The notes beneath the pieces were generated by a model that did not search any database, had not been told where the DNA came from, and worked only from the letters and a program-made list of their open reading frames with translations. Source: an archaeon (GTDB lineage Archaea > Nanobdellota > Nanobdellia > SCGC-AAA011-G17 > GW2011-AR17). Taken from it: a DNA stretch of 64,000 bases. Both the position numbers and the translations under genes were made by a program. Numbering within the stretch: the stretch's first letter is position 1; each line of letters starts with the position of its first letter. Shown one piece after another: positions 1-64,000 of this stretch. Location: the NCBI GenBank assembly GCA_018656555.1, contig JABHZQ010000004.1, positions 1-64,000 of the forward strand, written 5' to 3'.

Positions 1-1028
1 GCAGCATTTGCTGTAAGATTTCTATAGCTTCCATAGTAAGTAGAACTATTTCTTGCACTAGCAAATAAAACAAAGTTTACAGTTTCAGCTGGTGCATAAG
101 GTACTGTAATGTTATAGTTCCAATATTCTCCCAGAGTAGGAACAGCTGTTAAGTTGTACCTATCTTCCTGAGTCCACCAACTACTCACATTATAAGGAAG
201 AGTACCATAATCTGCAAAAATCATATTTCCAGGATTTAAAAGATAAGGCACAATAGTAATTGCATCCCATCCAAATATTCCCAATTCACTTGAATTAAGA
301 TATCCTACAACTCTTGCATTATATTCAGTCACATTAAATGTTTTATGTAAAACATAAGATGTTGCATTATAACTAGATAACTGGGCATTATTGTTATCTG
401 GAATATCATAAGATGTAGTTGTAGAAAAGTTATCCCAATCAAAACTTACTGGTACAAAATTTGTTTCTGGACTACTTCCAGAATAAACTTGAATAGAATA
501 ATTCCTATTTCTTGGTACGTAACATAAATAATCATCATCTCCGGGAATCACATTAGACCAACAAGTCTGAACTGGATTTCCAGTAGTTTTATCAAAAACA
601 TTTGCAGAAAAGGGGGTGTAAGCTGCAGAACCATTCATAACTGAAATATTTATAGTTGCAGCCTCCTCAAGATAATAATTAATACCTGAACCTATGGCGT
701 TAATCTCAGCATAAGGTAAGGCAAACATAGATTGACCAACATAGTCTACAATACCTGTTGTTTCATTAGGATGATAAGGTGTGATTATAAACGAGTAACT
801 AGTCTCAACATTTGCAATGGTCATATTAAACCAACCTGAAGAATTTGTAGTCGTACTATTTATGGCTATTTGAGTTGGTCCATTTTTTATAGTAACATTA
901 ACAATAGTAGAATTTAATGCTGTACCATCATTTTTTGCAATAGTACCATTTAATTCTAATGTTGCTGCAGTTGTTATACTTGCGATTAAAATTGTAAAAA
1001 GTATTATACTTAAGAATATTTTTTTCAT
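1..1028 (-). CDS. Secreted/surface protein, N-x-S/T rich, partial (runs off left edge)
   Basis: Reverse-strand frame open from the ATG at 1028 to the edge; begins MKKIFLSIILFTILIASITTAATLELNGT (signal peptide) then many N-x-S/T sequons. Confidence 0.75.
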   Translation of the reverse strand, partial: MKKIFLSIILFTILIASITTAATLELNGTIAKNDGTALNSTIVNVTIKNGPTQIAINSTTTNSSGWFNMTIANVETSYSFIITPYHPNETTGIVDYVGQSMFALPYAEINAIGSGINYYLEEAATINISVMNGSAAYTPFSANVFDKTTGNPVQTCWSNVIPGDDDYLCYVPRNRNYSIQVYSGSSPETNFVPVSFDWDNFSTTTSYDIPDNNNAQLSSYNATSYVLHKTFNVTEYNARVVGYLNSSELGIFGWDAITIVPYLLNPGNMIFADYGTLPYNVSSWWTQEDRYNLTAVPTLGEYWNYNITVPYAPAETVNFVLFASARNSSTYYGSYRNLTANA

Positions 1029-1090
1029 GATTCACACCCCTTTTTATGAATTAGTAATCTATACTAGAGATCTAGGATTTATAAAAGTTT

Positions 1091-2044
1091 CTAACCTCTT
1101 ATAATTATCATCATTAAGTATACAATATATAACATAACAAGAACAGCCCCTTGCCATCTTAATAATTTTCTTTTCTTTCCCCATATTGCAAATGCAAATA
1201 ATATTGCTGTTGCAACAATGATAGCAATAAAATCAAAATTAATATAGTTAGGGATTGCAATCGGAGTAATAATAGAAGACACACCTAAAACTAAGAATAT
1301 ATTAAAAATATTAGAACCCACTATATCTCCAACAGCCAAATCTACCTTTTTTTCTAAAGCTGCAACAATAGAAGTAACTAATTCAGGTAGAGATGTACCT
1401 ACAGCAAGAATTGTAGCAGAAATAATAAACTGAGATAAACCTAAATTGGTTGCAATTGTAATTGCATTATCAACAACAAGCTTACCTCCTATAAATAGAC
1501 TTATTGATCCACCTAATAACATAAGTGCAACCACATAATTAGGAAATACAATAAAATCAGCCTTAATATTGGCCTCTCTTTTTGTTGCAAGCTCATAAGT
1601 GTAATAAATAAACAAGAAGAAAAATAACAATAAGATAACTCCATCTACTCTAGATAAAAATGAAACTTGACTATCTAAAATAAAATCATTAGCAAGTACA
1701 AGTAAAACAACACCTGCAAGTAAAGAAAAAGGAATTTCTTTCCAAACTGTTGACTTTTTTACTCTAATAGAATAAATTAAAGAAGTCATACCTAAAATTA
1801 ACAAGGTATTTATCAAATTACTCCCCACAACATTACCCAAGCCAATTTGAGAAGCACCTTGACTAGCAGCCCAAATATTAATAAATAATTCAGGCATAGA
1901 AGTACCAAATGCAACTACTGTTAAACCGATAACCAAACTAGGAACTCTAAGTAACTTAGCAAGAGAGGTAGCTCCTTTAATAAGAAAGTGTGCTCCCGCA
2001 ACTAAAATAATAATACCTATAATTAAAAATAAATACTCTAACAT
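1091..2044 (-). CDS. CaCA-family Na+/Ca2+ antiporter (YrbG-like)
   Basis: Two duplicated alpha-repeats (GTSMPELFINIWAA..VVGSNLINTLLILG / GTSLPELVTSIVAA..IVGSNIFNIFLVLG), multi-TM. Confidence 0.92.
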   Translation of the reverse strand: MLEYLFLIIGIIILVAGAHFLIKGATSLAKLLRVPSLVIGLTVVAFGTSMPELFINIWAASQGASQIGLGNVVGSNLINTLLILGMTSLIYSIRVKKSTVWKEIPFSLLAGVVLLVLANDFILDSQVSFLSRVDGVILLLFFFLFIYYTYELATKREANIKADFIVFPNYVVALMLLGGSISLFIGGKLVVDNAITIATNLGLSQFIISATILAVGTSLPELVTSIVAALEKKVDLAVGDIVGSNIFNIFLVLGVSSIITPIAIPNYINFDFIAIIVATAILFAFAIWGKKRKLLRWQGAVLVMLYIVYLMMIIIRG

Positions 2045-2096
2045 AAATATTATTCATACTGAGAAAATTTATAAACTTTTTTAAAAAGAAAAAAAA

Positions 2097-2285
2097 TTAA
2101 ATAACATCACCTAGGTCTTCATCGAGTTCTTCAAACTCCATATCACCTTCTAACTCTTCAAGTTCCTCTTCTTCTTCTTCACTCTCTTCACCATCTTCCA
2201 CATCTACATTATCTGCAGTTGCACATCCAGTTACAAGTAAGGACAGAGTCAACAACAACATAACAACAACTAAAACTTTATTCAT
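2097..2285 (-). CDS. Small acidic lipoprotein
   Basis: Trimmed start MNKVLVVVMLLLTLSLLVTGCA (lipobox LVTGC), then E/D-rich tail. Confidence 0.7.
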   Translation of the reverse strand: MNKVLVVVMLLLTLSLLVTGCATADNVDVEDGEESEEEEEELEELEGDMEFEELDEDLGDVI

Positions 2286-2286
2286 C

Positions 2287-3675
2287 TTATATTCCTCCTG
2301 AACTATCACCAGCTACTGCATTAGTTCCTTCTTCTGGAGTTTCAGCTTCCTCTTCTTCAGCTTCTTCCTCTTCTTCAGGGATTGCAGCCTCTACTGGATC
2401 TTCAACACCATCTTCTGGAATCTCAGCTTCAACAGTCTCTTCACCTAAGCTACCAGGATCCATATCTTCTGGTGGTTTTTCTTTATCTCTACCAAAACCA
2501 AAAAATCCCCTTCCCTTAGCTTCAACATCGACACCTTCTGGTTTATCATCAGCCACCATCTCTTTATTCTCTTCTATCTGTTCACCGAGAGCCTCTTGAT
2601 TAGCTTCCCTCTCTACTTTTTGTGCTTCAACAAAATCATGCTTAGCTGTTTTCATTTTTTCTCTCATTTCATCAAACAAACTTTTAATTTCATTTCTTAG
2701 TTCCTTAAAGAACAAAGCCTCTTCACTATCACAAGCATCTATACCTCTATCACAAGATAATTGTGCAGCAACAATAGCGGCATCATATTCATCTCTTTTA
2801 TCTGAAATTGCAGCCAAACCATCACTCAAAGCAGAAACATCAACACCATCAGCTTCTAATTTGTTAAATGCATTAGTAAAAATACAAACTCTTGTGTCAA
2901 AGAAATGTAATCTATGATCTAAAGCCATAGTTTCAATTTCTGCGATCATAAGTTGTAAATTAGCATCATTTTCTTTTGCATCTTTCAACAGCTGCTTCAA
3001 ATCTTCTAAAGTTTCATCAACAATTCCATTATCATTATTAATAACCTGTGCTGCTTCTCTAAACTTAGTAATTGCATCCCTAGCAGATTCTTTATCTGTA
3101 GCAGCTAAGAATTCATCTTTGTAAGCAACCAAATCAGTGGTATCAATACCTAAATCATTATAGTAATCAATACCTGTTTGCATTGAAACTTCTTTTCTTG
3201 CCTTTGTATATTCAAAGAACTCAGCTTTAATATCTAAAATCTCAGCTTTAAGATCTTCTTCAGGTGTACAAGTATTTAATAAAACTTCAGGATCTTCTTC
3301 AGGTTCATCTACTTCACCAGGTATACATCTTCCAAAAGGCGTACTTACTTGGCCAAAAGAATAATCTATAGTTTCACAACCCCTAACACATTCAACAATC
3401 TCTCCTCTTGGCTCAGTTCCATCACAAGAATATTCATTCAAGTAATCTCCACCAATACAATGATCATAATTATCATTAACACCATAAACTCCATCTATTG
3501 TAACAATCTCTGTAAAACCAAAACTAAATTCATCATAAGTGTCAGCCATTTCTAAACTAGAAGGGCCATCAGTTGAACTCACAGTGTCTGTTTCCCATTT
3601 CTGACAAACAGCACCCATAACACTTATAGAACTCAATACAATTAAAACCATAAATAAAATTATAAATTTCTTCAT
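2287..3675 (-). CDS. Secreted protein with helical core and acidic C-terminus
   Basis: Signal peptide MKKFIILFMVLIVLSSISVMG; long ORF; no family recognised. Confidence 0.75.
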   Translation of the reverse strand: MKKFIILFMVLIVLSSISVMGAVCQKWETDTVSSTDGPSSLEMADTYDEFSFGFTEIVTIDGVYGVNDNYDHCIGGDYLNEYSCDGTEPRGEIVECVRGCETIDYSFGQVSTPFGRCIPGEVDEPEEDPEVLLNTCTPEEDLKAEILDIKAEFFEYTKARKEVSMQTGIDYYNDLGIDTTDLVAYKDEFLAATDKESARDAITKFREAAQVINNDNGIVDETLEDLKQLLKDAKENDANLQLMIAEIETMALDHRLHFFDTRVCIFTNAFNKLEADGVDVSALSDGLAAISDKRDEYDAAIVAAQLSCDRGIDACDSEEALFFKELRNEIKSLFDEMREKMKTAKHDFVEAQKVEREANQEALGEQIEENKEMVADDKPEGVDVEAKGRGFFGFGRDKEKPPEDMDPGSLGEETVEAEIPEDGVEDPVEAAIPEEEEEAEEEEAETPEEGTNAVAGDSSGGI

Positions 3676-3735
3676 ATTATCCTCTCCCTAGATTAATAAT
3701 ACTAAAAGGCCGGTCATCTTATTTAAATCTTATGA

Positions 3736-4323
3736 TTAAATCTCAAGAACTTCACCATCCGGACCAGGGTTTATAACAAAGGTTTTATCAATTATTTGTT
3801 GAACTTTAAAAGTTTCATGAAGGTGTCCACAAATATATAAAACTGGTTTCAAAATTTTAATTGCTTTATTATAACTTCTATTTCCAACATGATCACCTAA
3901 ATCATCTAACTTTGTTTTGTAAGGTGGACCATGAGTAACAAGAATAACTTCATCATCTTTCCTTAATGTTTTCTTAAACTCCTTCATGCCCTTCTCAAAC
4001 ATAACATCCCTTCTTGAGAAACCCCCTCCACCCCAACAAAAGAAAACTTTCTTACCCAATCTAAAACTCTTTCTATGAACATATCTTATATTTTTATATT
4101 TCTTACATAATTTTGCTAAACCTTCACCTTCTTCATGATTACCTGGTATCATTAGAATTATCTTATCAGTTTTTGATAATTTTTTTAATAATTTATCTAA
4201 ATCCTTTCCAAACCAAGTAATATCTCCTGCACAAACCAGAATATCAGCTTCTTTAGATCTCTTGATAACATTATTTAAATCCTTTCCAAATCCATGAGTA
4301 TCCACAAATGCAAGTACATCCAT
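3736..4323 (-). CDS. Calcineurin-like metallophosphoesterase
   Basis: Motifs DTHG, GDITW, GNHEE, THGPP, GHLH. Confidence 0.88.
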   Translation of the reverse strand: MDVLAFVDTHGFGKDLNNVIKRSKEADILVCAGDITWFGKDLDKLLKKLSKTDKIILMIPGNHEEGEGLAKLCKKYKNIRYVHRKSFRLGKKVFFCWGGGGFSRRDVMFEKGMKEFKKTLRKDDEVILVTHGPPYKTKLDDLGDHVGNRSYNKAIKILKPVLYICGHLHETFKVQQIIDKTFVINPGPDGEVLEI

Positions 4324-4390
4324 AGCATAAAACTAAATCTTTCTCCTTAAAAAATTTACCCAAAATTATTTATATTACTTTAATCAAACA

Positions 4391-4879
4391 ATGTCTATGA
4401 ACCATTCATGGAAAATAGGTTTTAATTTTGGTTTGACCTCTGGAGTAATAACTACTCTGGGCTTAATGATTGGTTTAAATGCGTCAACCCATTCTAAGTT
4501 AGTTGTTCTTGGAGGTATACTCACCATAGCAATAGCTGATTCTCTTTCAGATGCAATGGGAATCCATATGTCTGAAGAGTCTGAAAATAAACATACCAAT
4601 AAAGAAATCTGGCAATCAACATTTGCAGCATTCCTTTCTAAACTAATAATGGCTCTAACCTTTGTTATCCCTGTATTGACTCTTCCTTTAGAAACAGCAA
4701 TTATTGCAAGTATAATTTGGGGTTTATTATTAATAAGTGTTTTAAGTTTTAAAATTGCAAAACAGCAAAAAGAAAAACCTTGGAAGATAGTCCTAGAACA
4801 TATAGGTTTAACAATAGTTGTTATTATATTAACTCATTTTATAGGTATGCTAATTGCTAATTTATTCGGAGGAATTTAA
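4391..4879 (+). CDS. VIT1/CCC1-like metal transporter family membrane protein
   Basis: GLTSGVITTLGLMIGLNAS and ADSLSDAMGIHMSEESE resemble VIT family; multi-TM. Confidence 0.7.
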   Translation: MSMNHSWKIGFNFGLTSGVITTLGLMIGLNASTHSKLVVLGGILTIAIADSLSDAMGIHMSEESENKHTNKEIWQSTFAAFLSKLIMALTFVIPVLTLPLETAIIASIIWGLLLISVLSFKIAKQQKEKPWKIVLEHIGLTIVVIILTHFIGMLIANLFGGI

Positions 4880-4880
4880 A

Positions 4881-5426
4881 ATGTCTAAAACAGAAGAAAA
4901 TCTAAAAGCAGCCTTTGCTGGGGAAAGTCAAGCAAGAAACAAATATACTTATTTTGCAAAAGTAGCTAGAAAAGAAGGCTATCTATATATCGCTAAAATA
5001 TTTGAAGAAACAGCAATGAATGAAATGCAACATGCAAAAGATGAATTCAAACTTCTAAAAGGTATTGGAGATACAAAAACCAATCTAAAAGCAGCAATTG
5101 AAGGAGAGCATTACGAAACAACAGAGATGTATCCTACATTTGCCAAAGAAGCAGAAGAAGAAGGAAATGAAGAAGCTAAGAACTTATTCTTACAAATATC
5201 CAAAGTAGAAGAAGAACATGAAGATAGATATAAGAAACTATTAGAATTAGTTGAAAAAGGTACTGTTTTCAAAAGAGACAAACCAGTAAAATGGAAATGT
5301 AGCAAATGTGGTTATATTCATGAAGGTATAGAGCCACCAGAAAAGTGTCCATCTTGTAAGCATCCAAAAGAATACTATGAGCCTTGTTGCTTATGTTTCA
5401 AGGATACTTGTGAATGTTGTAAATGA
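4881..5426 (+). CDS. Rubrerythrin
   Basis: Diiron ExxH-type repeats (AGESQARNKY, EMQHAKDE, EGEHYETTEMYP, EEEHEDRY) plus C-terminal CxxC rubredoxin-like domain; start trimmed from ORF 4854. Confidence 0.93.
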   Translation: MSKTEENLKAAFAGESQARNKYTYFAKVARKEGYLYIAKIFEETAMNEMQHAKDEFKLLKGIGDTKTNLKAAIEGEHYETTEMYPTFAKEAEEEGNEEAKNLFLQISKVEEEHEDRYKKLLELVEKGTVFKRDKPVKWKCSKCGYIHEGIEPPEKCPSCKHPKEYYEPCCLCFKDTCECCK

Positions 5427-5435
5427 GGTAATAAA

Positions 5436-5816
5436 ATGGTTGAAAAAAATGGAATTTACAAATGTAATGTTTGTGGAAATGTAGTTGAAGTAATTGACGC
5501 TCAGAAAGGAGATCTTTTCTGTTGTGGTGAAATAATGAAACTACAAAAAATAAGTATAATGGATGCAGCTCAAGAAAAACATGTTCCGGTAGTAGAAAAA
5601 GAAGAAAATAAAGTCAAGGTTAAGGTTGGTTCTATAGAACATCCCATGGATAAAGATCATTATATTGAACTTATTGAAGTTTTAGCAAATGATAGAGTGA
5701 TTGCAAGTGTCCATCTAAAACCTGAAGAGAAACCCGAAGCAGAGTTCTGTCTTTCAAACACAGAGGGAATAACTGTAAGAGCATATTGTAATCTACATGG
5801 GTTATGGGAAGCTTAA
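5436..5816 (+). CDS. Desulfoferrodoxin / superoxide reductase
   Basis: N-terminal CNVCGN...CCGE; EKHVPVV, EHPMDKDHYIE, YCNLHGLWE. Confidence 0.93.
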   Translation: MVEKNGIYKCNVCGNVVEVIDAQKGDLFCCGEIMKLQKISIMDAAQEKHVPVVEKEENKVKVKVGSIEHPMDKDHYIELIEVLANDRVIASVHLKPEEKPEAEFCLSNTEGITVRAYCNLHGLWEA

Positions 5817-6409
5817 TTAAGCAAATAAATTCATTGAAAAAATCAGAAGTCAAGTTCAAAGTAGATCAAAGATTAAATGAGTTTGAAAAGAACGAGCCCT
5901 TCAGTGAATTATGTTTTTGTATTCTAACTGCTAATTCAACAGCAGAGAGATGCATTGCAGTTCAGTCTAAAGTGGGGAAGGGGTTTCATACCCTCTCTCC
6001 TTCTAAACTACAAAAGAAACTAAAAGAAAATGGGTGTAGATTTCACAATAAAAGATCTTCTTATATTATTGAAGCTAGAAAGAAAAAACAAGAATTAACT
6101 AATTCTCTTAAAGAATTAAATGAAAAAGATCTTAGGGAATGGTTAGCAAAGAACATAAAAGGTTTAGGATACAAAGAATCTTCACATTTCTTAAGAAACA
6201 TAGGTTACAAAGATTCTGCAATTATTGATTTCCACATCTTGGATATTCTAGAGAAAAATAATTTAATTAAAAAACCAAAAACATTAAACAAAAATAATTA
6301 TTTAGCTATAGAACTAAAATTAAAAGTTTTAGCAAAGAAATTAAAACTAAATTTAGCAGAACTAGATCTTTATTTATGGTATTTAGAAACTGGTAAAATT
6401 CTTAAATAA
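5804..6409 (+). CDS. N-glycosylase/DNA lyase, Ogg2-type 8-oxoguanine DNA glycosylase
   Basis: HhH-like core with GLGYKESSHFLRNIGYKDSAIIDFHIL and C-terminal LDLYLWYLETGKILK. Confidence 0.85.
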   Translation: MGSLIKQINSLKKSEVKFKVDQRLNEFEKNEPFSELCFCILTANSTAERCIAVQSKVGKGFHTLSPSKLQKKLKENGCRFHNKRSSYIIEARKKKQELTNSLKELNEKDLREWLAKNIKGLGYKESSHFLRNIGYKDSAIIDFHILDILEKNNLIKKPKTLNKNNYLAIELKLKVLAKKLKLNLAELDLYLWYLETGKILK

Positions 6410-7336
6410 TTATAATGGTATAGGTACAACACCCTTTGCAACTTTTACTAATTTAATGCTTAACATCTGGCCAGTAGAAGTTAATTCTTTATCTTTTTTA
6501 TTAGCACCCATCAACCAACCCCATCCAGATCGCATAGATTTTTGTTGCATATCATCAGGTATATCTCTTATTAAAGCCAAAGAACCCAAAAGATAGTTTA
6601 ATCTAACTACCTGTCTTTCAACAGCAGTTCTATCTTGCATATCCACTTCATAATCCTTTTCCATTATTCTCTTAATTGCTTTAAATTTAGCTTTTGCTTT
6701 TATTATTTGTGTCTCCAAAGCCTGTTTTGTTTCATTAATTTCAGTAGTTGTTACTTGGGCAACCTTAGCCAATTCCCAAAAAGTTTTCCTTTCCTCTTCA
6801 AAAGTAAGGTTTATTTTCTGATTTTCAGTAAAACCCCTTAAGAAATTAGTTTCTCCCACACCTTTAAGTAACCAGATTTGTTGTTGTAGCAATACTTTTA
6901 GTTTTAATAATAATGTTTGCACTTTTTCAAATCTTTCTAAATGTTTACCATAAGTAAATTGCCATAAACCATCTAATTCTTTTTGCGTAATGTTTACATC
7001 TCCAGGAGGTATTCCACTATCTCTTAGAAATTTACCCATATTGTATGAGGAATTTAAATTTACTAACCAGAATTCTACCCCTTTTATTGTTTTATTATAA
7101 AGGTCCATTGCTTTTTGTGCTTCAGCATAGTCGTCTCTTAAACTCTCATGCATAAACTCTTCACTTATTTTACCAAAAGAAATAGCTCTTATTATTTCTA
7201 ATCTTTTATGAACATCTTCAAGAATCACACTATTTTTTCTAATAAAATAAGATAATCTTTTGTAAACTCCTAGAATAGATCTTTGCATTTTACCCTTAAA
7301 ATAGGCGTCCAATGCTTTCTCATCAAGAGGAATCAT
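6410..7336 (-). CDS. Hypothetical helical protein
   Basis: Uninterrupted 308 aa ORF, no overlap with a better ORF. Confidence 0.6.
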   Translation of the reverse strand: MIPLDEKALDAYFKGKMQRSILGVYKRLSYFIRKNSVILEDVHKRLEIIRAISFGKISEEFMHESLRDDYAEAQKAMDLYNKTIKGVEFWLVNLNSSYNMGKFLRDSGIPPGDVNITQKELDGLWQFTYGKHLERFEKVQTLLLKLKVLLQQQIWLLKGVGETNFLRGFTENQKINLTFEEERKTFWELAKVAQVTTTEINETKQALETQIIKAKAKFKAIKRIMEKDYEVDMQDRTAVERQVVRLNYLLGSLALIRDIPDDMQQKSMRSGWGWLMGANKKDKELTSTGQMLSIKLVKVAKGVVPIPL

Positions 7337-7370
7337 AATAAATTATACTCGAAAGTAATATAAAAAGTTA

Positions 7371-7434
7371 TGGGCCTGCCGGGAATCGAACCCGGGTTGA
7401 GAAAATCTCTTGATCCCACTACACTACAGACCTA
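7371..7434 (-). tRNA. tRNA-like gene with truncated anticodon arm (possible degenerate tRNA)
   Basis: Reverse complement AGGTCTGTAGTGTAGTGGGATCAAGAGATTTTCTCAACCCGGGTTCGATTCCCGGCAGGCCCA: 6 bp acceptor GGTCTG/CAGGCC with one G.U, D-like TAGTGTAGTGG, perfect T arm CCGGGTTCGATTCCCGG, anticodon region only GAGA-TTT-TCTC; TATA-like TTTATATA ~25-30 nt upstream. Confidence 0.5.
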
Positions 7435-7466
7435 TAAACAAGAAAATTATACTCTAATATATAAAT

Positions 7467-7973
7467 TTAACTCTCTAGTTTGCTTATTCTTGCTTCTAAT
7501 TCTAGAATTCTTTTTTCACTTGTCTTATTCTTCTTCCACCATCGGTAAACCCAAATTCCAGGTAAAACCCAACTTCCAATTAGATAATAACTAACAGCAA
7601 AAATACCACTCGTTATTGGATTTTCTTTAATCTGATCAGCAACATACATGATTCCTTCCCTAACTCCTTCAATAGGTTCTACTTCAACAGTTCCTTCCAG
7701 ACCATCAACATCATAATCATTTCTTTCTAAAAATTCCCTTCCAACTTCAATCTCTTGCTCACTCATATCTGCAAGAGGATCTCCTTCAAACTCTTCAACA
7801 CACAACCAAGCCAAGCCATAATCCAATGTATCATCTCTTTCTGCAATTGGTGGACAATAATCTAATTCACAATCATTTCTTAGAAATAACTCTAAATCCC
7901 CATCAGTATTATAGTTACCAACCACATAACTTATAGTACTATCTTGAAATTGACACTTAACCATACCCAGCAA
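7467..7973 (-). CDS. Hypothetical membrane-anchored protein
   Basis: Uninterrupted ORF with C-terminal hydrophobic segment and coiled tail. Confidence 0.55.
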   Translation of the reverse strand: MLGMVKCQFQDSTISYVVGNYNTDGDLELFLRNDCELDYCPPIAERDDTLDYGLAWLCVEEFEGDPLADMSEQEIEVGREFLERNDYDVDGLEGTVEVEPIEGVREGIMYVADQIKENPITSGIFAVSYYLIGSWVLPGIWVYRWWKKNKTSEKRILELEARISKLES

Positions 7974-8012
7974 GAAATCTAACCCTTTAAAAAGTTTAAG
8001 AAAAAAGAAAAA

Positions 8013-8126
8013 TTAACTAGCCATATAGCCTTGCATGAAACCTTCTTCAAAGTCATCAATCAAGTCCATTTCTAACATAAACTCTCGATCATCATCATCA
8101 TATATATTGTATGCTTCATCTATCAT
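8013..8126 (-). CDS. Microprotein, 37 aa, acidic
   Basis: MIDEAYNIYDDDDREFMLEMDLIDDFEEGFMQGYMAS*; strong SD AAAGGAGG upstream of ATG. Confidence 0.55.
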   Translation of the reverse strand: MIDEAYNIYDDDDREFMLEMDLIDDFEEGFMQGYMAS

Positions 8127-8127
8127 T

Positions 8128-8253
8128 TTATTCACTCCTCCTTTCTGTTGGCAGCGCCATCATCTGTCTACTAAAGACATTTGCAATAAAGTTTGTATCT
8201 AATGACAATCCGTTTAATCGTCTTAATTCTGTATAGCTCTCGCTAGTTTTCAT
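8128..8253 (-). CDS. Microprotein, 41 aa
   Basis: Internal start of ORF 8128..8346: SD GGAGG before ATG; MKTSESYTELRRLNGLSLDTNFIANVFSRQMMALPTERRSE*. Confidence 0.5.
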   Translation of the reverse strand: MKTSESYTELRRLNGLSLDTNFIANVFSRQMMALPTERRSE

Positions 8254-8308
8254 CTTATTTACCTCCGGGAAGCCCTCACAACTTCTTAATACTAGATAGA
8301 TCAAGTTT

Positions 8309-8345
8309 TTATATAAAGGCCACGCGCACAGGTGCCACCTGTCCA
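8309..8345 (-). promoter_or_regulatory. TATA box plus GC-rich upstream element (diverged copy of the shared element)
   Basis: Minus strand GGACAGGTGGCACCTGTGCGCGTGGCCTTTATATAAAAA; contains perfect dyad ACAGGTG-G-CACCTGT. Confidence 0.6.
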
Positions 8346-8363
8346 TATACTAGAAAATATATA

Positions 8364-8822
8364 TTACAATCTTTGATTAACAGAAAGTAACCGTGTTGCT
8401 AAATTACAAGCCATACTATCTCCCTGGGGAACATATCCATCTTCAAAGAATAAAGTTAAACCATCAGTTTCTCTAAAATAAACACTATCTCTTACTGCAT
8501 CATAGCCAATAAAACCCTCAACACCTGGAAAACTAGATTCCATTTCAACCCCCTGGACATTAACACTTAATCCATATAAACCATCATAAGCCCATAGAGA
8601 TTCCCTTAACTGATTATAAATAAAACCAACATTACAATCATCATTAACTAATTGTTCTACTCTTTCTTCCACAGGAACATCTATTTGAGGAGGAGTATTC
8701 ACATCTCTACCTAATACAACTAAACCTACTGCTGCAGCAACACCTGCCGCTATACTCAAATAAAATCTATGATCCATTTTAGAATTAGTTTTTATCAAAT
8801 GTTTATAAATTTTACTTAACAA
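8364..8822 (-). CDS. Hypothetical secreted/membrane-anchored protein
   Basis: N-terminal hydrophobic segment DHRFYLSIAAGVAAAVGLVVLG; start possibly internal. Confidence 0.55.
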   Translation of the reverse strand: MLSKIYKHLIKTNSKMDHRFYLSIAAGVAAAVGLVVLGRDVNTPPQIDVPVEERVEQLVNDDCNVGFIYNQLRESLWAYDGLYGLSVNVQGVEMESSFPGVEGFIGYDAVRDSVYFRETDGLTLFFEDGYVPQGDSMACNLATRLLSVNQRL

Positions 8823-9843
8823 ACAACCTTACAACCCAACTACCCTTCTCATCCTTTTTCTCTTCGGAATAAACAAGATTAGCCTCTTTAAGCTTATACA
8901 CCTTTCTTCTAAAAGTCCTATCAGATTTACCAAACTGTTCATTATAGATTTTAAATATTTCAGAGAACTTATCACCAGAACTCTCTTTAATAATCTCCAA
9001 AATCTCCTTCTCTTCAGCATCCAAAACAACTTTAGAACTACTAAAACCATCTAATTTAGCTACAGCCTCTTTAACATCACTAACTTCAATTTTTCTTTTA
9101 CTATTATTCTCGGCAACATCCCCACTCATCTTTAATAAATAAATCCCACTCCTTAAATCTTTCAACTCAAAACATTTCTCAGCAATTAAATCAAAACCAT
9201 CACTAAATACATTTTCAAAAAAACCAAGATCTCTCCTCTCTGCTAATATTTCTTTAGTCTCATCCAAACTATAAGCATTAAACTCTAAAACTTCTGCTAA
9301 CAATCTAGATTTAATTCTATTATCTAGTTTAGCTAAGAAATCTTTTTCATTTGTAATCAAAAACAAACACTTCTTATAAACATCTTCTAACAATTGATAA
9401 ATAATTTGCTCCTCTTTTAACTTATCTACTTCATCAAGAACAATAACAACTCCTTTCTTATTCAAGATATTTGCAACCTCCTTCATCAACTCATCAGTTT
9501 TCTTATTCTGAACCCATTTATACCCTAATTGATCACAAATATCAACAACAACCTTGTAAGCAGTATCAGCTTTCCAACAATTAACATAAACTCCAATAAC
9601 CTTTTCAGAGAAATCTTCCATCTCTCTTAATACAAACCTACAAGCAGCAGTCTTTCCAATACCTGGGCTCCCAACCACAATTAGATTACTCCCCATTCGA
9701 CCTTGTAACAAAGGCTTAATACAAGTAGCAAAGTGTTGCTGTTGGTTCTCTCTAAACTTTAGAATTCTAGGTAAGTATTCATAATCAAATACTAACTCAT
9801 CCTTAAACAAAGTCTCATCCTGCTTTAACATATCCTTAAACAT
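8812..9843 (-). CDS. cdc6: Orc1/Cdc6-type AAA+ replication initiator
   Basis: Walker A GSPGIGKTAACRF, Walker B VIVLDEVDKL, sensor ITNEKDF, C-terminal winged-helix-like region. Confidence 0.85.
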   Translation of the reverse strand: MFKDMLKQDETLFKDELVFDYEYLPRILKFRENQQQHFATCIKPLLQGRMGSNLIVVGSPGIGKTAACRFVLREMEDFSEKVIGVYVNCWKADTAYKVVVDICDQLGYKWVQNKKTDELMKEVANILNKKGVVIVLDEVDKLKEEQIIYQLLEDVYKKCLFLITNEKDFLAKLDNRIKSRLLAEVLEFNAYSLDETKEILAERRDLGFFENVFSDGFDLIAEKCFELKDLRSGIYLLKMSGDVAENNSKRKIEVSDVKEAVAKLDGFSSSKVVLDAEEKEILEIIKESSGDKFSEIFKIYNEQFGKSDRTFRRKVYKLKEANLVYSEEKKDEKGSWVVRLFVK

Positions 9844-9891
9844 AAAGAACTCTCTAAATCAAGAACTTTTTAATCTTTTCCGTAGTCAATA

Positions 9892-10245
9892 CTACAATTC
9901 TTTCACATCAGAATCTGCCGCTGCAACAATTCTTATTCCTACACCCAAATGCATCAAAGCTGCAAACAGGGCCATGTGTTCCTTACCACTACCCGATACA
10001 AAGTTTACTGCGATATCTCCAGAAATTTTCTCTTTTAATGCTCCCATAATGGATTGCTTCATAGATTCCATTCCTTTATTCACATCAACAAGAACAAACT
10101 TCACTTCCTTATCTGCAGAGAACTTCTCCTTACCAAAGTCATTTGTCACCAAATACACATTATCCCATTTCTCATTATTAATCAGCTTTGCGACTTCAAC
10201 CCAACTTCCTTTTCCAGTTGATAGACATGCTACTAAATCTGCCAT
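9892..10245 (-). CDS. Small Rossmann-like protein, possible CARF-like fold
   Basis: MADLVACLSTGKGSWVEVAKLINNEKWDNVYLVTND...INFVSGSGKEHMALFAALMHLGVGI-type pattern. Confidence 0.5.
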   Translation of the reverse strand: MADLVACLSTGKGSWVEVAKLINNEKWDNVYLVTNDFGKEKFSADKEVKFVLVDVNKGMESMKQSIMGALKEKISGDIAVNFVSGSGKEHMALFAALMHLGVGIRIVAAADSDVKEL

Positions 10246-10348
10246 ATATTTATTTAATAGTATAATAGTATATAAATATTTTCAATTTATAATATAATAA
10301 ACCTAAACTTAGAAAACTTAAAATACTACTTAAGATAATTATATAATT

Positions 10349-10498
10349 ATGGAAGACACAACAGTTTTCACGTGCGATAATTGTAGGTATAGATTTAAAA
10401 GAAAGAAAGGGTGGAATGAAACAAAGTGTCCTTACTGTGGTCAAAACAATGCTATTCATGTTGAAGATACAGTAAACAGAATGTTAAGAGAAGTTTAG
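10349..10498 (+). CDS. Zinc-ribbon microprotein (49 aa)
   Basis: MEDTTVFTCDNCRYRFKRKKGWNETKCPYCGQNNAIHVEDTVNRMLREV*; two CxxC pairs; too short for the ORF track. Confidence 0.8.
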   Translation: MEDTTVFTCDNCRYRFKRKKGWNETKCPYCGQNNAIHVEDTVNRMLREV

Positions 10499-11220
10499 AT
10501 TATTTTTCCCCTTTGCCAATCTTTTAAGATCATCTTACTTGTAGAAATAATATCTGGTAATCCACCTTTTATTAATTTATTAAACTTTTTAGCAATATTC
10601 TCAATAACCTCTTCCTCCTCTCCACTAACCCCATAATGTTTTCTTATTCTATCTCCCTGAACCTCTAATAATCTCAAAACAACTAGATCTGGATCTTTTA
10701 CTTTACTGAAATCTATAGCACCAATAAAAGCTATTTTATCTCCTTTCTCTTTATATGGAAAAACTCCTGGTGTATCTAATAAAAATATGCCTTTATCCAT
10801 TCTGAGTAACTGTTTACCTTTAGTATGTCCTGAATTAGCAGAAGTATTAGCTTTTTTCTTACCACAAATAGCATTAATCACAGAACTTTTCCCTGTATTG
10901 GGATAACCAAGAACTCCTACAGTAACATTTTTTCCTTCAGCCAATTCTTTAATCTTTCTTTTTAACAATGAAGTACCAAATCTTTTAGTTGCTGAGACAA
11001 AAACCACATTTTTTAATTTTCTCTTCCAACCTTCCATCTCACTTTTAGTGACTAAATCACACTTATTTAATACAAATATAAACTTCTTATCCTCGCACTT
11101 ATCCTCTATCTCTCTATTTCTAGATAATTCAACAAACCTAGCATCTAAAACCTCTAAAATAATATCTGATTTCTCAATAACTGAATTTACAACATGCCAA
11201 AATTTGTTCTTATATTTCAT
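10495..11220 (-). CDS. Circularly permuted GTPase (YlqF/RbgA-like)
   Basis: NKCDL (G4) precedes GYPNTGKSSVIN (G1) and LLDTPGVFP (G3). Confidence 0.92.
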   Translation of the reverse strand: MKYKNKFWHVVNSVIEKSDIILEVLDARFVELSRNREIEDKCEDKKFIFVLNKCDLVTKSEMEGWKRKLKNVVFVSATKRFGTSLLKRKIKELAEGKNVTVGVLGYPNTGKSSVINAICGKKKANTSANSGHTKGKQLLRMDKGIFLLDTPGVFPYKEKGDKIAFIGAIDFSKVKDPDLVVLRLLEVQGDRIRKHYGVSGEEEEVIENIAKKFNKLIKGGLPDIISTSKMILKDWQRGKII

Positions 11221-11299
11221 ATATAGAGGATCCTAAGAATTCTTTAAAAACCTTTGCAATACCATAATTATTATAAATAAAAAACAAAAAACTACTAAT

Positions 11300-11755
11300 A
11301 TGAAATACTTGGCCTTACTTATTATTGTATTACTATCCTTTACAATGGTAGTAGCAGAGGATTGTGCTATAACCTGTCTATCCGAAGGTTATGAAACCGG
11401 AACCTGTAGGGCTGCTGAAGAGGGTGAAGATTCTTTCTGTGAGTCAGATGAAACCCTAACTGGTGCTTTTGATGAGTGTACTACTGGATCTTATGAAAGA
11501 TGCTGTTGTTCTGGTGAAGTTGAAATCATAGAAAATACAGAAGAAATAGAAGAAGAAGAGACTGAAGAAGAGGAAACAACCGAAGAAATAGAGGAAGAAG
11601 AGGAAGAAATCACAACATATACTGAATGTAAACCTCTAAATATAGTAATAGAACCAGAAGATTTACCCATTATCCTATTCTTTGAACTGCTTTTAGTTAT
11701 CATAATTGTAGCTATTTTTGTAATCTTCAAAAACCCTAAATCTGACGAATTTTAG
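11300..11755 (+). CDS. Cys-rich surface protein with acidic stalk and C-terminal TM
   Basis: Signal peptide, CAITCLSEGYETGTC...CCCSGE, E-rich linker, C-terminal hydrophobic segment. Confidence 0.7.
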   Translation: MKYLALLIIVLLSFTMVVAEDCAITCLSEGYETGTCRAAEEGEDSFCESDETLTGAFDECTTGSYERCCCSGEVEIIENTEEIEEEETEEEETTEEIEEEEEEITTYTECKPLNIVIEPEDLPIILFFELLLVIIIVAIFVIFKNPKSDEF

Positions 11756-11780
11756 GGAATTAAGCTAATTCTAAGACTTT

Positions 11781-11858
11781 GTACCACTTTAAAATGGTAC
11801 CAAATCAAAAGGTTTATAAGGGAGTTGTTATTTCGAAATGGTAACTTAAACTCGCGAG
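11781..11858. promoter_or_regulatory. Promoter region of ORF 11872 with three palindromes and a TATA box
   Basis: GTACCA-8-TGGTAC (11781-11800), GGTTTATAAG (11811-11820), ATTTCGAAAT (11830-11839), CTCGCGAG (11851-11858). Confidence 0.5.
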
Positions 11859-11871
11859 GTTATAGAAAAAA

Positions 11872-13293
11872 ATGAAAAATTATGTTAGAAAACTAAGTTC
11901 TATTGCTACAGGTACTGGATTAGCATTAAGTCCAGCGACTGGATTAGCACAAGACGCAGATCCACACCTAGTTACAGGTGCAGCAAATGATGTTTGTCAA
12001 GAGGGATCATTATTTTATGGTTTAAACCAAGGTTCAAGTCTATGGCAAATGACAGAAGCTGTTGTTAGAAATCATCCCGATTATCAAGATGATATTGAAG
12101 CAAAAGGTTTCCATACAGTTGTTGCAGGAGCTCTAGAAGCTGCTACACAATATACTATTAATAGATTTTTGGAAAAAAGAACTACTAGCGGTTTAAATCC
12201 AAAAGAAGAGAGCAATTTAGCAAATCTTATGGTAGATTCAGCTGCTTTTGGTTACATGGCTGATGGTAGATGGGTAGACAGAGATGCATTACATTGGTTT
12301 GATGGAGAAAATCCAACTGGTGATGATGGCTTTGTAAGAGGAAAGGATGGAGTAAGAGGAGACAGAATGTTTCCAACTCAAGGTTTCTGTTTAGGTGATA
12401 GTGACTTAATGGCAGTTGCAAATGGATACATTGATTCAGAATATGTTCAACCTTTTATCCGAACTATAGTTGACAGAAGAAATGGAGAAATCCAAGAAAT
12501 CGAAGATGGACTTACAGTAGACCAAGCTATTGAAGCTTATGTTGCTCTAGGACTTATGAGAGAAGGTGAAAACTATCTAGATTTCTCTGGTGGAGCATTC
12601 TTAGCAAGTGAACTACCTGAAGGTCTTGGTGGAGCTTATATCAATCTTGAAGGACAAGTAAGTCTACAAGGTGAAGAAGCTGGAGCAAGAAGAGGTCCTA
12701 TAGCAGTACTTACAATGGATCAAAGATTTGTTGGTGGTCCTTTATGGGGTAATGTTGAAGGTGGTTTAGCTGCTTACAAAGGAGTATTTGGTGCTGCTTT
12801 TGGTGGAGAAACAAATGGTTTCAGATTAGCTGGAGGTCCAATTGGATTTGTAGGTATTGATGGAATTAATTATGATGGACACCAATTCCACAGAGGAACT
12901 GGAGCAGTTGGTGGTCAACTAAGATTAGGAATTGGTCAAACCACAGGTCCAGTTTATGTAGACTCAACTGTTTTCGCAGCATTAGGTCTAGTAGATCAAA
13001 ATGGTGACGTTGATATGAACGCAGTTCAAGGTTTATTTGGTTTTGATGTAAGAGCAGATGTAAACTTAAATCAAGATATCAGCTTGGTTGCAGGATTAGA
13101 ATTAACTCATGAAGCAAGAGTAGATCATGCAGCTGACCTAAGAACATCAACCCCTCTAACAGATTTAAGAGGAGAATTAGGATTAGACTTCCAAACAGAT
13201 AATGGAAGTGTAGGTCCTCAATTTGGTGTAGGTCACACAAGTCAAGGTTCAAGCTACTTTACAGTTGGAGTAACTGGTAGAGTAAGGAAATAG
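11872..13293 (+). CDS. Secreted glycine-rich protein, possible beta-barrel
   Basis: Signal peptide ending LAQDAD; C-terminal two-thirds of alternating beta-like strands with many G; terminal strand YFTVGVTGRVRK. Confidence 0.65.
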   Translation: MKNYVRKLSSIATGTGLALSPATGLAQDADPHLVTGAANDVCQEGSLFYGLNQGSSLWQMTEAVVRNHPDYQDDIEAKGFHTVVAGALEAATQYTINRFLEKRTTSGLNPKEESNLANLMVDSAAFGYMADGRWVDRDALHWFDGENPTGDDGFVRGKDGVRGDRMFPTQGFCLGDSDLMAVANGYIDSEYVQPFIRTIVDRRNGEIQEIEDGLTVDQAIEAYVALGLMREGENYLDFSGGAFLASELPEGLGGAYINLEGQVSLQGEEAGARRGPIAVLTMDQRFVGGPLWGNVEGGLAAYKGVFGAAFGGETNGFRLAGGPIGFVGIDGINYDGHQFHRGTGAVGGQLRLGIGQTTGPVYVDSTVFAALGLVDQNGDVDMNAVQGLFGFDVRADVNLNQDISLVAGLELTHEARVDHAADLRTSTPLTDLRGELGLDFQTDNGSVGPQFGVGHTSQGSSYFTVGVTGRVRK

Positions 13294-13303
13294 GTGCAAA
13301 AAA

Positions 13304-15286
13304 ATGAAGAAGACACTAATATTAACATTCCTTGTACTAGTATTAAGCCTTGCTTTTGCTAGTGCTGGTGATGTAGCAATCTCACCAAGTAATCCAGATT
13401 CTGGAGACAACTTGGTTGCAGATGTTTCAGGTTCTGGAACATATGATTACTACTGGTACGAAGATGGTGATTTTATCACTAGTGATATGAATACACAAGA
13501 ATCACAACTTTCTGCTTCATACACTGATGCAGGAGAACTTTGGACAGTAAAAGTATATGTACCAGCAACAGCCTTCACATCATCTTATTACTTAGGCAGT
13601 GACTCAGTTACTGTACAAGGTGGAGATGACCCTACTGAAGAACCTGATGCAACAGTATACATCACACCAAGTAATCCATACGACGCAGATGATTTAAACT
13701 GTGAAGTTTCAGACTCTGAAGCAACATACGATTTTTACTGGTATGTAGAATCAAGTCAAATTGAAGCAGATAAAAATGTAAAATCTTCAGTATTAGATGC
13801 TGATGAAACAGAAGAAGGTAAAACTTACACTTGTAAGGTTTATGTACCCGCAACAAGTATGACCTCATCTTTCTATCTAGGCAGTGACTCAGTTACTGTT
13901 CAAGAAGATGAAGATGATACCAATCCTTGGGATGACTGGGACTTAGAGCCTTGGTTTATGAACTTTCCACCTGTTTTAGATCCAATTGATGATATCACAG
14001 TATATGCTGGAGAAACAGTTGATGTTACCGCATATGCAAGAGATTTCCAAGAAGATGATATGACTTTTGAATGGGATATACCAGCTGGTATGGAAGATGC
14101 TACAATCTCAAATCCAAATTCAATCTGGAGCTTAGAAGTAACTCCAGTAGTTATTGATTACTTTGGAACTGAAAATTTAAAAAACTTCGAAGCTATTATG
14201 AGAGCAGATGTTGTTGATCTATTAGATAGCAATGATGTTGAAATGGTACTGAACCCAGATATTGATCTAGGTAATGACTATGTTCATGTTGTTGTTAACC
14301 CAGATGTATTAGATATTTACAATACAGCTGGTTACTTTGATGACTACTCAGAAGCAGAAAGTAGATTATTTTGGGCAACAGAAGAAGATGATCTTGGCTC
14401 ATATGATGTTACAGTAACAGTATATGATGAACATGGTGCATCTGACTCAGAAACCTTTACAATCTATGTAATCGAAGAAATAACACCTAACCAAGCTCCT
14501 GTACTAGATCATATTGATGATATAGAAATTGATGAAGGAGAGATAACTTATGTACACGCAACTGCAACTGATGCAGATGATGATGAACTAACTTACTCCT
14601 GGGAAATCGATGGAGCAGATGGAGCACTAACTTGGTTTAATTGGTTCTACTGGCACACTGATATGGGTGATGCTGGTCTATACACAATCACAGTTATCGT
14701 AACTGATGGTCAACTATCAGACTCTGAAACTTTCGAGATCAAAGTAAATGATCTTTGTGAAGATGAAAATGATGATGGTGAATGTGATGAACCAGTTGCA
14801 AGTAACTATGAAGGAGATAAGTTAGAAGCTGAAGAAATTACTGTATTAAATGCAGCAAGTCTTGGTTCAGCTTATGAATTCACAGATGCTACAGGTGTAA
14901 TCGTTACTGGTGATTACCAATTAGAAGGTAATGTACTAACATCAAAGAACACTGATAATGAAGTACATGTTTCAATAACAATGCTAAATAAGAACTCATT
15001 CGATGCTAGAGATTTACAAGTTACATTTATCTTAGCAGGAGAGAGATCTTATTCAACATTCCAAGATTTAGATAGATCTGAAGAATCTTCAGCAATCTAT
15101 AAGGTAGAAATACCAAACAATCTAGAAACAGGTAAATACGCATTACAAGTTATTATCGAGAACGATGATATCTACAATGAAGAATTTATCAACTTAGAGA
15201 TTGAGAGTCTTGGTGATGTAGTAGTTGTTGAAAATCCAGAAGATAACGAAACAAGTTTTTGGCAATCCCTTTGGGATTTTTTTTAA
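13304..15286 (+). CDS. Surface protein with tandem Ig-like repeats
   Basis: Signal peptide; two ~90 aa repeats (ISPSNPDSGDNL..YDYYWYEDG..YYLGSDSVTVQ; ITPSNPYDADDL..YDFYWYVES..FYLGSDSVTVQ); Ig/cadherin-like NQAPVLDHIDDIEIDEGE segments. Confidence 0.8.
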   Translation: MKKTLILTFLVLVLSLAFASAGDVAISPSNPDSGDNLVADVSGSGTYDYYWYEDGDFITSDMNTQESQLSASYTDAGELWTVKVYVPATAFTSSYYLGSDSVTVQGGDDPTEEPDATVYITPSNPYDADDLNCEVSDSEATYDFYWYVESSQIEADKNVKSSVLDADETEEGKTYTCKVYVPATSMTSSFYLGSDSVTVQEDEDDTNPWDDWDLEPWFMNFPPVLDPIDDITVYAGETVDVTAYARDFQEDDMTFEWDIPAGMEDATISNPNSIWSLEVTPVVIDYFGTENLKNFEAIMRADVVDLLDSNDVEMVLNPDIDLGNDYVHVVVNPDVLDIYNTAGYFDDYSEAESRLFWATEEDDLGSYDVTVTVYDEHGASDSETFTIYVIEEITPNQAPVLDHIDDIEIDEGEITYVHATATDADDDELTYSWEIDGADGALTWFNWFYWHTDMGDAGLYTITVIVTDGQLSDSETFEIKVNDLCEDENDDGECDEPVASNYEGDKLEAEEITVLNAASLGSAYEFTDATGVIVTGDYQLEGNVLTSKNTDNEVHVSITMLNKNSFDARDLQVTFILAGERSYSTFQDLDRSEESSAIYKVEIPNNLETGKYALQVIIENDDIYNEEFINLEIESLGDVVVVENPEDNETSFWQSLWDFF

Positions 15287-15354
15287 TTTTTTTTATATAA
15301 TTTCTATAATTTATTTGGATTAGGTTTATTCTATTTCTAGATATTACTCTCTTT

Positions 15355-15666
15355 ATGAGAAAAACAATCGTTCCAATAATTGCCTCCGCCATAATGGGCT
15401 GTTCAAGCCTAACAAATGTGAATATAAGTCCAATAGATCCTTCAACTACTGACGCTCTTGAATGCAAAGTAGAAGGAGAAGGGTTCTATGACTATTACTG
15501 GTATAGAGATGGAAAGTATTATGGGGAAGAGATAGATGTTAATGCTAGTTACATTGATTCTAGCTCTACTTCAGTAGGTGATGCATGGTATTGTGAAGCA
15601 TTTCTGTCCGTCTCTCCAAGCGCCCCTTACTATGTCGGGAATGATGGAGTGACAATAGAACCATAA
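15355..15666 (+). CDS. Small lipoprotein with a single YWY Ig-like domain
   Basis: Lipobox-like IMGCSS; NISPIDPSTTDALECKVEGEGFYDYYWYRDG..YYVGNDGVTIEP matches repeats in 13304..15286. Confidence 0.75.
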   Translation: MRKTIVPIIASAIMGCSSLTNVNISPIDPSTTDALECKVEGEGFYDYYWYRDGKYYGEEIDVNASYIDSSSTSVGDAWYCEAFLSVSPSAPYYVGNDGVTIEP

Positions 15667-15699
15667 ATATTATTAAGAGAAGCGAAAAATATTTGATTT

Positions 15700-16155
15700 A
15701 TGCTAAGACCAGTATACTACTTGGGGGCTTTTGCAATAATGGCTGCCTGGGCTGCAGGAGGTATAGTTAGTAAACCTCCTCAATTAGTACCTGCTGCCAA
15801 ATGTACTGCGACAACAACTTGTATTCCTGATCTTGGGGCATTTATGGGTCGATATGATGGTTTAATATCTGTGAATCCCTCTGTCTATGGAGAAAGAGAT
15901 GGGGTTGTAACACCTCAGGAAAGAGTTGATGTATACCTGGATGGAAAACACTCTTTTTACTCAGTTTGTATGTCTCCAGATTCTGAATTCTTTCCAACAC
16001 CTGAATGTGAAGATATAAGGCAAGAAAGAGCAAATAGAGTTTTAACAGATTTTATTCCCTATGATGTAACAGGAGATAGAGAAATTTCTTTTAGTGATGA
16101 CTTATTCCCAGATGGTATTATTTCTATAGAAGATGCATTAGAAGCTAGACTATAA
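15700..16155 (+). CDS. Secreted protein with EF-hand/dockerin-like loops
   Basis: N-terminal hydrophobic segment; NPSVYGERDGVVTPQERV and DVTGDREISFSDDLFPDGIISIEDALEARL. Confidence 0.55.
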   Translation: MLRPVYYLGAFAIMAAWAAGGIVSKPPQLVPAAKCTATTTCIPDLGAFMGRYDGLISVNPSVYGERDGVVTPQERVDVYLDGKHSFYSVCMSPDSEFFPTPECEDIRQERANRVLTDFIPYDVTGDREISFSDDLFPDGIISIEDALEARL

Positions 16156-16215
16156 TCACTTATAAGTAACAACAAACCGAAAAGTTTATAAACTAGTTAT
16201 TACTCCACAATAGTA

Positions 16216-16707
16216 GTGAAAATGGCAGGATTATTTGATATTGAAGGAAATGGAATCGATCCATTAGACCCTAGGTGGCAAACCTATATAGACGGAAGAG
16301 AAGAACCTCATGTAGCAGTTTTTTATCAACCACAATTAGGTGGAATATATTTGATTGCTCAAATAGAAGATTTTACAATTGTAGATGGTACTTTTTCCAT
16401 AACAGAAAATGCCCAGGTATATTTGATGGGAGCAATAGATCCAAATGCTGGTCCTCTATCGGATAGAGCATTATATCATTTTGATAATGCTGGAAAGATT
16501 TTAGGATGGGATAAGGGTACAGTACAAGGTGCAGGAGATTATGTACAAAGACCTGCAATCGATGAAAGATTAGCTGTTGGATTTGAATTAATTGCCAGAG
16601 GAACGACTAATCTTGCTCAGAGTGTTAGAAGAAATCTAGCAACATTAAAACAGCCAGGTTCAGAACATAGACCTACAAAAGGTTCAAGTTTAAATCACAG
16701 ATTATAA
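16216..16707 (+). CDS. Hypothetical protein
   Basis: Uninterrupted ORF preceded by a TATA-like sequence. Confidence 0.55.
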   Translation: MKMAGLFDIEGNGIDPLDPRWQTYIDGREEPHVAVFYQPQLGGIYLIAQIEDFTIVDGTFSITENAQVYLMGAIDPNAGPLSDRALYHFDNAGKILGWDKGTVQGAGDYVQRPAIDERLAVGFELIARGTTNLAQSVRRNLATLKQPGSEHRPTKGSSLNHRL

Positions 16708-16708
16708 A

Positions 16709-16804
16709 ATGGCATGCCCTAGAGGATGTAAAAAAGAATTGATTTACGATCATACCACAAAGACACACTATTGTCCAAAGTGTCTTTGGGAGGAAAAACA
16801 ATGA
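16709..16804 (+). CDS. Zinc-binding microprotein (31 aa)
   Basis: MACPRGCKKELIYDHTTKTHYCPKCLWEEKQ*; stop overlaps next ATG as ATGA. Confidence 0.6.
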   Translation: MACPRGCKKELIYDHTTKTHYCPKCLWEEKQ

Positions 16805-17949
16805 AAAAAATACTAATCTTAGCATTATTGGCATTTCTAGTAGCTTTTGCTGGATATGTTTCAGCAGATTCAAATGATTATACTATTGATTCTGTCTATG
16901 TTAATGATATTGAAGCTGAAGGTTCAACAGTTCAAATTGAACTAGACACAGAATTAACAGTTGATGTTTACTTAACTGGTACTGGCTCTACAACTGATGT
17001 TAGAGTTAAAACTTGGTTTGGTGGATACGAATATGATCTTTTAGAGGATTATACAGAAACATTTGATGTAGAAAATGGAGTTTCTTACAAAAAAACACTT
17101 ACAATAGAGATCCCAGAAGACATTAATGTAGATGATAATTATTACACTCTTTATGTTGAGATCTATGATTCACAAGATTATGTAAAAGAATCCTATGATA
17201 TTTACTTTGAAGAACCAAGGCATAAAGTTGTTGTTAAGGATATCATGTTCTCAAACACATCTCCTGAAGAATACTTGGGAGTTAAAGTAAGACTAACAAA
17301 CCTTGGAGAGAACCAAGAAGAAGATATCAGAGTTACAGTTTCAATTCCAGATTTAGAAATTTCAACAAGAGCTTATGTTGATGAACTAGCTGCAAGAAAC
17401 CAAGAAACTGATACCACAGATGATGAAGTTACTCTACAAACACTCTACTTAAGACTTCCTTCAGATGCAACTGGAGATTATGAAGTTCAAGTTCAAGTAG
17501 ATTACAACAATGATCATTCAAGTACATGTGCTTCAGCATATGTAAGAGTTGATGGATACGAATCATACGATGATTCAGCTATTCTTTCAATCTCAACAAT
17601 GAAAGATCTAAAAGTTGGTAAAGAATCAAGTTTCAAAATCCAAATAACAAACATGGAAGAAAATCCACAAGATTTTTACATTGAGTTAGAAGGGAACTTT
17701 GAATTTGAATACACAGAAATTGTTACTGTTGATCAAACTCAAGAGTACACAATATATGCAACACCTCTTGAAGCAGGTGTACAAGCATTAACTGTTGTTG
17801 TTTCAACAGAAGATGGAATAGTTACAGAGAACATCTATAGCTACGATGTCAAGGACGGAAACCTATTATGGCCAATCATATTAGGTGTCGTGTTGGCATT
17901 TGTAGTTGTATTTGTTGTTTTGTTTATTATTTCCAGATTAAGAGAATAG
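16801..17949 (+). CDS. Surface protein with C-terminal TM anchor, Ig-like repeats
   Basis: Trimmed start MKKILILALLAFLVAFAGYVSADS (signal peptide); C-terminal LLWPIILGVVLAFVVVFVVLFIISRLRE. Confidence 0.75.
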   Translation: MKKILILALLAFLVAFAGYVSADSNDYTIDSVYVNDIEAEGSTVQIELDTELTVDVYLTGTGSTTDVRVKTWFGGYEYDLLEDYTETFDVENGVSYKKTLTIEIPEDINVDDNYYTLYVEIYDSQDYVKESYDIYFEEPRHKVVVKDIMFSNTSPEEYLGVKVRLTNLGENQEEDIRVTVSIPDLEISTRAYVDELAARNQETDTTDDEVTLQTLYLRLPSDATGDYEVQVQVDYNNDHSSTCASAYVRVDGYESYDDSAILSISTMKDLKVGKESSFKIQITNMEENPQDFYIELEGNFEFEYTEIVTVDQTQEYTIYATPLEAGVQALTVVVSTEDGIVTENIYSYDVKDGNLLWPIILGVVLAFVVVFVVLFIISRLRE

Positions 17950-17950
17950 A

Positions 17951-18463
17951 ATGTCAGAAAAAGTCCACAAAAGAATGAGAAGGGAAGCTAGAGCTCTTGA
18001 AGAACAAGCTCAAGCAGATAGACCTTCTCTTCTTGAAAGACTTCCTTCTGTTCCTTCATTAGGAGTTATAGATGCAATAGGTCCAAAAGTATTTGCTGAG
18101 CATTGGACAAAAGTAAGAAATAGATATTTTATTCCTGGAACAATAGCAGCTACAGTATTGATTCTTGCATCACCAGCACTTTTACCAACCACATCATATA
18201 GAGAAATAGGAAGAGAGCTAGCAAGTTCATTTCAATCAGATGAACCAGATTATAATGCTCTTTTTGATCAAGCTGAACAAAACCTTTATGGAAGACCTGC
18301 AAAAACACAAGAAGAGATTGTAGAAACTTATAATGCAGTTTCAAGTGGAAAGTTTTCAAATCAAGAACCAATGTATGAAATTAGAGAAGCAACAATTACC
18401 AACCAGAAACCAAATCTTAGAGACAAAATAAGAGAACAAGTTCATTACATAACAGATCGTTAA
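17951..18463 (+). CDS. Hypothetical single-TM protein
   Basis: ORF abutting upstream gene; one TM RYFIPGTIAATVLILASPALL. Confidence 0.55.
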   Translation: MSEKVHKRMRREARALEEQAQADRPSLLERLPSVPSLGVIDAIGPKVFAEHWTKVRNRYFIPGTIAATVLILASPALLPTTSYREIGRELASSFQSDEPDYNALFDQAEQNLYGRPAKTQEEIVETYNAVSSGKFSNQEPMYEIREATITNQKPNLRDKIREQVHYITDR

Positions 18464-19446
18464 ATTTCTTTTAACATTTCTACCCACTGATTAAACTCTT
18501 TTAATTTTACAGTAAATCCTCCAGCCTTCTCATGACCTCCACCAATATAACTTTCAATTTTACCATTAAATTTATCTAGAAATTTACCAGCATCAAAATC
18601 CATTTCATCAGGAACTCTCATACTGCCAATCATCTCACCATCCATTTGATTCAAAACAATTATTGGTTTGTTTTTCATATTTCTAGCAGCAATAACTCCT
18701 TGGATATTATTCTCACATTGTAGTATAACAATATCAAACCCATTCACTTCATTTATTTCATATTGTTTGTTATAGTGTTCTCTCAATTGTAATTTATAAC
18801 TTTGTAACTGTTTAGCCAAAGGATGTAAATTATGAATAAAAGGTTCAAAACTATCAATACATTTCAATAACTCTAAAGGAATATCACCCTTCCAATGCAT
18901 TCGCTTACCAGTATTCAAAGCAGAAACATATTTCTCAATATCTAAATAATGTCCATCTCCATAATAACTATTTCTTTTTATCATTAATTCTGGAATAAAG
19001 TTCATAGCATTAACATACAATTCTTTGGGAATATGATCTCTCTTACCTTGATCTCCAAAATAACCCAATAATGCTAAAAATATAAAATAAGGATTTGTCT
19101 TATCTTCTAATAAATCTTGATAGATTAACAAACTACAAGACTGTCTATGTTCATCATGTAATACATAATCACATTTTGCTAAAAAATCAGCAGGGTGATG
19201 ATCAATATATACAACTTTCTTATCAAAAATATCACCTGGCTGGATATCAACACAAATAACAACATCTACATCACCTAAATCTTCAGGTTCAATAATAAAT
19301 CTCTTTCCTTTTGAGATAGTAGTTAACTCTTTTACTTCATCTCTAATTAGATGATAAATCATTGCACCAGAAGTCACACCATCTGCATCCCAATGGCAAC
19401 ATAATTGTACTCTCTTTCCCCTAACAATCTCTTTTAATTTGTCCAT
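18460..19446 (-). CDS. DHH-family phosphoesterase (RecJ-like)
   Basis: HWDADGVTSGAMI, VDIQPGD, YIDHHP, GGGHEKAGGF (DHHA1). Confidence 0.88.
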   Translation of the reverse strand: MDKLKEIVRGKRVQLCCHWDADGVTSGAMIYHLIRDEVKELTTISKGKRFIIEPEDLGDVDVVICVDIQPGDIFDKKVVYIDHHPADFLAKCDYVLHDEHRQSCSLLIYQDLLEDKTNPYFIFLALLGYFGDQGKRDHIPKELYVNAMNFIPELMIKRNSYYGDGHYLDIEKYVSALNTGKRMHWKGDIPLELLKCIDSFEPFIHNLHPLAKQLQSYKLQLREHYNKQYEINEVNGFDIVILQCENNIQGVIAARNMKNKPIIVLNQMDGEMIGSMRVPDEMDFDAGKFLDKFNGKIESYIGGGHEKAGGFTVKLKEFNQWVEMLKEI

Positions 19447-19487
19447 TTATATTTTGAGAAAATAATACTATATAAATTCTATTGAAA

Positions 19488-20447
19488 TTAACTTGTTAAT
19501 TGGTCTAAATCCATCACAACTCTTTCTGGAAGAGCCTCTAATTTTGTAGAAGCTTCACCCAAAGCACCCTCTCTTGATTGGACCATTTCCATAAGATATC
19601 TTGGAATATTGGGTAATTCTTGGAGTGTAGACACTAACAAATCTACATTAAAATTAGCATCATTCCTTATTTCTCCAACTATTGTATCTGCTAAGTTTTT
19701 TGACAATCTTAAAGACCAACTATTTTCCGATCTGGGTTCTCCACTCCAGAAATTAAGAAACATATAAAAACTCCTTACTTCTTTTGCAGGTTCAACAACT
19801 ACTTTTTTAAAGGGCTTCCAAGGATGTGATTCTTTAACAGCAGGAATTGTTTTATTTTCTGTACGAATATGTAAAATATATCTTGAAAGAGATTCTCCCT
19901 CTCCCATTGCCCCATAAATATTCAAATCATAATTACTAACTATTCTAAAAGTAATTCCCTCATAATTTTTAGAATAAGCCCCAAGTCTGTCTTCATCTAA
20001 AACTACCATAGTATCAAACAACCTTTCTAAACCATCCACTAAACTTGTAGCATAACTCTCAAGATTAACATCTAATGCGGAAGTAGGAAAAGCTCTTTCA
20101 ACCTCTCTAAAATCTTGCCTCTGTTGAATCCTTGTAAGATTACCTTGATAATCACTAGAAACTTCTTGTAATCTTCCATAGGCACCAATAACAGCATCAA
20201 CTAGAGGATTATCTCCCTCTAAACTAACTCCCAAACTTTCTTGTAAAAATGCAGTTCTATCCGGACTCATCTCTAATTGAAGTGTTTGCAAGCCATCTAA
20301 TAAATAAATTAAATCAAGAACTTCTTCTTCAGTTCTAAGAGTATCTAAATAATCAGTCAATTGATCTCTCACAGGAGCTTTTCCAACCAGCCTATTCACT
20401 TCTTCAGCTCTTAAGACTGCTGGACGTCTATAAACAGTTCTTTCCAT
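19488..20447 (-). CDS. Hypothetical protein
   Basis: Uninterrupted 319 aa ORF. Confidence 0.55.
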   Translation of the reverse strand: MERTVYRRPAVLRAEEVNRLVGKAPVRDQLTDYLDTLRTEEEVLDLIYLLDGLQTLQLEMSPDRTAFLQESLGVSLEGDNPLVDAVIGAYGRLQEVSSDYQGNLTRIQQRQDFREVERAFPTSALDVNLESYATSLVDGLERLFDTMVVLDEDRLGAYSKNYEGITFRIVSNYDLNIYGAMGEGESLSRYILHIRTENKTIPAVKESHPWKPFKKVVVEPAKEVRSFYMFLNFWSGEPRSENSWSLRLSKNLADTIVGEIRNDANFNVDLLVSTLQELPNIPRYLMEMVQSREGALGEASTKLEALPERVVMDLDQLTS

Positions 20448-20478
20448 AAAATAACTTTTTAAGACTCTATTTATAAAT

Positions 20479-21336
20479 TTATTGAACCTCTTTAAAAGCT
20501 CTCAAAGCAACCTCAAGCTGTTTTTCGTCTGGTTCCCTAGTTGTCATTTTCTGCAATAGAAGTCCTGGGCTAATCAAAGCCAAAAGCACCTTATTTTTCC
20601 TATACTTCCCCGATAACTTAATCAACTCATAAGCAATACCTGCAATAAAAGGTAACAAGGCCAATCTAACTAAGAATTTCAACCAAAATCCATAATCTAA
20701 TGGAACAAAGATATAAACAATAATACTCAAGAACAAAACAAACACAATAAAACTACTTCCACATCTAGGATGAATAGTACTAAAAGATTTAGCATTCTCT
20801 AAGGTAACATTCTTTCCATGCTCAAAAGCATTCACAACCTTATGCTCTGCACCATGATACTGGAAAACCCTTTTAACATCAGGCATAAGGGATATAACAT
20901 AAATATACCCTACAAGTATTCCTAACTTAACAACACCTTCAACCATATTAAACAAATATTTATTACCAATATCTACAAGCACATCAGCAACAAATAATGG
21001 AATAAACTTAAACAAGAATAAAGCTAATAATATTGCAAAAACAAAAGTAAACAACAAACTCCAAAACCCTAATTCCTCTTCTCCCTCCTCACTCACACTA
21101 ACATTAGCAGAATGGTTTAAAGCTTTCATACCAAGAATTAAAGTTTCAAATAAAATTATAATCCCTCTAATCAAAGGCCAACCTAAAATTGGATTTTTTG
21201 TTAAAGATTTAAATTTTTGATTTTTAACTTTGATCTCACCTTTTGGATTCCTAACTGCTATACTCACTCTATTCTCTGCCTTGAACATAACTCCTTCAAT
21301 TACAGCCTGTCCGCCGATGTTTTTATTTTCCACCAT
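20479..21336 (-). CDS. DUF1385 family membrane protein
   Basis: IGGQAVIEGVMFKAENRVSIAVRNPKGEI and YHGAEHKVVNAFEHG...HPRCGSSF typical of DUF1385; start trimmed to MVENKN. Confidence 0.88.
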   Translation of the reverse strand: MVENKNIGGQAVIEGVMFKAENRVSIAVRNPKGEIKVKNQKFKSLTKNPILGWPLIRGIIILFETLILGMKALNHSANVSVSEEGEEELGFWSLLFTFVFAILLALFLFKFIPLFVADVLVDIGNKYLFNMVEGVVKLGILVGYIYVISLMPDVKRVFQYHGAEHKVVNAFEHGKNVTLENAKSFSTIHPRCGSSFIVFVLFLSIIVYIFVPLDYGFWLKFLVRLALLPFIAGIAYELIKLSGKYRKNKVLLALISPGLLLQKMTTREPDEKQLEVALRAFKEVQ

Positions 21337-24107
21337 ATTAAAAATCCTATTGTTCCTAATAAAATTGCACCTAAGATAAGATAAATCTGCCAATAACCCC
21401 TTTTATCTTCAACAACATCTCTTAACTCTGAATCTTGAATCTGAACAATCTCTTCTTCTTCAGAAGGATACTCAGACTCTTCATCTTCTACCAATTCTTC
21501 ACCTTCTTCCTCACTTTCTGCAACTATTGCAAAATATGAAAATCCAGGTGTATTTGAATCATAATAGTAGGTACTATTTATCTTTTCCGTATACTCAACT
21601 TCCAATTCCTCCCAATCCAACACATATCTGAATAGTTTAATATCTTCTTTACCAAAATCATTATCTACAATCCAATCTCTATCCACCTTAAATGTAATAT
21701 CTCCACTATCAATGTCCTCATCTCCAAAGTTAGTTAAATCAACAGTAAAATATCCATAAACTTCTCCTTCAGGATCATCTAATTCAATCTCTTCCAAATA
21801 CTCGATCTTAACTTTCAAATTAGTCAATTCTTTATTAACCTCTATATTCAAACTTGAAACAGGAATAACATCATTATACAAATTTAATTCAATTGGTTCC
21901 TCCTCCGATGCAAAATCAATTAAGTAAGTAACTGAAGCACTAGTTCCACCACTACCACCACCGCCTCCACCGCCTCCACCACCGCCTCCACCCTCACCAC
22001 CAGCTGGTGCAGCAACAGGTTCAGTAATAGTAATATTTCTAACTTCAGTACCATTAAAATTATTTGCAACATCAGTACAATTTACAGTCCAATTATATCC
22101 TCCAGGACCAAGAGTTTTTGTAAAGAAGTGATTAACAGTAAGATTACTTATACTTGAATTAGTCTCATTAACTATCTGATTCAACATTAAACTACAATTA
22201 GAAATCCCATTTGAATCATTTACATTATACTCAAAACCATAAACCGCAGTTGCTGCAGTGCTTGTATTACTCATATTAGGAAAAACTAAAGTAACACTTG
22301 GTTTGGTCTCATCAAATACTAATGAATTATTAGCTGTTGCCCAAGCACTAACTGTTTGGTTATTAAAACTAAAACAATTCCAAGAATAACTATCCTCATA
22401 ACTAAAATTATAATTAAATGTACTTGTGTTCTCCACTCCAGTAATATTCATACTTGAATTATAAACTAAAGCACTACTATTCCATAAATTAAGAGTTACA
22501 TTGGTTAATTCAAAAGCTATATCACTCTGGGAAGTACAATTAAATGTACTCCTATTAGAACTGGTATAACTTCCATTCGAAGGAGCATTCAATGTAGTAA
22601 ACATACTAATTATCTGAACAGTAGAATTACTTGAAGCATAACCTTCATTTCCATTCACATCACCAACTAAACAATTCCAGGAAAAAGTATCATAACCTAA
22701 TGAAGAAACATTAAACAAAGATGAATTAAATATTCCAGTTAAATTTTCAGTTTTATTAAATTCTATAACTCCTGAAGAGTTCCATAGTCTAAAAGTTATA
22801 TTACTTAATCCAAAATCAGTTGCATTACAAGTAAAAATCTGACTTGTATTCCCACTAACAACTCCATTAACTGGACTAACTAAACCAACCTCTGGAGCAC
22901 TCACATCAAAGTAATTTAGAGCATTCAAAAGACTAACTCTTCCCCAAGTTGTATCATTAACAGCATCATAAACAGGAAAACCTGTATTGTTCAAAACACT
23001 TTGAATATCAGAAACATTAGGATTTTGAGAAGACATTTCAAAGTATTGATTCAAAATGGCAACAACACCTGCAACATGAGGGGTAGCCATAGAAGTTCCA
23101 GATTTTATACTAATCCCCCCAGCATGACTTAAAGAAACAACACTCACTCCAGGAGCCATCAAATCAGTAATATCATTTCTTTGATAGGTAGTATAAACAA
23201 CATCACTCTTATCCACTGCACCAACAGCTGTTGCATTTTGTAAACAAGCAGGAGTTCCAATCTTATGAGGATAACTACTCCAATAATTTCCAGTAGCAAT
23301 AGTAACAGTAATATTTTGACCAACAGCACCATTTATAGCGGCTGCAGCAGCACCATAAGAACCATCACAATAACCATAGAAACCACCCCCACCAAGAGAG
23401 ATAGTAATAACTGAAATATTATATGTATCTGCATTAGTAACACACCAATCAATCCCTTCAGTAATATCACTCAAAAAAGCACTACCTGAAGCATTAGTAA
23501 CCTTAACCGCAATAAGGTTAACATTTGGGGCCACCCCTAACATACTTGTTCCATTAGCTCCAACAATTCCAGCAACATGTGTTCCATGGCTATGATCATC
23601 TTTCCCCACAGTATTTTCATTTGTATTATCAGAACAACAACCACCAGAACCATAATCAGTAACATCACAAAAACAGTGTTCTGCAATTACTCTTCCATTC
23701 AAATCTTCATGAGTTCCATTAACTCCTGTATCAACAACACAAACTCCTTGTCCAGTACCAGTTAGATTCACTCCATTAATAGTAAAAGGGTGAACTAAAG
23801 TTCCATTAATTTGGGGAACTGTATCTGCCAGCATAACACTAAGAACTTGATCAGCTCTTATTTCTTCAGCTTCTTCAATCAATTCATCTAAATCTCCTTC
23901 ATTAACTTCTGCAACATAGAAATCATCGATTATATGATTCAAATCAATATTAACATCTTCGGGATCTTCAATCTCTACAACAACAGAGATTTTTTCAACA
24001 GCATCAATATTTTCTAGAACTTGAATATCCACAAAGGTTTCCTCTCCTATAACAGGAGTAGCAATTAATAACAATATAAGAACTAATAATATAAACCTCT
24101 TCCCCAT
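21300..24107 (-). CDS. Subtilisin-like (S8) surface protease with Ig-like repeats, Gly linker and TM anchor
   Basis: Triad motifs VVDTGVNGTHEDL, HGTHVAGIVG, GTSMATPHVAGVVA; signal peptide; GGEGGGGGGGGGGGGG linker; C-terminal TM. Confidence 0.92.
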   Translation of the reverse strand: MGKRFILLVLILLLIATPVIGEETFVDIQVLENIDAVEKISVVVEIEDPEDVNIDLNHIIDDFYVAEVNEGDLDELIEEAEEIRADQVLSVMLADTVPQINGTLVHPFTINGVNLTGTGQGVCVVDTGVNGTHEDLNGRVIAEHCFCDVTDYGSGGCCSDNTNENTVGKDDHSHGTHVAGIVGANGTSMLGVAPNVNLIAVKVTNASGSAFLSDITEGIDWCVTNADTYNISVITISLGGGGFYGYCDGSYGAAAAAINGAVGQNITVTIATGNYWSSYPHKIGTPACLQNATAVGAVDKSDVVYTTYQRNDITDLMAPGVSVVSLSHAGGISIKSGTSMATPHVAGVVAILNQYFEMSSQNPNVSDIQSVLNNTGFPVYDAVNDTTWGRVSLLNALNYFDVSAPEVGLVSPVNGVVSGNTSQIFTCNATDFGLSNITFRLWNSSGVIEFNKTENLTGIFNSSLFNVSSLGYDTFSWNCLVGDVNGNEGYASSNSTVQIISMFTTLNAPSNGSYTSSNRSTFNCTSQSDIAFELTNVTLNLWNSSALVYNSSMNITGVENTSTFNYNFSYEDSYSWNCFSFNNQTVSAWATANNSLVFDETKPSVTLVFPNMSNTSTAATAVYGFEYNVNDSNGISNCSLMLNQIVNETNSSISNLTVNHFFTKTLGPGGYNWTVNCTDVANNFNGTEVRNITITEPVAAPAGGEGGGGGGGGGGGGGSGGTSASVTYLIDFASEEEPIELNLYNDVIPVSSLNIEVNKELTNLKVKIEYLEEIELDDPEGEVYGYFTVDLTNFGDEDIDSGDITFKVDRDWIVDNDFGKEDIKLFRYVLDWEELEVEYTEKINSTYYYDSNTPGFSYFAIVAESEEEGEELVEDEESEYPSEEEEIVQIQDSELRDVVEDKRGYWQIYLILGAILLGTIGFLIWWKIKTSADRL

Positions 24108-24145
24108 ATATTTTAATCAACTAAATTAATATTTAATTGTTTCTA

Positions 24146-25222
24146 TTATTTAGCTAAAACTACATATTTAGCAGCCCAGATTATTTTTTCATCAGATTTG
24201 TATAACCAACTATTGTAAGGCTTTCCATGAGAAGAATATAATTCTAAAAAATTCTTATGTTTTTTGATAAGTTTATCATATTGGTTTATGTAAATATCTG
24301 CCTGTTTTTTATCATATTTCTTTACAACATCTAAAAAACACAAACCAATATTCATCCAAATAGTATTCCCTTGATAATTATTTATAATCAAGTTAAGGAT
24401 TCCATTAAAACGATGTCTTTTTGTAACAGTATACTTCAATGGAAATGGCTTATCTAGTTTATGCTTCTTAATACTTTTTAATGTTTTTTTGAACATCCCT
24501 TTATCCTTAATAACTCCACACCAAAAAGGAAAGACATTTGCATCACCAGCAACATAGTCTGTTTCTAAATCATCATTAAAATATTTTCCATTCCAAAAAT
24601 TATCTATTAACAATTTATTATAGTTATATGATTTAAATGGATTTTTTAATTTTAATCTATTCAAATCATTTGAAAGCATCCCGACCATAGAATTATCATA
24701 GCATGAAGATTTTCTTTGAGAATTGTCTTTCATAGAGGAGAAAAACCTTTTTTTTACAAGTCCAGTATCTTTTTCTACTACCTCTTCAGAATATTGTTTA
24801 ATTTGAGTTTCTAAAAATTTCTTATATTTTTTTATAAGGTCCCTTGAATTAGTAATAACCAAACTCCTAATTAAAAATGGCAAGGAATCTGGTGAAATAG
24901 TAAATACATTAAATGGAACATTATGGTGAGAAATTGTAGTAGTAATCTTGTTATGTGTAGAATATACATCCAACGCGTATTTCAGTGTTTTTCTAGCTTC
25001 TTTTCTGTAACCCATTTTTACTAGTGCTTCAACACAAATACCAAAATCTCTTATCCAAAATGAACTAAAATGCCCTGCAGAAGTTTGCAAGAACTTCCCA
25101 TTATAACAATCTTTCACAATTTGTTGACAAATTTCCTTAGAATTTCCTTTATATTCCTGATAAGCTTTTCTTCTAAAATTTTTCTTTGCAACAAGTAATC
25201 CCTCTTTTAAATAAGTAAACAT
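24146..25222 (-). CDS. (alpha/alpha)6-barrel glycosidase-like protein
   Basis: TSAGHFSSFWIRDFGICVEAL and repeated helical glycosidase-like architecture. Confidence 0.5.
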   Translation of the reverse strand: MFTYLKEGLLVAKKNFRRKAYQEYKGNSKEICQQIVKDCYNGKFLQTSAGHFSSFWIRDFGICVEALVKMGYRKEARKTLKYALDVYSTHNKITTTISHHNVPFNVFTISPDSLPFLIRSLVITNSRDLIKKYKKFLETQIKQYSEEVVEKDTGLVKKRFFSSMKDNSQRKSSCYDNSMVGMLSNDLNRLKLKNPFKSYNYNKLLIDNFWNGKYFNDDLETDYVAGDANVFPFWCGVIKDKGMFKKTLKSIKKHKLDKPFPLKYTVTKRHRFNGILNLIINNYQGNTIWMNIGLCFLDVVKKYDKKQADIYINQYDKLIKKHKNFLELYSSHGKPYNSWLYKSDEKIIWAAKYVVLAK

Positions 25223-25256
25223 AGATTTAGAATGATTTGGTTATTATTAATATTTT

Positions 25257-25610
25257 CTATTTGATTATACTATAATTATCAAAATGACAAGTACCATCTT
25301 CGGGATCAAAAATATCAATAACTTTGTATTTTCCTTTAGTCCACACCTTGCCACTCTCATCAAAATAATGAGTTGCTTCTAAAATTCTAACTGCAGCCAA
25401 AGGTCTTGACAAGTTTCCTCCACCTTTTGTTTCAACTAATGGTGATTCAGCAACCATACAATAATGTCTTTGGTCTGCTTTCAAGAAAGCATATACTCTA
25501 TCTTTCTCTAAGTTCTCAGGAACACACTCTTCTTCTTTCTTTCTTCCTTCTTTGAATTCATTAATATTCCTCAAAGCCATATCTGGTGTAAATTCTACTG
25601 CAATTCCCAT
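25257..25610 (-). CDS. Hypothetical protein
   Basis: Uninterrupted ORF. Confidence 0.5.
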   Translation of the reverse strand: MGIAVEFTPDMALRNINEFKEGRKKEEECVPENLEKDRVYAFLKADQRHYCMVAESPLVETKGGGNLSRPLAAVRILEATHYFDESGKVWTKGKYKVIDIFDPEDGTCHFDNYSIIK

Positions 25611-25633
25611 GATGCTTTTGTAGAGGTTATAAT

Positions 25634-26179
25634 TTATAAGAATTTCTCATGTATAAGATCTATTACTCTTCTTAAAAGAACATCACTAACATAAACATGA
25701 CAAACACCATAATCAGATGTTTTATTTTTATCCTCAAAACATTTAAATAATTTTTTAGGCAAATTTAGATTTCTAGACCAATAATTAATAACTTCAGAAT
25801 CAGATTTGTTATGGTGTAATAAATGAATCGCCTCTCTTTTCAAATTAGATATCTTAAGAAGATTATTTTTATCTAGTTCTTTTAAGACAAATAACATTAT
25901 TTTTGGATCGGCATTAGTAAGGGTAAATCTTCTATAGTTAGATTTTCCTAATGCATTTGCTCCCTCACCTTTAATAAAACCTAAAGCATAAGCCAATTTT
26001 GGAGTTAAATTGAGTTTTTTAGGGAATATTCTACTTATTTTTCTGTTACTCTTTGTTTTATAATAAATTTCAATATTTTCCTCTTTTTCTTTCGATTCAA
26101 GAAAATATGTAGATCCTGTACTCCAAGAAGGATAAGTTTTCTTATTTTTCACAATCTTTTTAAGAATTATATTAACCAT
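25634..26179 (-). CDS. LAGLIDADG-type homing-endonuclease-like protein (single motif)
   Basis: LTPKLAYALGFIKGEGANALGKSNYRRFTLTNADPKIMLFVLKEL. Confidence 0.7.
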   Translation of the reverse strand: MVNIILKKIVKNKKTYPSWSTGSTYFLESKEKEENIEIYYKTKSNRKISRIFPKKLNLTPKLAYALGFIKGEGANALGKSNYRRFTLTNADPKIMLFVLKELDKNNLLKISNLKREAIHLLHHNKSDSEVINYWSRNLNLPKKLFKCFEDKNKTSDYGVCHVYVSDVLLRRVIDLIHEKFL

Positions 26180-26200
26180 ATGTTTTAATTGTTTTATTAT

Positions 26201-26233
26201 TATTTAAACTCTGCGCGCACATATGCCCTGTCA
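26201..26233 (-). promoter_or_regulatory. GC-rich element plus TATA box upstream of LAGLIDADG ORF
   Basis: Minus strand TGACAGGGCATATGTGCGCGCAGAGTTTAAATA; near-identical to 30824-30858. Confidence 0.75.
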
Positions 26234-26248
26234 ATGAGAAAAATAAAA

Positions 26249-26355
26249 TAGCGGGGGGTAGATTTGAACTACCGACCTCCGGGTTATGAGCCCGACGGGC
26301 ACTCCTGATTGGACAATGAGGACAAAATCTTATACTCATTCTGCCCCACCCCGCT
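26249..26355 (-). tRNA. Initiator tRNA-Met (CAT) with D-loop intron
   Basis: AGCGGGG/CCCCGCT acceptor with A1-U72, D stem GGGC/GCCC, TCGGG-CTCATAA-CCCGG anticodon arm, GGTAGTTCAAATCTACC T arm; ~30 nt insertion in D-loop. Confidence 0.85.
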
Positions 26356-26432
26356 ATATTATCCTACTAAAAAACTCCCCATTTAAAAACCTTTCCAATA
26401 ACTTTTTATAAAGAAATGTCTCTCTAAAACCC

Positions 26433-27032
26433 ATGAAAACACTCTTCATACCTGCAAAAGCAAAAGCAGCAATAAATCTAAACAAGATTACTCTAAAAGG
26501 TAAGACTGGAGTTTTAACTACTGCTCAACATTTAGACAAAGTTAAAACAATTAAAAAGAAAGATTTCACATTTCTAGGGCAAGTTCTAGGCTGTAATGCA
26601 AAAAATGCAAAAGGAAACTATGATCAATACCTTTACATTGGATCAGGAAGGTTCCATCCTATACAAATAGCCTTAGAAACAGACAAACCAGTTTACACTT
26701 ACAATCCATTCACAAAAGAATTCAAAAAATTAGATTCTATCCAAAAAATAAAAAATAAAATTAAAGGATCTTACTTAAAATATCTAAATGCAAAGAAGGT
26801 TGGAGTGATACTTTCAACAAAACCTGGACAAAACTTTAGAAAAAACTACTCTTTTCCTAAAAAGAAGGTCTACTACTTTGTTTGTAACAACATAACTAAC
26901 CAAATAGAGAACTTCCCAGACATTGATATATGGGTAAACACAGCTTGTCCAAGGCTTGCTTATGAAGGAGAATTCAATGCTTCTATAATCAATCTAACTG
27001 ATTTGTTATCCTTTTTAAGTAGTACTAAATAG
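26433..27032 (+). CDS. Dph2-like diphthamide synthase domain protein, short form
   Basis: GQVLGCN, YIGSGRFHPIQIALETDKPVYTYNP, VNTACPRLAYEGEF; lacks the expected N-terminal third. Confidence 0.75.
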   Translation: MKTLFIPAKAKAAINLNKITLKGKTGVLTTAQHLDKVKTIKKKDFTFLGQVLGCNAKNAKGNYDQYLYIGSGRFHPIQIALETDKPVYTYNPFTKEFKKLDSIQKIKNKIKGSYLKYLNAKKVGVILSTKPGQNFRKNYSFPKKKVYYFVCNNITNQIENFPDIDIWVNTACPRLAYEGEFNASIINLTDLLSFLSSTK

Positions 27033-27068
27033 AAAGTTATATAAACCATTTATTTTTAATTTTTTATA

Positions 27069-27779
27069 ATGAGTACAGCATTACAAATAAGAACCTTTTC
27101 TGAGGTCGAAGTAACTAAAATTATTAATGAAGCAAGAGCTTTAGAGAGATATGATTTGACTAGATTAGCTAGTAGAGAAATTTCTGATCATCTTATTGCA
27201 GAGGGGGGAGTAGGGGAAGAAGGTAACCCCCTATCTGTTGTTTACAGAGCTGCTACAAATGTTGGAGTTGCAAGAGAGTATGTTGATTTAGCATTACAAA
27301 ACCAAAGATCTATAGAAGATCTTAGAAGATTAGAAAGAAATTTGAAAAGTAAATTTACACCTGAACAGCTTAGAACTGCACTAGATCCTTTGTTAATACA
27401 AGTAGTTAGGGGAGAATTACCTGGACAATTGATTAGAGTAAAACGTACTAAAGAAACTTTGTGGTTCTTTAATGAAGATGATTTTGTAGCATCTAAGATG
27501 GTATTTTATAGAAGAGATCCAATTTTAAGTGAAGATAGAACTCTTGCTCATTGGCTAACTAGAACAAGATATAGAGATATGAAAATTTTTGAATTTGAAA
27601 ATAAGTATGCGCCAAGGTTTGGTTCTCCTGAATTTGATTGTACTATATTTGATCCAGATTATTTAGAAGTCCTTGGTAGTGTAAGGGAAAAGTTTGGAAG
27701 TATCATACGAAAAAGACTTTCTATATATGAAACAAAACTTAAAGTTGAATGTGATTATCCAATAGCATTAAATGTTTAA
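27069..27779 (+). CDS. Hypothetical protein
   Basis: Uninterrupted ORF. Confidence 0.55.
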   Translation: MSTALQIRTFSEVEVTKIINEARALERYDLTRLASREISDHLIAEGGVGEEGNPLSVVYRAATNVGVAREYVDLALQNQRSIEDLRRLERNLKSKFTPEQLRTALDPLLIQVVRGELPGQLIRVKRTKETLWFFNEDDFVASKMVFYRRDPILSEDRTLAHWLTRTRYRDMKIFEFENKYAPRFGSPEFDCTIFDPDYLEVLGSVREKFGSIIRKRLSIYETKLKVECDYPIALNV

Positions 27780-27829
27780 TTATAGGAACCATCAAAAACT
27801 TTATAATTAAATAATCATTTATAGATCCA

Positions 27830-28876
27830 ATGAAAAGATTACTGCTAATACCTTTACTCCTACTAATAACTGGATGTTCCCTATTCATAACTACAGTTCC
27901 AGTTATCATACAATTTGATTCTAGTTGTAATTATGAAGAATTAATAACAAATGAAATAAGACTTGAAATAGAAAATGATGATTTTACAATTATAGGCACA
28001 GACCTTACCCAAGAACAATTAAAAGAAATACAAACTAATGAATGTGTAATAAGAACAGCACACCCTTCTCAAATTCAAACCATTATAAGTGAGATACAAG
28101 AAGAACTAGATGAATCAAGAGATGAGAAGATTAGAGAATTAAAACTTCAAAGAAGCTTAGAAAGACAAGATGTATTAGATAAAGATCAATTACAAGATGA
28201 ACTAGAAAGACTCCATCCAGAAGGTGATTGGCCAGGAGGGATTATAGCTCCCTACCAATTCTATGTAACACCTGATACAGATGCAATACAAGATCTAGCA
28301 CAATCACTAGATGGAATTGAGGAAATATATCAAGAATCTTTAGACTGGATTTGGATTTCAGAAGAAGTCTTAAATGGAGTAGAAGAACTTTGGCTATATC
28401 CTGAAGAATTTTTAACAGAAACTCCAAACTATCCAACAAATCCAACTGGAATGGTTGCAAGTGACTGTGAAGATCAAGCAAATGCTCTAGCTTCAACATT
28501 AATTGCAGAAGGTTATGATCCAACAGAAGTCAGAGTTGTTCTAGGCTTAGTAAACTTTGAGGGTCAAATTGGTGGTCATGCCTGGGTTGAGATCTATGAA
28601 GATGGAAAATGGTTTGCAATAGATCCTACAATGGGAGATTATTATGATGAAGATATAAATAAATTAATCAACGCACCTTCAGTTCCATACTACTACTTCA
28701 AGTACCATAATTATCCCTCACTAGAAATTTGGTATTATTATAATAATGAATATTTCTTAGATATTGCTACAATGGGTGGAAATGCTCCACCCTCATGGAG
28801 ATTCTCAGCAAGATCTTGGTTAGAAGATGACTTAAGTAATTTCAAGAATAGAATTGTTAGACAACAAAACATTTAA
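27830..28876 (+). CDS. Lipoprotein with transglutaminase-like domain
   Basis: Lipobox LLITGCS; GMVASDCEDQANALASTLIAEG, GGHAWVEIYEDGKWFAIDPTMG. Confidence 0.75.
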   Translation: MKRLLLIPLLLLITGCSLFITTVPVIIQFDSSCNYEELITNEIRLEIENDDFTIIGTDLTQEQLKEIQTNECVIRTAHPSQIQTIISEIQEELDESRDEKIRELKLQRSLERQDVLDKDQLQDELERLHPEGDWPGGIIAPYQFYVTPDTDAIQDLAQSLDGIEEIYQESLDWIWISEEVLNGVEELWLYPEEFLTETPNYPTNPTGMVASDCEDQANALASTLIAEGYDPTEVRVVLGLVNFEGQIGGHAWVEIYEDGKWFAIDPTMGDYYDEDINKLINAPSVPYYYFKYHNYPSLEIWYYYNNEYFLDIATMGGNAPPSWRFSARSWLEDDLSNFKNRIVRQQNI

Positions 28877-28899
28877 ACACTTTTTTTATTCTTTCAAAA

Positions 28900-29289
28900 A
28901 TGCCTGTAGTGACATATATAGCAGTAACACCTACTGAGTATTTTCCTTATTTTGGAGTAGAAGGAATAAATTATTCTTCTATCTTTGATAATCAAATAGC
29001 TAGGATAGCATTAGAAGAAAAACTCCCCCTAGTTGTTCTTTGCATAGGTGCATCAGATGAAGATAAGACCGGATTAGAAAGATCTATATCTTTTCTAGAA
29101 GAGATTAGATCTGGAAATAATAAAGAAACACCTTTAATTCTATTGGGAGATCATCCTTCCAACTATCCGTTCAGAGACTCAACCATAGAAACAGTCTGTG
29201 ATAGATTAAATACAATTTACATAAACAGAGAAGAAACCTCTCCAGATCAATTCAAGGGATTTGTTCTATCTCAACTTAGAAAGCTTTAA
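28900..29289 (+). CDS. Hypothetical protein
   Basis: Uninterrupted ORF. Confidence 0.5.
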   Translation: MPVVTYIAVTPTEYFPYFGVEGINYSSIFDNQIARIALEEKLPLVVLCIGASDEDKTGLERSISFLEEIRSGNNKETPLILLGDHPSNYPFRDSTIETVCDRLNTIYINREETSPDQFKGFVLSQLRKL

Positions 29290-29314
29290 AAAATCCCAAT
29301 CCTTTCTCATTTTC

Positions 29315-30820
29315 ATGATATCAATAGAAGAAATGTCTACATTCTGTAAGAAAAAAGGATTCGTTTACAGAAGTTCTGATATTTATGGCGGTTATGCTGG
29401 ATTTTTTGACTATGGTCCACTAGGTGTAGAACTCTTCAATGCAATAAAATCTAGCTGGTGGAAATTCTTTGTACATAATCATAGTAATATGGTTGGTATA
29501 GATGCTAGTATTATCTCACATCCCAAAACTTGGGAAGCTTCAGGACACTTAGATTCCTTTGGTGATTTATTATTAGTATGTTCAAAATGTAAAAGCAAGT
29601 ATAGAGCAGATCATTTTATTGAGGAAAAATTAGATGTTGTTGCAGATGGAATGGAAGCAGATGCGGTTAATAAAATTATACTTGAAAAGAAACTATCCTG
29701 TCCATTATGTAAAGGAAAGTTCAATGAATTAAAAGATTTTAATCTATTATTTGAAACAAGTGTGGGTGCAAGTAAGGACTCAAGTAGTAAAGCATTTCTT
29801 AGGGGAGAAACTGCACAAGGAATATTCATGGATTTTAAACAAATAGCAGAAACAGCAAGAGTAAAATTACCTTTTGGTATTGCTCAGGTTGGTAGATGCT
29901 TTAGAAATGAAATCTCACCAAGAGACTTTTTATTCAGATCCCGAGAGTTTCATATTGGAGAGTTTGAATTCTTTATTCATCCAGATGAAACAAAATGTCC
30001 AGAACTAACAAAGAAACATCTTTCTTTAAAATTAAATATCCTTGATGCTAAAACTCAGGATAATGGAAAAAAAGATCTAAAAGAAATGACTATCAAAGAA
30101 ATGTTAAAGAAAAAGATGTTAGATGAATGGCATGCATACTGGTTAGCAGAACAATACAATTGGTTACTAAGTATTGGTATAAGTTCTAAAAGTTTGAAAG
30201 TAAGAGAACATGTTAGTAATGAACTATCTCATTATTCTTCAGCAACATTAGATATTGATTATGCTTTTCCTTTTGGTAGTAAAGAATTATTAGGGATTGC
30301 AAATCGAGGACAGTATGATTTAAATCAACATATTAAACACAGTAAACAAAAATTAGAGTTATTCGACGAGGAATCAAAGAAAAAAGTAGTTCCAAGAGTA
30401 ATTGAACCTACATTTGGTATGGAAAGAGTATTCTTGGCTGTATTATATGAAGCTTACAAAGATGATAAGAAAAGAGGAAACATTGTCCTAAAATTAGATC
30501 ATTCATTAACACCAATAAAATTAGGAATTTTACCTTTAGTAAATAAAAATAGGGGAAAAGCAGAAGCTATTTTTGATAAAGTTAAAACCGAATTTGTTTC
30601 ATTTTATGATAAGGCGGGTTCAGTTGGAAGAAGATATGCTAGAGCAGATGAACAAGGAGTTCCTTATTGTGTTACAGTTGACTTTGATGAGGGTGTAACA
30701 ATAAGAGATAGAGATAGTACAAAACAAATTAGAATTTCTGAAGATAAGTTAATTCCTACTTTGCATAAACTGCTTAATCAAGAGGTTCAGTTTGAGAAAG
30801 CAGGTAAGTTGGTTAAATAG
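29315..30820 (+). CDS. glyS: Glycyl-tRNA synthetase
   Basis: Class II motifs; GGYAGFFDYGPLG, RGETAQGIF, FRNEISPRDFLFRSREFHIGEFEFF; start trimmed to MISIEEM. Confidence 0.95.
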   Translation: MISIEEMSTFCKKKGFVYRSSDIYGGYAGFFDYGPLGVELFNAIKSSWWKFFVHNHSNMVGIDASIISHPKTWEASGHLDSFGDLLLVCSKCKSKYRADHFIEEKLDVVADGMEADAVNKIILEKKLSCPLCKGKFNELKDFNLLFETSVGASKDSSSKAFLRGETAQGIFMDFKQIAETARVKLPFGIAQVGRCFRNEISPRDFLFRSREFHIGEFEFFIHPDETKCPELTKKHLSLKLNILDAKTQDNGKKDLKEMTIKEMLKKKMLDEWHAYWLAEQYNWLLSIGISSKSLKVREHVSNELSHYSSATLDIDYAFPFGSKELLGIANRGQYDLNQHIKHSKQKLELFDEESKKKVVPRVIEPTFGMERVFLAVLYEAYKDDKKRGNIVLKLDHSLTPIKLGILPLVNKNRGKAEAIFDKVKTEFVSFYDKAGSVGRRYARADEQGVPYCVTVDFDEGVTIRDRDSTKQIRISEDKLIPTLHKLLNQEVQFEKAGKLVK

Positions 30821-30823
30821 CCT

Positions 30824-30858
30824 GTGACAAGGGCATATGTGCGCGCAGAGTTTAAATA
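30824..30858 (+). promoter_or_regulatory. GC-rich element plus TATA box upstream of LAGLIDADG ORF
   Basis: GTGACAAGGGCATATGTGCGCGCAGAGTTTAAATA; near-identical to reverse strand of 26201-26233. Confidence 0.75.
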
Positions 30859-30880
30859 GATTTTAACCATAAGTTTATTA

Positions 30881-31801
30881 ATGATTTTTCTAAAAACTAG
30901 ATATGGAAATATTCCTAAAAATCAGCTAATTGTAGAAGAAATTCCTGATAAACCTCAAATTTCTCTACCTAGTGAAGTTATATTACTGTATGATCCAAAT
31001 ATTGATGAAAAAAGTGCACCTATTATTCTAAAAATAAAAAATGGCAAATTAAGAAGACTAAGTAGTAAGATTACAACATCAATAGACCAAATTGAATGGA
31101 TAAGAGCTGGAAGTTCTATTCATAAAATAAAAATTCCTACTTCTTTAGATCCAAGATTGGCCTATTTGGTCGGATACCTTTATGGAGATGGAGGATTTAA
31201 AGATATTAAAAATTCATATAAAAAACATAAAAGATTTGAACATAAAATTATAGTTGGTGATGAATTTAAAATACAGATTGAAAGAATAAAAAAGTTGTTT
31301 TTTAGTTTATTTAATCTTCAAACAAAAATAAGAGATGAAAGAATAAAAAAAGGGGAATTAATGTATTACCTTAATCCTACTTGTAAGATAGTTTATAGAT
31401 TTTTGGTCAAAAACTTTGAATTTAAAGAGGGTCCAAAAGGAAACATAACAATGCCTAAAATTATTAAAAACTCTTCTTCAGAAATAAAACAATGGTTCTT
31501 AAGAGGTTTTGTAGATGCTGATGGAGATACAAGAGCAACTGAATACTATTCTTCAAGAAAGTTACCTTCTCCAAGAATTAAAGTTAGATTAGCAGATAAA
31601 AACTTCATAAATGAGTTGAAGATAAATCTTAATCAAGAATTCAACTTAAATCTTACTGGTCCATATTCAGATAATGAAAGAAATTGGTATATTCAATGTG
31701 GAAAAGGGGGAATGATTAATGCTCATAAAAAAATGTTATTCACTCACCCCATAAAAAAGTGGAGACTTAAAGAATTCTTATTTAAGAAAGGAAATATTTA
31801 A
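30881..31801 (+). CDS. LAGLIDADG homing endonuclease-like protein (two motifs)
   Basis: LAYLVGYLYGDGGF and WFLRGFVDADGDTRA. Confidence 0.88.
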   Translation: MIFLKTRYGNIPKNQLIVEEIPDKPQISLPSEVILLYDPNIDEKSAPIILKIKNGKLRRLSSKITTSIDQIEWIRAGSSIHKIKIPTSLDPRLAYLVGYLYGDGGFKDIKNSYKKHKRFEHKIIVGDEFKIQIERIKKLFFSLFNLQTKIRDERIKKGELMYYLNPTCKIVYRFLVKNFEFKEGPKGNITMPKIIKNSSSEIKQWFLRGFVDADGDTRATEYYSSRKLPSPRIKVRLADKNFINELKINLNQEFNLNLTGPYSDNERNWYIQCGKGGMINAHKKMLFTHPIKKWRLKEFLFKKGNI

Positions 31802-31860
31802 AAACTCTTTATATTTCTTAATCAGCATCAGGCTGCATTAAATAAGATTTGATTATTAAG

Positions 31861-31964
31861 GGGAGTGTAGCTCAGCCTGAAAGTTTGGCTTTAGGGTTAA
31901 CTTGGCTATGGAGAGCACTAGACTGAAGATCTAGTTGTCCGGGGTTCAAATCCCCGCACTCCCA
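31861..31964 (+). tRNA. tRNA-Phe (GAA) with D-loop intron
   Basis: GGGAGTG/CACTCCC acceptor, D stem GCTC/GAGC, CTAGA-CTGAAGA-TCTAG anticodon arm, CGGGGTTCAAATCCCCG T arm; ~30 nt D-loop insertion. Confidence 0.85.
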
Positions 31965-31978
31965 CTTTTTTTAAAATT

Positions 31979-32725
31979 CTAAACCATACCTGCCGCACTA
32001 CCCAATCTAACCAGCTCATAACTTCCCAAAGGTCTTCTTTCTTGTTGAGAAGAAGGAGTATACCTATCTTTTCTAAAACAATTAACAATATCCTCTGGAG
32101 TACCTTCAGTATCTATCAACCCTGGAAAACTATGATGGAATACTGGGATTTTTCTTGAAGCAAATATATTACTAATACTAAAATGTCCTTCTCTTGTTAT
32201 TAAGGCCCTAATCCTTACTCCTTCTACTTCAGTTCTAGCCAACTCTGCAATAGCCTCATCTCTACCTGGAACTACAACAATTTCAAGACCTCTTGTTCTT
32301 CTAGCATGAGCTTGGATAGTCTCACCATACTGTTCATTAGGCTCAACCAACAAAACTCCATTATAACGATTTAATCTATCAATCAAATGAGGTAATTCTC
32401 TTTTATTACCATAAGCATTAACAATTCCATCAGAAACAGCTTCTTCCATAACTGGAACCATACCTTCAAAATCCCCAGAAGCTACAACTATTCTTGGTTT
32501 TGTGGGATCATTATAACTAACAATCTGTCTTGCTAGATCTAAACCAGTTGCATCTGGCATATTCATATCAGTCACAACTCCAAAGGGTTTATGCTCCCTA
32601 TATAGTTCATCTGCTTCAGTTGCACAACTAGCTAGGATTACATTAAATCCTCTTTCTACAAGCTGTTCTTGCATTACGCCTCTAAATACTTTTTCATCAT
32701 CCGCTGCTATTATATCTCTGCTCAT
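31979..32725 (-). CDS. Response-regulator receiver domain protein, possible second degenerate receiver
   Basis: IIAADDEKVFRGVMQEQL..GVVTDMNMPDATGLDLARQI; second half VLLVEPNEQYGETIQAHA. Confidence 0.75.
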   Translation of the reverse strand: MSRDIIAADDEKVFRGVMQEQLVERGFNVILASCATEADELYREHKPFGVVTDMNMPDATGLDLARQIVSYNDPTKPRIVVASGDFEGMVPVMEEAVSDGIVNAYGNKRELPHLIDRLNRYNGVLLVEPNEQYGETIQAHARRTRGLEIVVVPGRDEAIAELARTEVEGVRIRALITREGHFSISNIFASRKIPVFHHSFPGLIDTEGTPEDIVNCFRKDRYTPSSQQERRPLGSYELVRLGSAAGMV

Positions 32726-32854
32726 TTTATTTACCTTTTAAAAATCAATTCAAGTGACAGAACTTATATATAAGGCTTTTCAATCACTCTCAAATTAGAA
32801 AATTATTTAAATTAACTTAATACATTACAATCTATAAATTAATGAGGTGATTAT

Positions 32855-33370
32855 ATGAATAAGAGAGGTGCCATTGAGCTTTCTATGACAACAATTATCA
32901 TAATTGTTATTGGTATTACAATTCTTGTTCTTGGTTTAGCATGGGTTAGAAGCATGCTTGGCGGTGCAAGTGATTTAACACAGAAAGCCCTTGAAGGAGG
33001 TCAACAACAGATCTCAGAGATCATGGGTTCTTCAACTGATCCTTTAACTCTATATACAACAAAAACAGAGCTTGAAAGGAGTGATTGGACACAAATAGCA
33101 GTGATAGTATTTAATGATCAAGGAGTACAACAAGATTTGACGCTTACGACGGCCGTAAGTACATCAAAAGAGAACTCCTTAGACTGTTACATTGCTGATT
33201 CTGGAGGATTAACTGACTCTTTTACACTAGATTCAGGTGATACTGAGGATGAAGTTATTGTTATTGAAGATGGTGGAAGCCCACTAGGTCTATATGTTTG
33301 TAATGTAGAACTAACTGATGCTACAGGCGATAAACTCGCAGATGCTTCAATAACTGTAGAAATAGTTTAA
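32855..33370 (+). CDS. Archaeal type IV pilin/archaellin-like protein
   Basis: N-terminal MNKRGAIELSMTTIIIIVIGITILVLGLAW with a class III-like signal sequence. Confidence 0.65.
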   Translation: MNKRGAIELSMTTIIIIVIGITILVLGLAWVRSMLGGASDLTQKALEGGQQQISEIMGSSTDPLTLYTTKTELERSDWTQIAVIVFNDQGVQQDLTLTTAVSTSKENSLDCYIADSGGLTDSFTLDSGDTEDEVIVIEDGGSPLGLYVCNVELTDATGDKLADASITVEIV

Positions 33371-33426
33371 TTTTTTTCTTTTTTTCTTTAAATACCTTTA
33401 TAAACACCCATTTTTTCTTTAATCTT

Positions 33427-34278
33427 ATGAACATCTTTTCAGAGAGATATAAGCAGCTAGGGGAACCAGCTAAAACAGTAGAAACCAAGCAAGCAATCAG
33501 AGTGAACACTCTAAAGACTACAAAAGAAGAGCTAATCAAGAGATTAGAAGCAAGACACATAGAGGTTGAAGAAATACCTTTCACAAAAAATGGATTGTTT
33601 GTATTAAAGTCTCCTTTTGCAATTGTATCCACTCCTGAATACTTAGTAGGTTTATTCTATATTCAAGAAGCAGCATCCCAACTTCCAGTAGGAGTACTAA
33701 ATCCAAAGAAGTTATGTCTAGATGCATGTGCAGCTCCTGGATCAAAAACAACTCAAATAGCAGAGCAATGTCCTGTAATCGCAGTAGACACTAGAGAAGA
33801 TCGTTTGGTGGCTCTACAAAATAATGTAGAAAGATTAGGTATCACAAACTGTAGTGCTTATAATTTAGATTTTAGGGGTGTTAAAGAGAAGTTTGATTAT
33901 ATCTTACTTGATGCACCTTGTTCAGGAAACTTTGTCCTAGAAGGAAAGATGTGGTTCAGAAAACAAAGTATGAAAAGGGTTTTAGAAAGAGCAGAACTAC
34001 AACAGTCTTTAATCTCACATGCTATTGGATTACTAAACGAAAATGGAACTCTTGTTTATTCTACCTGTTCATTAGAACCAGAAGAAAATGAGATGATAAT
34101 TCAATATGCCCTCGATAATCATAAAATAAAACTAGAAAAAGTAGATACTATAGGTGATGAAGGATTAACAGATGTATTTGGAAAGAAACTAAACAAAGAA
34201 ATAAAAAAATGTAGGAGACTATGGCCTTGGAAAACAAACACTCAAGGATTTTTCATAGCTAAAATAAGAAAATGTTAG
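33427..34278 (+). CDS. NOL1/NOP2/Sun family RNA (cytosine-5) methyltransferase
   Basis: DACAAPGSKTTQIAE, LLDAPCSGNF, YSTCSLEPEENE. Confidence 0.93.
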   Translation: MNIFSERYKQLGEPAKTVETKQAIRVNTLKTTKEELIKRLEARHIEVEEIPFTKNGLFVLKSPFAIVSTPEYLVGLFYIQEAASQLPVGVLNPKKLCLDACAAPGSKTTQIAEQCPVIAVDTREDRLVALQNNVERLGITNCSAYNLDFRGVKEKFDYILLDAPCSGNFVLEGKMWFRKQSMKRVLERAELQQSLISHAIGLLNENGTLVYSTCSLEPEENEMIIQYALDNHKIKLEKVDTIGDEGLTDVFGKKLNKEIKKCRRLWPWKTNTQGFFIAKIRKC

Positions 34279-34691
34279 AGTTTATTAAAAAATTCACAGA
34301 TAAGGAAATAGAATATGTTAAAGTAAAGAATAAATATTATCTAAAGAATGATTTAACACTTTCAACCAGTAAGGTATTCATGCCTGGATTAATCTTAGGT
34401 GAAATAAAAGATGACAAATTCAAACCTTCTCTAGGATTATTAGGTCTGCTTTCAAAATTAACAACTGAAAAAATATTTGTAAAGGATATTGGTGAAATTG
34501 ACTTTCTATTCAAGAAAAATCTAAGACCTAGACATGTAGAAAGAGTAACTGGAGAGAATAAGATAGGTTACTTCAAATTAGTTCAGAATGAATATGATGA
34601 AAATTTAGGTTATGGTAAGATGAAGAAAGAGAATAGGTTAAAAGGTCTTAAAGATCGTGGGGACTTTATCAGAAGGGAGAAAACCTTATAA
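34272..34691 (+). CDS. Small putative RNA-binding (PUA/Nip7-like) protein
   Basis: Overlaps upstream methyltransferase gene; PGLILGEIKDDKFKPSLGLL pattern. Confidence 0.45.
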   Translation: MLEFIKKFTDKEIEYVKVKNKYYLKNDLTLSTSKVFMPGLILGEIKDDKFKPSLGLLGLLSKLTTEKIFVKDIGEIDFLFKKNLRPRHVERVTGENKIGYFKLVQNEYDENLGYGKMKKENRLKGLKDRGDFIRREKTL

Positions 34692-34714
34692 AACTCTAAT
34701 CTATTACATATTCT

Positions 34715-36091
34715 ATGCAATTATATAACACATTATCTAGGAAAAAAGAAACATTTTCACCCATAAAATCTAAAGTTGGATTTTATTCTTGTGGTCCCAC
34801 AGTTTACCATTTTGCACATATTGGAAACTTGAGATCTTATATATTTGCAGATATCTTAAAGAGAGTTCTAGAATTCAATCAATACAAAGTAAAACATGTT
34901 ATGAATATTACTGATGTGGGTCATCTAACTTCTGATGCTGATGAAGGCGAAGATAAGATGCTTAAAGGAGCAAAAAGAGAGAAAAAAACCGTTTGGGAAA
35001 TAGCAGAATTCTACACAAAAGCTTTCAAAGAAGATATGAATAAATTAAACATTATAGAACCAAATATTTGGTGTAAAGCTACTGATCATATCAAAGAACA
35101 AATAGATATGATAAAAAAACTAGAAAAGAATGGATTTACCTATACAGCTGATGGAAATGTATACTTTGATACTTCAAAACTTGATGATTATGGAAAACTA
35201 GCAAAACTAAATCTAAATGCAGAAACAAAATCAAGAGTAAAAAAAGATAAAAATAAAAAAAATAAACATGACTTTGTTCTATGGTTTACCAAATCTAAGT
35301 TTGATAAACAAGAGATGAAATGGGATTCTCCCTGGGGAGAAGGATATCCTGGTTGGCATCTAGAATGTTCCGCAATGTCCTCAAAATATCTAGGTAAACA
35401 ATTTGATATTCACACTGGAGGTATAGATCATATACCGGTACATCATACTAATGAAATAGCTCAGTCTGAAGCAAGTTTTGGGAAAAAGCCTTGGGTAAAA
35501 TACTGGTTGCATGGTGAATTCTTGGTATTAAAAGAAGAAAAAATGGCAAAATCAATAGGGGAGTTTCTAACTTTACAATCATTAATAGATAAAAAGTATG
35601 ATCCACTAGATTATAGATATTTTTGCCTAGGAACTAGTTATAGAAAACCTCTAACTTTTTCCTTTGAAGCATTAGATTCTGCAAAAAATGCTCTTAACAA
35701 ACTTAGGAACAAAATTTTGGAAATGTTAGAATATCCAGATGTTGGAAAAAAAGATACTGAAAAGTATATAGAAGATTTCCAAGTGAATATCAATGATGAT
35801 CTAAATACTCCTAAAGCCTTAGCAGCGGTGTGGGGTATGTTAAAAGATGAAAAAGTTAACAATAAAGATAAATACAAAACTTTAATTGAGTTTGATAGAG
35901 TTTTAGGTTTAGGTTTAGAAGAAATAAAACTAAATGAATTACCTGAAGAAATACAAAATCTAATCACAGAAAGAGAGCATGCAAGATTAAAAAAAGATTT
36001 CAAAAAAGCAGATGATTTAAGAGACAAATTAAAAAATAAAGGTTATTTAATAGAAGATACAGATAAAGGGGTAAGATGGAAGAAAGCATAA
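34715..36091 (+). CDS. cysS: Cysteinyl-tRNA synthetase
   Basis: [39 protein letters not shown]. Confidence 0.96.
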
Positions 36092-36426
36092 AAAACCTAA
36101 TTGAAAATAATCCAGTTTCATTGGCAACAATTGGAGAAGATGGAAACCCCCACTGTATTGTTGTTGCTTATGTAAAAGTTCTTGGGGGTAAGTTATTAAT
36201 CACTGATAATTATATGAATAAAACAAGATCTAACATACAAAACAATCCTAATGTTTATTTAACTGTTTTTGACAAAGACTGGCAAGGTTGTGGGATTAAA
36301 GGAGTTGCAGAATATCATCCTGAAGGGGAATGGCATGAAAAAGTTAAAGAATTAACTGAAAATAAGCAAGAACCATGTAAGGGTGCAATTTTAGTTGAAA
36401 TAACCAACATTAAAAAATTAATATAA
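36076..36426 (+). CDS. Pyridoxamine 5'-phosphate oxidase-like flavin-binding protein
   Basis: [38 protein letters not shown]. Confidence 0.82.
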
Positions 36427-37526
36427 TGGAAAAAACAAAATACTTTTCTTATAAAAATAAAGACATCCCAAGAGGATGTAAACTATGTGTAAAAGGAAGA
36501 AAACTAGTAGTTTTCATAACTGGAGTTTGTTCTAATAATTGTTTTTATTGTCCTATCTCTGATGAGAAATACCAAAAAGATGTAATCTATGCAAATGAAA
36601 TGCCAATTAAAGATTTAAAAGATATAATCACTGAAGCAAAACTCTGTTCAGCGACTGGTGCAGGGATAACTGGTGGAGACCCTTTAACTAAATTTGAAAG
36701 AACTATAGAAGTAATAAAACTCCTTAAGAAAGAATTTGGCAAAAAATTCCATATTCATTTGTACACTCCTTTAAATCATATTAATAAAGAAAAAATAAAA
36801 GAATTAGAAAAAGCTGGGTTGGACGAAATAAGGTTCCATCCTAATGTGGATGATGACTCTTTATGGAAAAAAGTGGAACTAAAAACTAAAATTCCTAAAT
36901 GTGTTGAAATTCCAGTAATTCCTACAAAAAAAGAACAAACAATTAAACTAGTAAAATACATAAAAAATCATATTGATTTTCTTAATTTGAATGAATTAGA
37001 ATACTCAGATACAAAACACACTAACTTAGCAGAGTTGGGATTTCATCCAAAAAGTGAATCTTCTTATGGGATCGAAGGTTCTGAAGAATTAGCTCTAGAA
37101 ATATTGGAATTATTCACTGGGATGAACATACATTACTGCACAACTAAACTAAAAGATTCAGTACAATTAATGAATAGAATAGAGTTAAGAGCTAAAAATA
37201 TTAGAAAACCCTATGAGATTTTAAGAGGACCAGCAATTGTAAGGGGTGCAATCTATTTGAAAGAATTGACGCCTGATTTTGGATTCCAAAAGAGATTAAA
37301 AAATGCCAATAAAAAAGATATTTTAAAGAAATTAGAAAAGGCAAAAACAGAACTATCTAAACATTTAAGAAATTTAGATATCGATGATAATAAGTTGAGA
37401 ATAGTGACCTCTAAACAAGAAGCAAAACAAAAAGCAAAGGCAATAAAGAAGTTAGGTTATGTTCCTTATATTACTCAAGAACTTGCAACTTATGATCAGT
37501 TTGAATTAGAGTCAGAAGAACTTTAA
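36426..37526 (+). CDS. Radical SAM protein
   Basis: VCSNNCFYCP (CxxxCxxC) and GAGITGGDPL. Confidence 0.9.
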   Translation: MEKTKYFSYKNKDIPRGCKLCVKGRKLVVFITGVCSNNCFYCPISDEKYQKDVIYANEMPIKDLKDIITEAKLCSATGAGITGGDPLTKFERTIEVIKLLKKEFGKKFHIHLYTPLNHINKEKIKELEKAGLDEIRFHPNVDDDSLWKKVELKTKIPKCVEIPVIPTKKEQTIKLVKYIKNHIDFLNLNELEYSDTKHTNLAELGFHPKSESSYGIEGSEELALEILELFTGMNIHYCTTKLKDSVQLMNRIELRAKNIRKPYEILRGPAIVRGAIYLKELTPDFGFQKRLKNANKKDILKKLEKAKTELSKHLRNLDIDDNKLRIVTSKQEAKQKAKAIKKLGYVPYITQELATYDQFELESEEL

Positions 37527-38023
37527 GTATATTCTTTAATATTATGTTGCCAGTATTCATATACCAACCACCCAACTAAAAGAATAGCATCTATACCTGC
37601 AAAGATAGTCCCTCCAAAGATAGTCCCAGGTAATAGATTCAAGCCCCAACCCACACTCATCAAGGGATAGATTGGATAAACAGTACCAGATAATAATCCA
37701 TCTAAAAAAACATGCAAAAACCAGCCAAAACCAACAACCATGAATATCTTACCAATTTTATCCTTATATCTCATAACGACCAAACCAATAAAAAATATCA
37801 CTAAAGGTATAACAAAATTATGAGTAAATAACCTATGAACTTCAACTAAAGAAAACACTCCAGAAGTAAACCAATATATCAATATATCAATATCAGGTAA
37901 CAAGCCAGCCAATCCACCAATAAGAACTAAATACAATGGAAATTCCCTTTTTTTAACAATATGATGTCTAAAGAAACTTAGAATAATAAGGGCTAACAAT
38001 ACATGTGTTACTGCATTTGGCAT
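37523..38023 (-). CDS. Membrane-bound metal-dependent hydrolase-like (DUF457/YdjM-like)
   Basis: MPNAVTHVLLALI, GLLPDIDI, HRLFTHNFV, FLDGLLSG. Confidence 0.8.
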   Translation of the reverse strand: MPNAVTHVLLALIILSFFRHHIVKKREFPLYLVLIGGLAGLLPDIDILIYWFTSGVFSLVEVHRLFTHNFVIPLVIFFIGLVVMRYKDKIGKIFMVVGFGWFLHVFLDGLLSGTVYPIYPLMSVGWGLNLLPGTIFGGTIFAGIDAILLVGWLVYEYWQHNIKEYT

Positions 38024-38110
38024 AGTAACAATAGAGTAGTATAGTTTAAAAGTTTTTTTAAAAAATAGAACACCAAAATATTTATTAATCCTACAAAACT
38101 CATTTCTATT

Positions 38111-38446
38111 ATGGATATATACAAGGCAGATAAGCTAATTGCAAAAGAGGTAAAAATTTGTAAAACTATCCTTTCAAGAATGAGAGGATTAATGTTCAGA
38201 ACAAAGATAAAACCCTTATTACTAGCACAAAAGTATGAGTCAGTTATAGCAATCCATATGTTCTTTGTATTTCGTAGAATAGATGCAATCTGGTTAAATA
38301 AAAATAAGGAAATAGTTGAAATAAAAAGATCTTTACTTCCTTTTTCTCCATTAGCTCTATCAACAACCCATGCAAAATATGTTCTAGAACTACCAAGATA
38401 TGCAGCAAAACCTCTGGAGATAGGAGATAGACTAGAATTCTTATAG
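38111..38446 (+). CDS. DUF192 family protein
   Basis: ILSRMRGLMFR, VIAIHMFFVFRRIDAIWLN, YVLELP. Confidence 0.88.
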   Translation: MDIYKADKLIAKEVKICKTILSRMRGLMFRTKIKPLLLAQKYESVIAIHMFFVFRRIDAIWLNKNKEIVEIKRSLLPFSPLALSTTHAKYVLELPRYAAKPLEIGDRLEFL

Positions 38447-38481
38447 AAAACTATAAAAGAAACTAACTCTTAGTAATTTTT

Positions 38482-39072
38482 ATGATTATTGAACCACTAA
38501 AGTTAACTGCGAAAGATCTAGCAGAGGAACTATCTAAACAAGAAAACAAAGCAGATCTACTTTTATTCTTAAGAAAATCAGAATTTTATTCTGGCATACC
38601 TGCAAAAAAGAGAAAAGCAGTATTAAGGGCATTACAAATACCCAGAACATTCAATAATGAGGATCTAAGAGAAGCAGATTTAAAATTTGCAAATCTAACT
38701 AACACAAGACTCATTGAATGCCAATTAGATGGGGCTGATTTAAGTTCTGCAACACTTGATAAAACAAATTTAAGAAATTCTACTTGTGTAACTACAAAAT
38801 TTAAAAAAGCAAAATTAACAAGAGTAGACCTAAGGTGGGTAACTCTTCTAAATGCTGATTTTAAAGGTGCAAAATTCAAAGAAGTAACAATATCTCATGC
38901 AGATTTCCATAATGTGAGGAACTTCACCCAAGGACAACTAAATAATTGTCTTGGGGCACAATTTGCAAAAAATCTTCCAGAAACTTTAACCCCTCCATTG
39001 ATTGGAAGAATAGAAGTACCTAAAAGAAGACAATGGTGGCAGTTTTGGAAATTAATCCCGTTCTTTAGATAG
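38482..39072 (+). CDS. Pentapeptide-repeat protein
   Basis: DLREADLKFANLTNTRLIECQLDGADLSSATLDKTNLRNS. Confidence 0.85.
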   Translation: MIIEPLKLTAKDLAEELSKQENKADLLLFLRKSEFYSGIPAKKRKAVLRALQIPRTFNNEDLREADLKFANLTNTRLIECQLDGADLSSATLDKTNLRNSTCVTTKFKKAKLTRVDLRWVTLLNADFKGAKFKEVTISHADFHNVRNFTQGQLNNCLGAQFAKNLPETLTPPLIGRIEVPKRRQWWQFWKLIPFFR

Positions 39073-39107
39073 AAAACTATATATACCTTTTATCTTAATA
39101 AACACTT

Positions 39108-40442
39108 ATGATAGAAATATGTGCAGTAGGTGGCTATTCTGAAGTTGGAAAAAATATGACTGCCATCAAAGTTGATGATGAAGTTATTATTTGTGATATG
39201 GGATTCTATTTACCTGAAATTATAAAGATACAAGATGAAGAGATAATTAAAGGAAAACTTACAAAAAAAACATTACAATTCCATGGTGGAATTCCAAATG
39301 ATACCATAATAAAAAAATGGAAAAATAAAGTAAAAGCAATAGCAGTAACTCATGCTCACTTAGACCACATTGGTGCAATTCCTTACATGGCAGAAGATTA
39401 CAACGCACCAGTCTATGGAACACCTTATTCTATTGAAGTTTTAAGTCAAATATTAAAAGATGAAAAAATCAAAATAAAAAATAAATTAAAAGTTCTCAAC
39501 TCCAATGCTTCTGTAAAAATATCCGATAAAATAACAATAGAATTTGTTAATATGACTCACTCTACTCCACAAACTGTTATGATAGCAATACATACTCCTT
39601 ATGGTTCTATAATCTATGCAAACGATTTCAAATTCGACAATCATCCAGTATTAGGAAAAAAACCAAACTACAAAAGATTAGAAGAAATAGGAAAGGATGG
39701 AGTTATAGCATTAATAGCTGATTCATTATATTCAAATGCTAATATGAAAACACCTTCTGAAAAAGTTGCTAGGGAACTTCTAAAAGATGTGCTTTTAGGA
39801 ACAAATAACAAAGACCATCTAGTTATAGTTACAACATTTGCATCACAAATTGCAAGATTAAAATCAGTAATAGAGTTTGGTAAAAAAATGAACCGGAAGA
39901 TTGTGTTCTTAGGAAGAAGTCTTCACAAGTATGTTACAGCTGCTGAAAACATAAAGCTTGTAAATTTCTCAAAAGATGTTGAATTAGTTGGATTCGCTTC
40001 CCAAGTAAGAAGAAAATTAAAAGAGATTCAAAAAAATCCACAAAAATACCTTGTAGTCTGTACTGGAAACCAAGGAGAACCAAGGGCTGTCCTTACAAGA
40101 CTTGCACTATCAGAATTACCATTTACTTTCAAATCAGGAGATCATGTTGTTTTCTCATGTAGAGTTATTCCTTCTCCTATTAATATAGCAAACAGATCTA
40201 TCCTAGAAGAAAAGTTAAAAGACAAAGGTGTGCGGATATTTAGAGACATCCACTCCTCAGGACATGCAGCAAGAGAAGACCTAAGAGATTTAATCAACCT
40301 AGTAAAACCAAAGCACCTTTTCCCTGCACATGGAGATATAACTAAACTAACACCTATGGCAGAACTAGCAGGAGAGATGGGTTATACATTAGGGAAAGAT
40401 GTACATATATTAAGAGATGGCCAATTTCTCAAATTAGAATAA
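39108..40442 (+). CDS. RNase J-like beta-CASP ribonuclease
   Basis: THAHLDHIGAIP, beta-CASP motifs, HSSGHAAREDLRDL, FPAHGDI. Confidence 0.92.
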   Translation: MIEICAVGGYSEVGKNMTAIKVDDEVIICDMGFYLPEIIKIQDEEIIKGKLTKKTLQFHGGIPNDTIIKKWKNKVKAIAVTHAHLDHIGAIPYMAEDYNAPVYGTPYSIEVLSQILKDEKIKIKNKLKVLNSNASVKISDKITIEFVNMTHSTPQTVMIAIHTPYGSIIYANDFKFDNHPVLGKKPNYKRLEEIGKDGVIALIADSLYSNANMKTPSEKVARELLKDVLLGTNNKDHLVIVTTFASQIARLKSVIEFGKKMNRKIVFLGRSLHKYVTAAENIKLVNFSKDVELVGFASQVRRKLKEIQKNPQKYLVVCTGNQGEPRAVLTRLALSELPFTFKSGDHVVFSCRVIPSPINIANRSILEEKLKDKGVRIFRDIHSSGHAAREDLRDLINLVKPKHLFPAHGDITKLTPMAELAGEMGYTLGKDVHILRDGQFLKLE

Positions 40443-40478
40443 TAATTCTTTTAAACTATATTATAATTCTCTTGTTTT

Positions 40479-41471
40479 ATGACAAATATCTCAGTTTCTA
40501 TTGAAAAAGCAGACTTTCCAGACCAATGGAGTTTAGCACCATTATTTAGAAACCCTTCTAATCCAGATTTACAAAAGATGATTTTATATTTACAAACTGC
40601 CTATGCCCATGCAACAGCAAAATCTAATTTGATGAATGATTTATTGGAATCCGCAGTAAGTGAATTTCCAGATGGAAAAAGATTAGATCATTCAGAATTA
40701 CCAGTTTATCAATTAGATTTTGGAGGGTTACCTCAAATTATGTTACTAACTGAAATTGATACTCCTCCAAATAGAGATGGGGTTTATCACCTAAGTCCTT
40801 TATGGATACCCGGACATGCACTGGGAGTCGATAGATGGGATCTTGTAGTAGATGAAGGTCCAATAAGAAGTGAAGGAAAAAGAACAACAAGACTAGAAAA
40901 CTGGATGGAAAAAAGAGAACCTGGACAAGAAGAATATTTAAGATTCTGGCTAGAACCAGGAGCAAGATATAATAGGGAAACAATGTTACCCAAAGTTTTC
41001 ATGTTAAGGATGGCTTACAGAACTCACTCTGAAGATAGAACGTTTGGTGAAGAAGTAAGAATAGAAGCTGAGGTAAATCAAGTTGGTGGAGAAGTTTATT
41101 ATAATGGAAATGGTCTTGCAGCTAGATTCACAAGATGGCTTACAATACAACCTGAAGATAGAACAACTTTTGTTATGGGACAGAGAGCAAACATCTATAC
41201 AGATAATAAAATTAATAATTTAGGTTTGGTAGAAGATCCAGCTTTACAATTTTTTTCTCCCGATACATTAGAAAAAATGAGAACAGCATCTCCAGTATTT
41301 AGGCAAATAGATTATTCTACACTAGTTGCTGCAGATATGTTCCCCGACCTGGGGCCCAATAAACAAGTCTTTGGAGTTATGCCAACTATTAACAATTTAG
41401 TCCAAGCTTTTGCAACTAGAAAACCAAAAAGCTTAGCTGGATTCAAACAAGTCTATTTCTCAAGAAATTGA
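40479..41471 (+). CDS. Hypothetical protein
   Basis: Uninterrupted 330 aa ORF. Confidence 0.55.
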   Translation: MTNISVSIEKADFPDQWSLAPLFRNPSNPDLQKMILYLQTAYAHATAKSNLMNDLLESAVSEFPDGKRLDHSELPVYQLDFGGLPQIMLLTEIDTPPNRDGVYHLSPLWIPGHALGVDRWDLVVDEGPIRSEGKRTTRLENWMEKREPGQEEYLRFWLEPGARYNRETMLPKVFMLRMAYRTHSEDRTFGEEVRIEAEVNQVGGEVYYNGNGLAARFTRWLTIQPEDRTTFVMGQRANIYTDNKINNLGLVEDPALQFFSPDTLEKMRTASPVFRQIDYSTLVAADMFPDLGPNKQVFGVMPTINNLVQAFATRKPKSLAGFKQVYFSRN

Positions 41472-41615
41472 AAAAAACAAAAAGTTTATAAACCCTGATT
41501 TTTTTTTGAAACTCCATGATTAAAGCTTTCTATAATTCCAAAAGCAGAAACAAAAGGACTTTTACAGTTTTTTCAGTTATAACTAATAAAAATTTGGAAC
41601 TACAGAAAGATTGAT

Positions 41616-41722
41616 GCCCTGATAGTGTAGTCCGGTCTATCATGTTGCCCTGTCGAGGCAACGACCCGGGTTCGAAAAAGGGTTACCGGAAGAGGTGCCC
41701 CACGAAAGTCCCGGTTAGGGCG
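41616..41722 (+). tRNA. tRNA-Asp (GTC) with T-loop intron
   Basis: GCCCTGA/TTAGGGC acceptor, GTTGCC-CTGTCGA-GGCAAC, T stem CCGGG/CCCGG with TTCGAA...T loop interrupted by ~32 nt (about 41677-41708); discriminator G73. Confidence 0.88.
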
Positions 41723-41725
41723 TTT

Positions 41726-41799
41726 GGGCCGGTAGCTCAGTCTGGTAGAGCACTTGACTTTTAATCAAGTGGTCGCGGGTTCAAATCCCGTCCGGCCCT
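41726..41799 (+). tRNA. tRNA-Lys (TTT), no intron
   Basis: GGGCCGG/CCGGCCC acceptor, GCTC/GAGC, CTTGA-CTTTTAA-TCAAG, GCGGGTTCAAATCCCGT. Confidence 0.95.
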
Positions 41800-41811
41800 T
41801 CCCATAAGAAA

Positions 41812-42069
41812 ATGAGCGCAAAAGAAGAAAAATCCAAGTTTGATGTAACCACCCACAAGTTTGTGCCGAAGCATATTAAACTTAGTGAGGAAGATAAACT
41901 AAAACTTCTAGAAAAATATAATATTACTGATAATCAATTACCCAAGATCATAAAATCAGATCCTGCTATTCAACATCTAGCTGCAAATGTAGGAGATGTT
42001 ATAAAAATAATTAGAAAAAGTCCAACAATAGGAGAGACTGAATACTTCAGATTAGTCGCAAATGTCTAG
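41812..42069 (+). CDS. rpoH: RNA polymerase subunit H (Rpb5)
   Basis: THKFVPKHIKLSEEDKLKLLEKYNITDNQLPKI; precedes rpoB. Confidence 0.95.
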   Translation: MSAKEEKSKFDVTTHKFVPKHIKLSEEDKLKLLEKYNITDNQLPKIIKSDPAIQHLAANVGDVIKIIRKSPTIGETEYFRLVANV

Positions 42070-43543
42070 AAAAAAAATAATTAAAAAATACTTTGAAGAA
42101 CATTCGTTCATCCAATCTAGTATTGAATCTTTTAATAAGTTCATTGATATAGAATTACAAAAGACAATTGATGATATCGGAGATATTATTCCTACAATTC
42201 TTCCACCTGATGTTCAAGAATTTAAAATAAAACTAAGTAAAATTTGGATAGAAAAACCTCAAATTACAGAGGCTGATGGTTCTAAAAGAAATATCTATCC
42301 AATTGAAGCTAGAATAAGAAAGTTAACTTATGCAGCTCCAATATTCCTTGAAGTTTCTGCTTTTATCGACGGAATCCAAAGAGAAAACTTTATCTCTAAT
42401 ATTGGTAGAATTCCAATCATGGTTGGATCTAAATATTGCCACTTAGATAAACTTACAGAAGATGAACTTATTGAACATGGTGAAGATCCTAATGATACAG
42501 GGGGATATTTCATAGTTAATGGAAATGAAAGAGTTATTATTACAGTAGAAGACTTATTACCTAACAAAGTATTCTTCCAAAGAAATAAAGTTGGTCCAAG
42601 TAAATTTACAGCTAAGATCTTCTCACAAAGAGGAGCTTACTCAATTCCTCATGTTATAGAACAGATGAAAGAAGGAATAATTTTCTTATCATTTACTAAA
42701 TTTAAGAGAATACCAATTATCACAGTAATTAAAGCATTAGGGATGACAAAAGATGAAGATATCATGAAAGCTATTTGTGATACAAAAGAATATGATGATA
42801 TTTATATTAATCTCTACAACTCCATTGATGTCAAAGATTCAGACGATGCAATGGAAATTATTGCTAAAAAAATTGGTCTAACTCAACCAAGAGAGATTAA
42901 AATTGAAAAAACAACAGAACAGTTAGATCATTACTTAATGCCTCATGTTGGTATCTCACCAAAAGATAGACAAGCTAAAGCACATCATATTTGTAAATTA
43001 ATCAAGAAATTCTTACAAATTTCAAAAGATAATAAAACTATAACTGATAAAGACCATTACAAAAATAAGAAACTAAAATTACCTGGAGATCTATTAGCAG
43101 ATTTATTCAAGGTAAACATGAGAGTTCTTGTTAATGATATTTTATACAACTTCCAAAGACTTGTAAAAAGGGGTAAGTTCCAATCTGTAAAGATTATTAT
43201 TAGGGACAAGCTACTTACATCCAGATTACAAAGTGCTATTGCAACTGGTTCATGGGTCGGAGGAAGAAAAGGTATTTCACAAAACATTGATAGAATTAAC
43301 AACCTAGCATCTCTATCTCACTTAGGAAGAGTTGTTTCATTATTATCAGCTACACAAGAAAACTTTGAAGCTAGAGAAATCCATGCAACACATTGGGGAA
43401 GATTATGTCCAATTGAAACTCCAGAAGGAACTCCTATTGGTCTAAGAAAGAACATGGCCTTACTATGTGAAGTTACAAGGGAAGAAGTTTCAGAGGAAAA
43501 AGTTAAAAAAATAATTGAAAATTTAGGGGTAGAATCAATATGA
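42062..43543 (+). CDS. rpoB2: RNA polymerase subunit B''
   Basis: GGYFIVNGNERVIITVEDL, HWGRLCPIETPEGTPIGLRKN. Confidence 0.97.
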   Translation: MSRKKIIKKYFEEHSFIQSSIESFNKFIDIELQKTIDDIGDIIPTILPPDVQEFKIKLSKIWIEKPQITEADGSKRNIYPIEARIRKLTYAAPIFLEVSAFIDGIQRENFISNIGRIPIMVGSKYCHLDKLTEDELIEHGEDPNDTGGYFIVNGNERVIITVEDLLPNKVFFQRNKVGPSKFTAKIFSQRGAYSIPHVIEQMKEGIIFLSFTKFKRIPIITVIKALGMTKDEDIMKAICDTKEYDDIYINLYNSIDVKDSDDAMEIIAKKIGLTQPREIKIEKTTEQLDHYLMPHVGISPKDRQAKAHHICKLIKKFLQISKDNKTITDKDHYKNKKLKLPGDLLADLFKVNMRVLVNDILYNFQRLVKRGKFQSVKIIIRDKLLTSRLQSAIATGSWVGGRKGISQNIDRINNLASLSHLGRVVSLLSATQENFEAREIHATHWGRLCPIETPEGTPIGLRKNMALLCEVTREEVSEEKVKKIIENLGVESI

Positions 43544-45342
43544 CAGATGTATACCTTGATGAAAAATATACTGGAAAATTAAGTAATTATAAAGATTTTA
43601 TCAAAACTCTAAAAGAAGAAAGAAGAAAACAAAAGATTTCAGGAACAATTAATGTAGCTTATGATGCTGAATTTGATGAAGTAACAGTTCACACTTGTTC
43701 TGGTAGAGCACGAAGACCTTTAATCTTAGTAGAAAATGGTAAACCATTACTAACTGATGATCATATTCAAAAAGTTGAAAACAATGAATTAAATTGGCAA
43801 GATTTAATTGAACAAGGAATAATTGAATACCTTGACGCTAATGAAGAAGAAAATGCACTAGTTGCACTTAATGAAAAATATCTTACTAAAGAAATGACTC
43901 ACATGGAAATAGATCCAATTGCAATTTTAGGTTTAACAACATCATTAGTACCTTATGCTAACTTTGGACAATCCTCAAGACTTAACAGAGGATCCAAAAC
44001 TCAAAAACAATCCTTAGGAATGTACGCAACTAACTATTTGTTAAGGATGGATACTGATATTTCTATATTACAATATCCCCAGAAACCACTAGTAGAAACT
44101 TTTATGCACGATGTTGTAAATTTTGATAAACACCCTTCAGGTCAAAACATCACAATAGCTCTAATGAGTTACGATGGATATAATATGGAGGATGCTTTAA
44201 TCATAAATAAAGGTTCAATTGAAAGAGGTCTTGCAAGATCTTTCTTTTTCAGACCCTATAGGGCAGAAGAATTAAGATACCAAGGTGGTTTAGTTGACGA
44301 AATAGGTATTCCCGATAAAGAAGTTAAAGGCTATAGATCAGATGAAGACTATAAATACCTAGAAGATGATGGTATTGTATATCCTGAAGTTAAAGTTAAT
44401 GAAGAACAAATAATCATTGGGAAAACATCCCCACCTAGATTCCTTGGAGAGATGGAAGAGTTTTCAATTGCTGCAAATACAAGAAGAGAATCTTCAGTAT
44501 CGGCTAGAGCAGGAGAAGAAGGTGTTGTAGATAATATTTTTATCACAGAAAATGCAGAAGGAAACAAATTGGTTCAAGTTAGATTAAGACATCAAAGAAT
44601 CCCAGAACCAGGAGATAAGTTTGCTTCAAGGTATGGACAAAAAGGAGTTATTGGAAGAATTGTTCCTCAAGCAGACTTACCTTTTTCAGTTAATGGAATA
44701 GTTCCAGACCTAGTATTTTCACCACATTCAATTCCATCAAGGATGACTATCTCACACTTAATAGAAGTTATTGGGGGTAAGGTTGGAGCTTTAGGTGGAA
44801 GATTTATTGATGGTACTACATTCTCAGCAGAATCAGAAGAAGACCTTAGAAAAGAACTTTTAGAACTTGGATTCAGAGAGAATGGAACTGAAAAATTCTA
44901 CAATGGAATTACTGGAGAAGAGATGGAAGCTCAGATTTTTGTAGGTAATATGTACTATCAGAAATTAAAATACATGGTTGCTAACAAAATGCACGCAAGA
45001 GCATCAGGTAGAATCCAGTTACTAACAAGACAGCCTATTGAAGGAAGAAGTAAGGGTGGAGGATTAAGGTTAGGAGAGATGGAGAAAGACTGTTTAGTAG
45101 CTCACGGAGCATCATTATTACTAAAAGAAAGATTTGATTCAGATAAAACAACATTACATATCTGTGAAAGTTGTGGTATGGTTGCAATCTTTGACAATAT
45201 TAGAAAGAAAGGAACCTGTCCTAAGTGTGGTGCAAATGCAGAGGTAAATGCAATTGACATAAGTTATGCTTTCAAATTACTATTAGATGAACTAAAATCC
45301 TTAGGATTATATCCTAAAATAAGTTTGAAAAACAAATACTAA
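43540..45342 (+). CDS. rpoB1: RNA polymerase subunit B'
   Basis: GYNMEDALIINKGS, GDKFASRYGQKGVIG, C-terminal CxxC zinc site. Confidence 0.97.
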   Translation: MTDVYLDEKYTGKLSNYKDFIKTLKEERRKQKISGTINVAYDAEFDEVTVHTCSGRARRPLILVENGKPLLTDDHIQKVENNELNWQDLIEQGIIEYLDANEEENALVALNEKYLTKEMTHMEIDPIAILGLTTSLVPYANFGQSSRLNRGSKTQKQSLGMYATNYLLRMDTDISILQYPQKPLVETFMHDVVNFDKHPSGQNITIALMSYDGYNMEDALIINKGSIERGLARSFFFRPYRAEELRYQGGLVDEIGIPDKEVKGYRSDEDYKYLEDDGIVYPEVKVNEEQIIIGKTSPPRFLGEMEEFSIAANTRRESSVSARAGEEGVVDNIFITENAEGNKLVQVRLRHQRIPEPGDKFASRYGQKGVIGRIVPQADLPFSVNGIVPDLVFSPHSIPSRMTISHLIEVIGGKVGALGGRFIDGTTFSAESEEDLRKELLELGFRENGTEKFYNGITGEEMEAQIFVGNMYYQKLKYMVANKMHARASGRIQLLTRQPIEGRSKGGGLRLGEMEKDCLVAHGASLLLKERFDSDKTTLHICESCGMVAIFDNIRKKGTCPKCGANAEVNAIDISYAFKLLLDELKSLGLYPKISLKNKY

Positions 45343-45343
45343 A

Positions 45344-49364
<4,021 letters not shown>

Positions 49365-49365
49365 A

Positions 49366-49770
49366 ATGATAAGTTACGACCAAAAAACAATCGGTTTCAT
49401 TAATGTTTTTGAGAGATCTACTAGAGCACAAGTAAAAGATTGTTTTGAAGAGGAAGATTCTCTTGTTTTTGTAGTACAACCTGGTCAAATTGGCTTTGCA
49501 ATAGGCAAAAAAGGAGCTAATGTAAAAAAACTTAACTTAATGTTCAAAAGAAAAATAAAAATCATAGAGTTTAATCCTTCTCCTAAACACTTTTTATTAA
49601 ACCTGTTATACCCTATAAAAGTAGAAATAGAAGTTAAAGAAGAAGAAATAGTAATAAAAACAGAAAATACAAAACAAAAAGGACAAATCTTTGGAAGAGA
49701 TAGAACAAATCTAAAGAGAAAACAGGCTATTATGGACAAATACTTTAAGTTAAAAATTGTTCTTGAATAG
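49366..49770 (+). CDS. nusA: NusA-like KH-domain protein
   Basis: GFAIGKKGANVKKLNLMFKRKIKIIEF; operon position. Confidence 0.88.
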   Translation: MISYDQKTIGFINVFERSTRAQVKDCFEEEDSLVFVVQPGQIGFAIGKKGANVKKLNLMFKRKIKIIEFNPSPKHFLLNLLYPIKVEIEVKEEEIVIKTENTKQKGQIFGRDRTNLKRKQAIMDKYFKLKIVLE

Positions 49771-49990
49771 AACCTAAATCTTCAACATCAAAACCCAATT
49801 TCTTCATAATTTTTACAACGCTTTCACTTCGAGCACCACTTCTACAATAAACTTTATACTTCTTACTTTTATCTAATTTCTTCAGGCCTCTCTCTAAATC
49901 TTCACTATAATAGTCAATATTAATAGCATTTTTTACATGCTTTTCATCATACTCTTCCTTTGTTCTAACATCAATATAGACTTCTTCCAT
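49745..49990 (-). CDS. Rhodanese-like domain protein
   Basis: MEEVYIDVRTKEEYDEKHVKNAINID..YKVYCRSGARSESV; start trimmed. Confidence 0.88.
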   Translation of the reverse strand: MEEVYIDVRTKEEYDEKHVKNAINIDYYSEDLERGLKKLDKSKKYKVYCRSGARSESVVKIMKKLGFDVEDLGSIQEQFLT

Positions 49991-50072
49991 ACAAAAGATC
50001 CTCTCTCTATTCTTTAAATAGCTTACCACAAACAGAAACCTTTAAAAACCCCGAAATTTCCCCAGAATGTAA

Positions 50073-50510
50073 ATGGCAAGTAAGAGTAAAGGTTTGAACG
50101 CAGGAAAGAAACTTCAAGCTAGAAGAAATGTTTCTAGATGGAAGAAGCAAGCCTACAAATCTAGAAAACTTGGATTAAAACCTAAGTCAGATCCATTAAA
50201 GGGAGCTTCACAAGCTAAAGCCATTGTGCTTGAAAAAATTCAGCTAGAAGCAAAACAGCCTAACTCGGCTATGAGAAAATGTGTTAGATGTCAATTAATT
50301 AAAAATGGAAAGAAAGTAACAGCTTTTGTTCCTGGCTATAATGCAATTAAACTAATTGATGAACACGATGAAATAGTAATTGAATGTATTGGTGGAAAGA
50401 TGGGAAGAGCTAAGGGAGACATTCCTTGTGTTAGGTGGCAAATAATCAAAGTTAATGATCAGTCCTTAAAGGCATTAGTAAAAGGTAAGATAGAAAAAGG
50501 TAGAAGATGA
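50073..50510 (+). CDS. rps12: Ribosomal protein S12
   Basis: [30 protein letters not shown]. Confidence 0.97.
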
Positions 50511-51106
50511 GTGAGATAAAATTATTCAATAGATGGGAAACAGAACACATTCAAGTAATTGATCCTGGATTGAAAAGATACATCAATCTAAGACCTATTA
50601 TAATCCCAAAAACTCACGGAAGAAATGTTGGAACACAATTCTGGAAATCAAAATACCATATTGTTGAGAGATTAATTAACAAAATGATGATCCCTGGACA
50701 TAAAGGTAAAAAACATAAAATATCTTCAGCACATTGTACTGGTAAAGGTTTAACTACTTACAAAATTGTTGAAGAAGCATTCAAAATCATTGAAACAAAA
50801 TTAAAGAAAAATCCAGTTGAGGTTTTTGTTAAAGCTTTAGAAAATGCATCACCAAGAGAAGAGATTACTACAATTGAGTATGGGGGTGCAAGATATCCTA
50901 AGGCAGTTGAGTGTGCACCACAAAGAAGAATTGACTATGCTCTAAGATTAATGGCTCAAGGTGCTTATGCAAAATCATTTGGTAAAAAGTTCGCAATTCA
51001 AAATGCATTAGCTGATGAAATTATGAAAGCTTACAATGAAGATCAAAGTTCAAATTCAATTGGTAAAAAATTAGAACTTGAAAGACAGTCTGATGCTTCT
51101 AGATAA
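50507..51106 (+). CDS. rps7: Ribosomal protein S7
   Basis: [36 protein letters not shown]. Confidence 0.97.
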
Positions 51107-51560
51107 GATCAACCATATAATCATATTTATATTCTTCAATTATTGACGCTGTCTCATAATCTTTTATTATTTTAGAAAACTTCATTCTTAGTTCAGAAAT
51201 AACTCTATCAAAGTCCTTTAAATCTTTTGCAGCAATACTAATTGTGAAATCCCACTTCCCTGTAGTCTTAGCTGCATAAACAATATTTGGATGAGCCTTC
51301 AAAAAAGCCAGAAACTTTTTTTCACTCTCTTCTGTTAAATTGAACAAAACAAAATTAACAAAAGTATAAACAGGAAAACCTATCGCCTCGGGATTAAGAG
51401 TAGTATGAAAAAACCTCACCACTTTATTTTTCTTCATTCTGTTAATTCTGTAGAGAACACTGTCTCTCTGTATCCCAGTTTTCCTGCTTACCTCTGCCAC
51501 GGACATCCGTGCATTTTTGTCCAAAACCTTGAGTATCTTTTTGTCTTTTTTATCTAACAT
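51099..51560 (-). CDS. Lrp/AsnC family transcriptional regulator
   Basis: MLDKKDKKILKVLDKNARMSVAEVSRKTGIQRDSVLYRI; start trimmed to match the upstream TATA box. Confidence 0.9.
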   Translation of the reverse strand: MLDKKDKKILKVLDKNARMSVAEVSRKTGIQRDSVLYRINRMKKNKVVRFFHTTLNPEAIGFPVYTFVNFVLFNLTEESEKKFLAFLKAHPNIVYAAKTTGKWDFTISIAAKDLKDFDRVISELRMKFSKIIKDYETASIIEEYKYDYMVDLI

Positions 51561-51654
51561 ATTACTTATTATATTAAACTTATTTAAATATCTTTCGTAT
51601 TTTAAGTAAAGTAACTTACAATCTTTAATAAACAATTAAAAATAATAAATAATT

Positions 51655-51978
51655 ATGAATCAAAGACTAAACCTGGCACTCTTGCTTCTAGGAGCAGGAA
51701 TATTTGTAACTCTTGGAGATATTACTCTCTTCCATTGGGCGAGAAACAACCATTGGATCCATCTAGCCCTCGGTCTAGCCTTAAATGTAGTAGGAATCAC
51801 ATTCTATGCTCTAACTCTGAGAATCGAAAGTATAGGCGTGGCAACAGCTATCTTCTTAGGAATAAATATATTGGCAGTTTCCTTAGCAGGTTTCATCTTT
51901 TTCAGTGAATCCATCCATTTACGGGGAGCAATTGGTATGATTTTGATAGCATTTGCAATATTCTTAATAGAGATCTAA
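51655..51978 (+). CDS. Small multi-TM EamA/SMR-like transporter
   Basis: Four hydrophobic segments; C-terminal LRGAIGMILIAFAIFLIEI. Confidence 0.75.
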   Translation: MNQRLNLALLLLGAGIFVTLGDITLFHWARNNHWIHLALGLALNVVGITFYALTLRIESIGVATAIFLGINILAVSLAGFIFFSESIHLRGAIGMILIAFAIFLIEI

Positions 51979-52021
51979 CCAAAAGCTTTAAAAAGGGAAA
52001 ATTATCTCAAGTTAATTAAAT

Positions 52022-53848
52022 ATGGCTAAAAAATCCCAAAAAACAAAGAAAGCAAAAGAAAGCCCATTAGCTCTTCCTGAATTACCTAAATTAACACCTG
52101 AAGTTCAGGGAAAAATGGACAAATTAAAGAAAAAATTAGATAAGTATAAGACTGAAGTTCTTAAGAAATTAGACAAGTATATTACTGGTATATCCTTACT
52201 TCCCCCTCCAAAACCTAGAGCCGGAGAAGAAGTAAACAAAGATGAAATTCATATTTTTACACTGGTTGACGATGGTGATGTTAAAAAAATGTCAAGACAT
52301 GAGTTGATTGTTAGATTAACTGATATCACAAATAAAATCGCAGCTGATATTGATAAAAACTTCAAACCTCAAGTGATGCTTATTTCTGAGGTAAAAGAAG
52401 CTTGTTTTGATGGTAAATCAGATCTAATGAAAATGATTGCAGCATCTGGGATCGTATTCGATAAAGGTTTATTGGGAGCCTTAAAAGTTTCTGATGTTCA
52501 CAAAACAAGAACAGTTCAAAAGTTTGAAAAATATGTTGTTAGTTACATTGCAGTTGGATCATTATTTAGAGGAGATGCAGATCCTAATGACATAGATGTA
52601 GCCATTATTATAGACGATACTGATGTTAAAAAAATGTCAAGATTGGAATTAAAAGATAAGTTAAGAGCAATAATCCAAAACATGGGATTCGAAGCATCTC
52701 AGATTACAGGAGTAAAAGCTCAGTTCCATATCCAGACATACATCTTAACAGACTTCTGGGATTCATTAAAAGAAGCAAACCCAGTTATCTTTACAATGCT
52801 TAGAGATGGTGTACCTCTATATGATAGAGGAGTATTCATGCCTTGGAAACTTTTATTACAAATGGGTAGAATCAAACCTTCTCCAGAAGCAATTGATATG
52901 AATATGGAAGTAGGAGATAAGTTACTTCTAAGAACAAGACAGAAACTACTTTCAGTAGTTGGTGAAGATTTATACTATGCAATGCTGAATCCAGCACAGG
53001 CAGCTCTTATGCTTTATGGTATTCCACCTCCAACACACAAAGAAACAGCACCATTAATGGATGAGATCTTTGTAAAGAAAGAAAAGTTACTAGAAAAGAA
53101 ATATGTTGATATGCTTGCAAGAGCTGTAAAATACTTTAAAGATATCGAGCATGGTAAAGTTAAGAAAGTTACTGGTAAAGATATTGATAACTTATTAAAA
53201 GATGCAGAAGATTACTTGAATAGATTAAAGACTCTCTTCGACGAAATAGAGAAAAGAAAAGAAAAAGAAAACATTGTTAACATACATGATTCTTGTATGG
53301 GCATCGCAAAAGACTTGATAGTAAACTCTGGTGTAAAATCAGTAACAGATTCAAAAGTACTTCAACTTTTCAAAGAAAATATTGTTGAAAAAGAAAAAGT
53401 ACCTGAAGTATACTTAAAAACACTTGAAGCTGTTGTAAAAGCAAAGAAAGATTATGAAGCAAAAAAACTTTCTAAACAAGAATTAAATAAAGTAATAAAA
53501 GAAGCAAAAGGTTTCATAAGAACTATGGTTGAACATCTTCAAAGGAAGAGACTATCTGAATTAGAAAAGGTAAAAATCAAATTTAAGTATAAAGATAAAC
53601 TAGGGGAAGCAACAATAATCAACAATACAGTTTTTATTGTAAAAGACCTAGAAGATACAACTAAGATACTAAAATCCAAGCTTGAAAAGGACGGTTCATT
53701 AGGTGCTCCTAAGAAATCATCCCTAGAAGAGTTTGAAAAATTTATCAATAAGGTGTCTCTACCACAGAAAATCTTTATAAAGGATAAGATTTTCCAATCT
53801 TTAAACTCAATAATTGGAGAGGATGTAGAAGTTCTCTTAGGATACTAA
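52022..53848 (+). CDS. Nucleotidyltransferase (pol-beta-like) with C-terminal helical region
   Basis: GSLFRGDADPNDIDVAIIIDD (GS..R..D.D motif); MLNPAQAALMLYGIPPPTHKE helical segment. Confidence 0.75.
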   Translation: MAKKSQKTKKAKESPLALPELPKLTPEVQGKMDKLKKKLDKYKTEVLKKLDKYITGISLLPPPKPRAGEEVNKDEIHIFTLVDDGDVKKMSRHELIVRLTDITNKIAADIDKNFKPQVMLISEVKEACFDGKSDLMKMIAASGIVFDKGLLGALKVSDVHKTRTVQKFEKYVVSYIAVGSLFRGDADPNDIDVAIIIDDTDVKKMSRLELKDKLRAIIQNMGFEASQITGVKAQFHIQTYILTDFWDSLKEANPVIFTMLRDGVPLYDRGVFMPWKLLLQMGRIKPSPEAIDMNMEVGDKLLLRTRQKLLSVVGEDLYYAMLNPAQAALMLYGIPPPTHKETAPLMDEIFVKKEKLLEKKYVDMLARAVKYFKDIEHGKVKKVTGKDIDNLLKDAEDYLNRLKTLFDEIEKRKEKENIVNIHDSCMGIAKDLIVNSGVKSVTDSKVLQLFKENIVEKEKVPEVYLKTLEAVVKAKKDYEAKKLSKQELNKVIKEAKGFIRTMVEHLQRKRLSELEKVKIKFKYKDKLGEATIINNTVFIVKDLEDTTKILKSKLEKDGSLGAPKKSSLEEFEKFINKVSLPQKIFIKDKIFQSLNSIIGEDVEVLLGY

Positions 53849-53849
53849 A

Positions 53850-54107
53850 ATGGAAGCACTTGTAAACAGTTTCAGGCGAGGAAGGCACACAATCAATATG
53901 AAACATATGATTTTAACAGTGCCAGAAGTAGACACTAGAGAAAAAGCTGCAAAGTTAGTTGGAAAGAAAGTTGTTTTCACAACTCAAACAGGAAAAGAGA
54001 TTGTTGGTAAAATTGCTTCTGCACACGGTAACATTGGTGCAATAAGAGCTATTTTTGAAAGGGGATTACCTGGTCAATCAGTTGGACAAAAGGTGAAGGT
54101 AGAATAA
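53850..54107 (+). CDS. Ribosomal protein L35Ae
   Basis: VNSFRRGRHTINMKHMIL..GKKVVFTTQTGKEIVGKIASAHGNIGAIRAIFERGLPGQ. Confidence 0.93.
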   Translation: MEALVNSFRRGRHTINMKHMILTVPEVDTREKAAKLVGKKVVFTTQTGKEIVGKIASAHGNIGAIRAIFERGLPGQSVGQKVKVE

Positions 54108-54108
54108 A

Positions 54109-54621
54109 ATGGTAGGACTAAGACCCTTTAGATGTTATAGAAGAGTAAAAAGAGCATATACTAGAAAATCTAAGTATAAAGCAAAAGGGTACATCAAAGC
54201 AGTTCCAACAAGTAAGATTGTAAAGTTCAATTATGGAAATACTAGAAAAGAGTTTCCTTCTAAAGTAAATTTATTCTGTAAACAAAGGATTCAAATCAGA
54301 CACAATGCAATTGAATCAGCAAGGGTTATGGTTGTTAGGAAGTTGAATAAGGTTTTAGGTAGAAACTATCATTTCCAAATTAGATTATATCCTCATCATA
54401 TTCTTAGAGAAAACAAAATGATTACAGGGGCAGGAGCAGATAGGATGCAGACTGGAATGCAGCACGCTTTTGGTAAAGCTATGGGTCTTGCAGCACAGGT
54501 AAAACCTAAACAAGCTATCTTCACAGTTCATGCTGAGAAAGAAGCTATTCCTCATATTAGAGCAGCACTTAAGGCTTGTACATACAAACTACCTTGTAAG
54601 TGTGGTATTGAAGTTCTTTAA
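54109..54621 (+). CDS. Ribosomal protein L10e (L16 family)
   Basis: MVGLRPFRCYRRVKRAYTRKSK..GADRMQTGMQHAFGKAMGLAAQV. Confidence 0.96.
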   Translation: MVGLRPFRCYRRVKRAYTRKSKYKAKGYIKAVPTSKIVKFNYGNTRKEFPSKVNLFCKQRIQIRHNAIESARVMVVRKLNKVLGRNYHFQIRLYPHHILRENKMITGAGADRMQTGMQHAFGKAMGLAAQVKPKQAIFTVHAEKEAIPHIRAALKACTYKLPCKCGIEVL

Positions 54622-54661
54622 TTAGTAAATTTTATAAATCTTAGTTTAAAACACTCAAATT

Positions 54662-55048
54662 ATGATAGTTGATGGAGCATTTTATACAAGTTTACACGAC
54701 GTACATCCAGGAAATAAACCTCAATTAGAAGGAGTTATTGGTTCTGAAGATCAAAACTTTGCAAATAGGGCTTTTGTAACTTTTGTTGGAGATGCATATA
54801 CTTCTGTTACTGAAGATAGAGGTGGAAGGCTAATAGATGAAGAATATGACTATTTTCTAACAAGAGGTTCAAAAACAAAATATGATTTTAGAATGTTTTG
54901 GTCAGATACTGATGGTGGACTATGGTTTGAAACAAGAGAGGGAGAACCAGTTGAAGAACAAGTAGCTATTTTAGAAGCAATGGTTGAGAAGTTTAGAGAA
55001 TATAATCCTGATCTCCAATTAAGGAAATTGAAGGATCTAATTTTATAA
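54662..55048 (+). CDS. Hypothetical protein
   Basis: Uninterrupted ORF. Confidence 0.5.
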   Translation: MIVDGAFYTSLHDVHPGNKPQLEGVIGSEDQNFANRAFVTFVGDAYTSVTEDRGGRLIDEEYDYFLTRGSKTKYDFRMFWSDTDGGLWFETREGEPVEEQVAILEAMVEKFREYNPDLQLRKLKDLIL

Positions 55049-55150
55049 AATCAAAGCCTATTTTGCCTTTCTTTTTTAATTTAATATACTAAATCTCTTT
55101 TGTTTCTTAAAACTAAAAATAAATCAAGTATCTATTAGAGTATCAAAAGC

Positions 55151-55189
55151 TTTTTATATAAGTAAAATTCCTTTAGAACTTGTTCTAAA
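55151..55189 (+). promoter_or_regulatory. TATA box and perfect dyad at predicted TSS of ATP-grasp operon
   Basis: TTTTTATATA (55151-55160) and TTTAGAAC-TT-GTTCTAAA (55172-55189), centre ~25 nt downstream of TATA. Confidence 0.6.
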
Positions 55190-55211
55190 AAAACAAAGGG
55201 ATTGAAAATAT

Positions 55212-56123
55212 ATGAAGCTAGGGATACTACATCACGACTTAGAGTGGCCTGAAAAAGAGTTCAAAAAATACTTCTTAGATAGAGGTTTAGATGTTGAACT
55301 TTTTGATATAAGGTCGACTAACACAGAAAAGATTCTAAATGCTAATGTAGATATTATTTTTAATAGAGTCTATGCAAGTGTTGCTAATAGAGACTACAAA
55401 TCAACTCAAAAAGCATTAAAACTTTATGCTGAATTAGAGGAATTAGGAATTAGAGTTATTAATGCTTCTAATACAACAGTAAGAAGTGGTTATGATAAAT
55501 ATTTTGCATATCAAGCAATGATTAAAGAAAAGGTAAACACTCCTAATACTCTCCTTCTAAATGGACATGATCCTAAGGAAGAATTAAATCAACTAGGGTT
55601 TCCCTTAATTGTTAAAAAAAATACTGGTGCTCGAGGTGATTGTGTTTTTAAAGTTGATAATTTAGAAGAAGCATACTCTGCAATTACAAAAATTAAAAGT
55701 TTAGAAGATTATGATGGAGAAATTCTTTTACAAGAGTTTGTAACTCCTGTGGAACCTAATGATTATAGAGTTGCAGTATTAAATGGTAAAGTACTTTTTG
55801 TTCATGGAAGATCTTTAATTTCATTAAAAGCTGGAGAAGAGCCTTGGTTAGCAAGTAGGTCATCTGGATCCAAATTAATAAAAATAGATGAAGTTTCTGA
55901 AGAATTAAAGAGTTTTGCAATTAAAGGTGCAAAATGTATTGATTCATATTTTGATGTTCTTGATATTGTAAAAACAGAGAACGGTTATTGTATTATCGAA
56001 CATAACTTAACTCCTCTTTTTACTCCCCAGTATCTGGAATTTTTAGGATTTAATCCTATAGAGGTGATATCTGAGGAAATAGTAAAAAATGAATGCATCC
56101 CTAATCTTTGTCGGGCCCAATAG
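55212..56123 (+). CDS. ATP-grasp ligase (RimK/D-Ala-D-Ala ligase-like)
   Basis: FPLIVKKNTGARGDCVFKV, LLQEFVTPVEPNDYRVAVLNGKVLF, EHNLTPLF. Confidence 0.82.
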   Translation: MKLGILHHDLEWPEKEFKKYFLDRGLDVELFDIRSTNTEKILNANVDIIFNRVYASVANRDYKSTQKALKLYAELEELGIRVINASNTTVRSGYDKYFAYQAMIKEKVNTPNTLLLNGHDPKEELNQLGFPLIVKKNTGARGDCVFKVDNLEEAYSAITKIKSLEDYDGEILLQEFVTPVEPNDYRVAVLNGKVLFVHGRSLISLKAGEEPWLASRSSGSKLIKIDEVSEELKSFAIKGAKCIDSYFDVLDIVKTENGYCIIEHNLTPLFTPQYLEFLGFNPIEVISEEIVKNECIPNLCRAQ

Positions 56124-57117
56124 AAGGGTAACTCCTTTAGAAGTAGAATCTTCAAGAGCTGGTTTCAAACCTATTCAAGTTTCTGCTTTTGATTTTGATG
56201 ATCCCTACACTGCTGGAAAAATAAAATTATTCTTAGAAGATACTGATCAAGCGTTATTTAGATTTATTTACCCATTTTATGATATTAATTATCGGAGACA
56301 AGTCTCATCATTAGTAAAAAGTGGTGAAGATATGTCTACTGCTTCTTTTAAAATTTTTGAAGAAATGATTAGGGGTTGGCAAGAATTTATTGGTTCATTA
56401 GGGATGAAAACTGTTGAAGTAAATCCTTTAGAAACTATGTTACAACAAAGAAATAAATCATTTCAATATGAAACAATGGGGCCAGAAGGATTAATCCCAC
56501 CAACTATTCACTTAACATCTGAAACACCAATTGAAAGAATAGAGGATATGTTAAGAAATACTCCTGGTGTTGTATACAAACCAGTTTCTGGTTCTCAAAG
56601 TAAGGGTATATTTATTGTTAGACAAGGACCTGATGGTTATTCTGTAATGTCTGATATAAAAGGAGATAGACCTGTAAATCAAGTAGGAGACCTATCAGAT
56701 CTTACTAGAAAATTACACCATGAAGGATATGTTGCTCAGGAATTAATAGATTATGCAGATCTTTTTGGTGGAAATGATTATGATTTAAGAGTCCATGTTT
56801 TAGATGGAGAAGTTATAGGAACAGCTGCATTTGTTTACAATAGACACACTGGTGAAGAAGAAGTTCATTCAATTGATGCAAAGGCACAAGAGGATCCAAG
56901 ATTACAAGCGACAATGGAAGAAGCAAGAAGAATGAGTTTAAGAGCAGCCGAATTGTTTGGGTTATATGATACTGGTGTGGACTTAATGGTTTCTACAGAT
57001 TATAAACCTCTAATCACTGAGGTTAATTGTTTCCCTGGTTGGTATATGCTTCAAGTTAATCCTGATTTAGATATTGCTCAAAAAGAGGTTGAATTATATC
57101 AGAGACTCCTAAAATGA
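56089..57117 (+). CDS. ATP-grasp ligase (RimK/glutathione synthetase-like)
   Basis: VVYKPVSGSQSKGIFIV, VAQELIDYADLFGGNDYDLRVHVLDGEVIGTA, GVDLMVS..LITEVNCFPGW. Confidence 0.85.
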   Translation: MNASLIFVGPNRRVTPLEVESSRAGFKPIQVSAFDFDDPYTAGKIKLFLEDTDQALFRFIYPFYDINYRRQVSSLVKSGEDMSTASFKIFEEMIRGWQEFIGSLGMKTVEVNPLETMLQQRNKSFQYETMGPEGLIPPTIHLTSETPIERIEDMLRNTPGVVYKPVSGSQSKGIFIVRQGPDGYSVMSDIKGDRPVNQVGDLSDLTRKLHHEGYVAQELIDYADLFGGNDYDLRVHVLDGEVIGTAAFVYNRHTGEEEVHSIDAKAQEDPRLQATMEEARRMSLRAAELFGLYDTGVDLMVSTDYKPLITEVNCFPGWYMLQVNPDLDIAQKEVELYQRLLK

Positions 57118-58160
57118 GCAGAATAGAAATAGATTTAGATCAAATAAGAGAAAATTATGCAAGATTAAAAACTATTGCCGATAAAAAAGGCATTTCTATA
57201 TATCCTGTAACTAAAGTAGCAGCAGGAGATCTAAGAGTAGCTAGAACATTAGAAGCAGTTGTAGTTGGTACTATGGCCGACTCAAGAATTGAAAATATTA
57301 GAAGCCTTAAACTAGCAGGTATAAGATCAGATTTTCTTTTATTGAGAGCACCTGCATTTTCTGAAATTGCTGAAGTAGTAAAATATGCGAATTATAGTTT
57401 GAATTCTTCTATGGCTACAATTAGTAAATTAGATCTTGAAGCTAAAAAGCAAGGAAAACAACATGGAGTAGTTTTAATGTTAGAGATGGGAGACTTAAGA
57501 GAAGGAACATCTATTGAAAATGCATTAACAATAGCAAGGAGAATAAAAGAATTAGGAAATGTCTATCTTTATGGAATTGGAGCTAACTTTGCATGTTATG
57601 GTGGAGTTGCACCCACAGCTGAAAAAATGCAAGCGTTAAGTAACTATGCTAAAAATTTTCCAGAAATTCAAATTGTTTCAGGTGGTAATTCTGCAAACAT
57701 ATCTTGGTTATTAGGAACAGATGATACTTACTCAATAAATAATCTTAGAATAGGTGAAGCAATAATGTTAGGATTAGAAACATTAAACAGAGAACCTATT
57801 AAAGGTTTAAACAGAGAAGCTTTTGTTCTTGCTGCAGAAGTAATTGAAGTTGAAAAAAAAGAATCTTCACCTTATGGAGAAATAGCCCAGGATGCTTTTG
57901 GAAATGTTCCTGAGTTTGAAGATGAGGGAATAATAACTCGGGCAATATTAAGTATTGGAAGACAAGATGTTGATCCAGATGGACTAACTCCATTTAATGG
58001 ACAACACACAATCTTAGGTGCAAGTAGTGATCATTTAATAATTAAAGCTGAAGAAGGTATTAGAGTAGGAGATGAAGTATATTTCACTCCAAGTTATTCT
58101 GCTTTGTTAAGACTAATGACCTCTCCCTTTGTACAAAAAAAGTATGTTACTTCTCGATGA
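57114..58160 (+). CDS. Alanine/ornithine racemase-like PLP enzyme
   Basis: RIEIDLDQIRENYARLK, YPVTKVAAGD (PLP Lys), MADSRIENI, VLMLEMGDLREG. Confidence 0.8.
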   Translation: MSRIEIDLDQIRENYARLKTIADKKGISIYPVTKVAAGDLRVARTLEAVVVGTMADSRIENIRSLKLAGIRSDFLLLRAPAFSEIAEVVKYANYSLNSSMATISKLDLEAKKQGKQHGVVLMLEMGDLREGTSIENALTIARRIKELGNVYLYGIGANFACYGGVAPTAEKMQALSNYAKNFPEIQIVSGGNSANISWLLGTDDTYSINNLRIGEAIMLGLETLNREPIKGLNREAFVLAAEVIEVEKKESSPYGEIAQDAFGNVPEFEDEGIITRAILSIGRQDVDPDGLTPFNGQHTILGASSDHLIIKAEEGIRVGDEVYFTPSYSALLRLMTSPFVQKKYVTSR

Positions 58161-58854
58161 TTAGAATTACTGGACCATAAGTATTTATTGAAGAAATTAA
58201 ATAATTCTGTTCCATCTCAACATTTCCATCTTTTTCAAGATCATCAGCTGGATCAGTTATAATAAAATTTTTATCAGTATAACCAGAAACAACAATCCAA
58301 TGTCCTGTAGGTTTACCTTTTATATCATCAAACTTACCATTGTATTTTCTAGCTTTTTTAAAATAAAGTTGAGAACTTACTAAAGCAATTACTGGTATTT
58401 TTTTATCAATATACTTTTTTATCAGTTCTTTGGAGATAGGTAAGAATTTAACCTTTCCATCTTTTTCAAAATACTCCGAATAATACTTAGTAACATTATC
58501 TAGATATTGAGTCCCTTGTCCTTCTTTAAAATCTTCAGGAGATAGATTATGTAAAAATTTACTTCTCAATTCAAGTTTCTTCTTCAATTCTTCCTTAGAT
58601 AAATCAAACCAAGTTGCATCAAACCTTCTAACATCTAAAGAGATTACAGTAGATTTAAAATCTCGTTTCATTGCAAACAGTCCTAATTCACACTCACTTG
58701 CTCCAAGTTTTAAATCATCAACTTCACAGCTAGAGATCTCATTTACAACCTCTTTTAATTCCAGTTTAGTTCCATAATATGCTAAAACTTGTAATAGAGA
58801 AGAGTGACCACAACTACTTGGCCCTTGCAATATCCTAGGAATATCTAATTTCAT
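58147..58854 (-). CDS. C39-type papain-like cysteine peptidase
   Basis: LQGPSSCGHSSLLQVLAYYG (Cys), TGHWIVVSGY (His), FIITDPADD (Asp). Confidence 0.75.
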   Translation of the reverse strand: MKLDIPRILQGPSSCGHSSLLQVLAYYGTKLELKEVVNEISSCEVDDLKLGASECELGLFAMKRDFKSTVISLDVRRFDATWFDLSKEELKKKLELRSKFLHNLSPEDFKEGQGTQYLDNVTKYYSEYFEKDGKVKFLPISKELIKKYIDKKIPVIALVSSQLYFKKARKYNGKFDDIKGKPTGHWIVVSGYTDKNFIITDPADDLEKDGNVEMEQNYLISSINTYGPVILIIEK

Positions 58855-58908
58855 AATAACTTATATTACACCAACATATTTAAATTTTATTAAATTATAC
58901 AATTAATA

Positions 58909-59493
58909 ATGAAACCCTACTTTCAAACAACAGAATACACAACAGCAGCTTCATCTTTACTAACTATTCTCTCATATTTCAAAAAATTAAAGCCTACTAG
59001 AGAAAATGAATTAAAAATATGGAAATACTCAGTAGACCTACCAACAAGGGGATCATCTATCTATGCTCTAGCAAACCTAGCACAAGAATTAAACCCTACT
59101 ATCTTTGCAGAATCAACAGAATATGAATTTCCAGACTATAGATTCTATAGGTACACCAAAGAAGACATAGAAATAGCAGAACTATCTTCCAATCTTCACA
59201 AAAAAAAGTGCAAAATTACAATAAAAGAAAAAAAAATAACTTTAAGCACAATAAAACAATTACTAAAAGATAATATTCTTCTAATAAGATTAAACACAAA
59301 ACCAATAAGAAATGAACAAAGAAACACTTCAAACTACTTAGTCATATACAAATATGATACTCATTTCCATATTATTGACCCTAAACAAGGTAAAACTATA
59401 ATTGATGAAACAACATTCAAAGAAGCATTTAAAACTCTAAAAACAAAAAAATATAGGTCCAATAAACTAATTGCGTTCCCAAACAATATTTAA
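58909..59493 (+). CDS. C39-like protein lacking catalytic Cys/His
   Basis: FQTTEYTTAASSLLTILSYFK and SNYLVIYKYDTHFHIIDPKQG align by eye with C39-like EYTCGxA..HW..V. Confidence 0.55.
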   Translation: MKPYFQTTEYTTAASSLLTILSYFKKLKPTRENELKIWKYSVDLPTRGSSIYALANLAQELNPTIFAESTEYEFPDYRFYRYTKEDIEIAELSSNLHKKKCKITIKEKKITLSTIKQLLKDNILLIRLNTKPIRNEQRNTSNYLVIYKYDTHFHIIDPKQGKTIIDETTFKEAFKTLKTKKYRSNKLIAFPNNI

Positions 59494-59530
59494 GATCACA
59501 ACAATTAAACTAAATAAATCTTTAAAAACA

Positions 59531-59666
59531 AAACTTCTATTTAAATGACCATGCGAAAAAAAAGGGTGAAGCTTTTGCAGAATCCAGAAGCTACAAAAGA
59601 AGAGGCAGACATAGATATGGATGAACTCCATATAGCAATGTAACAACAATCCTTAAATAGAAGTTT
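59531..59666. repeat. 14-nt perfect inverted repeat flanking a small ORF upstream of ftsZ
   Basis: AAACTTCTATTTAA (59531-59544) and TTAAATAGAAGTTT (59653-59666). Confidence 0.8.
59545..59643 (+). CDS. Possible microprotein (32 aa)
   Basis: MTMRKKRVKLLQNPEATKEEADIDMDELHIAM*; position between inverted repeats; no clear SD. Confidence 0.3.
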   Translation: MTMRKKRVKLLQNPEATKEEADIDMDELHIAM

Positions 59667-59706
59667 AGTGTAATTATATAATTATTCTAAAAGGGAGGAA
59701 ACAAAA

Positions 59707-60777
59707 ATGAACGTGTTCGGATCTCTAATTGAAGATGCCTTAAAAAATGTCGACACTCAAAAAGAGGAAGTCGTAGTAGGACAAGCTAATATCAAAGTTA
59801 TAGGTTGTGGTGGTGGAGGAACTAATGCAACAAACTGGTTATTCAAGAAAGGAATCCAGGGTGCACAAGTTATTGCTATCAACACAGATAAACAACATCT
59901 TGATCTTGTAGAAGCAGATAGAAAAATCCTAATCGGAAGAGACTTAACAAGAGGTCTTGGATGTGGTGGATTCCCAGAAAAGGGTAGAGAAGCTGCTAAA
60001 GAACAGATTGGTGAATTAAAAGAAAGTCTTAGAAATACTGATATGGTTTTTGTAACAGCTGGTATGGGTGGGGGAACTGGAACTGGTTCTGCTCCTGTTA
60101 TTGCACAATTATCCAAAGAATCTGGATCAATTGTAATTGGTGCTGTAACAATGCCTTTTGAAATTGAAAGGGCTAGAATTGAAAAAGCTGAATTCGGATT
60201 GCAACAATTAAGAGATGTTTGTGATACTGTAATTGTAATTGATAATAATAGATTAGTTCAAATTGCAGGTAATTTACCAATTCAACAAGCATTCGCTGTG
60301 GCAAACGAGCTTATCTCAACAATGATTAAAGGAATTGTAGAAATTATTGCTGTTCCCTCTCTAGTTAACCTAGATTATGCAGATGTAAAAGCTATCATGG
60401 CAAATGGAGATGTATCTGTTATTGGAATTGGTGAGTCTGATTCACAAAACAGAGTTGAAGAAGCAGTAAAAAGAGCACTTTCAAATCCATTACTAGAAGT
60501 TTCCTATGAGGGAGCTTCAGGAGCTCTAATCCATGTGGCTGGAGGAGATGATCTAACTCTTGACGAAGTTAACCAAGTTGGAGATATGATCACAGAAGCT
60601 CTAGATCCAGATGCAAACGTTATCTGGGGAGCAAGGATTATGGGAGATATGAAAGGAAGGCTAAGAGTAATGACAATCATTACAGGTGTAAACTCACCTT
60701 ACATTTTAGGTAGGGGTAGAGATACACACAAAGAACAAAATAAGATGTCTAGAGATTTTGGCATTGATTTTGTTTAA
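59707..60777 (+). CDS. ftsZ: Cell division GTPase FtsZ
   Basis: VIGCGGGGTNATNWL, GMGGGTGTGSAPVIA; SD GGGAGG upstream. Confidence 0.98.
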   Translation: MNVFGSLIEDALKNVDTQKEEVVVGQANIKVIGCGGGGTNATNWLFKKGIQGAQVIAINTDKQHLDLVEADRKILIGRDLTRGLGCGGFPEKGREAAKEQIGELKESLRNTDMVFVTAGMGGGTGTGSAPVIAQLSKESGSIVIGAVTMPFEIERARIEKAEFGLQQLRDVCDTVIVIDNNRLVQIAGNLPIQQAFAVANELISTMIKGIVEIIAVPSLVNLDYADVKAIMANGDVSVIGIGESDSQNRVEEAVKRALSNPLLEVSYEGASGALIHVAGGDDLTLDEVNQVGDMITEALDPDANVIWGARIMGDMKGRLRVMTIITGVNSPYILGRGRDTHKEQNKMSRDFGIDFV

Positions 60778-60836
60778 CTTCAACTCAATTTGAAGCCATA
60801 AACACCTTTTTATATTTATTTTAATTTCTTTTTCTT

Positions 60837-61307
60837 ATGAAATCGATAATTTTACTACTAATGGTGGGTCTTTTGGTTACAGGTTGTGTCAGTACAGGAA
60901 GTACTTATGAAGAATTAGAATCAGAAAGATTTAACTTTTATTCTGAAGATTATATCTGTAACACAAACCTGGAAGCAATGTCCCTTCCAGACCAAGATGA
61001 GTTTGTAATAACAACTCAAGACGAATATGATGAGTTAATAGCACTTTATGAAGAACTAATTCCTTGTGATAAAGGTTATTATGCTCCAGATATTGATTTT
61101 GAACAATACTCTCTATTAGGAAGATATGCTTCTGGTGGAGGATGTACTATTGACTTCGAAAAAACAATATACCAAGATGACGCCAACAAACAGATAATCT
61201 ATGAACTTTTTGTAAATGAGCAAGGATTATGTGAAATGGCTGCAGTAAGTATGAACTGGATCTTGGTACCTACAATACCAGAAGGCTACGAAGTAGTTTT
61301 TAACTAA
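60837..61307 (+). CDS. Hypothetical lipoprotein
   Basis: Lipobox LLVTGCVS. Confidence 0.65.
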   Translation: MKSIILLLMVGLLVTGCVSTGSTYEELESERFNFYSEDYICNTNLEAMSLPDQDEFVITTQDEYDELIALYEELIPCDKGYYAPDIDFEQYSLLGRYASGGGCTIDFEKTIYQDDANKQIIYELFVNEQGLCEMAAVSMNWILVPTIPEGYEVVFN

Positions 61308-61335
61308 TTTTTTTATTTTTTTTCTACACTACTAC

Positions 61336-62577
61336 TCAAATCTTCTTCTTTAAATTATAAATAAATATAATTAAGAACAAACCAGAACCTAAAAGAAACA
61401 TAGAATTGATTCCATAATTATCAGCTAATAGTCCAGCAGTTAAAGGACCTAAACCTAATGCAATATTAGTCAAAGCTAATAAAATAGCAGTCATCTCTCC
61501 AACCTTTTTCTTAGGCATTAGTCTAGTTATCTTTCCTTGGAAAATAACAAGTATCATTGAAAAAGGAATAGCTATTGCAATAATTAGAATAAATAACAAC
61601 CATAAAGATTGAACAAAGAACATTATTAAAAGAGCACCAATACTAACAATTAATCCCAACATAACAACTCTTTTTTTCTTTACAATTGAAGCATAAACTG
61701 GCTCAAAAAATGCAGGCAAGTACAATAATGCAAATAAAACACCTATAACAAAGAAGCTAGCATTAATCTCTCTAAAAAATAAAGGCAGCATTAAAGGTAA
61801 AAATCCATGACAGAACTTCAACAAGAACATACTAATAAAAAATCCTCTTAATTCTTTATTCTTAAAAAAATCCTTTAACTCCCTCTTAAAACTTGCAAGA
61901 CCTATTCCTCTAACTCCCTCTCGAATTGTACCCTGTTTCTTATCTGGTAAAAAGGCCAACACAAAAAGAGCAATAAATGAAAATATAGATACAGAATAAA
62001 ATAAATTATACCCCCAAAGACTAATTAAATAACCTCCAAGAACACTTCCAGTAACCATAGCAGCAACCCAACCAGCATCATACAAACCATAAGACAACAT
62101 CTCTTTGTTCTTAGGTGAGTGTTTTCTCACATAGTACTCTAAAGATAACCATAAAAGAGTAGAAGCTAATGCATGATAAAAAACAAACAACATAAAGTTC
62201 CACATTGCAGTTAATTGAAGTAAAAGAAAACCCATTGGGACATACAACAACAATGCAACCATCAATAGTCTTCTAGGTTGTATCTTATCTAGAACACCAC
62301 CTAATACAAAGGAAAACAAAAAGGAAAAAATGTAAAACATAAACATAGCAACCCCAAGATTAGAATAACTACCTAAAATCTCTTCATAATATATTGGAGT
62401 AAAAGCACTGATCAAACCCCAACCCATAACATAAACAAAAGCAAGAATAGCAGCTCGCTTAATACTCTTCGGCAAACTATCTATCTGAGAAAAAAATCCT
62501 ATTTCACCTCTTTTATTGTGATGATAGACCATTCTATGGTGTAAATCTTGTTGGATTTCTTGGGAAAGGAATTGCAT
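61336..62577 (-). CDS. Major facilitator superfamily transporter
   Basis: About 12 TM; GGVLDKIQPRRLLMVALLLY, GLLADNYGINSMF. Confidence 0.85.
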   Translation of the reverse strand: MQFLSQEIQQDLHHRMVYHHNKRGEIGFFSQIDSLPKSIKRAAILAFVYVMGWGLISAFTPIYYEEILGSYSNLGVAMFMFYIFSFLFSFVLGGVLDKIQPRRLLMVALLLYVPMGFLLLQLTAMWNFMLFVFYHALASTLLWLSLEYYVRKHSPKNKEMLSYGLYDAGWVAAMVTGSVLGGYLISLWGYNLFYSVSIFSFIALFVLAFLPDKKQGTIREGVRGIGLASFKRELKDFFKNKELRGFFISMFLLKFCHGFLPLMLPLFFREINASFFVIGVLFALLYLPAFFEPVYASIVKKKRVVMLGLIVSIGALLIMFFVQSLWLLFILIIAIAIPFSMILVIFQGKITRLMPKKKVGEMTAILLALTNIALGLGPLTAGLLADNYGINSMFLLGSGLFLIIFIYNLKKKI

Positions 62578-63823
62578 CCTTAATAGTATCTAACCCACAA
62601 ATCCAAGAGATCACTCTCTCAACACCCATACCAAATCCTCCATGAGGAACAGAACCATACCTTCTAGTGTCAAAGTAATACTCATAATTATTCAAATCTT
62701 CTCCTTCTTTTGTCAATCTCTCTTTCAATAATTCAACATCTGTCTCTCTCTGTGAAGCCCCAAACAATTCACCATATCCATCAGGGCCAATAACATCAAA
62801 CCCAAGAACAACTTTATTATCTTCAGGATCTTCTTTCATGTAGAAAGCCTTAACTTCCTTAGGATATCTTGTAACAATTATTGGAGTATCATACAACTCC
62901 CCTAACTTGTCTTCTTCAATAGTTCTAAGATCTTTACCCCATTTAACTTTCAGCTTGCACTTTTTATCTAAAATCTTCAATGCTTCAGTGTAAGTAATTC
63001 TAGGGAATTTTTTCTTTGCAGTAGCTTCTAGTTTCTTAGTATCTCTTTTTAGGATCTCTAATTCTTCTTTACAATCTTTTAGAACTAGTTTTACAATATT
63101 TCTTAGTAAGCCTTCTGCTTCATCCTGTAAATCATCAAAAGTATTCCATAAAATTTCCATCTCAGCATGCCAGTACTCTGTTAAGTGTCTTGAAGTAACA
63201 CTCTTTTCAGCTCTGAAAGATGGTGCAATACAATATATCTTTTCTAGAGAAAAAATAGCAGCTTCAGCATATAACTGCCAAGTCTGAGCTAAATACAACT
63301 CTTTACCAAAATAAGGAACAGTAAACATAGTACTTCCTCCCTCTCCTTGAGTTGCTTGGAAAATTGGACTTTGAAACTCATAGTAATCATTACTTCTAAA
63401 ATAATCATGAATAGCTCCAAATACCTTACTTCGTATTTTCATAATAGCATTCATCTTTCTTGATCTTAACCATAAGTGTCTGTTATCAGCTAAGAACTCT
63501 GTAGAAAGGTCTTTAGCTATTGGAAAAACTTCAGAAAAATGAACAACATTTAATTTTTCTACTTTAATCTCATAACCAGTTGGTGCTCTATCATCTTTTG
63601 AAACCTTTCCATCAATCTCAACAGCACTCTCAGTAAGTATTTTTTCAGCATCTTTCCATATATTTTCACTAACCTTTTCTTTTTCAACAACACATTGAAT
63701 TATATTTTTAGAATCTCTCATAATTAAGAAAATTAAATTCTTTCCTTTCCGAATCCTATAAACCCAGCCTTTAATATGTGTCTTTCCTTTACCTTTTTTT
63801 ATAGTTTCTTGGATGCCTACCAT
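62534..63823 (-). CDS. asnS: Asparaginyl-tRNA synthetase
   Basis: FRAEKSVTSRHLTEYWHAEMEILW; GGFGMGVERVISWICGLDTIKDAIPFPRNPTRFTP. Confidence 0.9.
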   Translation of the reverse strand: MVGIQETIKKGKGKTHIKGWVYRIRKGKNLIFLIMRDSKNIIQCVVEKEKVSENIWKDAEKILTESAVEIDGKVSKDDRAPTGYEIKVEKLNVVHFSEVFPIAKDLSTEFLADNRHLWLRSRKMNAIMKIRSKVFGAIHDYFRSNDYYEFQSPIFQATQGEGGSTMFTVPYFGKELYLAQTWQLYAEAAIFSLEKIYCIAPSFRAEKSVTSRHLTEYWHAEMEILWNTFDDLQDEAEGLLRNIVKLVLKDCKEELEILKRDTKKLEATAKKKFPRITYTEALKILDKKCKLKVKWGKDLRTIEEDKLGELYDTPIIVTRYPKEVKAFYMKEDPEDNKVVLGFDVIGPDGYGELFGASQRETDVELLKERLTKEGEDLNNYEYYFDTRRYGSVPHGGFGMGVERVISWICGLDTIKDAIPFPRNPTRFTP

Positions 63824-63890
63824 CCTCTCAATAAATTTACCTTAATATAAAAACCTTACCTTTTTAAATAACGATTTTATTCTAAAAACT

Positions 63891-64000
63891 ATGTTTAAAC
63901 TAACAAACCAAGATGGAAATGCAAGAACTGGTGTACTAACAACTCCTCATGGAGAGGTAGAAACTCCTTTCTTTATGCCAGTTGCAACTAAAGCAGTTGG
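63891..64000 (+). CDS. tRNA-guanine transglycosylase family protein, partial (runs off right edge)
   Basis: [36 protein letters not shown]. Confidence 0.85.

Follow-up and report, generated by a model that had tools for sequence, protein, structure and literature searches.

Free-standing LAGLIDADG genes beside interrupted archaeal tRNA genes as candidate agents of tRNA intron mobility

Two interrupted tRNA genes and their protein-coding neighbours

The window analysed here is a stretch of 64,000 nucleotides forming part of one contig of a 1.08 Mb archaeal genome assembled in 26 contigs. Within a little over 6 kb it holds two tRNA genes with interrupted D-loops, each adjoined on its own strand by a gene for a predicted or putative LAGLIDADG-type protein, and each of these two genes is preceded by the same promoter element:

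25634..26179, minus strand: ORF1, of the iMet-associated family, 181 aa, with a single LAGLIDADG-like motif, LAYALGFIKGEG
26203..26227, minus strand: promoter element before ORF1, GGCATATGTGCGCGCAGAG plus a TATA-like TTTAAA, with the ATG 48 bp from the element start
26250..26355, minus strand: tRNA-iMet(CAT) with a D-loop BHB intron, 106 nt
26309..26340, minus strand: D-loop intron of tRNA-iMet, 32 nt; removal gives GGGGCAGTCAGGAGTGCCC, compared with intronless orthologs such as that of G082
30832..30856, plus strand: second, identical copy of the promoter element, before ORF2, with the ATG 49 bp from the element start
30881..31801, plus strand: ORF2, a two-motif LAGLIDADG protein of 306 aa (LVGYLYGDGG and FLRGFVDADGD)
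31861..31963, plus strand: tRNA-Phe(GAA) with a D-loop BHB intron, 103 nt
31880..31909, plus strand: D-loop intron of tRNA-Phe, 30 nt; removal gives CAGCCTGGGAGAGC

A gap of 70 nt separates tRNA-iMet from ORF1 downstream of it, and one of 59 nt separates the end of ORF2 from tRNA-Phe downstream. Paired by hand, the Phe insertion adopts BHB geometry (AGCC/GGCT, with 3-nt bulges TGA and ATG), as does the iMet insertion (GGGC/GTCC, bulges AGA and AAT), and the hand-spliced products of both are the sequences of intronless orthologs, bearing out the D-loop insertions described in a first-pass annotation of this DNA. BHB structure was likewise found for the intron of tRNA-Trp, the three genes yielding on splicing by hand either the intronless ortholog sequence or a 7-nt anticodon loop. 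Computed RNA folding of the introns was not decisive by itself, with z scores of -0.04 (Phe) and -1.6 (iMet). Run so as to permit introns, ARAGORN labelled the Phe gene as tRNA-His and did not detect iMet, so both assignments rest on an intron-tolerant finder and on comparison. Elsewhere in the window, a tRNA-Asp(GTC) at 41623..41689 carries an insertion in its T-loop and has no adjoining nuclease gene.

By sequence and by its paired acidic motifs, ORF2 is a predicted member of the LAGLIDADG homing endonuclease family: it matches I-DmoI among PDB profiles (5e-7) and LAGLIDADG_3 in Pfam at a sub-threshold 5e-4, and GDG and DADG, with both acidic residues, are conserved in a four-sequence alignment. 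ORF1 is a putative LAGLIDADG protein by motif only. Its GFIKGEG is invariant (G67, K70, G71, E72, G73) in eight sequences and can be aligned with that of ORF2 across 20 columns at E 0.0012 and probability 19, while no match was found in Pfam, PDB profiles or Foldseek, where its model (pLDDT 88) had no hit under E 0.04 against PDB or viral models. The annotation's pair of LAGLIDADG ORFs beside tRNA genes thus stands in coordinates, strands, adjacency and the family of ORF2, with the family of ORF1 assigned from its motif. Its suggestion that structures be searched for catalytic acidic residues was answered in part: alignments show the acidic motif residues conserved in both families, the single-sequence fold of ORF2 was uninformative (pLDDT 33) and that of ORF1 had no match. 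A WhiA-like regulator is not favoured because both families keep these residues; WhiA itself stood outside the comparison.

Association of nuclease genes with tRNA introns

The association of nuclease genes with interrupted tRNA genes is real and extends beyond the two pairs in the window. The genome was rebuilt from stretches (1190 ORFs; five contigs wholly or partly N), and tRNA genes were listed with the intron-tolerant finder and Rfam matches, an incomplete list comprising 14 interrupted and 16 uninterrupted genes (17 if one odd tRNA-like gene, kept out of the set, is counted). That gene, at 7371..7433 on the minus strand of the window, is apparently without most of its anticodon arm. A LAGLIDADG or nuclease-like neighbour adjoins 9/14 interrupted and 0/16 uninterrupted genes (p 1.4e-4 by a Fisher test that, like the other tests of this association, treats genes as independent), the neighbours of uninterrupted tRNAs being judged from LAGLIDADG/nuclease matches and by eye. 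Removal of the window's two pairs leaves 7/12 versus 0/16 (p 7e-4), and removal of the Trp neighbour, an ORF resembling PD-(D/E)XK enzymes (sub-threshold Mrr_cat match) and not a LAGLIDADG gene, leaves 8/14 versus 0/16 (p 5e-4). The C4 neighbour matches LAGLIDADG_3 weakly (0.05), and five of the 14 interrupted genes have no such neighbour.

Other genomes repeat the pattern. In G001, G018, G022 and G047 a LAGLIDADG match lies within 450 bp of 16 of 59 interrupted-looking and 1 of 58 plain tRNAs (p 6e-5), the two classes being assigned from how long or how weak the match was, without full curation. On large contigs of four genomes, 10 of 22 free-standing LAGLIDADG matches fall within 450 bp of a tRNA, as against a random mean of 1.2 and maximum of 5 in 2000 trials. 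When 22 free-standing loci were read directly, 19 adjoined tRNAs, which is not an unbiased rate because the loci were chosen largely for tRNA proximity; the other three adjoin TFS, MetRS and alba, and no intron was seen at the TFS and MetRS loci.

The families, moreover, keep to their isoacceptors. Relatives of ORF1 adjoin iMet in the source genome, G064 (L345), L346, L347, L348, L349, G045 (L350) and G046 (L351), the seven relatives with record titles being MAGs labelled Nanoarchaeota or Candidatus Woesearchaeota and one contig labelled Aminicenantes. Wherever the full tRNA is visible beside this family, iMet carries a D-loop intron (7/7) at one of two sites, compared with 5/24 surveyed iMet genes, one of which, in G009, is adjoined by a different LAGLIDADG gene (p 2e-4 to 3e-4). 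The iMet survey by itself, with a pattern blind to iMet genes interrupted in the anticodon arm, gave a non-significant 3/4 versus 7/21 (p 0.16). In G018, the D-loop intron of a tRNA interpreted as Arg contains a decayed homolog of ORF1. The closest relative of ORF2, in G061, has the same gene, tRNA-Phe and intron site as the source genome, and G081 has a different LAGLIDADG-like gene at a Phe D-loop intron of that site. The identical intron site is also occupied in G101 and is empty in G100, of the same genus as G101; none of 11 intronless Phe genes has such a gene. G004, G059 and G095 each pair a convergent iMet gene with a T-loop intron. Co-occurrence in related genomes, the comparison that the annotation had proposed, is therefore upheld, with orthologous ORFs keeping both tRNA and intron (ORF1 in the seven iMet cases, ORF2 in G061).

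The coupling is not strict, since LAGLIDADG genes adjoin an intronless iMet in G040 and an intronless Leu-TAG in G015, and introns occur without a neighbouring gene in the five cases of the source genome and at several iMet genes in relatives. A decayed gene copy stands at a Phe gene without a D-loop intron in G059. The annotation had taken ORFs beside intronless tRNAs, with no insertion-site correlation, as grounds for abandoning its proposal; with the exceptions in G040 and G015 set beside the co-occurrence across genomes, it is partly supported. Footprints of insertion are sparse. A tRNA 5' half precedes the nuclease gene at the C11 locus of the source genome and at one G047 locus, and 3'-end repeats flank the gene in L346 and L347; in a flanking-repeat test of 25 loci only C11, L346 and L347 stood out, and at most loci a search for flanking tRNA duplications found no such footprint. 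Protein-coding genes may be affected as well. In L343 (G018) and L031 (G079), alba lies directly downstream of a LAGLIDADG gene and contains a BHB-like insertion whose removal restores MNYV, and in G008 a nuclease gene precedes cysS, which has a less regular candidate intron.

The shared promoter element

The two copies of the element in the window are identical over 25 bp, with a chance expectation of 0 in the window for the 19-bp core. A weight-matrix scan of the source genome, with a matrix trained partly on the sites of the genes concerned, placed it also before the Trp nuclease-like gene, the C4 LAGLIDADG gene, a small-protein-radA operon and a Hef-type helicase (sites C16:44279 and C14:3461 for the last two). 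In relatives it precedes radA operons in G011, G044 and G059 and a Hef-type helicase in G016 (loci L023, L029, L047 and L007), together with TnpB and BRO genes, and a reversed control pattern gave zero matches in an order-wide scan of 103 genomes. A viral promoter was rejected, as viral contigs contain no exact match of the core pattern. A regulator specific to tRNA introns was likewise rejected, and the annotation's conjecture that the shared promoter belongs to a regulated intron-mobility system is not supported as stated: because the element also stands before radA operons, the Hef-type helicase and TnpB genes, it is not intron-specific and looks like a recombination-repair box. The box may mark a recombination-repair regulon, and some nuclease genes would then be using a host box, possibly timing cutting with repair. 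A literature search found nothing on the element as a repair box. A weaker copy lies in the window at 8312..8336 (minus strand), downstream of a cdc6-like gene (8812..9843, minus strand) and followed only by short ORFs; in L010 (G008) and L045 (G059) the box and a nuclease gene or remnant lie directly upstream of rpoN, the G059 rpoN frame appearing shifted near its start.

A candidate mechanism and its rivals

We consider it probable that these ORFs are free-standing homing endonuclease genes that cut tRNA genes, that the intron protects its carrier, and that the two spread together. Each enzyme would cut the intronless allele of its conserved tRNA gene, a small BHB intron, which the host tRNA endonuclease splices out, would interrupt the cut site and so protect the carrier allele, and carrier-templated repair would copy intron and adjoining gene together, a scheme resembling collaborative homing with protein-spliced introns too small for a gene. 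What is observed is that gene, tRNA and intron go together, that this holds by isoacceptor, that one tRNA intron contains a decayed copy, and that a few copies are flanked by partial tRNA duplications; from this we infer cleavage, co-conversion and, from co-occurrence, overlap of cut site and intron site. The more general proposition, that BHB introns of archaeal tRNAs and some mRNAs owe their mobility to homing endonucleases encoded in free-standing genes alongside, some of them driven by a host recombination-repair promoter box, we regard as evenly poised.

Selfish genes could instead target tRNA genes while the host independently evolves introns as resistance alleles, without joint travel. 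This follows the proposal by Randau and Soll, which PMC4090602 describes, that introns are protective, and accommodates introns lacking a gene as well as genes lacking an intron; we think it unlikely, because gene family and intron site recur together across families (source genome with G064, source genome with G061) and a decayed copy lies inside an intron (G018). That tRNA genes are general insertion hot spots, where nuclease genes and introns gather independently, agrees with the common targeting of archaeal tRNA genes by integrating elements (PMC3293823), but is very improbable given how rarely uninterrupted tRNA genes have such neighbours (0/16 and 1/58, against 9/14 and 16/59 for interrupted ones) and given the match of gene family to isoacceptor.

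Some LAGLIDADG proteins act as maturases, and the genes adjoin noncanonical introns, so the proteins might be maturases or processing factors aiding excision of unusual introns. We give this scarcely any credence, as the gene is absent at five of the 14 interrupted tRNA genes of the source genome and present beside the intronless tRNAs of G040 and G015. The annotation had proposed trans-acting mobility or processing; co-occurrence of nuclease genes with interrupted tRNAs, in the source genome and relatives, favours the former, and an RNA-processing role is not favoured because those five genes lack the neighbour.

The homing scheme has partial precedents. Some archaeal introns encode LAGLIDADG enzymes (I-DmoI and others) from genes inside the intron, likewise pairing an archaeal intron with such an endonuclease, whereas here the gene stands beside the tRNA and one decayed copy is intron-borne (G018). 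Collaborative homing of phage group I introns (PMC3984707, PMC2988022) also joins a free-standing endonuclease and an ORF-less intron on one conserved target, but here archaeal tRNA genes of many isoacceptors carry BHB introns that are spliced by protein, and target overlap is conjectural. Phage T4 SegB (PMC2988022) is similarly encoded between tRNA genes and has its target in the tRNA region; it is, however, a GIY-YIG enzyme of a phage, and no tRNA intron is described there. The closest case in the literature is the Caldiarchaeum tRNA-Thr locus (Sugahara et al. 2012, PMC3293823), where an intron was gained and where an ORF stands immediately upstream, with a 5' tRNA fragment past it, comparable with C11. 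That locus, compared by description, differs in that an integrative element of the pNOB8 type, carrying a predicted recombinase, is held responsible, and LAGLIDADG goes unmentioned in the main text. Our literature search, mostly outside subscription journals, turned up no publication describing homing genes that stand free next to archaeal tRNA introns.

According to a 2014 review (PMC4090602), how archaeal tRNA introns transpose was still unknown, and the association suggests how such introns may spread between genomes. Candidate enzymes can now be named and tied to particular tRNA isoacceptors, and the question becomes open to experiment using purified proteins and short DNA targets. If the box were confirmed as a repair regulon, selfish nucleases would be using host recombination control.

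Follow-up and report, generated by a model that had tools for sequence, protein, structure and literature searches.

Several described systems resemble the locus analyzed here. LysX and ArgX, which act in the LysW-dependent synthesis of lysine and arginine, share an ATP-grasp fold with RimK, the ribosomal S6 glutamate ligase. Further points of comparison are the microviridin-type graspetides, a class of RiPP, and the D-cycloserine synthetase DcsG, whose pathway also includes a racemase. Gene neighborhoods combining amidoligases and peptidases were reportedly surveyed by Iyer, Abhiman, Burroughs, and Aravind in 2009; there, as at the present locus, ATP-grasp ligases are said to have amino-acid-modifying enzymes and peptidases with unrelated folds as neighbors. 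Among the papers searched, none joined an ATP-grasp enzyme, an LD-carboxypeptidase, and a racemase.

The locus lies in a 64,000-nt stretch (positions 1 to 64,000, forward strand), referred to as the window, of the archaeal contig JABHZQ010000004.1 (assembly GCA_018656555.1), from a host genome of 1.08 Mb that is about 98% complete and whose ribosomal proteins, L10e and L35Ae among them, indicate an archaeon. The genes for ligase 1, ligase 2, and the racemase form a head-to-tail overlapping trio, and the gene for a C39-like peptidase lies on the opposite strand (Table 1). The two ligase genes overlap by 35 nt, the ligase 2 and racemase genes overlap by 4 nt (ATGA), and the racemase and C39 genes are convergent with a 14-nt overlap, all of which agrees with the coordinates and overlaps in a preliminary description of this DNA. 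The Pfam scores of the four proteins are all above the curated cutoffs. By their Pfam and NCBIfam matches they belong to the ATP-grasp, alanine-racemase, and C39 superfamilies, and no curated equivalog was reached. The peptidase had been described as intact and papain-like, and its catalytic set is indeed present (Cys in SSCG, His in TGHW, and Asp in TDP); it is a candidate hydrolase of the operon product. A second C39-like gene, overlooked in the preliminary description, is divergent from the intact one; in its protein, TTAA and TSN occupy the places of the Cys and His motifs so that the catalytic Cys and His are lost, and it may be a pseudoenzyme partner. The hypothetical gene on the other side of the operon ends 163 bp before ligase 1. 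Its protein had no homologue in the related loci examined, and it is probably not part of the operon.

Table 1. Coordinates of the features discussed. Positions are those of the window unless a genome (G) or locus (L) handle precedes them.
Feature	Position	Strand	Match
Hypothetical, 128 aa, between rpl10e and the operon	54662-55048	+	No family match
Ligase 1, ATP-grasp, RimK/LysX fold, 303 aa	55212-56123	+	Pfam RimK 55.4 bits
Ligase 2, ATP-grasp, YheC/D-like, 342 aa	56089-57117	+	Pfam ATPgrasp_YheCD 50 bits, RimK 35.8 bits
Putative PLP racemase, alanine/ornithine (Orr) type, 348 aa	57114-58160	+	Pfam Ala_racemase_N 92 bits
C39-like papain-fold peptidase, 235 aa	58147-58854	-	Pfam Peptidase_C39_2 53.1 bits
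Second C39-like protein, membership uncertain	58909-59493	+	Pfam DUF3335 34 bits, Peptidase_C39 28.4 bits
Inverted-repeat region just upstream of ftsZ	59528-59669		
Micro-ORF	59549-59643		
Third ligase-like gene of the G004 operon	G004 5118-6440		No Pfam match; weak ATP-grasp-type NCBIfam match
Nitroreductase-family gene, G387	L068 12776-13408		
Nitroreductase-family gene, G486	L084 10650-11219		
L,D-transpeptidase gene, G405	L069 1490-2209		YkuD 77.5 bits
Lone PF01177 gene among comparison genomes, G430	L126 8157-8567		
rpl10e-ftsZ cargo, G001	L041 7236-9934		
rpl10e-ftsZ cargo, G008	L042 1651-4340		
Ligase 2 homologue and neighbor, G143	L128 1537-3610		

Ligase 1 is a distinct RimK-fold subfamily, with the motifs HHDLEW and NRVYASVANR. 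Its 12 homologues are 32 to 46% identical, and the 25 invariant columns of the family are all present in the window protein. The invariant residues include Lys135, Asp184, Arg186, Arg200, Asp251, Glu263, and Asn265, and among the 25 are those that the family would lead one to expect at the ATP, metal, and catalytic sites. An AlphaFold model (pLDDT 88, pTM 0.88) was closest among solved folds to ArgX (3vpb, TM 0.78), LysX, and RimK, followed by Ddl. The NCBIfam scores were 107.1 bits against the RimK-family model (cutoff 143.4), 88.7 bits against LysX (cutoff 275.6), and 35.3 bits against RimK itself (cutoff 331). Ligase 1 probably couples an amino acid and a carboxylate.

The window operon is a divergent variant of a rare conserved archaeal operon. 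Ligase 1 was searched for in a sample of the window's phylum, in plasmids, and in viral contigs. A two-ligase profile identified it in 7 of 371 phylum genomes (window included) and a 7-row profile in 10 of 180 genomes of one other family, f60, giving 13 carrier genomes for both searches together. The plasmid matches were generic RimK alone (22 to 28%), and the viral contigs searched contained neither ligase 1 nor an Orr-type racemase. A further ATP-grasp gene directly follows ligase 1 in all 12 of the other genomes, a racemase gene directly precedes it in 8, and S66 is found in 8. Among the four operons without a racemase beside ligase 1, one ends at a contig edge. All 38 operon junctions are 45 bp or shorter, and 26 of them are overlapping. 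The typical order elsewhere is an aspartate-type racemase and ligase 1, followed by one or two further ATP-grasps and, in most cases, an S66 LD-carboxypeptidase, the racemase and S66 calls having been verified with Pfam on representatives. With ligase 1 written as 1 and two further ligase families as A and B, the individual orders are racemase-1-A-B-S66 (G429), racemase-1-A-B-nitroreductase with ftsZ converging (G486), racemase-1-circularly permuted ATP-grasp-B-S66-nitroreductase, also with ftsZ converging (G387), racemase-1-A-third ligase-like gene with C45 converging (G004), racemase-1-A (G407 and G492), racemase-1-B-S66 (G405 and G222), 1-B-S66 (G494 and G385), and 1-X-B-S66 (G471 and G482), compared to 1-ligase 2-Orr with C39 converging in the window. 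The G385 contig ends upstream of the operon, which adjoins the CCA-adding enzyme gene and rpl10e. The nitroreductase-family genes of G387 and G486 lie between the operon and the convergent ftsZ. Like the window genome, G004, G407, G486, and G492 lack S66.

Three further results came from comparing the operons. First, the racemase of the related operons is closest to the Pyrococcus aspartate racemase 1JFL (276 bits), retains the two catalytic cysteines, and passes the cysteate-racemase model, from which we infer an acidic amino acid or a close analogue as the substrate. Second, by association tests that ignore relatedness, on phylogenetically non-independent counts and with comparison genomes that were not randomly chosen, the PF01177 racemase occurred in 8 of 13 operon genomes, always inside the operon, compared to 1 of 33 comparison genomes (Fisher p 4e-5), S66 occurred in 8 of 13 compared to 7 of 33 (p 0.012), and S66 adjoined 8 of 9 operons with ligase B and 0 of 4 without it (p 0.007). 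The lone PF01177 gene of the comparison set belongs to another Aspartate/glutamate racemase subtype, lies in another context, and carries an in-frame stop. Third, the window shares with these operons the ligase 1 subfamily and a coupled ATP-grasp, whereas the A or B ligase, PF01177, and S66 are absent. Neither PF01177 nor S66 was found in the window genome, nor were L,D-transpeptidase and LysW, and Orr and C39 are plausible replacements because the first two are missing there. No other genome sampled had the window's own set of ligase 2, Orr, and C39. For this reason, the functional membership of Orr and C39 is argued by analogy.

The three-gene operon probably makes, without the ribosome, a short peptide or an amino-acid conjugate that contains a D-amino acid. 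This reading is suggested because tight operons repeatedly combine a racemase and a hydrolase with two or three distinct ligases even though the racemases (aspartate type or Orr) and the hydrolases (S66, C45, or C39) are unrelated. The Orr-type racemase would supply the D-amino acid, both ATP-grasp enzymes would activate carboxylates with ATP and add residues in succession, presumably to give a free peptide, and the convergent C39 enzyme would hydrolyze or trim the product, as the counterpart of the S66 LD-carboxypeptidase or C45 hydrolase in the relatives. The pathway would keep its logic although its components are exchanged: a D-amino acid is produced, it is ligated, and the product is controlled or recycled. 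Points against this reading are that C39 is encoded on the opposite strand, that four of the other operons have no racemase beside ligase 1, and that the window's own gene set recurs nowhere else in the sample. No spare frame for a precursor peptide was found in the window operon, and no related operon has a gap of more than 45 bp; the micro-ORF lies outside the operon. That no operon leaves space for a precursor gene agrees with non-ribosomal synthesis. The preliminary description had proposed peptide ligation with possible D-amino-acid incorporation and had seen no obvious precursor. Ligase 1 and its coupling to a further ATP-grasp recur in 12 genomes beyond this one, which is more than chance, and a racemase, stacked ATP-grasps, and a hydrolase recur together among the operons. 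This supports the proposal and the conservation of the neighborhood theme; a ribosomal precursor is not supported.

The known systems differ from this operon in several respects. LysX/ArgX have the same fold as ligase 1, but LysW was detected in 0 of the 13 ligase 1 genomes, while the positive controls were detected, and the LysX score falls far below its cutoff. A LysX/ArgX identity was therefore rejected, as were RimK and glutathione synthase identities for the ligases, whose scores were far below the cutoffs; the clean assignment to one of these pathways that the preliminary description named as a refutation was not found. RimK has the ATP-grasp domain and fold in common with ligase 1, but the context of racemase and hydrolase differs. 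Ligase B of the related operons is nearest in the PDB to a graspetide ligase (a weak match of 40 bits), but the window ligases have no notable matches to graspetide models, and a graspetide RiPP was rejected because the operon has no precursor peptide gene. For ligase A of the related operons the nearest match is DcsG (60 bits, also weak), but the DcsG model score was 42.8 bits compared to a cutoff of 360, and ligase A is absent from the window. The folds and family models nearest to ligase 1 (ArgX/LysX and RimK; the RimK family and LysX) and the matches of ligase 2, which include TTL in addition to YheCD in Pfam, would also suit the modification of a protein or carrier, in which a RimK- or LysX-like ligase 1 extends a protein C terminus and the peptidase removes residues. 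We consider this unlikely; apart from the missing LysW, 0 of 13 operons encode a carrier or substrate protein, and a racemase together with two or three different ligases fits a small peptide better.

Two parts of the window operon are peculiar to it. The racemase scored 355.8 bits against the NCBIfam Orr model, below the curated cutoff of 480, and aligned with bacterial homologues (34 to 42% identity) it keeps the PLP-lysine motif and the conserved blocks; from its sequence it is predicted to be a PLP amino-acid racemase of the alanine/ornithine type. The presence of Orr instead of an aspartate-type racemase suggests that the D-amino acid in the window product is another one, perhaps basic or neutral. 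No homologue of this racemase was found in the 370 other phylum genomes at E ≤ 1e-10. Ligase 2 has one weak homologue in these genomes (G143) and none in the plasmids searched, and exact-peptide scans of genome contigs with ligase 2 and the racemase gave no match. The G143 homologue overlaps an alanine-dehydrogenase-like gene. Profile comparison of ligase 2 with families A and B was not significant (hhalign probability 19% and 4%, respectively). This singularity of Orr and ligase 2, the variable content of the site within the family (see below), and the bacterial Orr relatives, which adjoin permeases or DUF1611 genes, might mean that unlinked genes were brought together, with Orr serving D-amino-acid catabolism, C39 unrelated, and only the two ligases cooperating. 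That is quite improbable given that the Orr gene overlaps ligase 2 and that other operons reproduce the functional triad from non-homologous parts.

A broader proposal can be put forward tentatively. Reduced-genome archaea may have undescribed modular non-ribosomal pathways of this kind, in which ligase 1 is constant and the racemase, second ligase, and hydrolase are exchanged to give small peptides specific to each lineage, which could be signals, inhibitors, or building blocks of the surface, with the window as the most rearranged example. Archaea with small genomes have little biosynthetic capacity, and a patchy, dedicated peptide pathway with its own D-amino-acid supply would be unexpected in them; it could matter for their interactions with partners. 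The 13 natural versions, differing in racemase, ligase, and hydrolase, allow substrate and product to be compared across variants.

The operon lies between rpl10e and ftsZ. Of 18 family genomes, 11 (window included) have this pair within reach, and its cargo varies, with short hypotheticals or other small genes elsewhere. For instance, G001 and G008 have two ornithine-cyclodeaminase/mu-crystallin-like genes and a convergent amidohydrolase in the slot (assigned by Pfam for the G001 genes). In G004, a member of the window's family, the slot holds a racemase, two clear ATP-grasps, the third ligase-like gene, and the convergent C45 hydrolase, in parallel to the window. In the ligase 1 tree, however, the window groups with G387 and G429 (support 100/97) and G004 groups with G222 (support 95/94). 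Because the two lie on different branches, the slot has probably been filled more than once, and simple vertical inheritance of the operon in it is doubtful. The ftsZ gene adjoins the operon in two lineages (window/G004 and G387/G486), and none was found in the examined stretches of the remaining operon members.

The preliminary description had raised a cell-envelope hypothesis from the neighboring ftsZ, and the operon could in principle make a stem peptide like that of peptidoglycan, to be attached or cross-linked on the cell surface. Besides the two ftsZ lineages, the LD-carboxypeptidases of murein recycling belong to the S66 family, and G405 has an L,D-transpeptidase gene two genes from the operon. 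But ftsZ is missing from the examined stretch of most related operons, the slot holds unrelated cargo in relatives, and L,D-transpeptidase does not co-occur with the operon (4 of 13</replace><year></year><why>c, w: "as frequent" not stated; wording</why></edit>
<edit><find>A defense-system search gave no match for the operon genes. The GC content of the operon resembles that of neighboring genes and its GC3 is somewhat low, which is no clear evidence of recent transfer. Just upstream of ftsZ, the region around the micro-ORF matched no Rfam family, and</find><replace>A defense-system search gave no match. The GC content of the operon resembles that of neighboring genes and its GC3 is somewhat low, which does not clearly point to recent transfer. 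The region around the micro-ORF, immediately upstream of ftsZ, matched no Rfam family, and operon genomes compared to 8 of 33 others; p 0.72, relatedness again ignored). Given also that the window genome has no YkuD, a peptidoglycan-like wall is not supported; the envelope reading is very unlikely, and the ftsZ adjacency is a lead only. Overall, YkuD was present in 12 of 46 genomes searched.

Some minor observations concern the surroundings. A defense-system search gave no match for the operon genes. The GC content of the operon resembles that of neighboring genes and its GC3 is somewhat low, which is no clear evidence of recent transfer. Just upstream of ftsZ, the region around the micro-ORF matched no Rfam family, and its exact 14-mer occurs nowhere else in the window. 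The micro-ORF is flanked there by a 17-nt inverted repeat (94%), and the RNA fold of the region has a z score of -3.7.
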